Shown: positions 1-64,000 of the stretch, one piece after another
How positions within the stretch are numbered: the first letter of the stretch is position 1
How the letters are laid out: every line of letters starts with the position of its first letter
NCBI GenBank assembly: GCA_024760545.1
Contig: CP060501.1
Location: 2,393,501-2,457,500 of the forward strand
Origin: Nitrospira sp.
GTDB lineage: Bacteria > Nitrospirota > Nitrospiria > Nitrospirales > Nitrospiraceae
Length of the DNA stretch: 64,000 bases
Direction of reading: 5' to 3'
Made by a program: the position numbers and the translations under genes
The notes under the pieces: model-generated
Seen by the model: the letters and a program-made list of their open reading frames with translations, nothing else
Told to the model about the DNA's origin: nothing
The model's database searches: none

Positions 1-4
1 CCAT

Positions 5-322
5 TCATCTGCACTCGAACTGAATCCCCCATCGCCGCTCCTCCACAAGTTCCTGCGCTCCATCAAGGGGACTCACGACCCGAGTCCGTCCTTTTGCTTC
101 TCCTTCGCGAACGACACTGTAGGGCTTGCCGTTGCATTTTTGCTTCATGAGGTCGAGGGCATCTTTGCGAAACGACGAAAGCATGTGGCCCTGACCATCT
201 TTGAAGGGATAAATGACGACCCCACCCATGTCGTGTTCCTGAACGATCTTTGCCCCGTCGGCACAGCCTCCAAGAATCAGACAGGCCATTGCCGCTGCGG
301 CTATGGGCCAAGGATTGATCAT
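5..322 (-). CDS. Small putative lipoprotein
   Basis: About 105 residues. I chose the ATG at 322 because the protein then begins MINPWPIAAAAMACLILGGC, a textbook lipoprotein signal peptide with lipobox LGGC. An in-frame start at 433 would only add a charged N-terminal tail. The start codon overlaps the stop of the upstream glycosidase gene (TAATG), so the two are translationally coupled. The mature part is short, contains one further cysteine pair (KQKC and a C-terminal FECR) and matches no family I recognise. It is the last gene of a signalling operon; its role there is unknown. Confidence 0.7.
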   Translation of the reverse strand: MINPWPIAAAAMACLILGGCADGAKIVQEHDMGGVVIYPFKDGQGHMLSSFRKDALDLMKQKCNGKPYSVVREGEAKGRTRVVSPLDGAQELVEERRWGIQFECR

Positions 323-1224
323 TACCTTGAACTCACCCCGATCACGGTGGGCAACGGAATATGAGTACCTGCGGTTCCGCTGAACAAGCTCTTCCATGAA
401 GCATGTCCCAGTATAGGCATGTCTTTCTGCCACAGCGACTCCAAAATTCGGACATCGGATGAGGACCCTCCATCCATCGCCATAGCCTGGCGCACAGCCA
501 GAAACCCGTCCTTAAAGCACCGACCCAAATCGTACAGGGGGACAACCCCCAGACTCTTGAAGATGAGAATGTGTCCATTCTCGGCTTCGGCTACGATCGT
601 CTGATAGGCATGTTTCCCGGTCTCGCGGACACGGATCTTCCCGGATTGATCGAGGAGCATCAGGGCCTGTGCGGCCTCCCGGTAAGGCGGTTGATCTTCG
701 TCGAAGCTGTCCGATTCCAAATCAAGGACTCGGGCTTTTTTCACTCCCGTCATGGACGGTTCTGCCACAAACAACCCTTGCCACTGCGCGTGGCGCCGGC
801 TTCCCAAAGAACGGCCATCTTTGTAAAGCAGACCGAGATAGGTGAAGTTTTCACGGAACAATCCCGCGTTGAACACCACATGATGGCCAGTGCGCTTTTG
901 CCATTCCTCGATCGTGAGAGGGTGTGAAAGTCCCTCCTGTGCATAATGGTGGATCGAGAAGCGCGCACGTTCCGGGTCCATATCCACAACCAGCATGGTC
1001 GGCACGGTAGGACAAGAGTCTCCCGGCTTCCACACCGAGACCGTGAGGCCCTCAGACAGGCGCTCCCACGCAATATTCTGGGCTAGGCTCAGACTGGGCA
1101 ACAGGAACACGGCTAAAACGACGCAGCTCACCCCATGTGTGTTTCCATATGATCGACGGCATCGATCGATGTTGGGCCCTGCGGAGACCCAACGGTGGAG
1201 GGCATGCAGGTATCGACGGCTCAT
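322..1224 (-). CDS. Phosphodiester glycosidase family protein (NAGPA-like)
   Basis: A 300-residue exported protein. A hydrophobic signal segment lies at residues 33-49 and ends in SLSLAQ. The domain resembles the phosphodiester glycosidase (NAGPA/DUF2233) family: FNAGLF at 118-123 and DGGSSSD at 251-257 are its hallmark motifs, the second being the expected catalytic and binding loop. Family members cleave sugar-phosphodiester bonds, but the substrate here cannot be told. The start is uncertain. ATG at 1224 leaves 30 basic residues before the signal peptide, whereas an in-frame GTG at 1131 would give a normal one. It follows a hybrid kinase by 3 bases and overlaps a lipoprotein gene, so it is probably cotranscribed with two-component genes. 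Confidence 0.78.
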   Translation of the reverse strand: MSRRYLHALHRWVSAGPNIDRCRRSYGNTHGVSCVVLAVFLLPSLSLAQNIAWERLSEGLTVSVWKPGDSCPTVPTMLVVDMDPERARFSIHHYAQEGLSHPLTIEEWQKRTGHHVVFNAGLFRENFTYLGLLYKDGRSLGSRRHAQWQGLFVAEPSMTGVKKARVLDLESDSFDEDQPPYREAAQALMLLDQSGKIRVRETGKHAYQTIVAEAENGHILIFKSLGVVPLYDLGRCFKDGFLAVRQAMAMDGGSSSDVRILESLWQKDMPILGHASWKSLFSGTAGTHIPLPTVIGVSSR

Positions 1225-1227
1225 GGT

Positions 1228-2859
1228 TCAGGATCGTTCTGGGAGTGATGGCTGCTCAATCGTCTCCGGTTGTTGATCGACTTTCGTCCGCTCGGCTGGC
1301 AGCAGGTCGAGCAGCTCGCGAACTTTGCCGGCTAAGGCCTCCGGCGTGAACGGCTTTTGCAGATACGCGCTGGCGGCATCACCGGCACCGATACCGACAT
1401 CATCCGTATATCCGGATATGAAGAGAAGCTTCAGTTCCGGCTTGATCACGCGAAGATGCCTGGCAAGTTCCGTCCCGCTCATGCCTGGCATGACAATATC
1501 TGTGAGTAACAGCTTGAGCTTCCCTATATAAGGTGTGGCCACGAGACACGCCTCGATACCGTTTCTCGCTTCGACGATTCGATACCCCAGCTTGCGAAGC
1601 TCATCACGAATCAGTACGCGAACACTTTCGTCATCCTCGACAAGGAGAATGGTTTCATGACCGCCCATCGATTGGAACGTCGCATTGACTCCCGATGGGG
1701 GTTCAACCTCGGTCATGACACGCGGGAGGTAGACATCGAACCGCGTCCCCTCTCCGATCTTGCTGGTCACATCCAATCCTCCACCGCTCTGGGTGACGAT
1801 GCCGAACACAGTCGACAGCCCAAGTCCCGTTCCCTTTCCTTCTTCCTTGGTCGTAAAGAATGGCTTGAAAATATGCGCTTGCACTTCAGGAGTCATTCCG
1901 CACCCGGTATCGGATACCGAAAGTCTCACGTACTCTCCGGGCAGTACCGGTCGCGCGTGGTAGGCCGGCGTGTGGTCGAGATCGATCGAAGCGGTTTCAA
2001 TCGTGAGCTTTCCACCTGTCGGCATCGCGTCCCGAGCGTTGACGACCAGGTTCATCACAATTTGCTCAAGGGCGGCAGGCTCAGCCTTCACTCGGAGGTC
2101 GTCCGGGCTCAGTTTCAACGTCAGTTGGATATCCTCTCCGATCAACCGCCGAAGCATCGTCTCAAAATCCGAGAGGATGGTGTTCAGGCTAAGAATCCTC
2201 GCCTCAGAAGGGTGTTTTCCGCTGAACGTGAGCAACTGGCGAATGAGGATCCTCGCACGATCACCCGCCTTCTGCATCTCTTCAACCCTGCTCCTCAGTG
2301 GATGGTTCTGGCTCATTTCGTTGAGCAGGATCTGACTCTGCCCTATGATAACGGTCAGCAAGTTATTGAAATCGTGAGCGAGTCCTCCCGCCAGACGGCC
2401 GACTGCTTCCAGCTTCTGCATCTGTCGAAGTTGCGCTTCGCTCTGTAAGAGGGCCTCTTCCGCGCGCTTTCGCGCCGCTCGCTCCTCTCGTTCACGCACG
2501 ACGCGCCGCACCGAGGGAAGAAGGCGATGGAGTTCTTCTTTGGAAATACAATCCGTCGCGCCGCGCTGCAGCTCCTCAATATCCGGTTTCTCACCAAGAG
2601 TGGACGAAACAAAGATGAACGGGACATCAGGGGCCACCTTTTTGGCCAACGCTAGGGAGGCCCTCCCGTCAAGCCCTGGAATGGCGAATTCAGCCAAGAT
2701 GAGGTCGGTCTGACCTTCGCTGAGGGCTGACTTGAACGCGCGGCGAGTGTCTACGCGGTCCAGCACGCAAGCAATACCACCATCGGTCAACATCGTCCCT
2801 ATACGATCACTATCGTGACGATTGGCCTCAAGATGAATTACCCGCAGCGGAGTCATCAT
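1228..2859 (-). CDS. Hybrid histidine kinase, REC-HisKA-HATPase-REC
   Basis: A 543-residue soluble protein. It has an N-terminal receiver fold (about 4-120), a coiled linker, HisKA with H162 in LAHDFNNLL, HATPase_c (N-box around 269-278, DTGCGM at 317-322, GTGLGLS at 343-349) and a C-terminal receiver with phospho-acceptor D454 in LLLTDIVMPG. The N-terminal receiver is odd. Where the phospho-acceptor Asp should be, it reads LILAEFAIPG, giving Glu57, so it may be locked in one state or sense another partner. The gene lies 8 bases downstream of a stand-alone receiver and a CHASE3 kinase, suggesting a phosphorelay. No DNA-binding output domain is present, so the final target is unknown. Confidence 0.9.
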   Translation of the reverse strand: MMTPLRVIHLEANRHDSDRIGTMLTDGGIACVLDRVDTRRAFKSALSEGQTDLILAEFAIPGLDGRASLALAKKVAPDVPFIFVSSTLGEKPDIEELQRGATDCISKEELHRLLPSVRRVVREREERAARKRAEEALLQSEAQLRQMQKLEAVGRLAGGLAHDFNNLLTVIIGQSQILLNEMSQNHPLRSRVEEMQKAGDRARILIRQLLTFSGKHPSEARILSLNTILSDFETMLRRLIGEDIQLTLKLSPDDLRVKAEPAALEQIVMNLVVNARDAMPTGGKLTIETASIDLDHTPAYHARPVLPGEYVRLSVSDTGCGMTPEVQAHIFKPFFTTKEEGKGTGLGLSTVFGIVTQSGGGLDVTSKIGEGTRFDVYLPRVMTEVEPPSGVNATFQSMGGHETILLVEDDESVRVLIRDELRKLGYRIVEARNGIEACLVATPYIGKLKLLLTDIVMPGMSGTELARHLRVIKPELKLLFISGYTDDVGIGAGDAASAYLQKPFTPEALAGKVRELLDLLPAERTKVDQQPETIEQPSLPERS

Positions 2860-2867
2860 TGGAAGGG

Positions 2868-3323
2868 TCAGTGAGTGGAACGGGAACTTTCAGGAGGCGG
2901 TTCATTGATGAGACCCCAGAACGTCCCGAGTTCCTTGACAGCGGACAAAAATTTGTGAAACTCAACCGGCTTGACGACATAGGCGTTTGCCCCCAAGGCG
3001 TAGCTCTCAGCAAGGTCGCGTTCTTCCCGCGAGGATGTCAGCATCACAACGGGAATCGGGCGAAGGTTGCTATCCGCTTTGATGGTCCGCAACACCTCCA
3101 GTCCGTTCACTTTCGGCATCTTCAGATCAAGGAACACCACAGCAGGGTTGCCTTTCAGTCGTGACTTGAAGCGTCCACGACAGTACAAATAGTCCAACAC
3201 TTCAGCCCCGTCATGGCACAGAATGACTTTATCGGATATGCGTTCCTCCTCCATGGCCGCCAAAGCCAGTTCGGCGTCGCGCGGGTTATCTTCGGCAAGC
3301 AGGATCGGCTTGGCCATGTTCAT
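2868..3323 (-). CDS. Stand-alone response regulator, Rcp1-like
   Basis: A 151-residue single receiver domain with acidic pocket E11/D12, phospho-acceptor D66 in VVFLDLKMP, and K118 in VVKPVE. The insertion between helix 2 and strand 3 (CRGRFKSRLKGNP) is typical of the Rcp1 group that partners phytochrome-like HisKA kinases. It has no output domain, so it probably passes phosphate on or acts by protein contact. Its ATG overlaps the stop of the upstream CHASE3 kinase (ATGA), which makes that kinase the likely partner. The hybrid kinase follows 8 bases downstream. Confidence 0.9.
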   Translation of the reverse strand: MNMAKPILLAEDNPRDAELALAAMEEERISDKVILCHDGAEVLDYLYCRGRFKSRLKGNPAVVFLDLKMPKVNGLEVLRTIKADSNLRPIPVVMLTSSREERDLAESYALGANAYVVKPVEFHKFLSAVKELGTFWGLINEPPPESSRSTH

Positions 3324-4810
3324 GATTCGGTTCTCCTTGTCGGTAGCGCGACGTAGAATGTCGCTCCTCTATCAGGTACGCCTTCGGCCCAAGTCCGGCC
3401 GCCATGGCGATGAACAATGCGACGAACATTGGCAAGACCGATTCCCGTTCCCTCGAATTCATCAGCGCGATGCAGTCGTTGGAAGACTCCGAACAGCTTC
3501 GAGGCATACTGCATATCGAACCCCACTCCATTGTCCCGGACAAACAACACAATTTCCGAGGAAGTGGAACGATCTGCGCCGATCTCAATTGTGGCCGTCG
3601 GTCTGGTGCTCGTAAACTTCACGGCATTGGCGATCAGGTTCATAAAAACCTGTCGGAGCATGGCCGGATCCCCCTGCACGTCGGGCAGCGCGGCGATTGT
3701 CCACGATATCCGGCGTCCTTGCAAGTCCAGCCGTAGATCGGCAATGACGCCTTTGACCAGTTGATCCAGGCTGACGGTTGTGGCCAGCATTTCTTGCCGA
3801 CCCATTCGGGAAAAGACCAACAGATCATCGATCAGCTGTCCCATCTGCTTGGCAGCATCGGAGATCGTCTGCAAGTAGCGGGCGGCTTTCTCGTTGAGCG
3901 ATTGTTCAACCGATTTCCGCAAGAGGGCGGCATACCCATCGATGTGTCGCAGCGGGGCACGGAGGTCATGAGAGACCGAATAGCTAAAGGCCTCAAGCTC
4001 CTTGTTCGCGGCCTCCAGAAGCTCGCCTCGGTGTTGCAGTTCCTCGGCAACATGCCGCCGTTCCGTAATGTCATGCCGAATCAAGTAGTACACCGATGCC
4101 AACAACACCAGTTGGAGTACGGCGCCGATACCGAGCAACACGATGCTATTTCTCGTACCGGCGACGGATTCCAGTACACGTTGACTTACGGCTTGTCGTT
4201 CATGTGCATCCATCTCGGCAATGAGTTGATGGATCACCCCGAGCTCACGTTTTCCCGCTCCTTCAAGGGCCATTTTTTTGACCGATCGGAAGCCTTCTTC
4301 GTGAAACATGCCGATGGCCTTTGACTCAGCGTTCAGTTGCCGGTCCATCATCCTATCCAGAACTCCGACGCGTTGCTGTTGTTCCGGTGACCCCCGGGTC
4401 AAATCATTGAGATACACCGTGAACGCCGGCTTCTGCTTCACGAGCTTCTGGTAAGCCTCCAGATACGATGTTTCTCCGGTCACAAGGTACCGTCGGTGGA
4501 TATCTTCCGCTTCATTCATCGTGACGTCGATGGTACCGAGGAGTTGCAAAAGATCATGACTGCGACCGTCCAGCCCACTATTTGTGAGCAGAGTGCTCAT
4601 ATTGCGGTAGGATATGGCACTGATGATCAGGATACCGACGAACACAAGGCTGAACCCGGTCAAAACCCGCTGCTCAATGGTCATCCTGTTAAACCGCGCA
4701 ACGGCCACTCGGTAGAAAGCCGTTGCGCCCGGAGCTACGTCGGCAAGAGGTTTGGTTCCCTCAGTCGCTAGGAGAGGCGTCTGTGACTGCTGATTCGTGG
4801 CTGATTCCAT
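3320..4810 (-). CDS. CHASE3-domain sensor histidine kinase
   Basis: A 496-residue membrane kinase. TM1 is at about 50-68, followed by an extracytoplasmic CHASE3-type helical sensor (about 72-215, with the characteristic AEDIHRRYLVTGE at 101-113), TM2 at about 221-243 and a short coiled coil. HisKA has H281 in YSVSHDLRAPLRHI, and HATPase_c carries DNGVGFD and GTGIGLANV. The kinase core is of the bacteriophytochrome-like type usually paired with Rcp1-like receivers, and such a receiver overlaps its stop codon. The CHASE3 ligand is unknown. It is the first gene of the minus-strand operon running down to position 5; a 114-base gap separates it from nuoN. Confidence 0.9.
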   Translation of the reverse strand: MESATNQQSQTPLLATEGTKPLADVAPGATAFYRVAVARFNRMTIEQRVLTGFSLVFVGILIISAISYRNMSTLLTNSGLDGRSHDLLQLLGTIDVTMNEAEDIHRRYLVTGETSYLEAYQKLVKQKPAFTVYLNDLTRGSPEQQQRVGVLDRMMDRQLNAESKAIGMFHEEGFRSVKKMALEGAGKRELGVIHQLIAEMDAHERQAVSQRVLESVAGTRNSIVLLGIGAVLQLVLLASVYYLIRHDITERRHVAEELQHRGELLEAANKELEAFSYSVSHDLRAPLRHIDGYAALLRKSVEQSLNEKAARYLQTISDAAKQMGQLIDDLLVFSRMGRQEMLATTVSLDQLVKGVIADLRLDLQGRRISWTIAALPDVQGDPAMLRQVFMNLIANAVKFTSTRPTATIEIGADRSTSSEIVLFVRDNGVGFDMQYASKLFGVFQRLHRADEFEGTGIGLANVRRIVHRHGGRTWAEGVPDRGATFYVALPTRRTES

Positions 4811-4924
4811 GGATCAGGACGACCTGCATCAGCACGCGTAGGGCGATCTTGCGAAAGCCGTACCGGTAAGATTCCTTAGACCGTTCTAATTGTAGCAGAA
4901 CTCTCGAGAGGCGGAAGCAGAAAA

Positions 4925-6421
4925 CTAGCTGCCTAACGGGAGACTCGGGGGTATGACCGTAGCTGAAGGTGCGACAAAATTAGCGAACATCAGCGTCGCG
5001 GCTACGACCCAGTCTGTAAAGGGTTGGGGGTAAATACCGATCACCAAGGTGCCGGCCAAACCGACATAGATGACTGCTTTCATCGGTCCTGAAATTCCAA
5101 TAGGAGAGGGATCAATCGGCTCATTGATGTACATCTGTTTCACCACGATGAGGTAATAGTACATCGAGATCACGATGTTAATCAGACCGACCACGATCAA
5201 CGTATAGAGTCCCTCTTTGATGGCAGCCACAAAAATGTAGAGTTTGCCGATAAACCCCGCAAGCGGAGGCACCCCGGCCAACGACAAGAGAAACAATAGC
5301 ATCGCGAACGCCAGAAACGGCGAGCGCCGACTCAAGCCCCGATAGTCTTCGATTTCATCCCGGCCGATGGCCTGGCTGACCGCAATCACGACGGCAAAGG
5401 CCCCGATATTCGCGAAGAGATATGCCAGGAGATAGAAGAGAATGGCATCGCTTCCCATCTTAGTCCCTGCCGCAAGACCGATCAGGACATTTCCTATTTG
5501 AGCGATGCCGGAATAGGCCAACAGCCGTTTGATATTCCGCTGCGCGATGGCCACGATATTGCCGTAGGTCATGGATATGATTGATACCGCAACCAACAGG
5601 TAAACCCAGATCGGCTTGAACGTTCCCAGGGCCACCAGGAAAATACGGAGCAAAATCGCCAAGGCGGCGCCTTTTGGAGCAATCGATAAGAACGCTGTCA
5701 CAGGAGTCGGGGCGCCATGGTACGTATCCGGAATCCACGCGTGGAAGGGAACGGCACCGATCTTAAATCCCAAGGCGGCAAAGATCAGCAGAAACCCGAT
5801 GATCAACCCAGGCGTCGCTTGCGCTGACGCCATTTCCGAGAACACCAGCTTGCCGGTTTCGCCGTAGACGAGGCTGATTCCATAGGCGAAGAGGCCGGCC
5901 GCAAAGACCCCCAGGATAAAAAATTTGAGGCCCGCCTCGTTCGAGGCCAAATCATCCCGAAGGTAAGACACCAGAATATAGAACCCGAGCGTCGAGAATT
6001 CTAAACTGACGAAGACGGACAGCAGATCGTTGGACGACGCCATGAACATCATGCCGAGCGCCGACATGACGACCAGAACGTAATATTCTCCCCGAAAAAG
6101 GGTAAAGCGGTTGACGTACTCGATCGACGAGAGAATGACCAGTATCGTAGATCCGAGGATGAACACCTTGAAGAAGATGGCCATCCGATCGAGGACGAAC
6201 ATGTTGCCGAAAAGCGTGCCGGCAACTTGATTGAAGTCAAACCACAGCAAACAGACGAGTGTCCCCATCAGGCCGGCAACGCTGAGGTACGCGAGTCGCT
6301 CTTTGGGGAGGCGCGGCGAGGCGAAGTCGACGATAATGATCACACAGAGCCAGCAGGTGAGGAGGATCTCCGGTAAGAGGAGCAGCAGATCGGAGAACGA
6401 CATATTCAATGAAAAGGTCAT
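4925..6421 (-). CDS. nuoN: NADH-quinone oxidoreductase subunit N
   Basis: A 498-residue polytopic antiporter-like subunit of the complex I membrane arm, about 14 transmembrane helices. The conserved charged residues of the half-channels are present: Glu in FVSLEFSTLGFY, Lys in LGFKIGAVPFHAW, Lys in SIAPKGAALA and Lys in AGFIGKLYIF. This suggests a functional pump module. It is the last gene of the operon; its ATG overlaps the stop of the second nuoM by 4 bases. Confidence 0.96.
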   Translation of the reverse strand: MTFSLNMSFSDLLLLLPEILLTCWLCVIIIVDFASPRLPKERLAYLSVAGLMGTLVCLLWFDFNQVAGTLFGNMFVLDRMAIFFKVFILGSTILVILSSIEYVNRFTLFRGEYYVLVVMSALGMMFMASSNDLLSVFVSLEFSTLGFYILVSYLRDDLASNEAGLKFFILGVFAAGLFAYGISLVYGETGKLVFSEMASAQATPGLIIGFLLIFAALGFKIGAVPFHAWIPDTYHGAPTPVTAFLSIAPKGAALAILLRIFLVALGTFKPIWVYLLVAVSIISMTYGNIVAIAQRNIKRLLAYSGIAQIGNVLIGLAAGTKMGSDAILFYLLAYLFANIGAFAVVIAVSQAIGRDEIEDYRGLSRRSPFLAFAMLLFLLSLAGVPPLAGFIGKLYIFVAAIKEGLYTLIVVGLINIVISMYYYLIVVKQMYINEPIDPSPIGISGPMKAVIYVGLAGTLVIGIYPQPFTDWVVAATLMFANFVAPSATVIPPSLPLGS

Positions 6422-8127
6422 TCCCGGTCTCCTCGCGAGGCCTCGGACGGAAGCGGTACACGTTTGTTCGCAACGACCGGAGGCTCGGAAGCCGTTCCGT
6501 GAACAAGCACCTCACTCTCTGTCCCCTTCCCTTCGCCCGTTTCTGCGACGGGGACGACTCGCGTAATCCTCGCGACTAGCGGATCTACCCCTGAGCGAAC
6601 AACATCGTACAAATGCATCGGGAAAATACCGAACCCGATGCTGATTGTGATCATGATCAACAGAGGCAGACGGTCGACCGTCGAAATCGCATCATGCGCA
6701 TGGCTATACTTTTGGTTCATCGGGCCATAGAAAAGGCCGCGCATCATTTTGAAGAGGTAGGCGAGAGTCAGCACGATGCCTAACATGGCGACGATGACTT
6801 GTAGGGGATACTTGTTCCAACTCCCGACGACGATCATGATTTCTGCGATAAAATTCACGGTGCCGGGCATCCCGATCGAGGCCATACAGGCCACGATAAA
6901 ACAGGCCGAGATGAACGGCATTTTGTTCGCCAGGCCACCCAGCGAAGGGATGTCACGTGAATGGGTCTGGTCATAGACCCAACCCGCCATCGCGAAGAGC
7001 ATGCCGGTCGCCATGGCATGAGCGAACATGTAGATGACCGCGCCGCTCAAACTGATGTAATTCAAGGCCGCCATTCCGAGGAACACATAACCCATGTGGC
7101 TGGAACTTGAATAGCCGATGACGTACTTGGTGTCTTTGGCGTAGAACGCAACGAACCCGCCGTAGATGATGCTGAACATGCACAGAACAGCGGCGATCGG
7201 CATCAGTTCCCGGGTCGTGTCAGGGAGAATTTCAAAGGCGACCCGTATGATAGAGAAATGCCCCAGCTTCATGAGGACCCCGGCATGGAGCATGCTCGTG
7301 GCAGCCGGCGCGGCCGCATGGCCGACGGGGGACCAGGAGTGCAACGGCCATAGCGGGGCGATCGAGGCAAAGCCGAAGAAGACCAACACCCAGATAATCT
7401 TGTCCAAGGTCGTGCCAAGCACGGGGATATTCATCAGCTTGGCCTGCTCCCGAAGCACCAGAATATCGAAGGTGTTCAGCCCCGCGTATTTATAGATCAG
7501 CAGAATACCCATCAATGCGACGACCGCGAAGGCCGACAGAAACAGGACGAGCTTCATCGCCGCATACTCTTTGCTGTTCGACCCAAAGTTGAGGATAAAG
7601 CCGACGGAGTCTCTTCGCTTCAGCCCCTCAGGGTCCGTCATCTCCAAATAGTTCTTCGTGTGGCTACCCCACATACCCAGCAGCAAGTACATCGGGATCA
7701 CGGACATCTCATAGAAGAAATAGAGGAAGAAGAGGTCGAGCGACATGAAGACCCCGATCGTGGCGGCCGCCAAGATCAGCAACCAGATGTAGAACTCCTT
7801 CGTGCGATCCTTGATGTGCCATGACACGAAGATGCCGGCAAACAGCAAAATCGATGAAGCCAGCACGAGCGGCGTGCCGATCCCATCCACGCCCAGGTAC
7901 AATGAAATGCCGAGTTGTCTCGACCACTCAAACTTTTGAATGAACTGGAATCCGCCTTTCACCGGATCATAGGTGTAAAAGATATAGAGCGAGGCCATCA
8001 GCGACACAAAGGCGGCGCTCGACGCGATGCTTCGCACCAGCAGGGGCTGACGATTGGACACAAAGATCAGCGCCAGGGCTCCGGCGAACGGAGCGAAGAG
8101 GATATAGAGTAGGGCGTGTTCTCCCAT
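6418..8127 (-). CDS. nuoM: Second, divergent NuoM-like subunit
   Basis: A 569-residue antiporter-like subunit, the second of two nuoM genes in tandem. The TM5 Glu (E140 in LYFFYEMSVIP), a TM8 Lys (K287 in GVLMKLGHF) and a TM12 Glu (E429 in NFIAEIMI) are kept. The TM7 Lys of canonical NuoM (AVK-P, K234 in E. coli) is replaced: the sequence reads GFASIAPLWPLHSW, with Ile256 at that position. The usual LPDAH that follows is SPVGH. A loop of about 20 residues after TM5 (TDPEGLKRRDSVGF) and a C-terminal hydrophilic tail of about 50 residues are additional. It lies 8 bases from the first nuoM and overlaps nuoN. It is a complex I subunit by context; its pumping competence is uncertain. Confidence 0.92.
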   Translation of the reverse strand: MGEHALLYILFAPFAGALALIFVSNRQPLLVRSIASSAAFVSLMASLYIFYTYDPVKGGFQFIQKFEWSRQLGISLYLGVDGIGTPLVLASSILLFAGIFVSWHIKDRTKEFYIWLLILAAATIGVFMSLDLFFLYFFYEMSVIPMYLLLGMWGSHTKNYLEMTDPEGLKRRDSVGFILNFGSNSKEYAAMKLVLFLSAFAVVALMGILLIYKYAGLNTFDILVLREQAKLMNIPVLGTTLDKIIWVLVFFGFASIAPLWPLHSWSPVGHAAAPAATSMLHAGVLMKLGHFSIIRVAFEILPDTTRELMPIAAVLCMFSIIYGGFVAFYAKDTKYVIGYSSSSHMGYVFLGMAALNYISLSGAVIYMFAHAMATGMLFAMAGWVYDQTHSRDIPSLGGLANKMPFISACFIVACMASIGMPGTVNFIAEIMIVVGSWNKYPLQVIVAMLGIVLTLAYLFKMMRGLFYGPMNQKYSHAHDAISTVDRLPLLIMITISIGFGIFPMHLYDVVRSGVDPLVARITRVVPVAETGEGKGTESEVLVHGTASEPPVVANKRVPLPSEASRGDRE

Positions 8128-8135
8128 GAGGCGAC

Positions 8136-9695
8136 CTAAAACCCTCGTCCCATCCGGTTATCATCCAATCCCGCGGTCTTCTCGTGATGGAGGCGGTCAA
8201 CGAGCGCTTGAACGGACCCGTTCATGATTCGCAAAAACGGCGACGGATAGAGCCCGATCCAGAGAATCATGACTGAAAGTGAAACCGCAATGATCATCTC
8301 ACGAAGCTGCAGATCGCTCATCGTCGCTTTGACGGCGTTGCCGAGCGGGCCCATCATCGAACGCTCGTAGTACCAGAGAAAATACGAGGCGCCAAAAATC
8401 ACGCCGAGCACGGCAATGGCGCCGAACCACCATTTGGCTTCGAACGCCCCCAAAAGAATGAGAAACTCACCGACAAAACCGTTCGTCCCCGGAAGTCCGA
8501 TCGAGGCCAGTCCGATCAAGAGAAAGAAGGTCGCGAGGAGAGGCACTTGCTTCGCCATGCCACCGAATGCGGACAATTGGGTCGTCTGCTGGCGTGAGTA
8601 CAGAAACCCGGCGATGAAGAAGAGCCCGGCGGTACTGAACCCCAGATTGATCATGGTCAGCAAACTGCCTTGCAGACCTTGATAATTCAATGCAAACAAC
8701 CCCACCACGACGAAGCCCAAGTGACTGACGCTGCTGTAGGCCAGCAAGCGCCTAAAATCAGCTTGAACCAATGCCATCCAGGCCCCATAGAGAATTGCGC
8801 AGAGACCGAGAGCCACGACGACCGTGACGACTGTCTCACTCTTTGACGCATCCGGCAGCAGCGGAATGCTGAAACGTATGAAGCCGAATGTACCGAGCTT
8901 GAGACCGGCCAACACCACGGCCATCCCGATCGGACCCTCCAGCAGCGCATCAGGCAACCACGTATGGAAGGGAAACACCGGCGCCTTGAACGCAAATCCC
9001 ATGAACATCAGCCAAAAGATGAGGATCTGCTGACTGATTGGAATCGGCACCGTGAGGAGGTCAAGCAGATCGAACGAATAGAGTTGATCGGTGTGATGCA
9101 AGGAGGCCCACTGATGAAAATTGATGTTCAGCAAGGCGATGCCGACCAGCATGAACACACTGCCTAAGAGCGTATACACGACGAACTTCAGGGCGGCATA
9201 ATGACGCTCCGCTCCTCCGCCCCACAGCTTGATCAGGAAGTAGCTCGGAATCAGCATCAGCTCCCAGAACACGAAGAACAGGATCAAATCCAACGACACG
9301 AAGACGCCCATGGTCGTCGTTTCGAGCGCCAATAGGCACATCATGTACAGTTTGACTTGATGTCGGATCGTATCCCAGGAGTACACCACGACTAAGACCG
9401 TCAGAAATGCCGTGAGTCCCACGAACAGTACGCTGATCCCGTCAACAGCCAAGTGATAGCTGATGCCTAGCGCGGGGATCCATCGGACACGTTCCGTGAA
9501 CTGCATGGCAGCCGACTCCGGCACGAATCGCATCAACACGAAGACCGAGAGCGCAAGCTCGACCAGCGCAATGGTGAGTGCGGAGGTCCGGACCATGTCC
9601 TCATCGTCGAGCAACCAGAGAACGGCCGCCCCGACAACCGGCAGAAAAAGAATACAGGAAAGAATCGGGAATCCTGTTGTGAGTTCTTCGAGCAT
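8136..9695 (-). CDS. nuoM: NADH-quinone oxidoreductase subunit M (canonical copy)
   Basis: A 519-residue proton-pumping subunit of complex I with about 14 transmembrane helices. All channel residues expected for NuoM are visible: E145 in FFVFWELMLIP, K237 in GFAFKAPVFPFHTWLPDA, Lys in LAGLKLGTFG and Glu in GFVGEFLILL. It is therefore the canonical copy, unlike the following gene. It lies 18 bases after nuoL. Confidence 0.95.
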   Translation of the reverse strand: MLEELTTGFPILSCILFLPVVGAAVLWLLDDEDMVRTSALTIALVELALSVFVLMRFVPESAAMQFTERVRWIPALGISYHLAVDGISVLFVGLTAFLTVLVVVYSWDTIRHQVKLYMMCLLALETTTMGVFVSLDLILFFVFWELMLIPSYFLIKLWGGGAERHYAALKFVVYTLLGSVFMLVGIALLNINFHQWASLHHTDQLYSFDLLDLLTVPIPISQQILIFWLMFMGFAFKAPVFPFHTWLPDALLEGPIGMAVVLAGLKLGTFGFIRFSIPLLPDASKSETVVTVVVALGLCAILYGAWMALVQADFRRLLAYSSVSHLGFVVVGLFALNYQGLQGSLLTMINLGFSTAGLFFIAGFLYSRQQTTQLSAFGGMAKQVPLLATFFLLIGLASIGLPGTNGFVGEFLILLGAFEAKWWFGAIAVLGVIFGASYFLWYYERSMMGPLGNAVKATMSDLQLREMIIAVSLSVMILWIGLYPSPFLRIMNGSVQALVDRLHHEKTAGLDDNRMGRGF

Positions 9696-9713
9696 GATTA
9701 CAGTCTGTTCACG

Positions 9714-11690
9714 CTACATCTGAACGACAAGTTGAACAACCAGAGCCAGAAGGAAGATCCCGGCAATGATGATCGCCGCATAATGATGGACCATCCCGCT
9801 CTGCATTTTTCGTCCCTCGCGGGCGGCGAGGTGGTTGCTGTATCCGATCACGTTCAGGCCGGCGTAGATGATGTATTTCTCGATCCACGTGGATCCCGCA
9901 GAACCCCAATCAGCGAGTCGCCCGACGCCCCGCACGATGCCGTCAATGACCGTGCGATCGAACCAGTCAAGTATCGTGCCCAGACGCTTGAAGGGCTCGA
10001 CGAAGATCAGATCGTACAGTTCGTCGACATAGTACTTGTTCCAGAGAATCCGATATAGGCCGGAAAATTGTTCAGCCCATCCGTCTGCGGTAACCGGGCT
10101 CACCGCATAGAGGAAATGTGCGAGCCCCCATCCCATCAAGGCGATGACGATGGCCGCACCCATCAGCAGAAACACCATTCCCGCACCGGCTTCATGCTCA
10201 CCCGCCGCTCCGACGACCGATGTCAAAAAGCCATGCAGCCAACCTTGTTCGGGAGGAAATCCTAAGACCAATCCGCCTACGCACGACAGGAACGCAAGCA
10301 CCATCAAGGGCCCGATCATCACCATGGGAGACTCGTGCACATGCCCCTCCGTATGATGATCGATCCTCGAGGAACCGTAGAAGGTGAGATACGTGAGACG
10401 AAACATATAAAAAGAGGTCATCAGTGCGCCGACGGCAGCCATGCCATACAAAAGGTAGTGATGGTGGGTGAAGGCATGGGCCATAATTTCGTCTTTGCTC
10501 CAGAAGCCCGCCAACGGAGGAAGCCCGGCGATCGCGATCGTACCGATCAGAAACAGACGATGGGTCCAGGGTATGCGTTTACTCAGTCCACCCATCCTTC
10601 GGATATCCTGTTCGCCCGACAGCGCATGGATGACCGAGCCGGCAGCCAAAAACAACAGCGCTTTGAAGAATGCATGCGTCATGACATGAAACACAGCTGC
10701 CGTATAGGCACCGATTCCGCAACCCAGGAACATGTATCCGAGTTGGCTCACGGTCGAATAGGCCAAGACACGTTTGATGTCGGTTTGTACGAGTCCGATG
10801 GTTGCCGCGAACAAAGCAGTCCCTCCACCGACAAACGCGACCACGGACATCGCGAGAGGAGAGAGATCGAAGATCACGTGATTCCGGACCACCATATAGA
10901 CACCGGCCGTGACCATCGTCGCGGCGTGGATGAGTGCGCTCACTGGTGTCGGACCTTCCATCGCATCGGGGAGCCACGTGTACAGTGGAAGTTGCGCGGA
11001 CTTCCCAATCGCCCCAATGAAAAGGCACAGGGCTATCGCAGTGGCCATATCGGGAGATAGTTGTCCAACCTGGGCGAAGACCTTCGTATAGTCGAGCGTC
11101 CGAAAGTTGATAAAGACGAGAAAAATGGCGACGAGAAATCCGGCGTCACCGATCCGGTTGACGACGAACGCCTTGGTGGCAGCTTTCGCAGCGGAAACCT
11201 TGTCATAGTAATAGCCGATCAAGAGATACGAACAGAGTCCGACGCCCTCCCACCCAATAAAGAGCACCAGGTAGTTGTTCCCCATGACGAGCAGCAGCAT
11301 GGAGACCATGAAGAGGTTCATGTAGGTGAAGAATCGTGTGAACCCGACCTCTCCGTGCATATAGCCGACGGAATACACGTGAATGAGAAAACCCACGCCG
11401 GTGACGACCAGTAACCAAGCACAGGTCAGAGGATCCACCAGATACGCGAGGTTGATCGTGAGATCGCCGCCGAAAATCCATTGGTACGCAATGACTTCGT
11501 GGGTAGCTCCGGTCCGTAGGACATCGGCAAATACAGCGACTGTGCAGAGGAACGAGAGCCCGACCGCCCCCCAGGCCAATCGATGGGCCATATCATGAGA
11601 GTAGCGACTCCCTAATAGGCCGTTCGCGATGACTGCCAACAGCGGAAAAACGGGAATCAGTTTGATGAGCAGATCCGTCAGATCAGACAC
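9714..11690 (-). CDS. nuoL: NADH-quinone oxidoreductase subunit L with lengthened lateral helix region
   Basis: A 658-residue distal pump subunit of complex I. Channel residues are present: Glu in FIGWEGVGLCSYLLIG, Lys in AIGKSAQLPLYTWLPDAM and Lys in GFWSKDEIMAH. The C-terminal part, which in canonical NuoL forms the long lateral helix lying along the antiporter subunits, is extended. Between the conserved IDG (582-584) and QSG-VHHYA (from 630) there are 45 residues, against roughly 20 that I recall for ordinary NuoL. The extra length fits a longer membrane arm containing two NuoM subunits. A 138-base spacer separates it from nuoK. Confidence 0.95.
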   Translation of the reverse strand: MSDLTDLLIKLIPVFPLLAVIANGLLGSRYSHDMAHRLAWGAVGLSFLCTVAVFADVLRTGATHEVIAYQWIFGGDLTINLAYLVDPLTCAWLLVVTGVGFLIHVYSVGYMHGEVGFTRFFTYMNLFMVSMLLLVMGNNYLVLFIGWEGVGLCSYLLIGYYYDKVSAAKAATKAFVVNRIGDAGFLVAIFLVFINFRTLDYTKVFAQVGQLSPDMATAIALCLFIGAIGKSAQLPLYTWLPDAMEGPTPVSALIHAATMVTAGVYMVVRNHVIFDLSPLAMSVVAFVGGGTALFAATIGLVQTDIKRVLAYSTVSQLGYMFLGCGIGAYTAAVFHVMTHAFFKALLFLAAGSVIHALSGEQDIRRMGGLSKRIPWTHRLFLIGTIAIAGLPPLAGFWSKDEIMAHAFTHHHYLLYGMAAVGALMTSFYMFRLTYLTFYGSSRIDHHTEGHVHESPMVMIGPLMVLAFLSCVGGLVLGFPPEQGWLHGFLTSVVGAAGEHEAGAGMVFLLMGAAIVIALMGWGLAHFLYAVSPVTADGWAEQFSGLYRILWNKYYVDELYDLIFVEPFKRLGTILDWFDRTVIDGIVRGVGRLADWGSAGSTWIEKYIIYAGLNVIGYSNHLAAREGRKMQSGMVHHYAAIIIAGIFLLALVVQLVVQM

Positions 11691-11828
11691 GGTATCCTAC
11701 GATTCGCAGGGTGTTCAGCTGAGCAACGACGCCGTATGGAGCCGAGTCATACAAAGTGTCTCGCTTGGGGCTGCATCATGTATGCAAGCTACTGAGCACG
11801 TCGCTCACTGCCCCTTCTCAACTTCCTG

Positions 11829-12131
11829 CTACCACTTTAAAAGGTTCATTTCGTCTACATTGGTAGAAATCTTGCCTCGAAAAACCACGATGATGATAGC
11901 CAGGCCGACGGCGGCTTCCCCGGCGGCAATGGCGATAATAAACAGGGCCACGAGCTGCCCTGCCATAGATTCCAGATAGTGCGAAAATGCGACAAGATTG
12001 ATATTGGCCGCATTCATCATGATTTCGACCGACATCAGCACAATGATGAAGTTCCGCCTGACGAGTACTCCAATGAGTCCCGTCATGAACAGGATGGCAC
12101 TTACGGCTACGTACGCCGACAGCGGGATCAT
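11829..12131 (-). CDS. nuoK: NADH-quinone oxidoreductase subunit K
   Basis: A 100-residue protein with three transmembrane helices, the usual NuoK (MrpC-like) size. It keeps Glu in LMSVEIMMNAANINLVAF and a Glu in AAGEAAVGLAIII, the two membrane carboxylates conserved in the family. Its start overlaps the end of nuoJ by 4 bases (ATGA). Confidence 0.95.
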   Translation of the reverse strand: MIPLSAYVAVSAILFMTGLIGVLVRRNFIIVLMSVEIMMNAANINLVAFSHYLESMAGQLVALFIIAIAAGEAAVGLAIIIVVFRGKISTNVDEMNLLKW

Positions 12132-12655
12132 AAACGATCTTTCTCCGCATCCAGTGGCTTCGGAGTCTTGGCCAGAACGATGGCGCCGATAATGGCACCC
12201 AATAGAAATATGCCGACGATCTCAAACTGCAAGAGGTGGTCGCTGAACATCTTGATGCCCACTGCGTATGTATCGCCTTCCAGCAGCACAGCCGTGGCCG
12301 GAGCGTTTCCCTTCGCTCCACCGAATGGAGACCGCATGAGCAAAAAGAGGACGTAGCTGGCCCCCAGGACGGCCGGTCCGAGAAAATAGAGGGCCGACGG
12401 ATGGAAATAGCGTTCGTCCGTTTTGAGATTCAACAGCATCAACACAAAGAGATACAGCACGAGAATGGCCCCGACATAGACAATGACCTGCACCGCCCAA
12501 AGGAACTCCGCGTTCAAGAGAATGAACAGGCCGGAGACGTGCGTCAGTAATGCGAGCAGGGCGAGAGCGCAATGGACGGGGTGCCGTAAGGTCACAGTCA
12601 GAACGCCGGCGGCAATACTGATCAACGCGAAATAGGCAAAAAACACTAAGACCAT
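12128..12655 (-). CDS. nuoJ: NADH-quinone oxidoreductase subunit J
   Basis: A 175-residue protein with five predicted transmembrane helices. The conserved NuoJ region VQVIVYVGAILVLYLFV, including the pi-bulge Tyr-Val-Gly-Ala segment, is intact. It lies between nuoI (9 bases upstream) and nuoK (4-base overlap). Confidence 0.95.
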   Translation of the reverse strand: MVLVFFAYFALISIAAGVLTVTLRHPVHCALALLALLTHVSGLFILLNAEFLWAVQVIVYVGAILVLYLFVLMLLNLKTDERYFHPSALYFLGPAVLGASYVLFLLMRSPFGGAKGNAPATAVLLEGDTYAVGIKMFSDHLLQFEIVGIFLLGAIIGAIVLAKTPKPLDAEKDRL

Positions 12656-12664
12656 GTGTTCGGC

Positions 12665-13252
12665 TCAGCTCAGATGCTTGGGAGGTGGTTGGGTCGACTT
12701 CGCCACTGATTGAGGAAAGTAGTACCGGTACTCGCGGCTCTGCTCGACGTCCTTCTCCTGGTTGTGCGCGTACAAATATTTTTTTCCGTCCTCGAGATGG
12801 CGTTCGCCGATGTCGTACAGCCGCTTCTTATCGAACAGCAGACTGCGCTTGTCATGGGTTGAATATTCGTACATTTTGGTCATCGCGAGGGCGTTCACCG
12901 GACAGGCCTCAACACAATATCCACAGAACACGCATTTTGTGATGTCGATGTAGAACTCACTCGCATAGCGCTGAAGCGGCCGAGTCATATCCTCCCCGCT
13001 GATCACTTTGATGCAATGGGATGGGCATGCGACTTCGCACAAGTCGCAGCCGACACAACGCTCGTGCCCGTCGTCGTATCGCAGCAAGCCCAGCGCCCCA
13101 CGGTGCGCATCCGGGATCGTCCGGTGTTCCCGCGGGTACTGAAAAGTCATCGGTCGATGAAGCATGTGCCGAAACGTGACCTTCATCGCGTCCCAAATTT
13201 CATAGAACAACGCGGCTTGAAGGATTTTCTTGGTCAGGGCGGCGACACTCAT
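12665..13252 (-). CDS. nuoI: NADH-quinone oxidoreductase subunit I (2 x [4Fe-4S])
   Basis: A 195-residue peripheral-arm subunit carrying two [4Fe-4S] ferredoxin motifs: CVGCDLCEVACPSHCI and CVFCGYCVEACPVNAL (clusters N6a and N6b). The N-terminal amphipathic region fits membrane attachment. In most nuo operons nuoH lies immediately upstream, but here only 42 bases separate it from nuoG and no NuoH-like reading frame is present. Confidence 0.96.
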   Translation of the reverse strand: MSVAALTKKILQAALFYEIWDAMKVTFRHMLHRPMTFQYPREHRTIPDAHRGALGLLRYDDGHERCVGCDLCEVACPSHCIKVISGEDMTRPLQRYASEFYIDITKCVFCGYCVEACPVNALAMTKMYEYSTHDKRSLLFDKKRLYDIGERHLEDGKKYLYAHNQEKDVEQSREYRYYFPQSVAKSTQPPPKHLS

Positions 13253-13294
13253 TGCTGGTTCCTCGTCACGGACGGGCGCACGCCCGCCTCTCCC

Positions 13295-15988
13295 TTACGC
13301 CTGCTCAACACTTACCCAGATCTGCTTGAACGACGGGACACCGGTCGTGGCATCGACCGAGACGGTCATCAAGTCCTTCACCGGCGGTTCATTGAAATGC
13401 TCCGGGAAAAAGCACGTGCCCGGCGCAATGGACTGATCGGGCTGCACGCCGAGTTGCAATGAGCCACGGTCCGAGGTCAGCCGTACCTTCGCGCCGTCTT
13501 CCAATCCCAAGCGTTCCATATCCCGTATATTCATCCGTAACTTTCCGGTGTTCGGTGCGATCTTGATCAGCCCGGCCGCTTGCGTCGACAATTTTCCCGA
13601 ATGCATCAACAACTGCCCCATCAACAGCGCAAAAGGACGCGTGGGCTCCGCTGATACCGGAGTCGGGCGGTAACGAGCCTTCACCTCCGTTGCATAACCG
13701 TTCGACAAACACTGATCGGGCACGGGCGTGACCTTGCGAGGCTGGCCGAGATTATAATATCCGGGCAATAGTTTCATGATCTCGCTTTGAATGTCGTTTG
13801 CCGATTGGTATTCCCATCGACATTCCATGGCATTGGCAAGGGCCGTCATGATGTGCCAGTCCGGCAAACTCTCTCCAAGCGGATCCATCGCCTGCCTGAC
13901 GCGAAGAACGCGACCTTCGAAGTTCGTAAATGTGCCGTCCTTTTCCGCATAGGTGCAGGCCGGAAGCACGAAATGACCCAGCTTCGCTGTGTCCGTCAAA
14001 AATGGATCCTGCACGATCAACAGTTCCAGACGCTCGAGCGCGGCTCGTATCTCCATCGAGGCCGGCAGGGTCGCGAGCGGATTTTCACCCAACACGTACA
14101 ACGCCTTAATCTGTCCGCTTTTGCACCGCTTCAAAATTTCGACCAGATTGGCACCTGACCCGACAGGAGGAAGCGACGCGTCCCATGCCTTGGCGAAACG
14201 TTCACGCACGTCGGGGTCATCAAACCGGGCCTGTCCCGGGAAGAACTCGGGGACTGCGCCCATATCCACGGCCCCTTGTTCGTTCGGCTCCTCCGTCACC
14301 GTATTCACACCACACCCCGGTCGACCAAGTTTCCCGGTGATCCAGGCTAGATCCATCAGCTTCAAGACGTTCTGGTAGCCATTCGTCCTTCTGACAATCC
14401 CTTCCGCACACAGGATGATGGACCTCGGCGATTCAGCAATAATCGCGGCAATATCTCTGAAAGCCTCCGCTGCCAGACCGGTTTGAGCCGACAGCTGCTC
14501 CAACGAGACATTCGCCACGGCGCTCTTGAGTGCTTCAAACGCTTTGGGGTGCCTCCCCACGGTTTCTTCATCCACCAAATCCTGGTCGATCGTCGCTTTG
14601 ACCAACCCATCGATCACCGCGCCCTCAGTTCCAGGCTTAATCAAAAACGGGTGCGAGGCCAACTTGGCAATATTCGTAATAGCGCTGTCGAGCGTCACCA
14701 CTTGAGCCTTGTACACCCGCATGGCTTCTTTGATGCGCACGGCCGTCAATGGGTTCGTCTCGGTGATGTTGGAACCGATGATCAGAATCGCCTTCGCCTT
14801 CGTCAGATCTTCCCAATCGTTCGGAGTTCTCCCCAGTCCGACGGCATGCCTCGACGCGAGCACAAAATTCATATGCCCATAGCGGGCACTGCTATCAAGC
14901 TGGTTGGTTCCAAAGGCTGTGCGCATCAGCTTTTGAAACAGATACAGTTCCTCGTTCGTGCAGCGTGCCGTCACGAGACCGGCAATGGCATCGGCGCCGT
15001 GCTTGCGCTTAATGTCAGTCACGCGATCCACGAGCAGATGCATCGTTTCGAGCCAGGGCTTTTCGACGAGCCGGCCGCCTTCACGAACCAACGGGTGTAC
15101 GAGCCGGCTTTGACTGTCCAGACTCTCGAATCCAAAGCGTCCCCGCACACACAGGCCCCCATGACCCTTGGCTGTGTCCGAACGGTCTCCCCATTTGTTC
15201 TTCCAGGATAACGGCGACGTCACGCGGACCACTTCCGCGTCTTTCGTTTCCAAGTACATTTGACAGCCGTCTCCGCAGTAATTGCAGGTCGTCGTCGTCT
15301 TCTTCATCTGCCAAGGCTTATACAGATACTTGGAAAACTTGTTTGTGATGGCGCCGACAGGGCACACCGCCAAGCAGTCTCCGCAGAATTCGCAATCGAG
15401 GGCCAGGTCCCCTTTGGGGACCACTTGGTTGAACCCGCCCTTTTTCATGAACTGTAAGGCGTCGATCATCAACACATCCTTACAGACATTGATGCATTCC
15501 GCACAGGCAATGCAGCGATTCATGTTGAAATCGAGCACCGGACTACGCGTATCTTCCGGAATGAATTTTTGCTTGGCATTGGCCAGGTTGGTCACACCGT
15601 GCTGGAAGGCCATGTCCTGCAGTTCGCAATGGCCGTCTGCGTCGCACACCGGACAATCGAGGGGATGCACGGACAGATGCTTCTCGACGGCTTTCTTGCG
15701 GGCGAGGAACAGATCTTCTCCTTCGGTACGGATCACCATTCCCGCTGCCGCCTTGGCCGTGCAAGACCGAACGGGGGCCTTTTTCCCTTCTTGCATCACG
15801 AGACACATGCCGCAAGAGCCGAACGGATCGAACGTATAGTGGTAGCACATGGCCGGGATGATCTTGCCGGTCATGGAAATGACGTCGTAGAGCGACACCC
15901 CGTCCTTCGCTGTCACGGCTTTGCCGTCGATGCTCAGCTCGATCGTTGCTGCTTCCACGTCGGGATTCGTAGCCGGCTTGAGTCCCAT
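13295..15988 (-). CDS. nuoG: NADH-quinone oxidoreductase subunit G
   Basis: An 897-residue iron-sulphur and molybdopterin-fold subunit. The N-terminal [2Fe-2S] domain has C48, C59, C62 and C76. A His/Cys-ligated cluster follows (HPLDCPVCDADGHC, 108-121). Two [4Fe-4S] motifs come next (C159/162/165/169 and C199/202/205/209), then the Mo-bis-MGD type 4Fe-4S region (C235, C238, C242) and the large oxidoreductase domain. The double ferredoxin motif also resembles formate-dehydrogenase-like chains, but its position between nuoD and nuoI makes NuoG the best call. No nuoE or nuoF is adjacent, so NADH may not be its direct partner; ferredoxin is an alternative. Confidence 0.9.
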   Translation of the reverse strand: MGLKPATNPDVEAATIELSIDGKAVTAKDGVSLYDVISMTGKIIPAMCYHYTFDPFGSCGMCLVMQEGKKAPVRSCTAKAAAGMVIRTEGEDLFLARKKAVEKHLSVHPLDCPVCDADGHCELQDMAFQHGVTNLANAKQKFIPEDTRSPVLDFNMNRCIACAECINVCKDVLMIDALQFMKKGGFNQVVPKGDLALDCEFCGDCLAVCPVGAITNKFSKYLYKPWQMKKTTTTCNYCGDGCQMYLETKDAEVVRVTSPLSWKNKWGDRSDTAKGHGGLCVRGRFGFESLDSQSRLVHPLVREGGRLVEKPWLETMHLLVDRVTDIKRKHGADAIAGLVTARCTNEELYLFQKLMRTAFGTNQLDSSARYGHMNFVLASRHAVGLGRTPNDWEDLTKAKAILIIGSNITETNPLTAVRIKEAMRVYKAQVVTLDSAITNIAKLASHPFLIKPGTEGAVIDGLVKATIDQDLVDEETVGRHPKAFEALKSAVANVSLEQLSAQTGLAAEAFRDIAAIIAESPRSIILCAEGIVRRTNGYQNVLKLMDLAWITGKLGRPGCGVNTVTEEPNEQGAVDMGAVPEFFPGQARFDDPDVRERFAKAWDASLPPVGSGANLVEILKRCKSGQIKALYVLGENPLATLPASMEIRAALERLELLIVQDPFLTDTAKLGHFVLPACTYAEKDGTFTNFEGRVLRVRQAMDPLGESLPDWHIMTALANAMECRWEYQSANDIQSEIMKLLPGYYNLGQPRKVTPVPDQCLSNGYATEVKARYRPTPVSAEPTRPFALLMGQLLMHSGKLSTQAAGLIKIAPNTGKLRMNIRDMERLGLEDGAKVRLTSDRGSLQLGVQPDQSIAPGTCFFPEHFNEPPVKDLMTVSVDATTGVPSFKQIWVSVEQA

Positions 15989-16066
15989 GTTTGGTTCCTG
16001 TCCTGAATGTCCCGGTTCTTAGCGTTGGCCTAACAATCCGATCTCACAACACCGACGCCCCATAAC

Positions 16067-17323
16067 TCACCGATCGCACTCACCCATCACGACATCGTAC
16101 GTCCCAAAGATCGTACAGGCATCCGAAATCATGTAGCCCCTGGCCATATGATCGAACGCGCCCATATGGATGAAAGAGGGGGCGCGAATCTTCAGCCGAT
16201 ACGGCTTTCCTCCTCCCGTACTGACGATGTAAAAGCCCAGCTCACCTTTGTGCGCCTCAGTCCCACAGTAGATTTCCCCGGGGGGAGCGTCGAATCCTTG
16301 CGAAAAGAGCTTGAACTGTTGGATCATCGACTCCAGGTTTGTGAAGACCCGTTCTTTCGGCGGCAGCGTGACGCTCGGAGCATCCGCCATGATCGGCCCA
16401 TCCTGCATTTGTTCAAGACATTGCCGAATGATCTTGACGCTCTCGTAGAGTTCCATCACCCGAATCCAATAGCGATCGTACGTATCACCGTTTTTTCCGA
16501 CGGGTACACTGAACTCACACTTTGGATAGGCGCTATAGGGCTCGTACTTGCGAAGGTCATAATCCACGCCGGACCCTCGGAGAACCGGTCCGCTCAGCCC
16601 AAAATTTACAGCATCTTCCGCAGAGATGACGGCTACCCCTTTGGTGCGCCCCAGCCAAATGCGATTTTTTTCGAGAAACACCTGATACTCGTCGATCTTC
16701 GGCGGGAAATAGTCCAGAAACTGTTTGAGCTTATCGATCAATGAAGGGCTCAAGTCGCGTTCAACCCCGCCGATTCGGTACCAGCTGGTCGTGAGACGGG
16801 CTCCGCACAGCTCGTCGAACCAATCGAGCAGGATCTCCCGGTCGCGAAAACAATAAAAAAAGACGGTCATGGCGCCGATGTCAAGCGCCTGGGCGCTCAG
16901 CCAAAATTGATGCCCGATGATGCGCTGGACTTCCGCGACAATCGTCCGAAGATACTCCGCTCGCTCCGGCACTTGCAGGTTCAAGAGCTTTTCAACGGCG
17001 CGGCAATAGGCAAAGTTGTTGTACATCGCACAGACATAGTCCAACCGATCCGTATGGGGAATGAACTGATGATAAGTACCGTCTTCCGCGAGTTTTTCTA
17101 CTCCACGATGGAGATACCCCATCACGGGCGTGGATTTCACCAGCCGCTCCCCCTCCAACTCCAAGATCACCTTGAGAACACCGTGCGTACTGGGGTGTTG
17201 AGGTCCCATGTTGAGCAGAAGTTCCTCGGTTCGCAAGGTCGGAAGCGTCTCGCTTTCCGGATGCTCCGGGTGGATCTTATAGACGGTCGTTCGTTGGTCT
17301 TCGAATGCCATAACTACGCCCAA
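16067..17323 (-). CDS. nuoD: NADH-quinone oxidoreductase subunit D
   Basis: The 49-kDa-type quinone-site subunit, 418 residues from a TTG or 414 from the in-frame ATG at 17311. The TTG has a close GAGGTAGGA upstream, so either is possible. Family hallmarks are NMGPQHPSTHGVL near the N-terminus, YLHRGVEKLAE, and the C-terminal segment SDACTIFGTYDVVMGECDR. It is not fused to NuoC, which is separately encoded 2 bases upstream. Confidence 0.96.
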   Translation of the reverse strand: MGVVMAFEDQRTTVYKIHPEHPESETLPTLRTEELLLNMGPQHPSTHGVLKVILELEGERLVKSTPVMGYLHRGVEKLAEDGTYHQFIPHTDRLDYVCAMYNNFAYCRAVEKLLNLQVPERAEYLRTIVAEVQRIIGHQFWLSAQALDIGAMTVFFYCFRDREILLDWFDELCGARLTTSWYRIGGVERDLSPSLIDKLKQFLDYFPPKIDEYQVFLEKNRIWLGRTKGVAVISAEDAVNFGLSGPVLRGSGVDYDLRKYEPYSAYPKCEFSVPVGKNGDTYDRYWIRVMELYESVKIIRQCLEQMQDGPIMADAPSVTLPPKERVFTNLESMIQQFKLFSQGFDAPPGEIYCGTEAHKGELGFYIVSTGGGKPYRLKIRAPSFIHMGAFDHMARGYMISDACTIFGTYDVVMGECDR

Positions 17324-17325
17324 TC

Positions 17326-17829
17326 CTACCTCGGGACTTCATCCAGGAATTCAAACGTGTCCCGCCAGCCCTTGCCACGCAGTGGAAAATCTTTCCGCAG
17401 AGGGTAGCCCTCGGTATAGTCATCCGGCATGAGAATGCGGCGGAGGTCCGGATGATTTCGGAATCGGATCCCCATCATATCGAACACTTCACGCTCCATG
17501 AAGTCGGCGCCTTTCCAAAGATCCGTCAAGGAGTCAACCACACAATCCGCTTCAGGTACCCGAGTCTTGAGCCGGATACGCTGCCGCTTCCGGATCGAGT
17601 AGAATTCCCATACGACCTCGAATCGCTCTTCGTCGTCTGGCCAGTCCACTGAGCTCACATGAACGATATAGTCAAAATCCATCCCGGGATCGTCGTGCAG
17701 AAATTGAGCGACCTCGTGAAGCTTGTCCCGGGAGACCGTCACGGCCACATCGCCTCGCCATTCAGTCAAGCCGGTGATTCCGGCCGAAAACGTCTGCTGA
17801 ATCCGCTGCAATAATGGATGCATACTCAC
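17326..17829 (-). CDS. nuoC: NADH-quinone oxidoreductase subunit C
   Basis: A 167-residue 30-kDa-type subunit of the peripheral arm. Recognisable blocks include DYIVHVSSVDWPDD, the WKGADFMEREVFDMMGIRF segment and the C-terminal LRKDFPLRGKG. It lies between nuoB (3-base spacer) and nuoD. Confidence 0.95.
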   Translation of the reverse strand: MSMHPLLQRIQQTFSAGITGLTEWRGDVAVTVSRDKLHEVAQFLHDDPGMDFDYIVHVSSVDWPDDEERFEVVWEFYSIRKRQRIRLKTRVPEADCVVDSLTDLWKGADFMEREVFDMMGIRFRNHPDLRRILMPDDYTEGYPLRKDFPLRGKGWRDTFEFLDEVPR

Positions 17830-17832
17830 GTG

Positions 17833-18360
17833 TCAGACCTTTAAATTGGCCTTGACCTGTTCCGGTTGAGTCACAAACACACGCTTTTGCATGATGCGCT
17901 CTTGCAGCTTCAGAATACCGTCCAAGAGAGCCTCTGGAGTCGGAGGGCAGCCGGGCACATAGATGTCGACGGGAATGAACCGATCGACCCCCTGCACAAC
18001 GGGATAGCTGTCGTAGATGTTCCCGGAAGTGGCACAGGACCCCATCGCAATTACATACTTGGGTTCCGGCATTTGGTCGTAGATTTTTCGAATCACCGGC
18101 GCCATCCGACGACACACCGTACCGGCAACGATCATCAAATCCGACTGCCGCGGAGAACCCCGAAATACTCCCGCCCCGAACCGGTCCATGTCGTACCGCG
18201 AGGAGACAGCCGCCATCATCTCGATGGCACAGCAGGCAAGTCCGAAGGTCATAGGCCAGAGAGAGCCCTTCCTGGCCCAGTTGACGGCCTTTTCCAGAGA
18301 CCCTGTAATGACGTCAGGAGCCCCGTCTTTGTCATGGCGTCCCAGTTGGATCAGTCCCAT
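17833..18360 (-). CDS. nuoB: NADH-quinone oxidoreductase subunit B
   Basis: The subunit that holds cluster N2, the last Fe-S centre before quinone. Cys ligands are seen in [19 protein letters not shown] and [10 protein letters not shown] chose ATG at 18360: TGAGGG lies about 5 bases ahead and the protein then begins [13 protein letters not shown]. An in-frame start at 18402 would overlap nuoA and add 14 unlikely residues. The length is about 175 residues. Confidence 0.95.
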
Positions 18361-18367
18361 ACAACCC

Positions 18368-18751
18368 TCAGTCCCATTCCAATGCGCCTTTTCGCCAGGC
18401 ATACACGTACGCCACGATGAACAGCCCGATAAAGATCAGCATTTCGATCAGCCCAATCACCCCGATCTTGGTGAAGACCACCGCCCACGGGTAGAGAAAG
18501 ATGACTTCGATATCGAAGATGACAAACAACATCGCAAAAATGTAGTACCGAACAGGGAACGGCATACGGGCGTCAGAAAATGGTTCGGATCCGCATTCGT
18601 AGGTCGATAACTTTTCAGGTTCTGGGTACCTGGGCTGCACAAAATAACTGATGAGCAAGGTCAACACTCCAAAAACCAGCGTCACGAAGATAAACAGAAA
18701 GACCGGGAAAAATCGTGTCAGATACTCGAAAAGAATTTCGGTTCCGCTCAT
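18368..18751 (-). CDS. nuoA: NADH-quinone oxidoreductase subunit A
   Basis: A 127-residue protein with three transmembrane helices, the first gene of the complex I operon. The conserved loop [12 protein letters not shown] (ND3-type, with the cysteine near the quinone cavity) is present, as is the helix [13 protein letters not shown]. The operon promoter must lie in the 18752-19222 region upstream. Confidence 0.95.
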
Positions 18752-19222
18752 TTACTTTTGTCTCACAAGGCATTGACCTGGAAAGGGTATTCTAAATCTG
18801 ACAGGTGGAATCTTAGTGCCCTGCTCTCGGGGATAGCAAGCGAACAAAGGACCTAATTTCAGCCGACCCGAAAGCCCTAGGTATGACGGTCTGAGAGTGG
18901 TGTGACGGTTGAGTGGTGAGGCTCTTCCTCTCGCTCGCAACCTGGCATGGAGCCAGGGGTCACTGCTGCGTTGTCGCTCGCCCTAACGGGAGGATTGGGA
19001 CTCTCCCATTCTAGTTCCAAGGGAGAAAGCGCTTTGATCTTCCGTCGCCGATGGATCTGTGTTTCGAGTCGTCCCTTCTCACGGAACGGCTCGAGACGCT
19101 GCCCCCCTTTTTCATGACCATTCATGGCTGAGCCAATATTCCTCCGGACAGACATGCGCAGGCTCATACGTTAACACCGGCAGGAAATGCTCGTCAAACT
19201 CGTGCCAATCAAGCTCAAATTC
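18752..19222. other. Divergent intergenic region between nuoA and the OmpA-family gene
   Basis: About 470 bases with no gene I can support. It must carry the leftward nuo promoter. On the minus strand TTGCTA near 18835 and CTAAGAT near 18810 are weak -35/-10 candidates, not convincing enough to call. A 96-residue frame at 18877-19167 has no recognisable features. Confidence 0.5.
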
Positions 19223-19250
19223 TTGACAACACAGCGCCTTTTGCTATGGT
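19223..19250 (+). promoter_or_regulatory. Putative sigma-70-type promoter for the OmpA-family gene
   Basis: TTGACA at 19223-19228, a 16-base spacer, then TATGGT at 19245-19250. The ATG follows 35 bases later with AAAAGGA as ribosome binding site. The -35 is a perfect consensus and the -10 matches four of six bases. Confidence 0.5.
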
Positions 19251-19285
19251 TTTTAAGTAGCACTAGCTCGAAAAGGAATCTATCT

Positions 19286-20839
19286 ATGAAAACCTTGACG
19301 TCTCTGATCTTGGTTCTGTGTTCGGGCATCGGCCTTTCGATGGATAACGCACTCGCACAAACCCCAGACCTCGATTCCGTCAGGGTTACCGATGGCGCGC
19401 TTGCCTTTTCCACCGGCGCCATCCAGAAAAGCTCCCCCATCGATGGAACCGTGAACTTGATCACAGGTGATAATCAATCTTCGGGCAATCGAATGCTTCT
19501 GGGTAAGCGGGATTCCCTCTACCTGAAACTGAATAACCCGGCAGAGGTAGCCGTTGGCGACCTCTTTACCGTGTACAGGCGGGTTCGCAAGGTATTCCAT
19601 CCCGTGACCAGGGAATACCTGGGTTTTGTCGTGAATCGTTCGGCGGTCGTGAAGGTGACTGCCGCTGACCACGCCCTCACAACCGCAGAGGCTGTTCTCA
19701 GCTACGGACCGATTTCCCCTGGAGACCCGGTCGCGCGGTTTGTTCCTCCGACCACAGACGTAGACATGAACCCCGTGTCGGACGTGTCCGACCTCGAGGG
19801 CATGATCGTCGAACTTCAGGCCGACCGGCCGATGACACTGGTTTCACAATACAATGTCGTATACCTGGATCGAGGAAGGGAAGATGGACTCAAGACCGGC
19901 GATCTTATAGATATCCACCGTCATAGCGCCGGACTCCCTCCACGAAAGATCGGCCAACTCAAGGTGCTGTCGACGGAACCACATACGGCAGCCGCGAAAG
20001 TTCTCAAGGCCAACACCCGTGTCATGAAAGGGGATCGGTTCAAGCTCGTGGGACATTCTGCACTCACCATTCCGCCCGTCGCCGCGATCCCGGCATCACC
20101 CGCACCCCAGGCCAGTGAAACAGTCCCGGCCGATCTGATAGCCAGCAGACTGAAAGTGCAAGATGCGTCCGGACAAAGCCGTCTCAACCTTGGGGAACTA
20201 GCCAAATTCCTGCACTACGACTCTGGGGACGCAGCCATTACATACGAGAGTTACAAAGTTCTTGATCAGTTGATCGAATACTTGCGTACTAGCGGAGACA
20301 CGAGGATGATCCGAATCGAAGGTCATACGGATAGTGTGGAGATCGGCCCTTCGCTCAAGTCGCGGTATCCCAGCAATTGGGAGTTGTCCAGAGTGCGCGC
20401 AAACGGTGTTCTCCGCTATCTCGTGGAGAAGGGCGGCGTGGACTCGGCCCGGATCAGCGCGGTGGGACTCGGCGATACCAAGCCGACCGCCACGAATGCG
20501 GTCGAGGAAGGCCGCACCAAGAATCGGCGTGTGGAGATTGTTCTCCATACCTCCGAAAGTGGTCCCCCGGCCTCCAAGCTTGATGTTCAGACTCACGTGC
20601 CACCGCTGGGGGCCAATCCCTCCAGTTTGAGCGCACGAGATAGTAGCGACCAGCCGTTCACCCCTGCTTCGGATACGGGTGGTTCCCTTAGCCGGGGGAC
20701 CTTGTCCGTGGGCGATTCTTCGCAGGCTTCCGTCAAGGACGGGTCGGGTGCCACCAATGCGAGTGGCTCTATTTCGACAGAGATCAACAAACAAGACACT
20801 CCTCAGCAGCAACCAGGCACCGGGACACCTACGGAGTAG
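19286..20839 (+). CDS. OmpA-family outer-membrane/peptidoglycan-binding protein
   Basis: A 517-residue envelope protein. ATG at 19286 has AAAAGGA upstream and gives a clean signal peptide (MKTLTSLILVL...ALAQ); starts further upstream are not needed. A central region of about 250 residues contains two related beta-rich segments (DSLYLKLNNPAEVAVGDLFTV and VVYLDRGREDGLKTGDLIDI). The OmpA/MotB-like peptidoglycan-binding domain shows IRIEGHTDS, NWELSRVRANGVLRYL and RTKNRRVEIVL. The last 80 residues are Ser/Pro/Thr-rich and disordered. It probably tethers an envelope structure to peptidoglycan. Confidence 0.88.
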   Translation: MKTLTSLILVLCSGIGLSMDNALAQTPDLDSVRVTDGALAFSTGAIQKSSPIDGTVNLITGDNQSSGNRMLLGKRDSLYLKLNNPAEVAVGDLFTVYRRVRKVFHPVTREYLGFVVNRSAVVKVTAADHALTTAEAVLSYGPISPGDPVARFVPPTTDVDMNPVSDVSDLEGMIVELQADRPMTLVSQYNVVYLDRGREDGLKTGDLIDIHRHSAGLPPRKIGQLKVLSTEPHTAAAKVLKANTRVMKGDRFKLVGHSALTIPPVAAIPASPAPQASETVPADLIASRLKVQDASGQSRLNLGELAKFLHYDSGDAAITYESYKVLDQLIEYLRTSGDTRMIRIEGHTDSVEIGPSLKSRYPSNWELSRVRANGVLRYLVEKGGVDSARISAVGLGDTKPTATNAVEEGRTKNRRVEIVLHTSESGPPASKLDVQTHVPPLGANPSSLSARDSSDQPFTPASDTGGSLSRGTLSVGDSSQASVKDGSGATNASGSISTEINKQDTPQQQPGTGTPTE

Positions 20840-20974
20840 GATCAATCGATTTTAAGTGAGATTCACCTACATCCGAGTTCCCCTCACTCTTCGCCCTCGC
20901 TCACCGGAACTTTCCTGACCAAGGATACCGGTATACTCGGTGTCCTTCATATTCCCACACTGTTAGAATGCGGC

Positions 20975-23245
20975 ATGGGTTTGGATAGTCCCTCGAGCCT
21001 CCTTCGTCGAACGGAGGCATTGTATGCTGACGTCATCGTTCCTCGTCATATTGCTAAGGCATTCACGTATCTCGTGCCTCCCACCTTGACCAGAACCCTT
21101 GAAATAGGAAGCCGTGTACTGGTGCCGTTTGGACGAGTGGTGCTGGAAGGGGTCGTGATCTCGTTGAGCAATCACCTTTCCGTCGAGATGAAGGGCGGTG
21201 TCCTCAAAGAAGTCCGCTCGCTCGTTCAGGACGGACAAGATTCGACACTCCCTCCCGGACTGCTCGAACTATCCCGCAAGATTGCAACCTACTACGTTGC
21301 ACCCTGGGGTCAGTGTCTCCGGCTTGTATTTCCGCCGACGGCAATAAAGAAAACCTCACCTACACGATACGTTGCCACCCAGCAGGGTCACGAGGCATTG
21401 GCGACCGAGAGTTGCCCCGATCTCCTGGCGCCGACTCTCAGGCGAATTGCACGACGAGCTACGGGAATATCGTCGTCTACTCTTCAACCGACTCGTCAGC
21501 GCGCCGCCTCGCGGACGATCGATGCCCTCATCAAAAAGTCGTGGATAACGCTCGTGCCTTCAAACAACGCCGAGATCGGTCCACCAAAGCGGCGTGGGAA
21601 ACTCGTGGCGGACGAACAGGATCGCAGAACGCCGATGCAGACTCTTCTGCCTACAGAAAAGCTTCCTGAGGTGGATTCTTCCTGGGAAACTCACGTTGCC
21701 CATTGTCTGCAAAGTCACCGCATGAGGAAAATCGTTCTTCATGCTCCATGGCAGCATCGAATCAGAAGGCTTGCCGACGCCATTCAACAGACGCACGCAA
21801 TGGAGCGGTCTACCATTGTTCTCTGCGGCGAGATAGCGAGGGCGGTGTGGTTGAAAAACCTGCTCTCAACTCTCACGGGACTTCCGATTACTCTCGCATA
21901 CTCATCTTCAAGATTCGACCGATGGCAACCGGGGCAAGGACCCACTCCATCGATTGTCGTGGGGACCCGCTCAGCTGTCTTTGCCCCTCTTCGATCCATC
22001 GGACTGATTTGGGTAGACGGAGAGGAAGATCCGGCGCTCAAAGAACCTCAAGAGCCCCGTTATCATGCCCGGGAGGTGGCTGGTTTGCGAGCTGAAAGTG
22101 AGCAGGCGCTCCTTGTCCTCGCATCGGCTCATCCATCCCTTGAGTCGCGGTTCGACACCGCAGCCGAGATGTATCACGTTCCACAAGATGATAGTCCGCA
22201 GCCTCACATTGAGCTCGTCGACCTCCGCAATGAACCAAGAGGAACCTTGCTCAGCCAAAAACTCATCTTGGCGATGCGGGAAGCGCTCGAGAACCATGCC
22301 AAGATCCTGTTGTTTCTCAATAGGAAAGGTTATGCCAGAACCCTGGTGTGCCGAGACTGCGGCTGGGTGCCCCGCTGCCCCTCCTGTGCTGTGCCGCTCA
22401 CATATTACCGGGAAGCCGGCAGCCTGACATGTCGCTACTGTGGGTGCGCGGATGGGTTGCCGGATGTCTGCCCCTTGTGCCGTGCATCTCGTGTGAATCC
22501 CCTTGGAGACGGTACTGAGAGGGTTGAAGCCGAAGCTCATCGCTTGTTTCCACATGCCCGGCTTGTGCGGCTCGATGGCGATACACTCGGCCGTCCTACT
22601 TCCGCTCGTTCTCTATGGGAACGTGTGAGATCAGGGGCCTGGGATATTCTGATTGGGACGCAAGCCTTGTTTGGCCGGGAGCCACTGCCTCAGCAGGAAT
22701 TGGTCGGGATCCTTCAAGCAGATTCCGGGTTACACGTTTCAGACTTTCGAGCAGCGGAACGGACCTATCACCTGCTGGTGGATGCCGTAAGCCTGGCCCG
22801 TCCGGCATCCGCCGGGGGTCGAGTCATCTTACAGACGCGGCTCCCGGCACATCATGCCGTGCAGGCCGTGCTATCAGCAAATCCTGGTCAGTTCTATGAT
22901 GAAGAATTCACTGCGCGTCAGCTACTGAATTATCCGCCAGTCTGTCACTTGGCCGATCTTTCGATCACCGGAAAAGACGCGAAGATTGTCGAAGAAGCGG
23001 CCAAGCACTGGGGCGCGGAGCTTGGACAACCTGCCTGCAATCAGGAGCCTGTCGTCGTGTTAGGGCCGGTGCCGGCAATAAGCGGGCGGCCCTCCGGTCA
23101 TCATCACCATCGCATGCTGGTCAAAGCGACCGATCTCGGTATACTCAGTCGCAGGATCCATGACTCTGTCCAGCACATGGAGCGAGAGTATCACAAGGGA
23201 CGGATCAAATTTACCGTCGACGTCGATCCAGTTGAGACTGGATAG
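20975..23245 (+). CDS. priA: PriA-like primosomal protein N' with eroded helicase motifs
   Basis: A 756-residue protein collinear with PriA, the replication-restart loader. The N-terminal 3'-DNA-binding domain (YADVIVPRHIAKAFTYLVP) and the zinc-binding module (C459, C462, C468, C471, C486, C489, C499, C502) are intact. The helicase motifs are not. The Walker A region (expected GVTGSGKT) reads LHAPWQHRI at 255-263. DEEH is DGEED (348-352). Motif V reads ILIGTQALFGREPLP instead of the usual AKG-x-FP form. The arginine-finger motif VI, normally VAGRAGR, reads DAVSLARPAS (603-612). Surrounding blocks such as PRYHAREVAG and DFRAAERTYHLL are preserved, so the frame is real and under selection. It probably acts as a loader without ATPase activity. 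Confidence 0.9.
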   Translation: MGLDSPSSLLRRTEALYADVIVPRHIAKAFTYLVPPTLTRTLEIGSRVLVPFGRVVLEGVVISLSNHLSVEMKGGVLKEVRSLVQDGQDSTLPPGLLELSRKIATYYVAPWGQCLRLVFPPTAIKKTSPTRYVATQQGHEALATESCPDLLAPTLRRIARRATGISSSTLQPTRQRAASRTIDALIKKSWITLVPSNNAEIGPPKRRGKLVADEQDRRTPMQTLLPTEKLPEVDSSWETHVAHCLQSHRMRKIVLHAPWQHRIRRLADAIQQTHAMERSTIVLCGEIARAVWLKNLLSTLTGLPITLAYSSSRFDRWQPGQGPTPSIVVGTRSAVFAPLRSIGLIWVDGEEDPALKEPQEPRYHAREVAGLRAESEQALLVLASAHPSLESRFDTAAEMYHVPQDDSPQPHIELVDLRNEPRGTLLSQKLILAMREALENHAKILLFLNRKGYARTLVCRDCGWVPRCPSCAVPLTYYREAGSLTCRYCGCADGLPDVCPLCRASRVNPLGDGTERVEAEAHRLFPHARLVRLDGDTLGRPTSARSLWERVRSGAWDILIGTQALFGREPLPQQELVGILQADSGLHVSDFRAAERTYHLLVDAVSLARPASAGGRVILQTRLPAHHAVQAVLSANPGQFYDEEFTARQLLNYPPVCHLADLSITGKDAKIVEEAAKHWGAELGQPACNQEPVVVLGPVPAISGRPSGHHHHRMLVKATDLGILSRRIHDSVQHMEREYHKGRIKFTVDVDPVETG

Positions 23246-23247
23246 CG

Positions 23248-23670
23248 TTACACGACTTTCTTTTTCTTGGTTGCCCGGGACGTCGGCACTGCTGCTGATT
23301 TCTCTCCGGACAGACCCTGACGCTCCCTGCGTGCTCGGCTGAACAGCCCATAAGAAAACGAGACCCAAAACACCGATGAAAAGAGACCCAACACCACGGC
23401 TGAAAGAATCGTCCCCATCTCGGCTTCAGGAAGTGCGTCCGAAGTGCCCTTCATTTGAATCATCAACACCAATGGCCAAGCAAAGCTCTCCAGGCCGAGC
23501 AACAAGGTCGACCATGCCCATATTTCCGTGATCGATTCCGCCTTCAACCATAGAAACACCCCTACGACCAAGCCCCATCCAAGCACGAGGAATGGAGACA
23601 CGGTTCCCCAGATGAGCCAGAACCCGACGACGGTAACCAGAGTCCCAAGAAACAGGTTGAGGAGTCTCAT
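23248..23670 (-). CDS. Small integral membrane protein of unknown function
   Basis: A 140-residue protein with four predicted transmembrane segments (about residues 5-21, 26-42, 51-72 and 88-110) and a basic cytoplasmic tail ending KKKKVV. No family is recognised. It converges with priA, the two stop codons being only 2 bases apart. Confidence 0.6.
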   Translation of the reverse strand: MRLLNLFLGTLVTVVGFWLIWGTVSPFLVLGWGLVVGVFLWLKAESITEIWAWSTLLLGLESFAWPLVLMIQMKGTSDALPEAEMGTILSAVVLGLFSSVFWVSFSYGLFSRARRERQGLSGEKSAAVPTSRATKKKKVV

Positions 23671-23762
23671 GACAAGGATGAGGACAAAACAAGGGGGAGA
23701 GTCTGACGGGACCGTGATGTGATGTCAATGGGAAGAAAGGGGGAATCTGCGCGGCAGACCGT

Positions 23763-24134
23763 TTAGGGGATCATTTCCTCAGCAACCGTGTCTAGAAGAA
23801 CCTTCAGCTCGAATGGTTTCTGAAGAGTCCGTCGAGCTCCAAGCATCTTTGCGACATCCAAGAAATTGAGGACGCCGATCGCTTCGCTTCCGCCTGTCAT
23901 GGCAATGACACGAGAATTAGGAAACTCCCGCCGAAGCCTCATGATACCCTCTAATCCATCTTGGTCGGGCATGAGAATATCCATGATGACAAGATCGGCC
24001 GATCTGGCCCGATACCGTTCGAGTCCCTCTTTCCCATCACGAGCCTCCTCAACCTCATAGCCTGCCTGCTCCAGAGCTTCCCGTATGAGCTGGCGAACCT
24101 GGTCTTGATCATCAACGACGAGGACCGACGGCAT
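23763..24134 (-). CDS. Single-domain response regulator (receiver only)
   Basis: A 123-residue CheY-like receiver with D8/D9 acidic pocket, phospho-acceptor Asp in LVIMDILMPDQDG and Lys in LQKPF. Its start lies inside the end of the upstream PAS protein (23-base overlap). That protein has a histidine phospho-acceptor domain but no ATPase domain, so the pair looks like a hybrid sensor missing its catalytic domain. The phosphate source is unknown. Confidence 0.88.
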   Translation of the reverse strand: MPSVLVVDDQDQVRQLIREALEQAGYEVEEARDGKEGLERYRARSADLVIMDILMPDQDGLEGIMRLRREFPNSRVIAMTGGSEAIGVLNFLDVAKMLGARRTLQKPFELKVLLDTVAEEMIP

Positions 24135-25974
24135 CCGACACCTCTATCTGTAACAGCGATGGTTCCTGATCAACATGCGTCGGCGGAGCGGCGGATACCG
24201 GATACGGCAAGGAGCGTGTCATGCTTCGGCGAATCTGCTGCGCCAGCTCGCGGGCTTTTCGCCCCGCCGTGATGACCTGTCCGATATGGCGATGAGCTTT
24301 GCTCTCGGTCGGAATCAATGCCAGTGCCAACTCACTAAAGCCCAGTACGGCCGTAAGACTGTTGTTAAACTCGTGCGCCATAGCGCCGGCCAATGGATTG
24401 ACCGGCCCCATCTCGACAATCGTGACTAAGAACGACGTTCCTGACGACAGATGGATGGGATGAAAGGCGACCTCGATCGGGAATTCCGAGCCGTCCTTTC
24501 GAACTCCGTGCAATTCCAGACCTGCCTCCCTACTGCTCGATGAAGAGGTTGAACGGCTATTGGCACGGAGGTCCTGCTGCCACACACGACCTCGTGTAGA
24601 CAGTAAGCATTCAACAGGCCGGCCCAACAACTCCTCACGAACATAGCCGAACATGTGCTCGATCTTCCCGTTGACCAAGGAAATAGTTCCGTCGTGGTGA
24701 ACCATGAGCATGCCGCTGGGGACCGATTCCATGGCGGTCTTGAATTGAAGCTCTCGCTCCTCTGCCATAGTCACGACGAGCTTGTAGTCTGTGATGTCTT
24801 CAATGGTTCCAGACATCCGAATCGCCTGGTCTGTTGAATCTCGCATGAGGACTCCGCGGCAGCGGATAAACCGAATATCGCCCCTGGGCTGGATGATTCT
24901 GCACTCGATGTCGTATGGACGATCCGAGCTGAGCGTCTCCTCGACGAGGGTGCGAACACGATCACAGTCCTCCGGATGAAGGGCCTTCTTAAAGGTTTCA
25001 TATGTCGTCGGCACCGAACCGGGCTCATACCCAAAGATGCGGTATTGCTCGGCCGACCATACCTCCGCACCGTGGCCGAGACCCCACGCCCAATGATTCA
25101 TTTCAGCAATCGCAGGCGCTTGTCCTAGGGGATTGTGAACGTGAGGACCTTGGATGTCAGTCCGCTTCCGGCAAGACAGGTCCGAGAAACAGACTAGGAA
25201 CGACGCGCTTCCATCCCACATGATTGGAACTGCCGACAACTCCACATCAACGGCCTGTCCGTCAAGACGCAGGAATCGCGTTTCAAGCGTCTTGTTCGAA
25301 TAACTTGACGCCTCTATCTGCACCATCAATGGTCGTGCGACCTCCTGAGAGTCGCAATGGATGATGTCACAAAAGTGTTTTCCAATAAGCTGTTCGGCCG
25401 ACGAGGCTCCGAGAATCTTCAGACCGGTCCTGTTGACATATGCGACCCTTGTCTCGGTCGTTACCAACATTCCTTCTGAGGCGAGATCACACAGGAAGGT
25501 CGGGGAAGGCATCTTGTGCAGATCCGCCTCCAGCTGCCGGATGTGTGACACATCACTCATCACCCAGATGACCGACGTCAGCCGTCCCGCCTGATCCACC
25601 ACCGGAGTCAGCGTCACCTCATTCCAAAACGACGTGCCGTTTTTACGGTAGTGGCGCAGAGACACTCGGCAGGCACTTCCGTCTTGAAGAGCCAACGCGA
25701 GCTTTTCTATCGAAGCTCGATCGGTATCCGGCCCACTCAAGATCGCCGTCGTTTGACCGACTATCTCGCGTTCAGCGAAGCCGGTCAGTATGAGAAAGGC
25801 GGGATTGACATAGACGACGGGATGGTGTGGAAACGTCGCATCCGTCACCAGTACGCCGCAATTCGTCGCCGCAATGACCCGTGACTTCAAGACATTTTCG
25901 CGGCGATGTCGAATTGCTATCCAAAGAGAGGCGCTCAGAAGGAGGATCAACCCTAGGAAGAGACCAGCAGTCAT
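24112..25974 (-). CDS. Membrane PAS sensor with HisKA domain but no ATP-binding domain
   Basis: About 620 residues. I prefer ATG at 25974, with GGAGG nine bases ahead, over the TTG at 25983. One N-terminal transmembrane helix is followed by four PAS domains. The first resembles a LOV-type PAS but lacks the photoactive cysteine (GQTTAIL where GRNCRFL is expected). The third has the WSAEQYRIFGYEPG signature of PAS_3. A HisKA-like segment follows with His534 in AMAHEFNNSLTAVLG. Only about 86 residues remain after this histidine, and no N-box, DxGxG or GTGLGL is present, so HATPase_c is absent. It overlaps a receiver gene by 23 bases. Confidence 0.85.
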   Translation of the reverse strand: MTAGLFLGLILLLSASLWIAIRHRRENVLKSRVIAATNCGVLVTDATFPHHPVVYVNPAFLILTGFAEREIVGQTTAILSGPDTDRASIEKLALALQDGSACRVSLRHYRKNGTSFWNEVTLTPVVDQAGRLTSVIWVMSDVSHIRQLEADLHKMPSPTFLCDLASEGMLVTTETRVAYVNRTGLKILGASSAEQLIGKHFCDIIHCDSQEVARPLMVQIEASSYSNKTLETRFLRLDGQAVDVELSAVPIMWDGSASFLVCFSDLSCRKRTDIQGPHVHNPLGQAPAIAEMNHWAWGLGHGAEVWSAEQYRIFGYEPGSVPTTYETFKKALHPEDCDRVRTLVEETLSSDRPYDIECRIIQPRGDIRFIRCRGVLMRDSTDQAIRMSGTIEDITDYKLVVTMAEERELQFKTAMESVPSGMLMVHHDGTISLVNGKIEHMFGYVREELLGRPVECLLSTRGRVWQQDLRANSRSTSSSSSREAGLELHGVRKDGSEFPIEVAFHPIHLSSGTSFLVTIVEMGPVNPLAGAMAHEFNNSLTAVLGFSELALALIPTESKAHRHIGQVITAGRKARELAQQIRRSMTRSLPYPVSAAPPTHVDQEPSLLQIEVSDAVGPRR

Positions 25975-26127
25975 GTGGGACAACCTCCGGTCTGCGTGTA
26001 TAGAGTTGTTACGAATCCGAATAAACTGAGGTAAGTCTATAGAAATCCGGGAGGAATGCCCAGATATGAACGTTATTTACAGGCTAGAATTTTGCCCCTA
26101 GAAATGGTAGAGCCGAATGCTGTCGGG

Positions 26128-26784
26128 CTATCCTTGCCGTTTCACGAAGAAGGCAGCCGCTTGCGCGCGCCGCGTGATGCGGAGCTTCTGAAACACGTTC
26201 GCCAAATAGTTCTTGACGGTCTTGTCGCTGAGGCCCAGAGCAACTGCGATTTCCTTGTTGGTCTTCCCCTCGGCTACCAGTGCGACAACCCGTTCTTCCT
26301 GAGACGACAGCTGATCTGAGCCCGGAGTCGCCGGCAGATCGTGCAGTCCTCTCAGCCACCGCAGCGCCCGTTCTGTCACACCGGAATCCAAGATCGATTG
26401 GCCCCTGGCGACCGAACGGATCGCTTCCAGCAAGCCCGGTGAGTCGATTTCCTTCAGGACGTAACCATGCGCCCCGGCGAGTACTGCAGCGAGAACGGAA
26501 TCATCGTCGGCGTAGGATGTCAGGAAAATCACCCGTGTGCCCGGCAGCGCTCCGAGAATCTCTCGGCACGCATCAACCCCGGAGCCGTCGGGGAGACGGA
26601 CATCCATCAAGACCACGTCAGGCTTCAGCTTCTGCGTTTGCTGGACCGCCTCAGCCATCGTGCCCGCTTCCCCCACCACAGTGACACCTTGGGTTTGGCC
26701 AAGTACCGTCCGAAGCCCCACGCGAATGACTTCATGATCGTCGACGAGCAACACTCGAATGGTGTGAGTTTTAGTTGTGAGCAT
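26128..26784 (-). CDS. NarL/FixJ-family response regulator
   Basis: A 218-residue transcription factor. The receiver has VLLVDDHEVIRVGLR, phospho-acceptor in VVLMDVRLPDGSG, and Lys in YVLKEIDS. The LuxR-type helix-turn-helix is at the C-terminus (SSQEERVVALVAEGKTNKEIA and LSDKTVKNYLANVFQKL). ATG at 26784 overlaps the end of the giant HisKA_3 kinase by 14 bases, so it is very probably that kinase's partner. A longer in-frame start at 26943 would only translate the kinase overlap. The repeated element upstream of both giant kinases is a candidate target. Confidence 0.92.
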   Translation of the reverse strand: MLTTKTHTIRVLLVDDHEVIRVGLRTVLGQTQGVTVVGEAGTMAEAVQQTQKLKPDVVLMDVRLPDGSGVDACREILGALPGTRVIFLTSYADDDSVLAAVLAGAHGYVLKEIDSPGLLEAIRSVARGQSILDSGVTERALRWLRGLHDLPATPGSDQLSSQEERVVALVAEGKTNKEIAVALGLSDKTVKNYLANVFQKLRITRRAQAAAFFVKRQG

Positions 26785-29700
26785 AGTGCGCGTCCTTTGG
26801 GAGATCGAGCAAGATTTTCGTTCCCTTGAAAGGTTTTGACTGCAGCGCAAACGACCCATGGACCTTTTGAGCCCGTGCCGCCATGTTGGCCAACCCATAA
26901 CCAATTCCTTGAGCCGATCTTGCATTGAAGCCGACTCCATCATCGGTAATGGAAAGACGAACCGACTGGCTGAGCTCTCGAAACGACACGGTGATCCGTG
27001 TGGCTCGACTGTGACGCAAGGCGTTACTTAACCCCTCCCGTACAATATTAATGATATGAAGCGCGTGTTCCGTTGAAAGTCGACGCGCGGCTGCGTTGTC
27101 GATTCTTACCATACATCTGGCCGCAGAAGAACCCGCCATACTTTTCACCATGGTTCGCAGAGCGGTCGGAAAGTCACCGCCTTGTATGACGTGGGACTCT
27201 AGGCCGGCGATAAAATTCCGTACCTCGCCCATCACTTGGTTGAGCTGCCCAATCGCCTGATCGAGTGTCCTGATAAATTTTCCAGCTACGTGTTCCGGTT
27301 GCTGCCTGATCATCGGCTTGCACGTCTCTAATCCGAGGCCAACCGCATACAACGATTGGAGAAGACCGTCGTGGAGATCCTGGCTGATCCGTTCCCGCTC
27401 TTGAAGGGCCGCGCTCAAATCCCGTTCGCGTTGCAAGAGCATCTCTTCCATGCGCTTCCGTTCTGTAATATCGGTTGCGGCGCCAAGCACCATGTGAGCC
27501 CGCCCGTGGTCGTCGAAAATCGGCCTCTTGACGGTCTGCACCCAGCGAGTTCGTCCGCTCGCATCGGTGATTCTCTCCTCCGGGATGAACCGATCCCGCC
27601 CGGAATTCATCACCTCAAGATCGTTCTGCCGAAAGAACTCAACCTCCTCCGCATTGCTATTGAACGCAGCGTCGGACTGCCCGATCAGGTCTTCCACCGT
27701 AGTGCCGTACCAATCGGCGACAGCTTTGTTGGCCATCGTAAAGCAGCCTTCCCGGTCCTTGGCAAAGATGAGGTCCGGATCTGTGTCGATGACCTGTCGC
27801 AAGAATGTATGGGAGCGGTGCAGCTCCGCCTCCGCGCGCTTCCGGTCTCCGACATCCCTCAGAATCGCGCAGCCATATTCTTTGCCCGCATACTGCAAGT
27901 AGTTGACGGTGACTTCCGCCTCCAAGACACTTCCGGTTCGGGACCGATAGGTCGACTCGAATGTGAGCGATCCTTGCTGCTTCAGGTTATTCCAATAATC
28001 CTGCCACCGTTCTAGCGGCACGCTTGGATCGATATCCTGCACCGTCATGACGATCAGCTTTTCGCGCGGGTATTCCAACATTCGGCACGCGGTGTCATTG
28101 ACGCTGAGAATTCTGGCGCTGGAGTCCACCCACAACACCGCCTCGACCGCCCTATCCACGGAGAATTGGGTCAACCGTAGCGCTTCTTCCACCCGCTTAC
28201 GCTCGGTGATGTCCTCGATAATGGCGACCATGAAATGATCTGTGACCCCCGCAAGAGTCAATCGCGTGGCGTTGACCACAACCCAAACAGCCTGGCCGTC
28301 TTTTCGGACGTATCGTTTCTCTATACGATAGCCTTGTCGGTGGCCGGCGTGCATTTCGTCAGTGAGGGCCAGGTTCCTGGAGAGATCGTCGGGATGGGTG
28401 AAGCGCGCATAGGTTTGTCCGAGGAGCTCCTCCGAAGAGAATCCCACAAGCTTACAGAACGCCTGATTCACCTTCACGTACCGTTTTTCTCCGTCCAGTA
28501 CCGTGATGCCCAGCGGAGCTTCCTCAACCAGCAATCGGAAGCGCTCCTCGCTCGCCCGTAACGCCTTTTCGGCCCGCTTGCGGTCGGTGATGTCCTCGTG
28601 GGCAACCACGACTCCTTCCCCGTCGCCCGCGAGGGCGGTGGCGCGCAGGACGAACCAGCGCTGCTCCGTGGCTGAATGGCAGGGATACTCGATGGTAAAG
28701 GCCCCTTGCCGTCCCGTGCGGACCTCTTCGATGCCGTCAAGAATCATCTGCGTCGATACGTCTTCCTTCAGGACTTGGCGACAGATGCCCAGATAGTTCA
28801 TGCCGATTCCTGTATTCAAGGAAGGCACCGTCCCGTTGGCACTGGCGAATCGCCTCCAGGCTTCGTTGACGGCCACAATCGCGCCTTCGTGATTCAACAC
28901 GGCGATGTGCGCAGACAATGAATTCAAAATGCCGCGGCCCAGTTCTTCGCTCACCCGCAGGGCTTCTTCTGCTCTCTTGCGTTGCGTGATGTCACGGACG
29001 AAGGCACAGTGAAACTCCTGCCCTTCATAAGCGAGGAAACTGACGCGAATGTCGATCGGGACGAGCCGCCCATCCTTGGCCCGATGGTTGGTCTCGAAGG
29101 ACATGGTCCTGTTTCGCCGCGTCTCCTCCCAGAAGCCCGGCCACATGGACGCCGGAAAGTCCGGATTGAGGTCATGCACCGTCATGCCGAGGAGCTCGTC
29201 TCTCGAATAGCCCACCATGAGGCTGGCGGCCTCATTCGCATAGAGGATCTTGGCGTACGGATCGATCCAGTAAATCGCGTCCACTGCCTGATCCATGGCG
29301 AATTGGGTCTGGCGCAACCGTTCCTCCGCCCGCTTGCGTTCCGTGATGTCGGAAAACAGGCCAAGAATGGCGGGCTTGCCGTTCCACATGATCCGTGCGG
29401 CTTCCACCTGAACTGGAACGGATGTTCCATCTATCTTGAGATACTTTCGCTCCGCGCTATGGACAGAAACCCCGCCGGCGAGCAACCGTGTGATGTTCTC
29501 ACGGACTTCTTGATGATAGTCCGGATGGACAAACTCAAAAATCGATCCATCCAGAATTTCCTTGGGATCTCTCCCGCCTATGATGAAGATCCCGGTTCGG
29601 TTGATGTAGACCGTCCGACCTTCACAGATGACGAAGACGCCTGACGGGGAAAGCTCCACCAACGTCCGGTACCGTTCTTCGCTCTCCCGCACGGCCGCTT

Positions 29701-31306
29701 CAACGTGCTTCAATGCCGTAATATCTCGCCCGATACCGGTCATGCCGATGAGCTGTCCGCGACGATCCTTGAGCACGGCACCGGTCCAGTGATAGGGAAT
29801 CGTCCGTCCGTCTTTCGTCACCAAGTGACATTCAACTTCCGCGGTCCCCGCTTCAACCACCTGTTGCATAGCCGCCGCAAGTTTCGGCCGCTCATCTTCC
29901 GGAACGAACGTCAGCGCCGGACGATGCATCAATTCTTCGGGGGAATAGCCGCTGATGTTCCAGACGTGCTTATTCCAATTGACGACCTTCCCCTCGAGAT
30001 CCAGGGTATACATGATGTCGGGAACGGTCTCGGTGATGTTCTGAAGATCATGGAGGGTGACTGAGAGGGTCTCCTCCATCCGTTTGCGATCCGTAATGTC
30101 GGTATGCGATCCGAGGAGGCGAATCCGTCGGCCGTCGGCTTCCGTAACAAAGGAGGCTCGTGATTCGATCCATCGATACGTCCCATCCTTGTGCCGCAGT
30201 CGGAATTCCTGCCGATAGTCGCTCTCAGCGCTTGTCAGGTAGTTCTGCACATACGCAAGCGCTCGATCATGATCGTCTGGGTGCAGCCGCGTTTCCCACG
30301 TTTCGAATGAGTCCGCCAGCTCCGTCTCCTCGTATCCAAGCTGTCGTTTCCATTCCCGAGAAAGCACGACCTCTTTCGTGTCTGTGTTCCAGTCCCATAA
30401 TCCGGTCCCTGACGCATGGAGGGCTTGTCGGAGTTTTTCTTGTGAGGTTCGTAGCATGGCTTCCGTGCACTTCCGCTCGGTGATGTCCCGTGAGTTGACG
30501 ATGACGCTGCATCGTCCTTCAGGATCACACACCGCCCGGCCGATTCCTTCGAAATGGCGCCATGAGCCGTCCTTGTGACGAAAACGAAATTCCGCAATTT
30601 GAGGTATTCCAAGCTGCTGGATGAGCAACTGGAACTTTTCCAGCACAACGGGAAGATCCTCCTGATGAACAAACTCAAAGGCGATCCGCCCGTCGAGCTC
30701 GTGTTGCGCGTACCCGAGCAATCGTTCGAAGGAGGGGCTTTCAAACCGAATCGTGCCGTCCAAATCAAGCACCGTGATGATGTCCGAGGAATGCTCGATC
30801 AGCGCGCGGAAGTGCGCTTCGCGCTGCTGCAGCGCGGACTCCGCCCGCTTGCGATCGGTCACATCCAAGGCTGTTCCGGACAGACGAAGGGGCTGCCCGC
30901 CGCCGTCGCGGTCAACTTCGCCGCAGCAGTGAATGGTTCGTATCTCGCCATCGGGGCGGACGATCCGGCATTCGATGTCATAGGTTGACGCTCCGGCCAA
31001 GGCGCCATCGAACGACGCCAGGACCCGGTCATGATCGTCCGGAAGAATTGCCGAGACAAAGGTGTCGAACGTCACCTCTCGTGATTGAGGCTCGTACCCG
31101 AATATACGGTAGAGCTCATCCGACCAGTGCACCGGGCCGTTCGCGATGTCCCAGTCCCAACTCCCCAAGTGAGCAAGGGCTTGAGCCACGTGGAGATGGC
31201 GAGTTCGTTCGTGCAGCACACGGTCCCGTTTGGCAAGCTCACGCGCCAAGTCGGCGACCTGCTTGCGCAGCAGATCCCATTCAGGAAGGTGGCTCGTTGG
31301 ACTCAT
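26771..31306 (-). CDS. Giant soluble sensor kinase with about ten PAS domains (HisKA_3)
   Basis: About 1511 residues. ATG at 31306 has AAGGAG seven bases ahead and matches the paralogue's start. It opens with a coiled coil (LRKQVADLARELAKRDRVLHERTRHL), followed by about ten PAS modules, each about 120 residues and mostly linked by DITERKRAEEAL-type connectors. The NarX/HisKA_3 core follows with His1312 in RISQDLHDGLLQSLYAVGLGLE and HATPase_c (REGLSNALRHS, DDGVGF, GYGLANMAARA). There are no transmembrane segments, so sensing is cytoplasmic. Ligands are unknown. It overlaps the downstream NarL-type regulator. The last PAS and the whole kinase core are nearly identical to the neighbouring paralogue. 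Confidence 0.93.
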   Translation of the reverse strand: MSPTSHLPEWDLLRKQVADLARELAKRDRVLHERTRHLHVAQALAHLGSWDWDIANGPVHWSDELYRIFGYEPQSREVTFDTFVSAILPDDHDRVLASFDGALAGASTYDIECRIVRPDGEIRTIHCCGEVDRDGGGQPLRLSGTALDVTDRKRAESALQQREAHFRALIEHSSDIITVLDLDGTIRFESPSFERLLGYAQHELDGRIAFEFVHQEDLPVVLEKFQLLIQQLGIPQIAEFRFRHKDGSWRHFEGIGRAVCDPEGRCSVIVNSRDITERKCTEAMLRTSQEKLRQALHASGTGLWDWNTDTKEVVLSREWKRQLGYEETELADSFETWETRLHPDDHDRALAYVQNYLTSAESDYRQEFRLRHKDGTYRWIESRASFVTEADGRRIRLLGSHTDITDRKRMEETLSVTLHDLQNITETVPDIMYTLDLEGKVVNWNKHVWNISGYSPEELMHRPALTFVPEDERPKLAAAMQQVVEAGTAEVECHLVTKDGRTIPYHWTGAVLKDRRGQLIGMTGIGRDITALKHVEAAVRESEERYRTLVELSPSGVFVICEGRTVYINRTGIFIIGGRDPKEILDGSIFEFVHPDYHQEVRENITRLLAGGVSVHSAERKYLKIDGTSVPVQVEAARIMWNGKPAILGLFSDITERKRAEERLRQTQFAMDQAVDAIYWIDPYAKILYANEAASLMVGYSRDELLGMTVHDLNPDFPASMWPGFWEETRRNRTMSFETNHRAKDGRLVPIDIRVSFLAYEGQEFHCAFVRDITQRKRAEEALRVSEELGRGILNSLSAHIAVLNHEGAIVAVNEAWRRFASANGTVPSLNTGIGMNYLGICRQVLKEDVSTQMILDGIEEVRTGRQGAFTIEYPCHSATEQRWFVLRATALAGDGEGVVVAHEDITDRKRAEKALRASEERFRLLVEEAPLGITVLDGEKRYVKVNQAFCKLVGFSSEELLGQTYARFTHPDDLSRNLALTDEMHAGHRQGYRIEKRYVRKDGQAVWVVVNATRLTLAGVTDHFMVAIIEDITERKRVEEALRLTQFSVDRAVEAVLWVDSSARILSVNDTACRMLEYPREKLIVMTVQDIDPSVPLERWQDYWNNLKQQGSLTFESTYRSRTGSVLEAEVTVNYLQYAGKEYGCAILRDVGDRKRAEAELHRSHTFLRQVIDTDPDLIFAKDREGCFTMANKAVADWYGTTVEDLIGQSDAAFNSNAEEVEFFRQNDLEVMNSGRDRFIPEERITDASGRTRWVQTVKRPIFDDHGRAHMVLGAATDITERKRMEEMLLQRERDLSAALQERERISQDLHDGLLQSLYAVGLGLETCKPMIRQQPEHVAGKFIRTLDQAIGQLNQVMGEVRNFIAGLESHVIQGGDFPTALRTMVKSMAGSSAARCMVRIDNAAARRLSTEHALHIINIVREGLSNALRHSRATRITVSFRELSQSVRLSITDDGVGFNARSAQGIGYGLANMAARAQKVHGSFALQSKPFKGTKILLDLPKDAHYAHN

Positions 31307-31473
31307 GATGAGGCTCCTTGCTGCGCGACACCGATCCACTAACGATGGTCGGCTCAGCTCATGGGAGTAACCGCTTCCCCTCGCGAACCGATGAGTGAAT
31401 GTGGCTTCGCCAAGAAAAATGCTTCGCCTTGGACCGAAGCTACTGGTTCCTAAGAAAAGGCCTCAAGAGGGCA

Positions 31474-31528
31474 CCAGTGTCCTATGGGAATGGAGGAAAG
31501 TCTAGATCCAAATGGACCCAGAGTCAGA
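31474..31528. promoter_or_regulatory. Repeated upstream element, copy A
   Basis: About 55 bases lying 168 bases upstream of the giant kinase start. It aligns with the copy at 35694-35748 upstream of the paralogous kinase. Shared blocks read AGTGTCCTAYGRGA, GAAAGTCYAGATCC and AATG, with a one-base indel. Conservation outside coding sequence at the same distance from both starts suggests a shared promoter or regulator site, perhaps for the NarL-type regulator nearby. Confidence 0.5.
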
Positions 31529-31541
31529 ATCCGACTCTGGG
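31517..31541. repeat. Perfect 9-bp inverted repeat between the two giant kinase genes
   Basis: CCCAGAGTC (31517-31525) and GACTCTGGG (31533-31541) are exact inverted copies around a 7-base loop. It lies downstream of the second kinase's stop at 31620 and upstream of the first kinase. There is no T-tract after it on the minus strand, so it is a poor intrinsic terminator; an attenuating RNA hairpin or a protein site are alternatives. The rest of 31307-31619 holds no gene. Confidence 0.5.
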
Positions 31542-31619
31542 CAGGTATTCAGGCCGATGGCGTCAACGACGGGTCTCCAACCCTTATGGGTTTTCCCGCA
31601 TACCTCTCAAAAGAGCATA

Positions 31620-34600
31620 TTAGTTGGAGTTCCCATCGGCGTCTTTCGGAAGATCCAGCAGAATTCTTGTTCCTTTGTACGGCTCCGCCCGTACGGCAAA
31701 CAATCCGCCGACTTTTTGAGCCCGCGCCGCCATATTTTCCAATCCGTGACCGACCCCATGGGCCGACCGTGGATTGAATCCGATGCCATTGTCAGTAATA
31801 GCCAGACGGACCGAACCAATGAGCTGTCGCAATGACACGGTAATGCGTGTGGCATGACTGTGACGGAGGGAGTTACTCAACCCCTCCCGCACAATGTTGA
31901 TGATATGGAGCGCATGCTCGGTTGTGATATGCCGCCCAGCTGCGTCGTCGATCCGTACCCGACATGTGGCCGACGAGGAACTGCACATGGTTTGGACCAT
32001 GGTTCGCAAGGCCGTCGGGAAGTCACCGCCTTGCATAAGGTGAGACTCAAGACCCGCGATGAAATTGCGGACCTCTCCCATCACTTGGTTGAGTTGCCCA
32101 ATGGCCTGATCAAGTGTCGTCAGAAATTTTTCAGCGACGCGTTCCGGTTGTTCCCTGATCAGCGGCTTACACGTTTCTAACCCGAGCCCGACCGCATACA
32201 GCGATTGGAGGATACCGTCGTGGAGATCCTGGCTGATCCGTTCCCGTTCTTGAAGCGCCGCGCTCAAATCCCGTTCGCGTTGCAGGAGCATTTCTTCCAT
32301 GCGCTTCCGTTCGGTGATGTCGGTCGACGCGCCAAGCACCATGTGGGCGTGCCCCTGGTCATCAATAATCGGCCGCTTGATGGACTGTAACCATCGCATT
32401 TTGCCAGACCAATCCGTGATCTTCTCCTCCGCGATAAAGCATTCCTGCAAGGAGTTCATGACCTGGAGATCCTTCTGACGAAAGAACTCCACCTCTTCCC
32501 CGTTGGGATTAAAATCAGCATCCGATTGCCCGATGAGGTTTTCCACAGTGGTTCCGTAACAATCAGCGACCGCCTTATTGACCATTGTAAAGCGTCCTTC
32601 GCGATCCTTGGCGAAGATAAAGTTCGGATCGCCGTCGATGACCTGCCGCAAGAAGGCATGGGATCGGCGTAACTCGTCCTCGGCACGTTTTCGGTCTGTA
32701 ATATCATCCCCCACCGTCACACTACATTGTTTGCCCTTGAGCTCGATCAGCTCCGACGACAAGAGGAACTGGCGAACCTCGCCAAGTTTGCTCCGCAGTT
32801 TGACTTCCAAATTGCGGATCGACCCCACACGCTTCAATAAATCAACGAAACGTACTCGTTCCTCGGCCGAATACCAGACGCCTATTTCCAAGGTGGTGTG
32901 TCCCTCGACTTCGTCCTTGCGATAGCCCAACAGCTGACACGCGGCTTCATTGACCTCCACCAGCCGACCGGTGTCTATCTCGCTGATGACCACAGGATGT
33001 GGGCTCGCCTGGAACGCCTTGGCAAACCGTTCCTCACTGGCACGTAGTGCTTCTTCCGCATGCTTGCGCTCGGTGATATCGTCGCACACGATCAGGGCCA
33101 ATGGTTCTCCATCCAGGCTTTGCAGCACACGCGCAAACTCACGGACCCACAGCACCGTGCCATCGTGTCGCACTTTGCGGAATTCCCATTGCGCCACGCC
33201 TTCCGGATGACGAAAGAACGCGTCCATTTCAGCACAAACACGTTCTCGGTCTTCTTCAAAGAAGATCGTCGCCACGGACTTCCCCACCAGATCCTCGACG
33301 CCATAGCCCAAGTACTGCGCGCCGTACTGATTAACGGACCGGATGATTCCCGCACCGTCCACGGTGAAATACATCGAGGGCGTTTCATCATAGAGGGTCC
33401 GGTATCGTTCCTCACTCTGACGCAATGCGTCCAGAGCCGATTGGTGGTCCAGCTCACTGCCGAGCCACCTCGCCATAAGTTGGATGAAATCGCGTTCGGA
33501 CTCGGTATAACGTTTGTCGCGGGGTTCGACACTCGCGAAGTACAACGTTCCGTAGGTGCGTTCCAATCCGTTAACCGCGGCCCCGATGTACGATTCCAAC
33601 TTCAGCGTCGCGTAGGCCGGGTGCTGGCGCCACACCGGAGACGCACCCGCATGCTCGAAACTCAACGTCCCGCTCTGACGAAGGGTCTCGCCACAGTACG
33701 TGTTGCACAGAGGCACGCGCATGCCTGGATGGAAAGCGGGCTCGAGTGCGTTGACCGGGCCCATTTCCAACTCTTCGCCCCGGACAAAGGTTTCGACCCC
33801 GATCGGCAGGTCGAAGAATCGGCACCCGAGCTGAAGCAGCGCTTCGACCCGCTCCTTGAACGATTGCCCCTGCGCCGACGAGATATCGTGGAGCGCGCGG
33901 ATGGCTTGCCGGCTCTTCCAGAGGGCCTGTTCCGCCTGTCTTCGTTCAGTAATGTCTTTGCTGAGTATGATCATGCAGGATTTGCCGTTGTACTCGATTC
34001 GCTCGGCGGACATCAGGCAATCGTGGTGCTCTCCGCTGGCCGTTTCTACAGCAGCTTCGAAATTACGGATTGAACCCTCGCGGTTCACTCTTTCAATGAA
34101 GCGAACCTGGATGTCCGGCGTCAACCAATGTTCAATGTCATCTCCCTTGCGCCCGACCACGTCCTCTCGAGAATACCCAAGACAGGCGAGACAGGCGTCG
34201 TTGACGTCAAGCCACCGGCCCGAGTCAAGCTCCACCAGAATCATCGGGTCCGGGCTGGACCGGAACGCTTTGGAGAACAGTTCCTCGCTGGCCCGCAGCG
34301 CTTCTTCCGCCTGCTTACGCTCAGCGACATCGGAAACAAGGTTAAGAATGGCGGGTTTGCCGTCCCACATGATCCGTGCGGCTTCAACTTGAACGTGGAT
34401 CGGTGTTCCATCGCTCTTCAGATAGATTCGTTCCGCGCTATGAACGGAATCTCTCCCGTTGAGTAACCGCTTTATATTTTCACGGACGTCGTGGTGATAA
34501 TCCGGATGGATGAAATCAAACATCGGTCGTTCGAGAATTTCCCGGGGATCATTCGCCCCCATCAGGATGGCGCCCGTGTGGTTGACATACACGGTCTGTC

Positions 34601-35534
34601 CTTCACGGAAGACGAAGACTCCGGATGGTGAAAGTTCAACCAACGCTCGGTACCGGTCTTCGCTCTCCCGCACTGCTTCTTCCATCCGTTTACGATCTGT
34701 AATGTCGGTATGCGAGCCGAGAAGGCGAATCCGGCGACCGTCAGCTTCCGCCACAAACGAGGCACGGGCTTCGATCCATCGGTATGTTCCATCCTTGTGC
34801 CGCAGGCGAAACTCCTGCCGATACTCTCCCTGACGTACACGCACGTACTCCCGCACATATGCGACGGCGCGATCATGATCATCTGGGTGTAACAGCGCCT
34901 CCCAGGTCTTGAACGAGTCCAGGAGTTCCGCCTCCCGGTACCCCAGCTGGCGCTTCCACTCTTCTGAAAGAGTCATATCCCCCGTGTCGGTATTCCAGTC
35001 CCACAGTCCAATTCCCGATGCTTGAAGGGCCTGCCGGAGCTTTTCCTCTGAGGACCGCAACATCGCCTCTGTGCGCGTGCGCTCCGTAATATCCAGAACG
35101 GAGCCGGACATGCGACACGCCTTTCCATTGTCGTCGCGCAGGACCTCGCCGCAGCAATGAATCATCCGCACGTCGCCGTTAGGACGAACGATTCGATACT
35201 CCACATCGTACGGTGCCTTTCCCCCCAAGGCATCATCGATTGAAGCGACAACCCGGTCGCGGTCTTCTGGAAGCAGTGCCGATACAAAGATCTCGAAAGT
35301 CATGTGGTGAGATCCAGGTTCACGGCCGAAGATGCGATACAGCTCGTTCGAGCATCGGACTTCGCCGCTCTCGATCTCCCAATCCCAGCTGCCCAGATGA
35401 GCCAGAGATTGGGCAACACGGAGGTGCCGAGTTCGTTCGTGCAACACACTGTCCCGCTCGGCCAGTTCATGGGACAGATCGGCGACCCGTTTGCGCAGTA
35501 AATCCAAAACAGAAAGATTACCGGTAGAGATCAT
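31620..35534 (-). CDS. Large soluble sensor kinase with seven PAS domains and one GAF (HisKA_3)
   Basis: 1304 residues. The start at 35534 has AAGGAG six bases ahead. The N-terminal coiled coil matches the downstream paralogue. Four PAS domains, a GAF domain (from about KSRQAIRALHDISSAQ to RDFIQLMARWLGSELD), three more PAS domains, then HisKA_3 with H1105 in RISQDLHDGILQSLYAVGLGLE and HATPase_c (REGLSNSLRHS, DNGIGF, GHGLENMAARA) follow. No transmembrane helices are seen. It is a tandem paralogue of the following gene: the first PAS, the Trp-Asp-Trp PAS, the FVFREG/FVICEG PAS, the last PAS and the kinase core correspond, while the GAF and several middle PAS modules differ. It probably signals to the same NarL-type regulator. 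Confidence 0.93.
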   Translation of the reverse strand: MISTGNLSVLDLLRKRVADLSHELAERDSVLHERTRHLRVAQSLAHLGSWDWEIESGEVRCSNELYRIFGREPGSHHMTFEIFVSALLPEDRDRVVASIDDALGGKAPYDVEYRIVRPNGDVRMIHCCGEVLRDDNGKACRMSGSVLDITERTRTEAMLRSSEEKLRQALQASGIGLWDWNTDTGDMTLSEEWKRQLGYREAELLDSFKTWEALLHPDDHDRAVAYVREYVRVRQGEYRQEFRLRHKDGTYRWIEARASFVAEADGRRIRLLGSHTDITDRKRMEEAVRESEDRYRALVELSPSGVFVFREGQTVYVNHTGAILMGANDPREILERPMFDFIHPDYHHDVRENIKRLLNGRDSVHSAERIYLKSDGTPIHVQVEAARIMWDGKPAILNLVSDVAERKQAEEALRASEELFSKAFRSSPDPMILVELDSGRWLDVNDACLACLGYSREDVVGRKGDDIEHWLTPDIQVRFIERVNREGSIRNFEAAVETASGEHHDCLMSAERIEYNGKSCMIILSKDITERRQAEQALWKSRQAIRALHDISSAQGQSFKERVEALLQLGCRFFDLPIGVETFVRGEELEMGPVNALEPAFHPGMRVPLCNTYCGETLRQSGTLSFEHAGASPVWRQHPAYATLKLESYIGAAVNGLERTYGTLYFASVEPRDKRYTESERDFIQLMARWLGSELDHQSALDALRQSEERYRTLYDETPSMYFTVDGAGIIRSVNQYGAQYLGYGVEDLVGKSVATIFFEEDRERVCAEMDAFFRHPEGVAQWEFRKVRHDGTVLWVREFARVLQSLDGEPLALIVCDDITERKHAEEALRASEERFAKAFQASPHPVVISEIDTGRLVEVNEAACQLLGYRKDEVEGHTTLEIGVWYSAEERVRFVDLLKRVGSIRNLEVKLRSKLGEVRQFLLSSELIELKGKQCSVTVGDDITDRKRAEDELRRSHAFLRQVIDGDPNFIFAKDREGRFTMVNKAVADCYGTTVENLIGQSDADFNPNGEEVEFFRQKDLQVMNSLQECFIAEEKITDWSGKMRWLQSIKRPIIDDQGHAHMVLGASTDITERKRMEEMLLQRERDLSAALQERERISQDLHDGILQSLYAVGLGLETCKPLIREQPERVAEKFLTTLDQAIGQLNQVMGEVRNFIAGLESHLMQGGDFPTALRTMVQTMCSSSSATCRVRIDDAAGRHITTEHALHIINIVREGLSNSLRHSHATRITVSLRQLIGSVRLAITDNGIGFNPRSAHGVGHGLENMAARAQKVGGLFAVRAEPYKGTRILLDLPKDADGNSN

Positions 35535-35693
35535 GTGAGACTCCTTGCCATGTGATGGGGCCGACCGATTGAAGACGAGTTGGGGGTCACAGACGCGAAC
35601 GAATCAAACGGCCATGAGATGGTAGAGATCAACTTGGGATGAGGCGATCTCATCGCATGTCACTCAGGCGTACGACAAGAGATCAAAAATGGG

Positions 35694-35748
35694 CTAGTGT
35701 CCTACGAGATGGGGATGAAAGTCCAGATCCGAATGAGCCAGAGACCCT
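35694..35748. promoter_or_regulatory. Repeated upstream element, copy B
   Basis: The partner of the element at 31474-31528, here 160 bases upstream of the second giant kinase. The blocks TAGTGTCCTACGAGATGGGG and GAAAGTCCAGATCCGAATG are shared with small differences. It is probably copied with the gene during tandem duplication and then retained. Confidence 0.5.
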
Positions 35749-35780
35749 AGGAAGATAACCGGGGAGGGATGTTCGGAATC

Positions 35781-35806
35781 AATAGTGCCGAAAGCGAGAT
35801 TGTACC
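35781..35806 (+). repeat. Decayed copy of the tRNA-Leu(GAG) 3' end (putative att site)
   Basis: AATAGTGCCGAAAGCGAGAT matches the tRNA-Leu 3' end at 38261-38280 in 16 of 20 positions. All four differences are transitions towards A or T. After a one-base gap the match continues as TG-ACC. This segment covers CCA, acceptor stem and T-arm, the part integrases usually use and duplicate. Confidence 0.5.
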
Positions 35807-36121
35807 AAGAGAGATTGCGTAAGTCCTTGAAGATTTTGGCAATCCCTTGTCATCCCTGTATAGGAGCATTGTAGACCACTGTTTGACTTCGGGTCATGTC
35901 ATTCAGTTTCATGCTGATTCGCTGCTCCTTAAAACACGCTTACGCCATACATCTGCCACCCTCGAACTGCCCGTCCGACTCGCGGGTTATGGGTCTCATA
36001 ATTAGGGTTGCAACATCTAGTCAAAAGACGCCCGTGCGGGATAGAGTAGTCACCGGATAACTCGAGTCTCCGCAGTGCAACGAAGCCTATTCACAAACCA
36101 TTGTCCTCGGGAGGGAGTGTC

Positions 36122-36832
36122 GTGCCAACAGATGAGCCAAGCATAAACGTCATCATCGACCACCTGGTACCTACGCAGATTTCAGCGGATACCGGCATCT
36201 TTGAGCTCTCGACTCTCATGTCCCTTGAGACGGGCTTGAATCACATCGCGATGACAGTGTGGCAGAAGGAAGAGCCCTTGCGCCGCAGGGACGGCGCAGC
36301 GAAGCGCGCCGCTCACCCCGGTACCGACCCACGGGAGGCTCGCTTGCTGGAAAGTTACTTCCACTGGTTTGGAGTGTCGTTGTGTACCTATGTGAATCTC
36401 GTGGGTCTTCTGGCTTCCCTAAACAGCGGCGCAGCCAGTCGCAAGGACCTGAAGAACAAGGCCGGACGAAAGCGTATAGCCGCTGCCTGCAAGGCCTACG
36501 TAACTGGCATCTCTGAGATCAAAGACGTCCTAATTTGGCGGAGTAAAGTTGCAGGCCACTTCGCGATGACCGATCCCAGAGAAGACGACAACCACGTGGT
36601 CACGCTCGACATGTCTGCCATGCATCCGATTTCTCTCTTGGCGCGCAGGTACCACGTGCGCCAGTGGAATCTGGGGCATAACGCGAGCGGTGGACCTATG
36701 TATGAGTTCCCCCCATGGTCGATTACAGAAGTCTATGAGCGCTTGGCACCGAGATATTGGCCATCGTTTCGATGGCCGGAAGCCGAGACCCTCACAGCGC
36801 CTCGTTCTCCTGCTGAACGCCCCTCAAGATGA
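36122..36832 (+). CDS. Uncharacterised soluble protein with a possible HEPN-like motif
   Basis: About 236 residues from the GTG at 36122, which has AGGGAG just upstream; a TTG at 36101 would add seven residues. I do not recognise the family. It is largely helical in appearance, without signal peptide or membrane segment. It contains WRSKVAGHF, with Arg140 and His146 spaced R-x5-H, resembling the catalytic motif of HEPN ribonuclease-type proteins; this is a motif-level guess only. It lies alone inside the tRNA-Leu island, which would fit an accessory or defence role. Confidence 0.6.
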   Translation: MPTDEPSINVIIDHLVPTQISADTGIFELSTLMSLETGLNHIAMTVWQKEEPLRRRDGAAKRAAHPGTDPREARLLESYFHWFGVSLCTYVNLVGLLASLNSGAASRKDLKNKAGRKRIAAACKAYVTGISEIKDVLIWRSKVAGHFAMTDPREDDNHVVTLDMSAMHPISLLARRYHVRQWNLGHNASGGPMYEFPPWSITEVYERLAPRYWPSFRWPEAETLTAPRSPAERPSR

Positions 36833-37011
36833 GTATGAGGCAGCCAAGAAGCAACCCGAGCCCTACAACAGGGTGCGGGTGCGTTGCCAGAGAAGAGATG
36901 GGACACGGTGGGTGTGGTGAGAAAGGCGATCGCCTATAGGCAGCGAGCCCAGAGGCGCATGATCCATCTCCTCCATGTCTTGACATGTCACGAGGATCAC
37001 GAGCCATCGGC

Positions 37012-37593
37012 TCAAAACCGAATGCCGATGGTGAAGAGCCATTGTCGCGACAAGTCGGACTTGCCCTGGAAATCAATCTCATATCGCGTGTACTGAAGTC
37101 CCATATCGACGGAAACTCCCTGAACGACAGGAAATCGTACACCGACTTGTCCTCCATACAGGTAGCCCGGCGAAAGTGCACCTCGCCCCGGCAAGGTCCC
37201 TCCCAGTATTGCGCCGACATAGGGTACCGCCCGGTGCTCCAGCGGACCGAACAGAACATGTCGCAGGATGCCACTGATGGGGTTGCCGTTTGGAAAATCC
37301 AACAAGTCGATGAAATTATTCCAACGTGGGTTCGCATACATGGAATGTTGGTCGGTAATATAGGTCGGTGTATGGTGACTGTAATACTGGTAGATGCCCC
37401 TCAATTCCAGGGGGCCATAGCGGAGTGCCGTAATTCCGGCTTGAACAGCGATAATTCTTTGGGTTGGCGCAAAGGTGCGATCGTTGAAGGACACGTCGAA
37501 ACTGAACGGGCGGAGTGGGAGGATCTCGAGAACCGCCTCTTGGCTCAGCGCTTCACTCGGCATCGCCATTGCGAATACGAAAAGAGCACCCAC
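37012..37593 (-). CDS. Small outer-membrane beta-barrel protein
   Basis: About 193 residues. A signal peptide ends in SEALSQ, the mature chain has alternating hydrophobic strands, and it ends in a C-terminal aromatic (WLFTIGIRF) as outer-membrane barrels do. Features such as YVGAILGGTLPG and VRFPVVQGVSVDMGLQYTRYEID resemble lipid A deacylase/PagL-like or other eight-strand barrels, without a clear catalytic signature. The GTG start at 37593 lacks a good ribosome binding site, so the true start may lie a little upstream. It lies inside the tRNA-Leu island. Confidence 0.65.
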   Translation of the reverse strand: MGALFVFAMAMPSEALSQEAVLEILPLRPFSFDVSFNDRTFAPTQRIIAVQAGITALRYGPLELRGIYQYYSHHTPTYITDQHSMYANPRWNNFIDLLDFPNGNPISGILRHVLFGPLEHRAVPYVGAILGGTLPGRGALSPGYLYGGQVGVRFPVVQGVSVDMGLQYTRYEIDFQGKSDLSRQWLFTIGIRF

Positions 37594-37645
37594 AAAACGT
37601 GAAACGTGTGTCTGCAGCGGCCACCCCCCTCTATAGGCACGAGCT

Positions 37646-38077
37646 TTGAGCAGCGGAAAGTCTCCCGCTGTTTTCTCTCACAAATACTTTGTCCTCAAGC
37701 CGTGGATAAGTCCAGAAGGTGATGTGGTCACTCCTCTCTTCAACGATTCTGCCATTGGTCATTGTTTTCAACCTAAGCCGAAGTGGAGCTCCGATCTGAC
37801 CGGAGGTATCCTCTTACCCGGAGCTGACGGTATTTACATCTCCGAAAACACTCCAGTTTTTGAGCAAGAAGTCGTTAATGTGATTACTAAGAACAACTCC
37901 GCTAGAACCACCAACGACTTTATGCGCGGCATCCCACAGTCTCCGACATGCGAAAAGGCTAAACGTCTTACCGTCGGACTGCATTTGGTTGGTTGCCTAG
38001 ATTACTTCGACCAATTCCGAGAGTCTCACCGAACTTTCGCCTTCCGAGATATTATGCCACTCCTATCCGGATTCTGA
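37646..38077 (+). CDS. Hypothetical protein, possibly a gene remnant
   Basis: Up to 143 residues from a TTG start with no convincing ribosome binding site. I recognise no domain. The C-terminal part (LHLVGCLDYFDQFRESHRTFAF) has the look of proteins common in phages and islands that end in a strand pair with a conserved Tyr/Asp-His pattern, so the frame may be the 3' end of a once longer gene. Its start lies 52 bases from that of the divergent barrel gene. Confidence 0.35.
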   Translation: MSSGKSPAVFSHKYFVLKPWISPEGDVVTPLFNDSAIGHCFQPKPKWSSDLTGGILLPGADGIYISENTPVFEQEVVNVITKNNSARTTNDFMRGIPQSPTCEKAKRLTVGLHLVGCLDYFDQFRESHRTFAFRDIMPLLSGF

Positions 38078-38262
38078 TGAAAAAGAGGAGTAGCATGGGC
38101 TCAGGATGACACTGCCGCTCGAGGACAGCTCGACCGTTGCCACCCCAGAAAACGGCAACTCAATGCAAACGAACTCGCCCGTACGGTTGCTTTGCTTTGC
38201 AGGAAAGTTGAGACCGCTGATAATGCAGACTAGGAGAGATCTTCTGACACTGGCTGGATTAA

Positions 38263-38346
38263 TGGTGCCGAAGGCGGGACTTGAACCCGCACGGCTTTCG
38301 CCACACGCCCCTCAAACGTGCGTGTCTGCCATTCCACCACTTCGGC
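38263..38346 (-). tRNA. tRNA-Leu (anticodon GAG)
   Basis: An 84-base class II tRNA with encoded CCA. Acceptor stem GCCGAAG pairs with CTTCGGC. The anticodon stem CACGT/GCGTG carries loop TTGAGGG, giving GAG. The variable arm is TGGCGAAAGCC and the T-arm GCGGGTTCAAGTCCCGC. It borders a putative island on its 3' side. Confidence 0.95.
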
Positions 38347-38500
38347 ACTCAGCAGGATGCTGACACGAAGCCTGCATCAAGGCCTTTGGTCAGCATAGAG
38401 GGGAAAGGAGGTGCATTATAGAAGTAGGGTAAAATTCTTGTCAATGAACCATGCCTCCGGTAGAATTGGCCTCTCATTTTGTAACTCGGTCGGCGCTTTT

Positions 38501-39181
38501 ATGATACGGACTGATCAACGAAGCCTTTCCGCCACCGTTGCGGCATTCTTTGATGTCGACAATACCATCTTGCCTGGCGAAGCGAGCGAAGTGAGATTTT
38601 TCCGCTGGCTGTGGCGCCGCGGTATCGTCGGCTGGCCCGAAGCTCGCGAAAGTGTGTCTTGGCTCCTGCGGCATTTCCCGCCCCTGTCGTTACATCCGCT
38701 CCGCGAACGAAAGCTCTACCTGGCCGGGAAGCCTTCGCAAGTGATCCAACCCTTGGGTGAGGAATTCTGTCGAGAGGAATTATGTCCTCGTGTCTCTCCC
38801 ACAGCCATGCGTATGCTCGACGAGCATCGCCGGGCCGGCCATGCCATTATCTTCGTGACGGGTTCCATCGATTTCCTGATCGCCCCCGTCGCTGACGCAC
38901 TTCGGGCCGATCGGTGCTTTGCCAGTCAGTTGCAGCAACAGAACGGCCTCTACACCGGCTTCCTTGTGCCTCCCCTTCCATATGGAGAGGGGAAACGCCA
39001 ACTCATCGATCGATTAACCCATGAACTGACGCTTGATCTGTCCCAGTGCTACGCCTATGGAGACAGCCCCGGTGATTTGGACTTGCTCCGTGCCGTAGGA
39101 CACCCGACGGTGGTAAATCCCATTCGTGGAATGGCCTCCATCGCCCGGCGTAAGAACTGGCCTGTTGTCAAATGGCAATGA
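38501..39181 (+). CDS. HAD-IB family hydrolase (phosphoserine-phosphatase-like)
   Basis: About 226 residues. HAD motif I is FFDVDNTI, motif II FVTGSIDF, motif III/IV GDSPGDLDLL with a Lys in GEGKRQLI. The helical cap of the IB group (EASEVRFFRWLW) follows motif I. Members dephosphorylate small phosphomonoesters; the substrate here is unknown. The start is uncertain: GTG at 38411, ATG at 38444 and ATG at 38501 are all in frame and none has a well-spaced ribosome binding site. I chose 38501 because the domain begins soon after it. Confidence 0.85.
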   Translation: MIRTDQRSLSATVAAFFDVDNTILPGEASEVRFFRWLWRRGIVGWPEARESVSWLLRHFPPLSLHPLRERKLYLAGKPSQVIQPLGEEFCREELCPRVSPTAMRMLDEHRRAGHAIIFVTGSIDFLIAPVADALRADRCFASQLQQQNGLYTGFLVPPLPYGEGKRQLIDRLTHELTLDLSQCYAYGDSPGDLDLLRAVGHPTVVNPIRGMASIARRKNWPVVKWQ

Positions 39182-39259
39182 GCGACGGCTTGTGATCAGA
39201 TCCACTATCTCCCTCGCCGAATCCCCCGACCGACACATCGGCGAGCCCACACCTTTCTC

Positions 39260-39895
39260 ATGCGCGTGACAGAAATCTTCCATAGTGTTCAGGGCGAATC
39301 CACCTTCGCCGGGAAGCCCTGCGTATTCGTACGCCTGACCGGTTGCCCGCTTCGTTGCGTCTGGTGTGACACGGAGTACGCGTTCTTCGGAGGAACGGAC
39401 CAGTCCATTGAGTACATTCTCGAACAGGTGCGCTCCTACGGCTGTCCGCTGGTGGAGGTCACAGGAGGTGAACCGTTGGCACAAGCGGACACGGCCGCGT
39501 TGCTGCGTCGGTTGTGTGAGGAAGGACTCACGGTTCTCCTCGAAACCAGCGGGGCCGTCGATACGTCCGTCGTCGACCCCTCCGTGCGCATCATTCTGGA
39601 TGTGAAATGTCCAGGGAGCGGCATGATGGAACGGATGCACTGGTCCAATGTGGAACGGTTACGACCACAGGATGAAGTGAAATTTGTCATCCAAGACCGC
39701 CGTGATTATGAATGGGCGAAACACGTTCTGGATCGCTTCCGACTGCCCGAACGCTGTCCTGTCCTCTTCAGTCCGGTATTCGGCACACTGGATCCCCGCC
39801 ACTTGGCTGAATGGCTGCTGGCAGATCGTCTGCCAATTCGCCTTCAGCTGCAACTGCACAAGCATATTTGGGCACCCGATATGCGGGGAGTATAA
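39260..39895 (+). CDS. queE: 7-carboxy-7-deazaguanine synthase
   Basis: A 211-residue radical SAM enzyme of queuosine biosynthesis that contracts 6-carboxytetrahydropterin to CDG. The cluster motif C29-x3-C33-x2-C36 (GCPLRCVWCDTEYAF) and the SAM-binding VEVTGGEPLAQ are clear. The N-terminal EIFHSVQGES is diagnostic of QueE. The substrate-binding segment ILDVKCPGSGM is also present. No other queuosine gene is nearby. Confidence 0.93.
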   Translation: MRVTEIFHSVQGESTFAGKPCVFVRLTGCPLRCVWCDTEYAFFGGTDQSIEYILEQVRSYGCPLVEVTGGEPLAQADTAALLRRLCEEGLTVLLETSGAVDTSVVDPSVRIILDVKCPGSGMMERMHWSNVERLRPQDEVKFVIQDRRDYEWAKHVLDRFRLPERCPVLFSPVFGTLDPRHLAEWLLADRLPIRLQLQLHKHIWAPDMRGV

Positions 39896-39987
39896 GGCCA
39901 TCACTCGTCACGTGGGATGTGTGAAGGCCGGGGATGATCGGTGATCGACGGATGACATCGGCCGACTGACATACAAAGGAGAACCGA

Positions 39988-41499
39988 ATGCAGATCATGC
40001 GGGTTGAGCCAAAACAAGGACGGGTTAACACCGAGATGACGGATGCGCTGGTCATCCTGCATTGTGAAGGAGCGGGATGGTCCAAAGAAGACGGGGCGGT
40101 GTTGGACCGGTCTCTCGGTGGATCGCTCAACGAACTTCTGCAATCGAAGGAGTTTGAAGGAAGGGCTAATGAGGTGGTGCTGTTCCATACGCATGGAAAA
40201 ATTCCAGCAAAGCGGCTGATTCTTGTCGGTCTCGGCAAGAAACATGAGCTGGGGTTGGATCAGATTCGCCAAGCTCTGGGACATGCGGTTAAACGAGTGC
40301 GCCAAGCGAAATCCAGCGTTTTTACGGTGGCGCTGCCGAGCCTAGTGCCTCGCGGCACCTCACCGATGGATGTGGCACAGGCCATGGCCGAAGGAGCCAT
40401 CTTGGGGAGCTATCAATTTACCGCCTATCGGAGTGACACTCCAACAGGTAGGGACGTGACGGCAATGACCATTCTGGCTCCTCAGAAAACTCAACTGCGT
40501 CAGTTGTCTGAAGGGATTCGTCGCGGTGTCGCGACGGCTGAAGCCACCGTGTTTGTCCGGGACCTATGCAACCATCCTTCCAATGTGATGACACCGACGA
40601 AGATCGCCATCGAGGCGAAGGCCGTGGCGAAGGAAGCCGGCATCAGTCTGAAAATCCTCGAGCAGAAGGACATGGAAGAACTTGGCATGGGCGCGTTACT
40701 CGGTGTGGCGAAAGGCAGCCATGAACCGCCGAAATTCATCATTCTCCAGTACCACGGAGCCAAGAAGAAAGACGACCGGCCGGTGGTTCTCGTCGGGAAG
40801 ACCATCACGTTCGACACTGGCGGGATCTCTCTCAAGCCCGCAGAGAATATGGAACAGATGAAGGCCGACATGACCGGCGGAGCAGAGGTGCTGGCTGCGA
40901 TGCGAGCGGCAGCTCGGCTGAAGCTGCCCCTCAATCTCATCAGCATTCTTCCGGCGGCGGAGAATATGCCCGGGGGACGGGCGATGAGGCCCGGTGACGT
41001 CGTCAAGACGCTTTCCGGCAAGACGGTGGAAGTGCAGAACACCGATGCCGAGGGTCGCCTGATCCTTTCTGACGGCCTTGCCTACGCAACCCGATTCAAA
41101 CCGGCCGCGCTCATCGACATTGCCACGCTGACAGGGGCGTGTGTCGTCGCGCTCGGTCAGTTCGCGATCGGCATGTTCGGCACGGATGCGAACTTGAAAG
41201 ACGCCATCCGTAAGGCCGGTCTCCGCGCGGGTGAGCGCGTGTGGGAAATGCCGCTGTGGGACGAGTATTTTGAGCAATTACGCAGCGATGTGGCCGACAT
41301 GCGGAATATCGGCGGACGTGGGGGCGGCATGATCACGGCGGCTCTGTTCTTGAGCAAGTTCGTCGGCGACTGTCCCTGGATCCATCTCGACATCGCCAGC
41401 ACCGATTGGAGCGAACGAGAACGGGCGTATATTCCCAAAGGCCCTACCGGCATTGGGACCAGGCTGTTGATCCAGTTCCTCATCACTCGCTCCCTGTAA
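39988..41499 (+). CDS. pepA: Leucyl aminopeptidase (M17)
   Basis: A 503-residue cytosolic metallo-aminopeptidase. The metal and catalytic blocks are present: VGKTITFDTGGISLKP, the KADMTGGAEV block, and NTDAEGRLILSDGLAYA. The start has AAAGGAGAACCGA directly upstream. The length is normal for the family. It is followed 12 bases later by nagZ, so the two may be cotranscribed. Confidence 0.95.
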   Translation: MQIMRVEPKQGRVNTEMTDALVILHCEGAGWSKEDGAVLDRSLGGSLNELLQSKEFEGRANEVVLFHTHGKIPAKRLILVGLGKKHELGLDQIRQALGHAVKRVRQAKSSVFTVALPSLVPRGTSPMDVAQAMAEGAILGSYQFTAYRSDTPTGRDVTAMTILAPQKTQLRQLSEGIRRGVATAEATVFVRDLCNHPSNVMTPTKIAIEAKAVAKEAGISLKILEQKDMEELGMGALLGVAKGSHEPPKFIILQYHGAKKKDDRPVVLVGKTITFDTGGISLKPAENMEQMKADMTGGAEVLAAMRAAARLKLPLNLISILPAAENMPGGRAMRPGDVVKTLSGKTVEVQNTDAEGRLILSDGLAYATRFKPAALIDIATLTGACVVALGQFAIGMFGTDANLKDAIRKAGLRAGERVWEMPLWDEYFEQLRSDVADMRNIGGRGGGMITAALFLSKFVGDCPWIHLDIASTDWSERERAYIPKGPTGIGTRLLIQFLITRSL

Positions 41500-41511
41500 A
41501 CGAGAGAACGA

Positions 41512-42618
41512 ATGCAGACCATTTCTCGCGACCAGATCGGCCAGCTCTTCATGATAGGGTTCGACGGGACCACCGTTTCATCCGACCTGGCCGCGCTTAT
41601 CACAGAGTATAAGCCGGGTGGAGTGATCCTGTTTGCGAGAAACCTCGATTCAGTGCCACAGATCATTGACTTGACGAACCACCTCCAGCGCTGCAGCCCC
41701 CATTCCCCACTATTAATTTCCATCGATCAAGAAGGGGGACGTGTCTCACGGTTGCCGAAAGAATTCACGATCTTCCCGCCATGCGAGGTTCTGGGGCGAT
41801 GTCACTCATCTGAACTGGCCTACGCTGCAGCAGCAACGACCGCAAAGGAGCTCAAGGCCGTCGGCATCAACATGAATATGTCCCCGGTGCTGGATGTGAA
41901 CAGCAACCCGACGAATCCGGTGATCGGTGATCGGGCTTTCGGCTCAGCCCCTGAGCTCGTCTCTCAATTAGGGTTGGCTACGGTGGGTGGTCTTCAGGAC
42001 AATCGTGTGGTGGCTTGTGGGAAACACTTTCCCGGGCATGGCGACACCACTTCGGATTCGCACAAGGAATTGCCCATCGTGACGGCGGCACGCGAACGAC
42101 TCGAGCGTATTGAGTTTCCACCGTTCAGGCATGCGGTGGCAAACGGCGTAGCGACGCTGATGACGGCCCATGTTTTGTATCAAGCGTTGGACGACACCCG
42201 CCCGGCGACGCTGTCTCCAGCGATTATTGGGAGATTTCTTCGCGAGGAGTTGCACTATGACGGGGTCGTATTGACAGACGATCTCGAGATGCACGCGATC
42301 ATCGATCATTACGGCATCGGAGACGCGACGGTTCAGGCCATTCAGGCCGGCTGCGATATGCCTCTGATCTGCAAAGATCGCAACAGAGTCGTGGCCGCGT
42401 TCAACGCGGTTGACAAGGCCGTCGGGAATGGGGACATTTCTGCTGCACGGCTGGCACAATCCCTCGCTCGGATCCGTCGATTGAAGGAACGTTTCCTGCT
42501 TCCCTATCGACCGGTCACGATTTCCGATGCAAAGCTTGCGGTCGGCTGCCGAAGCCACAAGGCCCTCTTGCGTTCCATCAATCAGGCTCGCGAGCGATTC
42601 TCGAAAATCGACACCTGA
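41512..42618 (+). CDS. nagZ: Beta-N-acetylhexosaminidase NagZ (GH3)
   Basis: A 368-residue GH3 enzyme of peptidoglycan recycling that removes GlcNAc from anhydro-muropeptides. Signatures are IDQEGGRVSRL, KHFPGHGDTTSDSHKELP (the catalytic Asp-His loop of NagZ) and VVLTDDLEMHAI, which holds the nucleophile Asp. No signal peptide is seen, consistent with the cytosol. Confidence 0.93.
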   Translation: MQTISRDQIGQLFMIGFDGTTVSSDLAALITEYKPGGVILFARNLDSVPQIIDLTNHLQRCSPHSPLLISIDQEGGRVSRLPKEFTIFPPCEVLGRCHSSELAYAAAATTAKELKAVGINMNMSPVLDVNSNPTNPVIGDRAFGSAPELVSQLGLATVGGLQDNRVVACGKHFPGHGDTTSDSHKELPIVTAARERLERIEFPPFRHAVANGVATLMTAHVLYQALDDTRPATLSPAIIGRFLREELHYDGVVLTDDLEMHAIIDHYGIGDATVQAIQAGCDMPLICKDRNRVVAAFNAVDKAVGNGDISAARLAQSLARIRRLKERFLLPYRPVTISDAKLAVGCRSHKALLRSINQARERFSKIDT

Positions 42619-42732
42619 ACGGGACAATTCGCCTCTTCCTTTTTCTCCAGCCCCCGACACCCAGCGATTGCCTCAGTCGGCCTTGCTCCCTTCTCACTTC
42701 TTATGGCATCATGGGCATTTCTGGGGAGCCTT

Positions 42733-43194
42733 ATGGCCTCATTGCTCGAGTACGTTGGATCTGTCCATATTTTTCTTGGACCCTACCGGGGCAATCCCAT
42801 TGCTTTGTACCTGAAACGGACAGAGTCCGGTTGCCAGATTGGGCCGAAGGTTTATCCTTGGAACGATGTGACAGGTGTCGGTGAAACCCCCAACAAAGCC
42901 GCGGCCGATTTCGAGGAAAAATGGAAGACGAAGGGGTTAACCGCGGATATGTATTCGGGTCCGGCCTGGGAAAGAGGCATTAAGCCGGAGAAACCCGCGC
43001 CACCGAAGCCGGCTACACCTCCGCCCAAACCTGCTGCTGCCCCCAAGCCTGCTGCAGTTCCGGCAGGTACCTCTCCAAGCCCATCTCCGGCCACGCCTGC
43101 TACGGCCGCAGTTCAAGCCGCTACTGCCCCGGTCGGAGAAGCGTCTACCACAGCCCCTGCTTCTGCGACACAGCCGACCGGAAAGTCGGATTAG
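42733..43194 (+). CDS. Hypothetical protein with Ala/Pro-rich tail
   Basis: About 153 residues from ATG at 42733, which has GGGGAG four bases ahead; an ATG at 42703 lacks one. The first 70 residues form a small domain (HIFLGPYRGNPIALYLKRTE, with KVYPWNDVTGVGET) that I do not recognise. From about residue 78 the sequence is a Pro/Ala/Thr low-complexity tail (KPATPPPKPAAAPKP). The tail may be a linker to the cell wall or a flexible extension. Confidence 0.65.
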   Translation: MASLLEYVGSVHIFLGPYRGNPIALYLKRTESGCQIGPKVYPWNDVTGVGETPNKAAADFEEKWKTKGLTADMYSGPAWERGIKPEKPAPPKPATPPPKPAAAPKPAAVPAGTSPSPSPATPATAAVQAATAPVGEASTTAPASATQPTGKSD

Positions 43195-43210
43195 TTTCTT
43201 TACCCCGGAC

Positions 43211-44659
43211 TCATCGAGACATTCCATCGCGGTTGGCGGGTTGCACGGCCAGTCTGCTGTGTTTCATCCCATAAAGGGCGTAGACGAGAATGCCAATGGT
43301 GGTCCACACCCCAAAGCGGATCCATGTGACCCAAGGCAAACCTGCCATGAGGTAAAGACACGCCCCAATGCTCAGGATCGGTACGAGAGGCATGAAGGGC
43401 AGACGAAAGGGACGGGGCTGATCCGGCTTCGTGTACCGGAGCAGCATGACACCGAAGCAGACGAGCACAAAGGCGAAGAAAGTTCCGATGTTGGTCATAT
43501 CGGCTGCGTCCCCGATGTGAAACAGCGCCGCCAGGATTGCCACAGCCAGCCCTGTTATGATCGTGGCGCGATGCGGGGTTCCAAACGTCGGATGAACCTT
43601 GGATAAGCCCGGACTCACAAGTTGATCACGTGACATCGCAAAGAACACGCGAATTTGTCCAAGCATCATGACGACCAGCACACTGGTAATACCCGCCACA
43701 GCTCCGATTGCAACGATGGCAGCGCCCCACTTGAACCCAACGAGGCTGAGCGCTTCGGCCACTGGGGCGTGAATATCGATTTGATTCGCAGGGACCAAGC
43801 CGGTGAGCACAGCAGCCACAGAAATATAGAGTACGGTGCAGACAGCCAACGAGCCAAGAATCCCCAACGGAACATCTCGTTGAGGGTTTCGAGCCTCCTC
43901 TGCAGCCGTTGAGACAGCATCAAATCCGATGTACGCAAAGAAGATGATGGCGGCAGCGGCCCGGACCCCCTCGAACCCGTTGGGCATGAAGGGCGTCCAA
44001 TTGTCCGCGTTCACGGCAGGAGCCCCGACGGCGATGAAGAAGAGAATGACCGCAAGTTTGAGAAGGACGATCATGCCGGCCGCCCGAGCACTTTCTTTGA
44101 TTCCTATCACGAGGATGGCTGTGACCAGCAGCACGATGATTGCAGCCGGAAAATTAGCGATACTTCCCTCCGGGCCGCCGGCCCAATGAGGTGGATTGGT
44201 TGCCCAATAGGGCAATTCCAGTCCCGCGAGCTTCAGCAATTTATTGAAGTAGCCGGACCAGCCGATGGCAACCGCAACGCAGGCGACCCCGTATTCGAGG
44301 ATCAGATTCCACCCCGTGAGCCAGGCGAGAAACTCTCCCAGCGTGGCGTACGAAAAGGTGTAGGCCGACCCAGCGACGGGGATCATGGCCGCGAACTCAG
44401 CATAGCAGAGCGCGGCTAATGCACAGGTGAGCCCGGAGAGGACGAACGAGAGAATAATCCCAGGTCCAGCTCCTGGCCGCTGAGCATCGCCCACAATGGC
44501 GGTCCCCACCAGGACGAAGATGCCGGTCCCAATGATCGCGCCGATCCCAAGTGCCGTCAGATCCCAGGCCGTCAATGTCTTCTTGAGTCGATGTTCCGGA
44601 CGGTCGGCGTCGGCGAGGATTTGATCGATGGATTTCGTCCGGAGAAGTCGGCTTCTCAC
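43211..44659 (-). CDS. Amino-acid permease (APC superfamily, cationic amino-acid transporter type)
   Basis: A 482-residue permease with about 12 transmembrane helices. The APC signature [15 protein letters not shown] lies in TM1, and [23 protein letters not shown] in the TM6 region is typical of YfnA/CAT-like transporters. The N-terminal stretch [18 protein letters not shown] is common to this subgroup. The substrate is an amino acid, not identifiable further. It converges with the Ala/Pro-rich protein gene. Confidence 0.9.
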
Positions 44660-44788
44660 GGTCTCTCCCAGCCCAAGCTGCTAGGATTCGCAGTGGTGGG
44701 ATCTATGACTGGAGGTCCCATAAAGATCAAGTATAGCAGGGGAATGCTGATGGTGACCGATTGTGATCGTTTGGACGGCACGTCACAT

Positions 44789-45529
44789 TCATGAGCGAGT
44801 TCGTCGCGCCGCGCGCAACAAGGCTTCGAACAGTCGCCGATGGACCGCGTGACGCTCAAATAAAAATTCGGGATGCCACTGAATGGCGAGCAGAAATCGA
44901 TTCCCGGGAGATTCGATCGCTTCTATGATGCCATCGGGTGCAACGGCACTTGCGATGAGCGATGGAGCAACCGTCTTGACCGATTGGTGATGGGAACTAT
45001 TGACCATGAGCTTCCCTCGTGCGACGACCTTGTTCAAGAGACTCTTGGGGGCCACGGTTACCGGATGCGAGACATGGATCGCCTTCCTCTTTTGACGATG
45101 ATCCATCGCGTTCGGCACCTGTGCGGGAATGTCCTGAAAGAGACTACCTCCACACGCAACATTGATCGCTTGCATGCCTCCGCAGATTCCTAGCAACGGG
45201 AGGTCTCGCATTCTGGCCTGGCGGACTAACTCCAGCTCAAAATCGGCACGGCGCTCACTGACTAGCGGAAACTTGTAGCGCTGCCGTTCTCCGTAGAGAC
45301 TGGGCGGAAGGTCCGGCCCGCTGCCGGTCATGAGGAGCCCGTCGACCTTGTCAAGGAGCCGACGTCGAGCGGAAGGCTCAGCCACTAAGGGAAGAATGAG
45401 AGGAATTCCACCGAGTTCTTCGATGGCCCGAATATAACGGGCTCGCAGGAAGTAGGTCGGCTCGCGTCCACCCATGTCTTTCCTGTCACCGGCATTGAAG
45501 TCTGGCGTCACACCGATGACAGGGTTCAT
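44789..45529 (-). CDS. Class I glutamine amidotransferase-like hydrolase (PuuD family)
   Basis: 246 residues. The nucleophile is C116 in LLGICGGMQAINVACGG, and the His-Glu pair is H219/E221 in IQWHPEF, a complete class I amidotransferase triad. The domain matches gamma-glutamyl-GABA hydrolase (peptidase C26) proteins. The physiological substrate is uncertain because no putrescine genes are adjacent. It starts 1 base after the preceding small exported protein gene. Confidence 0.88.
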   Translation of the reverse strand: MNPVIGVTPDFNAGDRKDMGGREPTYFLRARYIRAIEELGGIPLILPLVAEPSARRRLLDKVDGLLMTGSGPDLPPSLYGERQRYKFPLVSERRADFELELVRQARMRDLPLLGICGGMQAINVACGGSLFQDIPAQVPNAMDHRQKRKAIHVSHPVTVAPKSLLNKVVARGKLMVNSSHHQSVKTVAPSLIASAVAPDGIIEAIESPGNRFLLAIQWHPEFLFERHAVHRRLFEALLRAARRTRS

Positions 45530-45530
45530 A

Positions 45531-45923
45531 TCACTGAGCGGGGTGGCTCATCGGCGCAGAGGCAGCCGGCGCTCCCTCGTTTTCAGCAGCTACTCCGAGG
45601 AACCGGACCGGACGATCACCGCTGAGATGCTCGGGAGTAATGACGTAAGTCCCGTACATGCTGGGGATCCAGATACTCTTTGCCGTTGGTTCGCTAAAAC
45701 CCGAAAAGACATAGGCCAAGCCACCGACAATACCTCCACCGATGGCAAATGCCGCTTTAAACGGGAAATATAAAATAGTGGCAGCGGCAGACGCAGCTCC
45801 CATACCCGCACCAGAAGCCGTCCCTTGCTGCGTATCGGCTGAGGACGACTGACTCCAGGCTGGAGCCGCAACCATCGAACAGTAGGTGATGATAACCATG
45901 AATATAACGATCGGGAGTCTCAC
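45531..45923 (-). CDS. Exported protein with glycine/alanine membrane-like segment
   Basis: About 130 residues. I chose the GTG at 45923, with AGGAGG about eight bases ahead; it gives a signal peptide (RLPIVIFMVIITYCSMVAAPAWSQ). A Gly/Ala-rich hydrophobic stretch (FPFKAAFAIGGGIVGGLAYVF) follows, then a short domain with SIWIPSMYGTYVITPEHLSG. The family is not recognised. It is coupled to the amidotransferase-like gene. Confidence 0.6.
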   Translation of the reverse strand: MRLPIVIFMVIITYCSMVAAPAWSQSSSADTQQGTASGAGMGAASAAATILYFPFKAAFAIGGGIVGGLAYVFSGFSEPTAKSIWIPSMYGTYVITPEHLSGDRPVRFLGVAAENEGAPAASAPMSHPAQ

Positions 45924-46036
45924 AGGCGTCGCCTCCTTCCGCTCAATCCATAGACAAATCGAGCCGCCAGTAATCACACGATAACACTGGCATGCGTTAT
46001 AACAAATCCGCTGGTAAATGCAAACCCCCTGCCGAT

Positions 46037-46513
46037 TTACGAGCCGAAGGACGATGGCAACGAATGATCAGCTGCCAGATCCAATTCTTCCAAAATATAG
46101 GCGATAACATATTCGGAGCGCGCGCCGACCTCATGATCCAATTCGATCACCAACTCGTCGGCTCGAATTCGCTGATTTTCTTGAGTCAGACCCGCCTGTA
46201 CTCGAAGATCGAGCTTGCACCAGCAGAGGGCTTGAGCGAACAGATCGGCCGTGCGTTCTTGATAGTGTGCAAGCTCGTGGGGATCGACTGCCGTCAAACT
46301 CTTCGCAAGTCGATCGGTGAGTTGTATCCGCTGTTGAAGAGTCGAAAGCTGGACGGTGTTGAGTTCGACAGCGACCTGGATGCCCGCCTTCCAACTCCGC
46401 TTTTTGACATTGAACACGCAGACCAGCGCGTCTGATTTTCCCTCAACGGGTTCGGGCCCAAAAAAGAACGTCACTCGATAGGCTGGGATATCTCGAGGTG
46501 ATTCCGACATCAT
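46037..46513 (-). CDS. Uncharacterised cytoplasmic protein
   Basis: A 158-residue soluble protein with a beta-rich N-terminus (RVTFFFGPEPVEG, ALVCVFNVKKRSW) and a helical C-terminal half (HELAHYQERTADLFAQAL). I recognise no family. It is divergent from the M24 peptidase, 79 bases away. The codon use looks like that of its neighbours. Confidence 0.6.
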   Translation of the reverse strand: MMSESPRDIPAYRVTFFFGPEPVEGKSDALVCVFNVKKRSWKAGIQVAVELNTVQLSTLQQRIQLTDRLAKSLTAVDPHELAHYQERTADLFAQALCWCKLDLRVQAGLTQENQRIRADELVIELDHEVGARSEYVIAYILEELDLAADHSLPSSFGS

Positions 46514-46592
46514 CGCCCATCATTGTAACATATTCACACAACGAGCCCGGCTTGATTGACGCCTCTCTAGCCCAAGGATAAGATGCCATCGT

Positions 46593-47795
46593 ATGAACCT
46601 CACTGCGCACCATGCGCGTATCCTCGCGATCCAAGAAGCGCTTCGAGACGCCCAGACAATTGATGGATGGCTCTTCTACGACTTTCGTGGGAGTGACCCG
46701 CTAGCCTATCGGGTGTTGCTCCTTGATCCGACTCGGCACGTCACCCGGCGCTGGTACTATTGGATCCCTACGAGCGGGGAACCGGTCAAACTCCTTCATA
46801 AGATCGAACCCCATGTGCTGGATGAATTACCCGGTCAAACGCAGCACTACGTATCATGGGAACAGCAGCGAATGGCATTGGCTTCCCTCTTGCGAGGCCG
46901 ATGCCGAATTGCCATGCAGTATTCACCGCTCAACGCTGTGCCGTACCTCTCGAGGGTCGATGCGGGTACGATCGAGTTAATGCGGAGTTTCGGGCTCGAG
47001 GTGGTCACATCAGCCGATCTGGTTCAACGTTTTGAGGCTGTCTGGACAGATGCGCAACTGGAATCTCATCGATACGCAGTGACGAGGCTCAGGGGTATCG
47101 TCGATGACGCCTTCTCCCACGTTGCGTCGTGTCTCACCCACGAACGTCCGCTATCCGAATACGGACTGCAACAATTCATTCTCTCTCGTATTCGCGACAC
47201 GGGCATGACGACATCCAGTGCTCCGATTGCCGCCGTCGATGCCCATAGCGCCGATCCTCATTACGGTCCTGCCGAATCCGGCTCCTCGTCCATTACTCGA
47301 GACAATTTGGTGCTGATTGATCTGTGGGCTAAACAAACCGCACCCGGGGCAGTCTACGGCGACATTACCTGGACCGGCTACACCGGTACGCACGTGCCGG
47401 CAAAGCAACGCATGATCTTTGAACATGTGCGGCGAGGGCGCGATGCGGCACTGTCATTTGTCCAGGAACAGATCGCTGCGGGACGATTTCCATACGGCTG
47501 GGAGGTCGACGATGTCTGCCGCCACGTGATTCGCGAGGCAGGCTATGGCGACTTCTTCATTCACCGAACCGGTCACTCAATCGGTGAGGAAGTTCATGGC
47601 AACGGGGCTAATATCGACAACCTGGAAACTCAGGACGGTCGTCGGCTCATGCCGAAAACCTGTTTTTCCATTGAGCCGGGCATCTACCTTCCCGGAGAGT
47701 TCGGAATCAGGAGTGAGCTCGATGTCTATGTCTCGGATCGTGAAGCCGTTGTGCACGGTCTACCGCTTCAGACAGAAGTTGTGCCGCTGCTTTGA
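46593..47795 (+). CDS. M24 family metallopeptidase (Xaa-Pro peptidase-like)
   Basis: A 400-residue pita-bread-fold hydrolase. An N-terminal creatinase-like domain (1-150) is followed by the catalytic domain. Metal ligands are visible: Asp in LVLIDLWAK, Asp in YGDITWTG, His in HRTGHSIGEEVHG, Glu in CFSIEPGIYLPG and Glu in RSELDVYV. The full set suggests activity. Substrate specificity (Xaa-Pro dipeptide or other) is not determined. Confidence 0.88.
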   Translation: MNLTAHHARILAIQEALRDAQTIDGWLFYDFRGSDPLAYRVLLLDPTRHVTRRWYYWIPTSGEPVKLLHKIEPHVLDELPGQTQHYVSWEQQRMALASLLRGRCRIAMQYSPLNAVPYLSRVDAGTIELMRSFGLEVVTSADLVQRFEAVWTDAQLESHRYAVTRLRGIVDDAFSHVASCLTHERPLSEYGLQQFILSRIRDTGMTTSSAPIAAVDAHSADPHYGPAESGSSSITRDNLVLIDLWAKQTAPGAVYGDITWTGYTGTHVPAKQRMIFEHVRRGRDAALSFVQEQIAAGRFPYGWEVDDVCRHVIREAGYGDFFIHRTGHSIGEEVHGNGANIDNLETQDGRRLMPKTCFSIEPGIYLPGEFGIRSELDVYVSDREAVVHGLPLQTEVVPLL

Positions 47796-47902
47796 TTTTG
47801 GCCATCCGTTCGTTCTGCTCCCACCCTTTCTTGACACGATGTCTATGGGGCGGCTAGATTCACTCATCCAGTAAAGGCACCTAATCCAGTGCGAGGCCGT
47901 GC

Positions 47903-48703
47903 ATGTTCGGCACAATGGGTTTTTCCGAGCTCATTATTATTCTAGTGATTGTGCTGATCATTTTTGGGGCGGGGCGTCTACCACAGATCGGTGAGGGTGT
48001 CGGCAAGGCGCTGAAGGGGTTTAGGAAAGAAGTCAACGAACCTCCCCAGCCTTCTTCGGGTCAGGTCCAGCAGGAAACCGGACAACCGCCACAACCAGTT
48101 CAGGCTCCTGCGGTTGTCACAACAACCTCGCCCACTGTCACAACACCGTCTCCGACACCGGCCAAACCGAATGTTCCATACATCCCGGGGCCTGAGCTCA
48201 CACCTGGCACCACGGCCTCGTTGCTCTACAACTCAAGCCCACAAAATCCTCAAGCGTCGCTGTCTCCACCAAATCAACCCTCTGCGTCAGTCGCAAGCCA
48301 GGTGGTGTCGATGGAGGAACGGGCTGCAGCTCCGCCTCCGACGGCTCGTGTCTCGTACCCATCGTTGCCGGCCGGCGCTCATGCGAAACCAGCCGCAAAA
48401 CGTCCTTCAGCCATCGTCAATAAGGATGCGGTCGCCCGTGTGCAGGCGCAACAAGCTGCTCTCAAAGCGAAAGCGACGCCGTCCGTTGGAGTATCGCCGG
48501 ATGACCTACAGAATCTGGGTGAAGGCCTTGGGGAGGTCGTACGATCGTTTCGGCAAGCCGTGACTGATGTCCGAAGCAGTGTCGACCCTCAGATGCGCAC
48601 CATTCAAGCTGAAATGGATGCAGCACAAAAGGAAATCCAACAATCCATCGATGCCGCTAAGGAACTCCCGCCTGTACAAGACGACCCACCAAGATCCGCG
48701 TGA
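47903..48703 (+). CDS. tatA: TatA/TatB-like translocase subunit with a second C-terminal amphipathic helix
   Basis: 266 residues, much longer than usual TatA (about 60-90). Residues 1-45 are a complete TatA unit: a membrane helix ([20 protein letters not shown]) and an amphipathic helix [20 protein letters not shown] Pro/Thr/Ala-rich linker of about 150 residues follows. Residues 202-220 ([19 protein letters not shown]) then repeat the amphipathic-helix pattern without a membrane anchor. A further helix ([28 protein letters not shown]) resembles TatB tails. It serves twin-arginine export. No tatC is adjacent. Confidence 0.85.
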
Positions 48704-48808
48704 TCCTCTGCCCGCATCGCCTCGAATCGTAGGCGGTTGATTGCCGAGACTAAAATGACATGGGTCATGCTGCAGGACGAGAGTCTTGATGTCAAAGACT
48801 AGGGTGGG

Positions 48809-49327
48809 TCAGAGCGGATTTCGGCTGCGATTCAAAGCTTCGACGAGTCCTACCAGTTGCTCCTCAATCTTCTTGTCCAATTCCATGAACTGGACGCCCA
48901 TGCCTGGGAAAAGGAGGTATCGCTCGGGTCTGTTGCGGACCCAAGCGACTTTCGCCTTAGCCTGGAATTTATCCCACGGCCGATCCGGAAGCGCGAATTC
49001 GACCGTCAACTCTGTGCCCGGACTCAGAGGAGCGCCACTCTCAATAAAGAGCCCTCCGCCGCCGATTCCTCCGGTCAGACTATCGAACTGTTTTCCTTCC
49101 GGCGTTGTGTAACGAACCTTCAGTGCGAGGGGCGCACGTGGCTGCGTCCGACAATGGGCAAACCGAGCATCTTCGCTGCTGGCGAGGACACGCTCAATGA
49201 TCGCCCCCCACGGCATATTGCCCAACAACTGACCTGAAGTGTCATGCACGTTGATTGCTTCATGCCCGGGGTCTATGAGGAGCGATTTACCCTGATGACC
49301 TGCGGTAGAAACGACAAAAAACTTCAT
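48809..49327 (-). CDS. PilZ-like domain protein (copy 1)
   Basis: About 172 residues. I chose ATG at 49327 because the protein then begins MKFFVVSTAGHQGKSL, aligning with the neighbouring paralogue; the ATG at 49357 adds ten residues. A short N-terminal module (HQGKSLLIDPGHEAINVHDTSGQLLGNMPW) precedes a PilZ domain with RTQPR as the c-di-GMP RxxxR motif. The second PilZ motif, usually D/N-x-S-x-x-G, is GGIGGGG here, so nucleotide binding is doubtful. A tandem paralogue lies 41 bases upstream. Confidence 0.8.
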   Translation of the reverse strand: MKFFVVSTAGHQGKSLLIDPGHEAINVHDTSGQLLGNMPWGAIIERVLASSEDARFAHCRTQPRAPLALKVRYTTPEGKQFDSLTGGIGGGGLFIESGAPLSPGTELTVEFALPDRPWDKFQAKAKVAWVRNRPERYLLFPGMGVQFMELDKKIEEQLVGLVEALNRSRNPL

Positions 49328-49368
49328 AGAACCGTCATTGTTCCGGGAGGTCTGCATGAGGAACGGAA

Positions 49369-49887
49369 TTAGGCTGCTTGACTCGTGTTCTGAATCGATT
49401 TCACGATTTCATGGATTCGATCGCGGACATCCTCAGCAATTTCAGTAAACCGTACTCCCATTCCAGGACTGAACGTATATTGATCGGCTTTTGGACAGAC
49501 CCAGGCCACAGTCCCTTTGGCCAGCAACCATTCCTCGGACTTCTCGGGAAGCGAGAACTCCATGGCCAGTTTGGTCCCTATCGGAAGAGGCGCTTGGCTT
49601 TCAATAAACAACCCTCCTCCACCGATACCACCCGCACGACTCTCGAATCGAGGTCCTTCCGGGGTGTTGTAGCGAACCCGAAATGCGAGGGAAATGCGCG
49701 GTTCTGACCGGATTTCCTTTTGCACAGACACCTTGCGGTACGCGAGAATTTGATCGATGACGAAGTCCCACGACAAACTCCCGATCGCTTCCCCATTGAT
49801 CCCCAACAAGATGACCATCTCTCGCGCCGCATCCAATTCCAGGACCTTACCCTTGTGGCGAAGACTTGAAGAAACGGGGTATTTCAC
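49369..49887 (-). CDS. PilZ-like domain protein (copy 2)
   Basis: 172 residues from a GTG start preceded by GGAGGATGT. It shares layout and sequence with copy 1: an N-terminal module (RHKGKVLELDAAREMVILLGINGEAIGSLSW), RSEPR as RxxxR motif, and GGIGGGG in place of D/N-x-S-x-x-G. PGMGVRFTEI near the C-terminus is also shared. Tandem duplication is clear; the function may be c-di-GMP-independent. Confidence 0.8.
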   Translation of the reverse strand: MKYPVSSSLRHKGKVLELDAAREMVILLGINGEAIGSLSWDFVIDQILAYRKVSVQKEIRSEPRISLAFRVRYNTPEGPRFESRAGGIGGGGLFIESQAPLPIGTKLAMEFSLPEKSEEWLLAKGTVAWVCPKADQYTFSPGMGVRFTEIAEDVRDRIHEIVKSIQNTSQAA

Positions 49888-50068
49888 ACATCCTCCATTC
49901 AGCGGCGTGCACGTGGCAAGTATAGCGCAGCGTTTCTACTTGTCGAGAAAAGATGAGAGGAGGAGCTAAAGGAAAGACACGGTACTCGCTGGTACAAGAA
50001 GCGGTCCGATGGGAACCCACTCGAGCCATCGTATAAGACCGAGTGGAACTTTAATAATTTAGCAGTGT

Positions 50069-51325
50069 TTACGCAGACTTAGCGTCATTTTCCTGTTCGA
50101 AGATGCGCATCGGTGGATTCTTACCCAAAATAGCATCCTCCGTAATCACGACCTCCATGATCTGTTTCTGCGAAGGAGCATCGTACATGACGTCGAGCAT
50201 GACTTCTTCCAAGATCGCCCGAAGTCCCCGAGCCCCCGTCTTTTGTAAATAGGCTTTTCGTGCGGCCGCCCCCAGCGCCCCCTCCGTAAATCGAAGCTTA
50301 ACCTTCTCGAATGACAGCAGCTTTTCATACTGCTTCGTCAGGGCATTGCGTGGTTCGGTCAGGATACGAATCAGAGCTCGCTCGTCCAACTCCTCCAGCG
50401 TCGCTACGACCGGCAACCTTCCGACAAACTCAGGAATCAGGCCGTACTTCAAGAAATCCTCAGGCTGCACCTTGGCCAACAGATCGCCTAAGCGAACGTC
50501 GCTTCTCCCACGAATTTCAGCTCCGAAGCCCATCGATTTTCGATTCAGACGCTGTTCGATGATCTGCTCCAACCCGACGAACGCCCCACCACAAATGAAC
50601 AGAATGTTGCTGGTGTTGACTTGAATAAATTCTTGATGCGGATGCTTTCTTCCTCCTTGCGGCGGGACATTCGCCACCGTGCCTTCTATCAGCTTCAGCA
50701 GAGCCTGCTGAACGCCTTCACCGGATACGTCGCGAGTAATCGACGGGCTGTCGCTTTTCCGGCTGATCTTGTCGATCTCATCGATGTAGACGATCCCGCG
50801 CTCAGCCCGCTCTACGTCATAGTCGGCCGCTTGCAGGAGCTTCAGAATGATATTCTCGACATCTTCGCCCACATAACCGGCTTCGGTCAGCGTTGTGGCA
50901 TCGGCGAGGGTAAACGGGACATCCAAATACTTGGCCAAGGTTTGGGCCAAGAGCGTCTTCCCCGTTCCGGTTGGGCCCACCATGAGAATATTGCCCTTTT
51001 GAAGCTCGATATCGTCAACTTCCTTTTCTTTTGACGAGATGCGCTTGTAATGGTTGTGCACGGCCACAGACAAAATGCGTTTCGCACGTTCCTGTCCGAT
51101 CACATACTGATCGAGGTGATGTTTGATTTCCGCCGGTTTCTTGAGCTTCGACGAAATCTCTTCTTTGGCTTCTTCCCAATCCTCAGCGATGATGTCATTA
51201 CAGAGGTTGACACATTCATCACAGATATAGACGGTCGGTCCGGCAATCAGTTTTCGAACCTCATCACGGCTTTTCCCACAGAAAGAACATCGCAAGTGCC
51301 GGTCCATCTTTTCCTGCTTGGCCAT
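50069..51325 (-). CDS. clpX: ATP-dependent Clp protease ATP-binding subunit ClpX
   Basis: A 418-residue AAA+ unfoldase. The N-terminal zinc domain has C13, C16, C35 and C38. Walker A is GPTGTGKT (117-124) and Walker [10 protein letters not shown] (179-187). The [18 protein letters not shown] segment, the GYVGEDVEN pore loop and the IGF-type loop ([13 protein letters not shown]) are all present. It follows clpP by 13 bases in the order tig-clpP-clpX. Confidence 0.97.
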
Positions 51326-51338
51326 GTACCCTCCTGTG

Positions 51339-51965
51339 TTACTTACCTTTAGCTCCGTCTCCGGATTCTACGGCTTTCATGAATTTCGGTGGCCGCGTAA
51401 TGACCTCGTCAATAATACCGTATCGCTTCGCTTCCTCACCGGACATGAAATAATCCCGTTCCGTGTCATGAGCAATCTTCTCGATCGGTTGCCCCGTGTG
51501 CTTAGCCATGATCTCGTTGAGGCGTTCGCGAATCTTTAGAATCTCTCGAGCGTGGATGTCGATTTCCGTCGCCTGTCCTTGGAATCCACCCAACGGTTGG
51601 TGAATCATCACCCTGGCATTCGGCAGCGCAAACCGTTTGCCCTTTGTTCCTGCGGTCAATAGGAGCGCTCCCATACTGGCAGCCTGACCGAGACAGATGG
51701 TGTTGATCGGGGGTTTAACATATTGCATGGTATCGTAGATGCCTAATCCGGCCGTCACGCTGCCTCCAGGCGAATTGACATAGAGATTGATGTCTTTCTC
51801 GGGATCCTCCGCTTCAAGGAAGAGAAGCTGCGCGATCACCAAATTGGCGAAGACATCGTCAATCGGGGCACCAAGGAAAATGATACGGTCTTTGAGAAGG
51901 CGTGAATAAATATCATAGGCTCGTTCGCCTCGATTGGTTTGCTCCACGACGATCGGGACCAACAT
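51339..51965 (-). CDS. clpP: ATP-dependent Clp protease proteolytic subunit
   Basis: A 208-residue serine protease. The catalytic triad S97 (GQAASMGA), H122 (MIHQPLGG) and D171 (ERDYFMS) is intact. I chose ATG at 51965, with GAGGAAC just upstream; longer in-frame starts would overlap tig. It pairs with the ClpX encoded next. Confidence 0.97.
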
Positions 51966-52029
51966 GTTCCTCGATTCCTTTCCTCGACGGCTCCTGTCCG
52001 TTGCGATCAGGGGCTCTGAGTGGTTGCGC

Positions 52030-53346
52030 TTATCCTTGAATGACCGCTTGCCGATAGACGACATCCAAAGCTTTGTCGGCCAAGATCCGTGCTCGTAATT
52101 CATCGATGGAGTCCTGGCCACCTGCTTGAATCATTTTTACGAGATCGGCCATCGGCACCCTCAGTTCCGTGGCCAATCGAGTCACCTCGTTGTTCAGATC
52201 TTCCTGGCTCACAGCCAAACCTTCCTTCTCAGCGATGGCTTCCAGGATCAATCCAGCCTTGACACGACGATTCGCTTCTTCACGGTGTTCCTCGCGAATC
52301 TTTTTCAGTTCTTCTGCATCAGCTGCGGGGGGGGAGTCGAGAGCTTTCCCCCGCTGCCGTGCTTGTAATTTCTGCCGCACAATCGTGCTGAGTTCACGTT
52401 CCACGAGTGTATCAGGAAGGTCGAAATGATGGGTGTCAATCAGGCGTTTGAGAATGACATCTTTGTAAGACTCCTCGATATCTTTCTTGAGCGCCTTTTC
52501 CATTTCACCGCGCAGCTTGTCCTTTAACTCTTGGAGCGATGCGTATGGTCCACAGTCCTTGGCGAATTCATCGTCAAGAGCCGGAAGCTTTTTGTGTTTG
52601 ACCCCCTTGATATCGAGACGGAACCTGACAGATTTTCCTGCGACACGCTGATCCGGATGACTCACCGGATAGGTCTGAGGGATGTCTATAACCTCTCCGT
52701 CATGTCTTCCAATAAGGTGTGCATCGATTTCAATCCCCAGTAAGGCGGCCTTCGAACCCACCTTATGCAGTTGACCTTCTTTCTTTGTGCCTTCCAGAGC
52801 GATATCATCCAGGTATCCCTCGAGATCGACGATGGCATAGTCTCCCTCGGCTAAGACCGTACCGGCAGGCGCCGCATCCAACCGAGCCTGTTGCTCTCGT
52901 AACACCTCGAGAGCACGGTCTACCTGTTCCTCTGCAACGGTACGCTTGTCGGCTGGGAGAGAAATAGGATTAGGGGCTCTATAACTACGCAGCTCGATCG
53001 TGGGTTTGATTTCGACTGTCGCCGTGAAGGTAAATGGGGAATCCTTCTTGATTGTGACCCTATCCAGGGGGGGTATATCCACCACGACTGGATTGATACC
53101 GGCTTGTTTGATGGCTCGACCATAGAAATCCGGCACAAGCTTTCGAATCACATCTTCTTCGACTGCTTTGGCATACCGCTTCTCTAGAATCGCCAGGGGA
53201 GCTTTTCCTGGCCGAAACCCTGGAATGTGAACCTGACGGCTGAGCTCCAAATAAGCGCGTGAAAATTGCTGTGTCACCTCGTCGGCCGGCACTTCGATTT
53301 TCAAGGCACGTCTCATCGGCCCTAACTCGGTCACTTCCATTTTCAT
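52030..53346 (-). CDS. tig: Trigger factor
   Basis: About 438 residues. It is a ribosome-associated chaperone and prolyl isomerase. The N-terminal ribosome-binding loop has the signature [16 protein letters not shown]. The FKBP-type domain lies in the middle ([15 protein letters not shown]), and the helical chaperone arms are C-terminal. ATG at 53346 or a TTG at 53352 may be used; GAGGGAG is spaced better for the TTG. It leads the tig-clpP-clpX cluster. Confidence 0.95.
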
Positions 53347-53380
53347 TGTCAAAATCGGGCTCCCTCAAGGATTGATGTAG

Positions 53381-53465
53381 TGGTGCGAGAGGGGGGACTT
53401 GAACCCCCACGGTTGCCCACGAGATCCTAAGTCTCGCGCGTCTGCCAGTTCCGCCACTCTCGCAC
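53381..53465 (-). tRNA. tRNA-Leu (anticodon TAG)
   Basis: An 85-base class II tRNA with encoded CCA. The acceptor stem GTGCGAG pairs with CTCGCAC. The anticodon stem CGAGA/TCTCG holds loop CTTAGGA, giving TAG. The T-arm is GGGGGTTCAAGTCCCCC. Confidence 0.95.
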
Positions 53466-53804
53466 AGTGGAGAACGTCTGCGAAGCTATCACCGTAAGAC
53501 AGCGAAAACACGCGATGTCGTATAGCGTTGTACCGTCGAAGATATGCAAGTGTCAACCCATACGACCGGGGGTACTCCATCCCTAGTAGGAATGGTTCGG
53601 TCAGACAGGTTGGTCCCCTCATCGATTTCTCTGGGTAGAGAGCAATCTCTTCTTTCCTGCTCACCGTGGTGCAACTCAAAAGGTGATTGTCTTGAGACAA
53701 GAATCGCCTTCTGGCCAGCTCATAACCGACGCAACGGCTAGACCGTCCGCCTTGCCGGTCATGAACACGCATGCTAAGATACCACCCTTTACACTTCTCG
53801 ACGC
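53466..53804. other. Intergenic region between two divergent tRNA genes
   Basis: About 340 bases that should carry the promoters for the leftward tRNA-Leu and the rightward tRNA-Ser. Reading frames here run into the tRNAs and are not credible. I see no other feature. Confidence 0.6.
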
Positions 53805-53894
<90 letters not shown>

Positions 53895-53999
53895 TACCGC
53901 ACTTCGTGTGTATCGCCCGCTCTTTGATCGTTGGATCGTAATTGTTACGGGCGGATGACACCTCATGTGTGGACTGTTGGAGAGCCTAGCGTGAGAATA

Positions 54000-54101
54000 G
54001 GGGCTGGGCCCTGTGCAATAGAACCCTGTGAACCCCGCCAGGTCCGGAAGGAAGCAACGGTAAGCAGCCAGTTCTGTGTGCCGCAGGATCACCTGGCCCC
54101 A
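54000..54101 (+). ncRNA. ffs: Signal recognition particle RNA, small bacterial (4.5S) type
   Basis: It contains the universal SRP domain IV core CAGGTCCGGAAGGAAGCA with an internal-loop partner, and closing stems (GGGGCTGGGCC at the 5' end against GGCCCC at the 3' end). The length is about 102 bases. A CTTTTT stretch follows at 54105-54110 and may help termination. It lies just upstream of dnaX, a common arrangement. Confidence 0.93.
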
Positions 54102-54208
54102 CTGCTTTTTATCAGACGCGTTGAAAGAACCAGAACTGCCCCGATGATCCAAGTCTCGCATCTGCATCACTCCTGGAATATCGCTCACCATAGGGAGTAA
54201 AGCATCCA

Positions 54209-56005
54209 TTGGACTACCAAGTCTCCGCACGAAAATACCGGCCCGGCACGTTTGACGATGTGATTGGGCAGCCCCATGTCGTCCAAACGCTGATGAACGC
54301 GGTTTCCACCAAGCGGATCGCTCACGCCTACCTCTTTTCCGGCACGCGAGGCGTGGGGAAAACGACCGTCGCGCGTATCCTTGCGAAGGCGCTCAACTGC
54401 GAACGAGGGCTGACCAGTCGTCCGTGCGATACATGCGAAAACTGCCGCGAGATTGCGCAAGGAAGCTCAGTCGACGTGATCGAGATTGACGGCGCGTCCA
54501 ATACCGGCGTGGACGATGTTCGCGAGATCCGCGAGAACGTCAAATTCTCGCCGTTTCGTGGTCAGTTTCGAGTCTATATCATCGACGAAGTTCACATGCT
54601 CTCAAATTCAGCCTTCAATGCCCTGTTGAAGACGCTCGAAGAACCGCCGGCACATGTGGTCTTCATTTTTGCGACAACGGAAATCCACAAGATCCCTGCG
54701 ACGATTCTTTCTCGATGCCAGCATTATAATTTTCGGCGGATTGCCAGGACCGAAATCATCGAACGCCTTCGACACGTGGCTGTCCAGGACGGGTTGACAC
54801 TCGAGGAACGAAGCTTCGTAGCCCTGGCTCGTGCCAGTGAAGGTAGTATGCGAGATGCTCTGAGTTTGCTCGATCAGGCAATTGCCTATGGCGGGAAGAC
54901 CATCCGGCACACGGATCTCGAAGTGCTATTGGGCACAGTGCCACAAGAGCTGGTGCAGGGGCTCATCGGAGCCATGATCACCCAAGACAGCCCCACCGCT
55001 CTAGCCAGTCTGGCGAATTTGTTGGACCAGGGACATGACTTGCGCGCATTTTGCGCCGAAGTGGTGGAACACCTCCGCAATTTGCTTGTGGCGGCAGTCG
55101 TTCCTGGCACACGAGAGTTGCAGAGCTTGATCGAAACATCGGAAGAAGATCTGAAGCAGCTTTCGATGGATGCGAAGACGCTGACTCCGGAACAGCTTCA
55201 GGAACTGTTCGCAATCTTCCTCCAGGCGGAAGATTCATTACGGTTCAGCGCTCATCCTCGATTTGTTATGGAGACCGCGGCGGTTCGAGCCACGCGATTG
55301 CTGCGTCAAAGGGAGAGTGTCGTTGCCCGGCCGCTCCCGACAGGGCCGTCTTCAAGCCAAAAACTTTCGGTTGCGCCTGAAGCACAGAAGACTGCGCCAT
55401 CGACACCGCCTCCCCCGACTGTGCGACAGGACGTATCTCTTGCCTCAAAATCGGTCTCTAGACCTCCCTCATCCGAGGTAGGAAAGAACGAAGAGCGTGC
55501 GAATGCACCCGTTCCATCCCACAAGCTCGTCACCGATACGACGACAACCACCTCGATTCCTCACCTTCCCACAGCCGTCGGCCCACAACCGACACTGCAT
55601 TGGGAATCAGTCCAAGAAGAGGTCGCTGCGTCATTTCCAAACATCGCACCCTTCCTGGAAGCCGGTCGGTTTATCGGGATGGAAAGCGGCTTCGTCACCA
55701 TCGGGTTTGCCAAGCAGGCAACCCTGGCCAGGGGCAGACTGGAGAAGGAAGAGAATCTCCACGTGGTAGCAAAGCTTTGTGAGCAGCAATTGGGGCACCC
55801 CGTGCGGGTTCGCATCATTGAACTCACCGACACGCATCCACAGGGGCCGACGATGGCGCAAGCACGAGCAGCCAAGGAACAAGAGCAGCGGTTGGTGTTA
55901 TTCGAACGTGCGAAGGCAAATCCGACGGTCAAGCAGGCACTTGAGATATTCGGCGTCGAGTTAGCCGATGTTCGTACCATAGCCCAACAGGAGGCAAGCG
56001 AATGA
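54209..56005 (+). CDS. dnaX: DNA polymerase III subunit gamma/tau
   Basis: A 598-residue clamp-loader ATPase. Walker A is GTRGVGKT (45-52), the zinc module has C64, C73, C76 and C79, and Walker B is IIDEVHML (124-131). The sensor ATTEIHKIPATILSRCQ follows. Domain III and a Pro/Ser/Thr linker lead to a tau-like C-terminal region. The start is TTG at 54209, the only plausible codon at the conserved N-terminus DYQVSARKYRPGTFDDVIGQ. No slippery A-tract for a programmed frameshift is obvious. It overlaps ybaB by 4 bases. Confidence 0.95.
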   Translation: MDYQVSARKYRPGTFDDVIGQPHVVQTLMNAVSTKRIAHAYLFSGTRGVGKTTVARILAKALNCERGLTSRPCDTCENCREIAQGSSVDVIEIDGASNTGVDDVREIRENVKFSPFRGQFRVYIIDEVHMLSNSAFNALLKTLEEPPAHVVFIFATTEIHKIPATILSRCQHYNFRRIARTEIIERLRHVAVQDGLTLEERSFVALARASEGSMRDALSLLDQAIAYGGKTIRHTDLEVLLGTVPQELVQGLIGAMITQDSPTALASLANLLDQGHDLRAFCAEVVEHLRNLLVAAVVPGTRELQSLIETSEEDLKQLSMDAKTLTPEQLQELFAIFLQAEDSLRFSAHPRFVMETAAVRATRLLRQRESVVARPLPTGPSSSQKLSVAPEAQKTAPSTPPPPTVRQDVSLASKSVSRPPSSEVGKNEERANAPVPSHKLVTDTTTTTSIPHLPTAVGPQPTLHWESVQEEVAASFPNIAPFLEAGRFIGMESGFVTIGFAKQATLARGRLEKEENLHVVAKLCEQQLGHPVRVRIIELTDTHPQGPTMAQARAAKEQEQRLVLFERAKANPTVKQALEIFGVELADVRTIAQQEASE

Positions 56006-56325
56006 AAAATCCTTTCGGCAACATGAGCAACATCCTCAAACAAGCCCAGGCTATGCAGGAGCAAATGGCCAAGATTCAGGAGCAGGCGGCATCGAAAACC
56101 GCCAGCGGGACGGCGGGCGGTGGGATTGTCACGGTAACGGCGAATGGTGCGATGCAGATTGTTAGCGTGGTCATCGATCCCGAGGTCGTCAAAAGCGGCG
56201 ATGTCGATATGCTTCAGGATCTCGTGGTGGCTGCGACGAATGAGGCGCTCCGTAAAGCCAAGGAATTGATGGAAGGCGAAATGAAAGCGCTGACCGGGGG
56301 GATGAAAATCCCGGGCCTTTTCTGA
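56002..56325 (+). CDS. YbaB/EbfC family nucleoid-associated protein
   Basis: A 107-residue DNA-binding protein. The N-terminal MSNILKQAQAMQEQMAKIQEQ helix and the central GGGIVTVTANGAMQIVSVVIDPEVV strand block are typical. The start overlaps the dnaX stop (ATGA), and its stop overlaps the recR start (TGATG), the classic dnaX-ybaB-recR unit. Confidence 0.95.
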   Translation: MKNPFGNMSNILKQAQAMQEQMAKIQEQAASKTASGTAGGGIVTVTANGAMQIVSVVIDPEVVKSGDVDMLQDLVVAATNEALRKAKELMEGEMKALTGGMKIPGLF

Positions 56326-56927
56326 TGGCCGTCGATCAGCAAGGGCTGTTGGCAAGATTGATCAAGGAGCTGGTCCGTCTCCCGGGAATCGGCCACAAGA
56401 GCGCGCAGCGTTTGGCTTTTCACCTCATGAAAGCTGAACGGGAGGACGCCTTGCGCTTGGCGGATGCCATACGTGCAGTGAAGGATGGGCTGGCATTTTG
56501 CAGAAGCTGCCGGAATATCGCCGAAGGGGATTTGTGCGAGTTTTGTCTTGACCCTAAGCGCGATCGTACTAAGATTTTTGTCGTTGAAGAACCGAGCACC
56601 CTCTATGCGGTTGAACGCGCCGGCGCCTACCGTGGACTTTATCACGTTCTGTTGGGCGCGCTTTCGCCGCTCGACGGCGTAGGTCCGGGAGATATCAAAG
56701 CTGACGAACTCATTGAGCGTGTAAAACTCGGAGGGGTCGAAGAAATCATTCTTGCAACGAACCCTACGATTGAAGGAGAAGCCACGGCAATCTACCTCAC
56801 CCGGTTGCTCAAGCCGTTCGGTGTGCGTGTTTCTCGAATCGCCTATGGAATTCCCGTGGGCATGGACATTGAGTATGCGGACGAAGTGACGTTGTTGAAA
56901 TCGATCGAAGGTCGGCGAGATTTGTAG
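56325..56927 (+). CDS. recR: Recombination protein RecR
   Basis: A 200-residue RecFOR-pathway protein for gap repair. It has the N-terminal helix-hairpin-helix (LVRLPGIGHKSAQRLAFHL), the C4 zinc finger (CRSCRNIAEGDLCEFC) and the Toprim domain (IFVVEEPSTLYAVER, LATNPTIEGEATAIYL). It is coupled to ybaB. Confidence 0.96.
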   Translation: MAVDQQGLLARLIKELVRLPGIGHKSAQRLAFHLMKAEREDALRLADAIRAVKDGLAFCRSCRNIAEGDLCEFCLDPKRDRTKIFVVEEPSTLYAVERAGAYRGLYHVLLGALSPLDGVGPGDIKADELIERVKLGGVEEIILATNPTIEGEATAIYLTRLLKPFGVRVSRIAYGIPVGMDIEYADEVTLLKSIEGRRDL

Positions 56928-56999
56928 CGTTCGGTCCTCGTTGACCCTCCTGATTCAGGTTGGTATAGTTTGCTGTTTTCTCACACATGGAACTTGGCT

Positions 57000-57449
57000 A
57001 TGAAAGCACGCCCGTCCAGTAAACGCGCTCCTTCGACCAAATCGCCGAGCACGGCGCGCACCAAGGGTTCGAGAGATAGTCAGAAAGCACCTGCCAAGAA
57101 GGCAAAATACCCTGACATTCGCCGTGACCTTGAGCGCCAGCGTGCGGCAATCCTGAATGAGGTTGGGGAAGTGCTGACGCACCGCGGCGATCTCGAGGCA
57201 TTTCCAGACGTCAGCGACCAAGCTTCCGCCGAAGTCGATCAGAATTTTTCTATGCGAATTCGCGAGCGCGAGCGGAAGTTGCTCAAGAAGATCGACGAGG
57301 CTCTGGAACGGATGAATGTCGCGACCTATGGGATTTGCGAACACTGCGGCGGAGACATCCCTTACAAGCGGCTCAAAGCCCGTCCCGTGACCACACTCTG
57401 CATCGAGTGCAAAACCCTCCAGGAACAGCAGGAACGGGCTCGAGGCTGA
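57000..57449 (+). CDS. DksA/TraR-type zinc-finger protein
   Basis: 149 residues from ATG at 57000; an upstream in-frame start at 56970 would add ten residues. A basic, low-complexity N-terminus (KARPSSKRAPSTKSPSTAR) precedes a coiled coil and a C-terminal zinc finger (CEHCGGDIPYKRLKARPVTTLCIEC). The coiled-coil tip ALERMNVATYGIC is family-typical. It probably binds the RNA polymerase secondary channel. Which promoters it affects is unknown. Confidence 0.88.
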   Translation: MKARPSSKRAPSTKSPSTARTKGSRDSQKAPAKKAKYPDIRRDLERQRAAILNEVGEVLTHRGDLEAFPDVSDQASAEVDQNFSMRIRERERKLLKKIDEALERMNVATYGICEHCGGDIPYKRLKARPVTTLCIECKTLQEQQERARG

Positions 57450-57554
57450 GCCATTTTGTCATATTGAAACTCTTGCTCCGACGACATTCTCCAAGAATTA
57501 CTTGTTCGTCGTTAAGTCGCGGACCCTGGTAGGGCCGAGTACGTAGAGTGAAGA

Positions 57555-58703
57555 CTACTGCTTTAATACCTTGATGCGTTCCTTTACGTAAGCAATGCGA
57601 TCCGCCTCTTCGGGAACCCCTTCTACGATGGCAAGGTAGGTTTCGTATTCGGAGAGGGCGCGCTTTGGATTCGTCATTTCAGACGCTTCGGCAAGGTTGT
57701 ATCGGGCTAGAGCATAGTTGGGGCGAAGGACGACCGCTCTTTCAAACGAGCTCAAGCCGGCGGCTTTATCACCGAGTTTGACCTGAACTGTTCCGAGGTT
57801 GTTCAGCACTTCGGGGATGTTGGGTCTGAGAGCGAGCGATTCCAGCAACTCTGTTTTCGCTTTTTCGAATTGACCCTTCGCTTGCCAAGCGACTCCCAGC
57901 TTATGTCGAGCTTCGGCAAGCCACACCTTGTTGGTAAACCCACTTGTAATGGCTTTCTGGTAGGCGTCGGCCGCGATATCATAGTTTTTTTCACCGCAAT
58001 AGGCGAGCTGCGCGGCTTGGCCACGGGCGAATTGCTGCAAAGACGCGAACGGCTCCTTGTCTTCGATTCCTTGACTCTCCATCTTCTGTCCTCCCTTGCC
58101 TCCTGTCGGGTTGCGAAGCCGATCGAGAAACTCCCGCCGGTATGGAGAAAACAGCCGCACATACGGGTCGATGGTGAAGGAAGCTTGAAGCAACATCGGA
58201 TGCTCTCGCAGACTTGTGACGAGATACTGGGTCGTGCTTTTCTCGTCGCCGGTTTCCAGAAGAGCACTGCTCTCCATGTTCGTTCTCGTCTCCAATTCGG
58301 CTACGTTCAAGTAGAACTCGAGTGACGGCTTCAGCTGCGAGAGCGTCTGCCGGAGCACTGAATACGGCTTGAGGTCCAGCCCTCGGGGGAACGTAAAGAG
58401 TACCCCCACCAGGACACCATCTTCGTCGAAGAAGTAGGATTCTTCTCCGTGCGAGGCACTCTTCTCCAACGAAATCGTGAGTTCGCGGCCTGCTCCCCAG
58501 TCTCTCGACGTGTGCGTCGTGGGAGGATGTTTTTCTAGAAATTCGGCCTTGCGCTCGCAGAGTGCCGTCGAGGCAAGCAGAACGAGATCGGTTTTTGAGG
58601 GAGGGAGGGGGGGCCGAACGGGGGCTGCTGGGCCGCTGCACCCGATCGTAAGACCCAATATTATCAACAAACCGGCTGAAGACAGGTATCTCAAGAAACT
58701 CAT
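57555..58703 (-). CDS. TPR-repeat lipoprotein
   Basis: About 382 residues from ATG at 58703, with AGGGATC six bases ahead. The lipoprotein signal is MSFLRYLSSAGLLIILGLTIGC. The N-terminal half (about 30-200) is a domain I do not recognise. The C-terminal half has at least three TPR-type repeats (EARHKLGVAWQAKGQFEKAK, VLNNLGTVQVKLGDKAAGL, ARYNLAEASEMTNPKRAL). It is likely a periplasmic or outer-membrane scaffold. Confidence 0.82.
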   Translation of the reverse strand: MSFLRYLSSAGLLIILGLTIGCSGPAAPVRPPLPPSKTDLVLLASTALCERKAEFLEKHPPTTHTSRDWGAGRELTISLEKSASHGEESYFFDEDGVLVGVLFTFPRGLDLKPYSVLRQTLSQLKPSLEFYLNVAELETRTNMESSALLETGDEKSTTQYLVTSLREHPMLLQASFTIDPYVRLFSPYRREFLDRLRNPTGGKGGQKMESQGIEDKEPFASLQQFARGQAAQLAYCGEKNYDIAADAYQKAITSGFTNKVWLAEARHKLGVAWQAKGQFEKAKTELLESLALRPNIPEVLNNLGTVQVKLGDKAAGLSSFERAVVLRPNYALARYNLAEASEMTNPKRALSEYETYLAIVEGVPEEADRIAYVKERIKVLKQ

Positions 58704-58765
58704 GACTGGATCCCTATAAGAGGGACAATACACGATTTGAGGGGGTCTTGGCGAAGAGGAAACTG

Positions 58766-58796
58766 CGAGGCCCACGCTTCCAAAGAGTGGGCCTCG
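58766..58796 (-). terminator. Strong hairpin between two lipoprotein genes
   Basis: CGAGGCCCAC (58766-58775) and GTGGGCCTCG (58787-58796) form a perfect 10-bp GC-rich stem with an 11-base loop. It lies just after the stop of the minus-strand gene at 58822. The following T-tract is weak (AGTTTCCTCTT on the minus strand), so termination efficiency is uncertain. Confidence 0.6.
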
Positions 58797-58821
58797 GCTT
58801 TCGCAAAAGCACTGGCTGAGT

Positions 58822-59163
58822 TTAGCGGCGTTGTGCGTCTAGCATATTGTCTTCTGCCGTGTACCCGCTGAGATACGAGAACCCGCTCGAGAGCGTGTAC
58901 AAAGGCCGATTAATCCCGTAGTCGAAAGCTTGGCCTATCGGATGTGAAACGAACCCGAGCCAACGAAGAGGATGATCGTTCACGGCTGATCCAGCAGCCG
59001 GGTCTGAATAGACCAGTGCAGTGCTATCCAGAATGTTGTAAATGCTCGTCGGGGGAGTGTATTCCTTATCATCGGCGCCGGCACGTTGCTGGTGTGTTGT
59101 GCTGCAGCCAGCTGCGACCATAGCCAACATCATGATACCGACAACCGTCCACGTTGCTCTCAT
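58822..59163 (-). CDS. Small lipoprotein
   Basis: 113 residues with a clear lipoprotein signal (MRATWTVVGIMMLAMVAAGC) and GAGGTAATGTT as ribosome binding region. The mature part includes NDHPLRWLGFVSHPIGQAFDYGINRPLY, a motif I associate only with uncharacterised envelope proteins. A hairpin follows the gene. Confidence 0.75.
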   Translation of the reverse strand: MRATWTVVGIMMLAMVAAGCSTTHQQRAGADDKEYTPPTSIYNILDSTALVYSDPAAGSAVNDHPLRWLGFVSHPIGQAFDYGINRPLYTLSSGFSYLSGYTAEDNMLDAQRR

Positions 59164-59686
59164 AACATTACCTCGCTTGTTTTGGTCCTCACCACGCGAT
59201 CCTCAAGCCAGACACATCACCACAATCAGAAGTGTAGCTGACGTCCTCATTTCTGTCCAGAACACGAGGCGTTGCTTCCAAGCTACTGTATCAATATTTC
59301 CAAGGAGTTAGAGTAAGCACCCAGCAGGACAACATGGTGGGCGATACAGGTATAGAATCTGTGCGTAGGCCTTGAGAGGACAGACGGAAATCAAGAACAA
59401 CACGATCTGCTGTATGTATATTCCAATCTGTCCCCTGCCCATCCTTGCGTTGGGAAAAACTGGGCTGCCCCCTCAGAAGCAATCGTTCGTTACGACGTTG
59501 TTGCTCGTTCTCATCCGGTATCACGCTCCCTTCGGAGGCTAGGTTTGTCCTATGAGAACCAATGTCGGAAGATGATTGTCTAAAGGATTGTTCGGGTTAT
59601 CAATGGTTCAGTAGTCAGTTCTTGTTGGTTAAGTACTGTGGTCGTTACGCGATTGGACTATCGCAATGATTTCTGCGCGAGATGGC
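59164..59686. other. Intergenic region holding the outer tRNA-Val repeat
   Basis: About 520 bases. The only feature I can support is the tRNA-Val 3'-end copy at 59334-59363. A 77-residue frame at 59291-59524 runs across that copy and has no recognisable features. Confidence 0.55.
59334..59363 (+). repeat. Copy of the tRNA-Val(CAC) 3' end (putative att site)
   Basis: ATGGTGGGCGATACAGGTAT here is identical over 20 bases to 63507-63526, the 3' end of tRNA-Val. The match continues for ten more bases with two mismatches. It covers CCA, acceptor stem and T-arm. Confidence 0.85.
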
Positions 59687-60550
59687 TTAGAAGCGTTCCA
59701 GGAGCCGTTGTTTCTTGACATGATACTCGTCTTCCGTGATCAACCCCTGGTCGTGCCACCGCTTCAGCATCCGGAGGCGCTCTTCGAGTGACAGAGTGGG
59801 AGGATCCCTATCAGGGGAAGATGCAAGCTCTTTCTGAGGTGTCGAGGGGTCGCCCGGCTCTCCAACCAGCACCGCCTGGTACGAAATACTCACTTCAGCT
59901 GGGGAGGGCGAAAACAGACCCGCCCACGCCCCAGCGTCGCCCACGGGTGTCTGATACTGGCTCGCGACCAGATCGTAGCGAGGGCCTGCATCCGGACGCA
60001 GGGGGCGCTCCCAAAGCAATTGACGGGTACCCGGCATGGTGACGACCTTTCGATAGTTTGCTAAGACAAGATGCAGCGAAGACCCTTCGGCGAACCATCC
60101 GCCGGTCGTGAATTCAGTCATGTTGTACGAGTTCAGGTGACTGAGTCCAAACACGACCATTTCATGGGGTTGGGCTTGCGCAAAGGCCTGGCTCAATGCG
60201 GCGCAGAGAAATCTGATGTCCTCCGGAGTGAAGGCGGGGAGCACCGGCCCTGGTGGGTCCCGGAACAGAAGGCCCTCGGCTTGACGCTGGACCTGCACGG
60301 TCGCGAGGAGCGCGGTCCATTCCTCAGGAGTGAGGACAAGTGGATGTGTGAACTGGCGAGAGGAAGCCGCGTGAGAGTCATCGGACATCTGTTGGAGCCG
60401 GACAAACCGGGCTGCCTCCTCACATTGGTGACAGGCGGTTCGCGTGATGGGCGTGGCGGCCCTCACCACCGTGGTACTCAGGGGTGGGCCGGAGCATGCG
60501 ACCAGGCACACACTGAGTCCGACCAATCCGATTCGCGATGATCGCATCAT
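59687..60550 (-). CDS. Lipoprotein with C-terminal SHOCT domain
   Basis: 287 residues. A lipoprotein signal (RIGLVGLSVCLVAC) is followed by a CHQCEEAARF segment, a central domain with FALAQPHEMVVFGLSHLNSYNM-like content that I do not recognise, and a C-terminal SHOCT motif (RLRMLKRWHDQGLITEDEYHVKKQRLLERF, about 258-287). SHOCT is usually an oligomerisation or anchoring motif. It is the last gene of the island's cytochrome operon, 82 bases after the porin-cytochrome. Confidence 0.7.
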   Translation of the reverse strand: MMRSSRIGLVGLSVCLVACSGPPLSTTVVRAATPITRTACHQCEEAARFVRLQQMSDDSHAASSRQFTHPLVLTPEEWTALLATVQVQRQAEGLLFRDPPGPVLPAFTPEDIRFLCAALSQAFAQAQPHEMVVFGLSHLNSYNMTEFTTGGWFAEGSSLHLVLANYRKVVTMPGTRQLLWERPLRPDAGPRYDLVASQYQTPVGDAGAWAGLFSPSPAEVSISYQAVLVGEPGDPSTPQKELASSPDRDPPTLSLEERLRMLKRWHDQGLITEDEYHVKKQRLLERF

Positions 60551-60632
60551 TCATGACTCATTGGAATCGTACCCCACCAGTTCACCGATCCTCCGACGCT
60601 GGTGAATTCTTGCGGCCACACTTTCACCTCAA

Positions 60633-62093
60633 TTAGAACGCAAAGTCGATTCCGGACAGCAGCGTCTGGCCGTGTAAATCCCCGCCACCGGTTCCGACCC
60701 TGGCGGTCTGGTAGAAGTTGTACTCCATGTGCAGCGCAATATCGGTTCGGCTGGACTGATGGAGGTAATACCGCCCCATGAACGTATGAGAGTTCACGTT
60801 GTTATAGTCCTTGGCGAAAGTCGGATCCCCTTGCTGGATGTTGCGGATCAAGTCGTAGCGATACGACAACAGCCACCCTGGCATATGGATGAAGGGAAGC
60901 AGCGTCGGATACCAGTCCAATTGCACAAATGCCCCATACCAAGCCGCCCGCTGTGCGTTGACGATGCCTTGGGACGTAAACAAGTTCTTACTATCGTTGC
61001 CATACATCAGCGCGCCGAACAAGTTCCATTGCCCATCGAAGGTCAAGCTGAAGTCGCCTCCGACGCGGTGGAAGGGTTGCCCGCTGCCGGCAACCGCTTG
61101 GCAGGTCGGACACGTCGCATTGACGACCGTAGGTGCTGTGCCATAGGCGCCGAACAGGCCGAGCCGATGTCCAGACACGATGCCATAGCCTCCGAACGAC
61201 TGGGTGACATGACCATAGAAGTTGACGTTTCGGCCTCCCGTACCACACGTCGTCCCGGCGCTGCATCCGCTGAGCGGCCCGGAAAAGGCATTGGTCGTGA
61301 GAGCGGCGAGGGTGTATCGGAAGTACCCTTCCGTAGCAGCCGTCTTCTTTATCCCGGTCAGCTCAAGACCAGGTTGATTCTCGCCGATCGCAAACGAGTT
61401 GGGATTGAGATAGGAACTCGTGGAGGTCCCGCTGATGGTCGATGTGTATGGTGTGCCGGGTAAATAATGATACAGCACAAACGGGGTATTCAGGGTCGGA
61501 CTGCGTTTCTCGCTGAAGGGCACATCCAGCTCGAATTTACCCACCTTCAGGTTCAGGAGATAATTGCCGGCTTCAGGTTTCACTCCCAGAAATTGTTCTA
61601 GCCGCATCAGTCGGACAAACGCGGCCTCGAGATCACTATCACTGGCGCCAGTCCCAAATCCAGCACTCCCCAATCCCGGCGTATACACAACCCCAAAGGC
61701 GATATTGCGCGTCAGGGTTCCGAAACTGAGGATATCCAATCCCGTGAAGCCGAACCCTCCCGTGGTCACGCCGGTGGCGTCGGTCCGAACACTGGCTCGT
61801 TGATAGCCCACCGTCGTGCGGAAGGAAATGGGAATGTACCCCATGGAGATGCTTTCGTGCGTCGGCAGATCCCGTTCAGAATCCACTTGATAGCCTTGAT
61901 CGCGGAAGATATTGCCGGTGTCGTTGAGTTTCGGGAAGCCGGGCACGTGACAGACATTACATGAGAACCCGTACTTCCGGGCAAACGCGGGAATCGCCTG
62001 GGCGTCGGTGGCGAGTTGGCTCCAGTCATAGCCCACCAAGGCAATCAGCCCGACCAGCAGGAGAGTGGCTTGCACCCCTAGACGGTGTTTCAT
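60633..62093 (-). CDS. Outer-membrane porin-like barrel with one N-terminal haem motif
   Basis: 486 residues. A signal sequence (to about residue 34) is followed by IPAFARKYGFSCNVCHVPGFPKLN, with one CXXCH haem c motif at about 45-49. The remaining 420 residues have the alternating strands, aromatic girdles and terminal Phe (LSGIDFAF) of an outer-membrane beta-barrel. Proteins of this layout, a single haem at the mouth of a barrel, occur in several electron-transferring bacteria. Transfer across the outer membrane or substrate uptake are both possible. A cytochrome c lipoprotein is encoded 79 bases upstream. Confidence 0.78.
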   Translation of the reverse strand: MKHRLGVQATLLLVGLIALVGYDWSQLATDAQAIPAFARKYGFSCNVCHVPGFPKLNDTGNIFRDQGYQVDSERDLPTHESISMGYIPISFRTTVGYQRASVRTDATGVTTGGFGFTGLDILSFGTLTRNIAFGVVYTPGLGSAGFGTGASDSDLEAAFVRLMRLEQFLGVKPEAGNYLLNLKVGKFELDVPFSEKRSPTLNTPFVLYHYLPGTPYTSTISGTSTSSYLNPNSFAIGENQPGLELTGIKKTAATEGYFRYTLAALTTNAFSGPLSGCSAGTTCGTGGRNVNFYGHVTQSFGGYGIVSGHRLGLFGAYGTAPTVVNATCPTCQAVAGSGQPFHRVGGDFSLTFDGQWNLFGALMYGNDSKNLFTSQGIVNAQRAAWYGAFVQLDWYPTLLPFIHMPGWLLSYRYDLIRNIQQGDPTFAKDYNNVNSHTFMGRYYLHQSSRTDIALHMEYNFYQTARVGTGGGDLHGQTLLSGIDFAF

Positions 62094-62172
62094 ACCCCAA
62101 CGAGCTCCTTTCCACTCTCGCCCGAACTAAAATAGTGGGCGTTGTTCCCTGCCAAGAGATCAGGAAACCAGG

Positions 62173-62643
62173 TTAAGCCGGTGGCTCTCCCCACTTGCAG
62201 AAGGTTCGCAGATAAGCAATCACTTTCCAGCCTTCCTCTTCACTGAGAAGGTTCGGAATGAGGGCCTGCATGGCAGTTCCTGGACTACCGTACTTGATAA
62301 TCCAGAAGAGCTCGCCATCGTCGCGATCTCTCTGCACCGCGCAATCCGTGAAATCTCGGGGAGGATTTTTGGCATGCATATGGTTGGCCGGGCCATCTCC
62401 TTTCCCGCTCAACCCATGACAGAGATGACAGGTGCCTTTGCCCTCATAGAGAGTTTTCCCCGCTGCCACAATCTCCGGTGCAGCGTGCCGCGCATCACCG
62501 AACGGTGCCTGCAAGGCGAGGGCTTTTTCCAAGTGCGTGGAGGGAACGCGGTCATCGATCGGCGGGCGCGAGCCGCATGACAGCATCGTCGCCATGAGCA
62601 TCAACATCACGACGAGAGAGCCGCCTCGTTTAATCATCGCCAT
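62173..62643 (-). CDS. Cytochrome c (mono-haem) lipoprotein
   Basis: About 156 residues from ATG at 62643, with AAGGAGGAG seven bases ahead; an in-frame start at 62766 is not needed. The signal (GGSLVVMLMLMATMLSC) suggests lipidation. The class I cytochrome c motif is CHLCHGLSGKGDGP, and a Met ligand candidate lies in GTAMQALIPNLLSEEEGWKVIAYLR. It resembles c-type cytochromes that donate to or accept from membrane complexes. It is the first gene of the island's operon. Confidence 0.85.
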   Translation of the reverse strand: MAMIKRGGSLVVMLMLMATMLSCGSRPPIDDRVPSTHLEKALALQAPFGDARHAAPEIVAAGKTLYEGKGTCHLCHGLSGKGDGPANHMHAKNPPRDFTDCAVQRDRDDGELFWIIKYGSPGTAMQALIPNLLSEEEGWKVIAYLRTFCKWGEPPA

Positions 62644-62804
62644 CACAACTCCTCCTTGTACGTTCCATGAAGTTGCTAAAGCATCTTGAATGCCATCACG
62701 GTTCGATCGAAAAGCAGTCAACCGGAGGACATGGAATGCACCGTGACTTCGGGCTTTACTCGTCATGGCTTTCCCTCAGCTGATCCGCTGAGCTGCATCG
62801 GCCT

Positions 62805-63505
62805 GTGGTGTTGTGCCTCAACAGAATACAAACCGTTGTAGCTGAATGCCTCAATCCCGAGGCAAGACATAGTCCCGTCAGAGAGAACCCACAACCGATA
62901 GGCTTATCCGCCTGGCTCAACATCAAACCCTCAACGCTCAACCTCTGGGCTCAAGGTAAGATCCCCCGTCGAAAGATTCATGGCTTGATTCGGTTCGAGC
63001 GGGACAAGGTGACGGAATGGTTGGAATCGTTTGAGGGGAAATCACCAGCATCAATGCCGCGAGAGTGCCAGATCAGTCACCGCGATCTGGATCGTGTCAT
63101 TGAAGCGGCCACGCGAGACGCCCATACTCCGCGCCCCCGGGGAGACCACCGACAGCGAGCCAAAAATGAAAGGAGGAAGACCGTGGGGCTCGTTAAACGA
63201 GGGAATGTCTGGTGGATGAATTTGATTTTTCTGGGACGGCGAATCGGGCGTTGGCAGACTCGATCATGACTAAGGTGAAGGTTCAGCTGATTGAGGGGCA
63301 GTATTTGGATCGCCTCAAAGAAAAGACCCGAGCTTTCGACGAACTAATGGATCGTTTCGAGCGAAAGCATCTCGTGAAGTTGGCAAGCCACCAGACAGGT
63401 CAGGTCTTCGTGAAACGCTTCCGTACGTTCTTTGGAGGTCGGATAGTGGCGGAGATGACGCCCAGACTGATCGTGGACGATAAGAGCGCACGGTGCCGTG
63501 GGAAA
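62805..63505 (+). pseudogene. Truncated, frameshifted tyrosine integrase with N-terminal helix-turn-helix
   Basis: Frame one (62805-63269) encodes an excisionase-like DNA-binding domain (LSAWLNIKPSTLNLWAQGKI, RRKIHGLIRFERDKVTEWLES) and the integrase arm-binding start GLVKRGNVWWMNLIFLGRRI. Frame two continues from about 63230 with ANRALADSIMTKVKVQLIEGQY and the core-binding domain (FDELMDRFERKHLVKLASHQTGQVFVKRFRTFFGG). The join lacks a few codons around GGACGGCGAAT, consistent with a small deletion causing the shift. The catalytic domain is missing: the frame ends in the tRNA. It reads towards tRNA-Val, as island integrases do. Confidence 0.72.
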
Positions 63506-63507
63506 GA

Positions 63508-63582
63508 TGGTGGGCGATACAGGTATCGAACCTGTGGCCTCTTCCGTGTGAAGGAAGCGCTCTACCACTGAGCTAATCGCCC
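63508..63582 (-). tRNA. tRNA-Val (anticodon CAC)
   Basis: A 75-base tRNA with encoded CCA. The acceptor stem GGGCGAT pairs with ATCGCCC. The anticodon stem CTTCC/GGAAG holds loop TTCACAC, giving CAC. The T-arm is CAGGTTCGATACCTG. Its 3' end is duplicated at 59334-59363. Confidence 0.95.
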
Positions 63583-63698
63583 GACCGGAGGGGGAGTCTA
63601 GCACGAGATTTTGGCGTGGTTCAACGTTGTCTCTCTCCTTGACTTCACCAAAAGACGGTTTCTAGAATGAACGCCTTTCACGGCAAGGAATGTCGATC

Positions 63699-64000
63699 AT
63701 GAGAGATGACGTCGTCATCGTGGGCGGTGGTCTGGCCGGTTCGGAAGCGGCCTGGCAAGCGGCGAATCGCGGAGCCAGAGTCACGCTCTATGAAATGCGC
63801 CCAAAAGAGATGACGAAGGCGCATAAAACCGGAGGATTGGCCGAGCTCGTGTGCTCGAATTCACTGGGATCCACTGATCCTCTGAATGCGCCAGGCATTC
63901 TCAAGGAGGAGATGCGCCGCGTCAACTCGCTGATCATCTCTGCCGCCGAGCAGGCCAGAGTGCCGGCCGGATCGGCGCTGGCTGTCGATCGTGAGCGGTT
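63699..64000 (+). CDS. trmFO: Methylenetetrahydrofolate-tRNA-(uracil-5-)-methyltransferase, 5' part
   Basis: The first 100 residues or so; the gene runs off the window end. The FAD-binding [12 protein letters not shown] dinucleotide motif, [12 protein letters not shown] and the diagnostic [12 protein letters not shown] identify TrmFO, which makes m5U54 in tRNA using folate. The start at 63699 has AAGGA eight bases ahead; an ATG at 63690 is in frame but too close to it. Confidence 0.92.

Follow-up and report, generated by a model that had tools for sequence, protein, structure and literature searches.

The window analysed here, i.e. the whole stretch of 64,000 nucleotides from a Nitrospira genome, encodes a protein of the PriA type (Table 1). 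Its gene begins with ATG, has no internal stop codon and yields a protein of 756 residues, which aligns with solved PriA chains in phmmer (E about 6e-69) and matches the Pfam domains PriA_3primeBD, Zn_ribbon_PriA and PriA_C. The original prediction of a full-length gene collinear with PriA is thus borne out, as is its claim of an intact DNA-binding domain (72.2 bits for PF17764) and intact zinc cysteines, which are kept at 8/8 positions (459, 462, 468, 471, 486, 489, 499 and 502). By PriA identity, the nearest named relatives carry the labels Nitrospira sp. and Nitrospirales, which agrees with an origin in the Nitrospira group. Close to priA, the genes for NuoB and NuoA, a portion of a complex I cluster, lie on the reverse strand (17833-18751).

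The source genome (4.81 Mb in two contigs, 99.99% complete) holds a single match above the cut-off of the TIGR00595 profile, namely the priA of the window; of three weak matches, the two that were read are RecG and UvrB, and the third is a 1157-aa frame of Mfd size. The original prediction had allowed for a second intact priA, but none scores above this cut-off in the genome. The protein passes the automatic ‘replication restart helicase’ model (365 bits, cut-off 230), an annotation that is likely to misstate its function. NCBIfam PRK05580.1-3 gives 442 bits, below its own cut-off of 813, and the best model of the actinobacterial PRK14873 gives 206 bits against a cut-off of 812, so that this curated score is missed as well.

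Table 1. Position of the priA-like gene in the window and of the domains and motif sites within it
Feature	Position	Strand	Remarks
priA-like gene	20975..23245	+	756 aa; sole PriA of the genome
3'-DNA-binding domain, residues 19-120	21029..21334	+	intact; Pfam PF17764, 72.2 bits (cut-off 22.7)
Former Walker A (motif I), LHAPWQHRI, residues 255-263	21737..21763	+	without G-S-G-K-T
Former motif II, DGEED, residues 348-352	22016..22030	+	DEEH in canonical PriA
Former motif III, SAHPS for SATPx, residues 384-388	22124..22138	+	from the alignment
Kept block NRKGY, residues 449-453	22319..22333	+	from the alignment
Cys-rich zinc region, helicase lobe 2	22349..22480	+	Pfam PF18319; 8 Cys
Former motif V, DILIGTQALFGREPLP, residues 557-572	22643..22690	+	GTQ retained, K-G gone
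Former motif VI (Q..GRAGR), SLARPAS, residues 606-612	22790..22810	+	VAGRAGR in canonical PriA
PriA C-terminal domain, residues 655-752	22937..23230	+	intact; Pfam PF18074

Helicase motifs and the remaining PriA body

Two groups of Nitrospirota share the motif state of this protein: clade A, which comprises the order of the window (families f1-f4) together with family f9, whose order is a neighbour within the same class, and clade B, a second eroded group in which the same residues are lost. At the site of the canonical Walker A motif, LxGVTGSGKT, the window protein reads LHAPWQHRI, and GSGKT occurs in no sequence of either clade. In motif II, the catalytic Glu has become Gly, and the first Asp and the second Glu are retained, the former in only 40% of clade A. 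Motif V reads IGTQALFGREPLP, compared with the canonical IGTQMxAKGHDFP. Across clade A, the replacements are LHAPWEHR-like in the P-loop, xGEED-like in motif II, SAHP in motif III and FxREPLP-like for AKGHDF in motif V, and GRAGR of motif VI has given way to unrelated sequence. LHAPWQHRI, DGEED, FGREPLP and SLARPAS, the strings that the original prediction had quoted, are indeed present and align with the respective motifs, but its wording that every motif is eroded goes slightly too far: while the nucleotide-handling residues are gone, GTQ, NRKG, the Pro of motif III and RYHAR are kept, like the second Glu of motif II. It had also considered that a canonical GxGKT or GRAGR might lie elsewhere in the protein; neither is found in the 756 residues.

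The selectivity of this erosion is apparent from 75 reference residues, each with a conservation of 95% or more among the 134 canonical PriAs compared, which represent many phyla. Clade A has lost 25/33 of the ATP-motif residues versus 4/42 elsewhere (Fisher p 3e-9), and clade B 24/33 versus 4/42 (p 2e-8). All eight zinc cysteines are present in 100% of the 60 + 38 eroded sequences, and the GTR block, the aromatic-rich RYHAR loop and the FRAxER block are retained across clade A. As ATP-motif residues are lost far more often than others and these cysteines and blocks persist, the loss is, judging by the alignment, specific to nucleotide handling. An assembly or frameshift artefact was rejected, since every sampled PriA of the order is in the same state and the other SF2 proteins of the genome have their motifs.

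Likewise, the overall structure is that of PriA. An AlphaFold (AF2) model adopts the PriA fold (pLDDT 84, pTM 0.82), its top Foldseek matches are all PriA, with Z 28-31 for the best solved ones, and VIA-align places it on ADP-bound PriA (4nl4) over 598 residues at 3.0 A with Z 31.1, compared with 20.9 for Mfd. By every structural test, the protein is therefore a PriA orthologue, but it does not pass as an active SF2 helicase, as it lacks the Walker A GSGKT, the D-E pair of motif II and the Q..GRxGR of motif VI.

Within the genus, dN/dS (omega) amounts to 0.25 for the 3'-DNA-binding domain (3'BD), 0.23 for lobe 1, 0.16 for lobe 2 with the zinc region and 0.19 for the C-terminal domain, i.e. the helicase core is under purifying selection although it looks catalytically empty. 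These values bear on the idea that priA is decaying, with relaxed selection on its helicase domains preceding the loss of PriA and its conserved parts as mere remnants. In line with this idea, the higher identity of lobe 1 over the 3'BD in canonical Nitrospirota PriAs (0.58 vs 0.37) has disappeared in clade A (0.40 vs 0.45), and four genomes (G159, G007, G017 and G220) yielded no PriA match, for which missing contigs are a possible reason. One of them, G159, is a reduced relative from the genus of the window (2.0 Mb, 99% complete), which may have lost PriA entirely; the function may therefore be dispensable in some lineages. However, almost all relatives have an uninterrupted open frame, nearly the whole order has the gene, the zinc cysteines are invariant and omega is equally low in the lobes (0.16-0.23), the 3'BD and the C-terminal domain. 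We thus consider ongoing decay very improbable; on these identities, what lobe 1 of clade A appears to have lost is only the extra conservation of canonical PriA.

The strong constraint on lobe 2, where omega is lowest, and the conservation of replacement residues within the genus (EGEEDxALKEP, FxREPLP) could also reflect a repurposed motor, whose pseudo-ATPase site binds another ligand or a partner such as DnaB, DciA or SSB. Between subclades, however, the replacement motifs vary (HAPWEHR, DGVLDYR, PAATHEL), a variability that suggests tolerance and not a new site common to them. We regard such a repurposing, which would be compatible with the scaffold role proposed below, as unlikely.

Distribution and origin of the eroded state in Nitrospirota

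Across the 198 Nitrospirota genomes surveyed, PriA scores are bimodal, and an alignment of 140 PriA sequences from the phylum, a comparison that the original prediction had suggested, separates into two clear states, eroded and canonical, with the order of the window on the eroded side. By the sequences read, 16/34 families are eroded and 18/34 canonical. In f1-f4 and f9, the eroded state is fixed, being present in every PriA sampled. By contrast, the sister orders within the class of the window (f5-f8, f10, f11) possess canonical PriAs with the same domain order and zinc region as the window PriA, but with all helicase motifs intact.

An RpoB tree separates the eroded genomes into two clades, each monophyletic: A, with support 91 (99 if f9 is left out), and B, with support 99. 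Parsimony on this tree yields two state changes. One common loss for both clades was rejected, if only weakly by the PriA tree (AU p 0.034 for a single origin), and RpoB keeps the two apart. Given the canonical PriA of the sister orders and the loss of the same residues in a second clade, there have been at least two losses in Nitrospirota. The position of f9 differs between the trees, with RpoB joining it to clade A (support 91) and PriA without the motif columns placing it near the canonical sequences; this family may share the loss of clade A or represent a third one. RpoB itself varies in length: two f20 genomes (G068 and G077; loci L353 and L351) have frames of 1724-1730 aa versus about 1330 elsewhere, which suggests a large insertion, and at the rpoB locus of G192 (L271), a non-rpoB open frame of 1405 aa is longer than the rpoB frame (1351 aa).

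The genomic neighbourhood of priA is uninformative for the comparison of clade A with canonical orders. In clade B (f21, f23, f25-f29, f33) and in the canonical f32, a RibF-like gene is found downstream of priA, and this common neighbour is consistent with loss in place.

It is also conceivable that clade A acquired its eroded PriA through gene transfer, the donor being a lineage whose PriA was already dead, for example Actinomycetota. A free tree from a short search indeed positions clade A beside the eroded actinobacterial PriA (support 91), and with the motif columns removed, this join is not rejected (p 0.63). Yet a tree constrained to keep all Nitrospirota together has a log-likelihood 52.5 above that of the free tree (p-AU 0.946); as it is the better of the two, the join looks like the product of long-branch attraction or of a missed optimum. 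Furthermore, the window PriA scores far higher with the best PRK05580 model than with the best PRK14873 model (442 vs 206 bits), and pieces of motif II survive in some clade A sequences (VDEEHD in f4, VDQEDH in f2), which argues that erosion went on in place. While transfer thus appears quite improbable, loss in place is favoured because of the higher likelihood of the all-Nitrospirota tree. The original prediction of an independent loss that left a loading-only PriA is accordingly the best-supported reading, in view of the canonical sister orders, the monophyletic clades, the better-fitting Nitrospirota tree and the preference for PRK05580, with loading as the presumed remaining activity.

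Comparison with known PriA pseudohelicases

PriA pseudohelicases are a known kind of protein, and the biochemical demonstration comes from Deinococcus radiodurans, whose PriA is devoid of ATPase and unwinding activity and binds forks and DnaB (Lopper 2015, PMC4504706). Like the window PriA, it has retained the PriA body with degenerate Walker A and B motifs, and just as the genome of the window lacks a clear PriB, no clear PriB or DnaT is found in D. radiodurans. Differences lie in the phylum and in the extent of the erosion: motif I has a K to R exchange in D. radiodurans, whereas in the window PriA it is erased altogether, leaving no P-loop, and motifs V and VI have disappeared as well. Since the catalytic motif residues are missing from a PriA body that is otherwise preserved, and the genome has no further PriA, the window PriA is, by its motif state, to be placed with the PriA pseudohelicases.

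In Escherichia coli, the ATPase mutant PriA K230A supports DnaB loading in vitro, as stated in PMC10175261 with reference to earlier work and in agreement with the original prediction, and the PriA ATPase is dispensable for PriA-PriB restart in vivo (PMC10175261). K230A is a laboratory mutant that acts alongside PriB, DnaT and DnaC, whereas the loss in the window PriA is natural and old. Moreover, PriC was not found in the genome of the window, PriB-like matches are of SSB size and lie below the cut-off, and DciA is present instead of a recognised DnaC, matches of the IstB/DnaC type being weak and partial.

The Actinomycetota PriAs without helicase motifs (PRK14873) resemble the window PriA in that the same residues are lost and the gene is retained, but they constitute a separate lineage in the better-fitting tree, and the PRK14873 match of the window PriA is far lower. 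In a sample of 60 Actinomycetota (loci L238-L267 and L298-L317), 34/60 PriAs are low-scoring and 26/60 canonical; among the low scorers, 20 of the weakest and the four above the cut-off were read. A general statement that actinobacterial PriAs lack helicase motifs is therefore not valid throughout the phylum. We found no papers on motif loss in actinobacterial PriA, so that the genomes searched in this work are the basis of this comparison, and none on PriA in Nitrospira. In substance, the original prediction was correct; it overlooked the order-wide extent of the loss, the second clade and the precedent in Deinococcus. As far as we have searched the literature, what is new is the fixation across Nitrospirales, the second loss in the phylum and the availability of intact sister orders as controls.

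Restart partners and a proposed role

DciA, a protein lacking an ATPase domain (PMC5720831), is present in the genome of the window (G000) and in 76/79 genomes searched. It was rejected as a cause of the loss, since it is near-universal in the phylum and also accompanies canonical PriA.

By analogy with the ATPase-dead PriA of E. coli and the PriA of D. radiodurans, which point to fork recognition and DnaB recruitment without ATP, we consider it highly probable that the window PriA is a restart protein that acts as an ATP-independent scaffold for fork recognition and DnaB loading. Its motif state predicts that it no longer hydrolyses ATP, although the degenerate site might still bind nucleotide. 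The protein would recognise abandoned forks via its 3'-binding domain, winged helix and zinc region and via those DNA-facing portions of the two lobes that remain. It would also offer a platform for the recruitment of DnaB, probably together with the ATPase-free loader DciA. As it would not unwind the lagging arm, restart would take place only where this arm is single-stranded or where RecG or another helicase prepares the fork.

More tentatively, and with somewhat less than even confidence, we propose that the whole order restarts replication without an ATP-using assembly factor, an ATPase-dead PriA and an ATPase-free DciA placing DnaB, and that the PriA motor is a dispensable module, which was repeatedly discarded: in Nitrospirota on at least two occasions, and likewise in Actinomycetota and Deinococcus-Thermus. 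That the motor was lost several times in parallel, alongside close relatives that keep it, amounts to a natural experiment on the purpose of PriA helicase activity.

The distribution of two helicases was compared with that of the loss. RecG, whose motifs are intact in the genome of the window, occurs in 20/20 clade A genomes of the sample, but as most canonical genomes have it as well, it does not track the loss; a few genomes of clade B and of the canonical set show only Mfd-like matches. RecQ, which was rejected as a compensating helicase, is found in 12/20 clade A, 4/23 clade B and 12/20 canonical genomes, a distribution without a fitting correlation. RecG frames measure about 825-890 aa in the Nitrospira family (e.g. 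that of G000, L004:124-2772) compared with about 700-730 aa in most others, which suggests an N-terminal extension.
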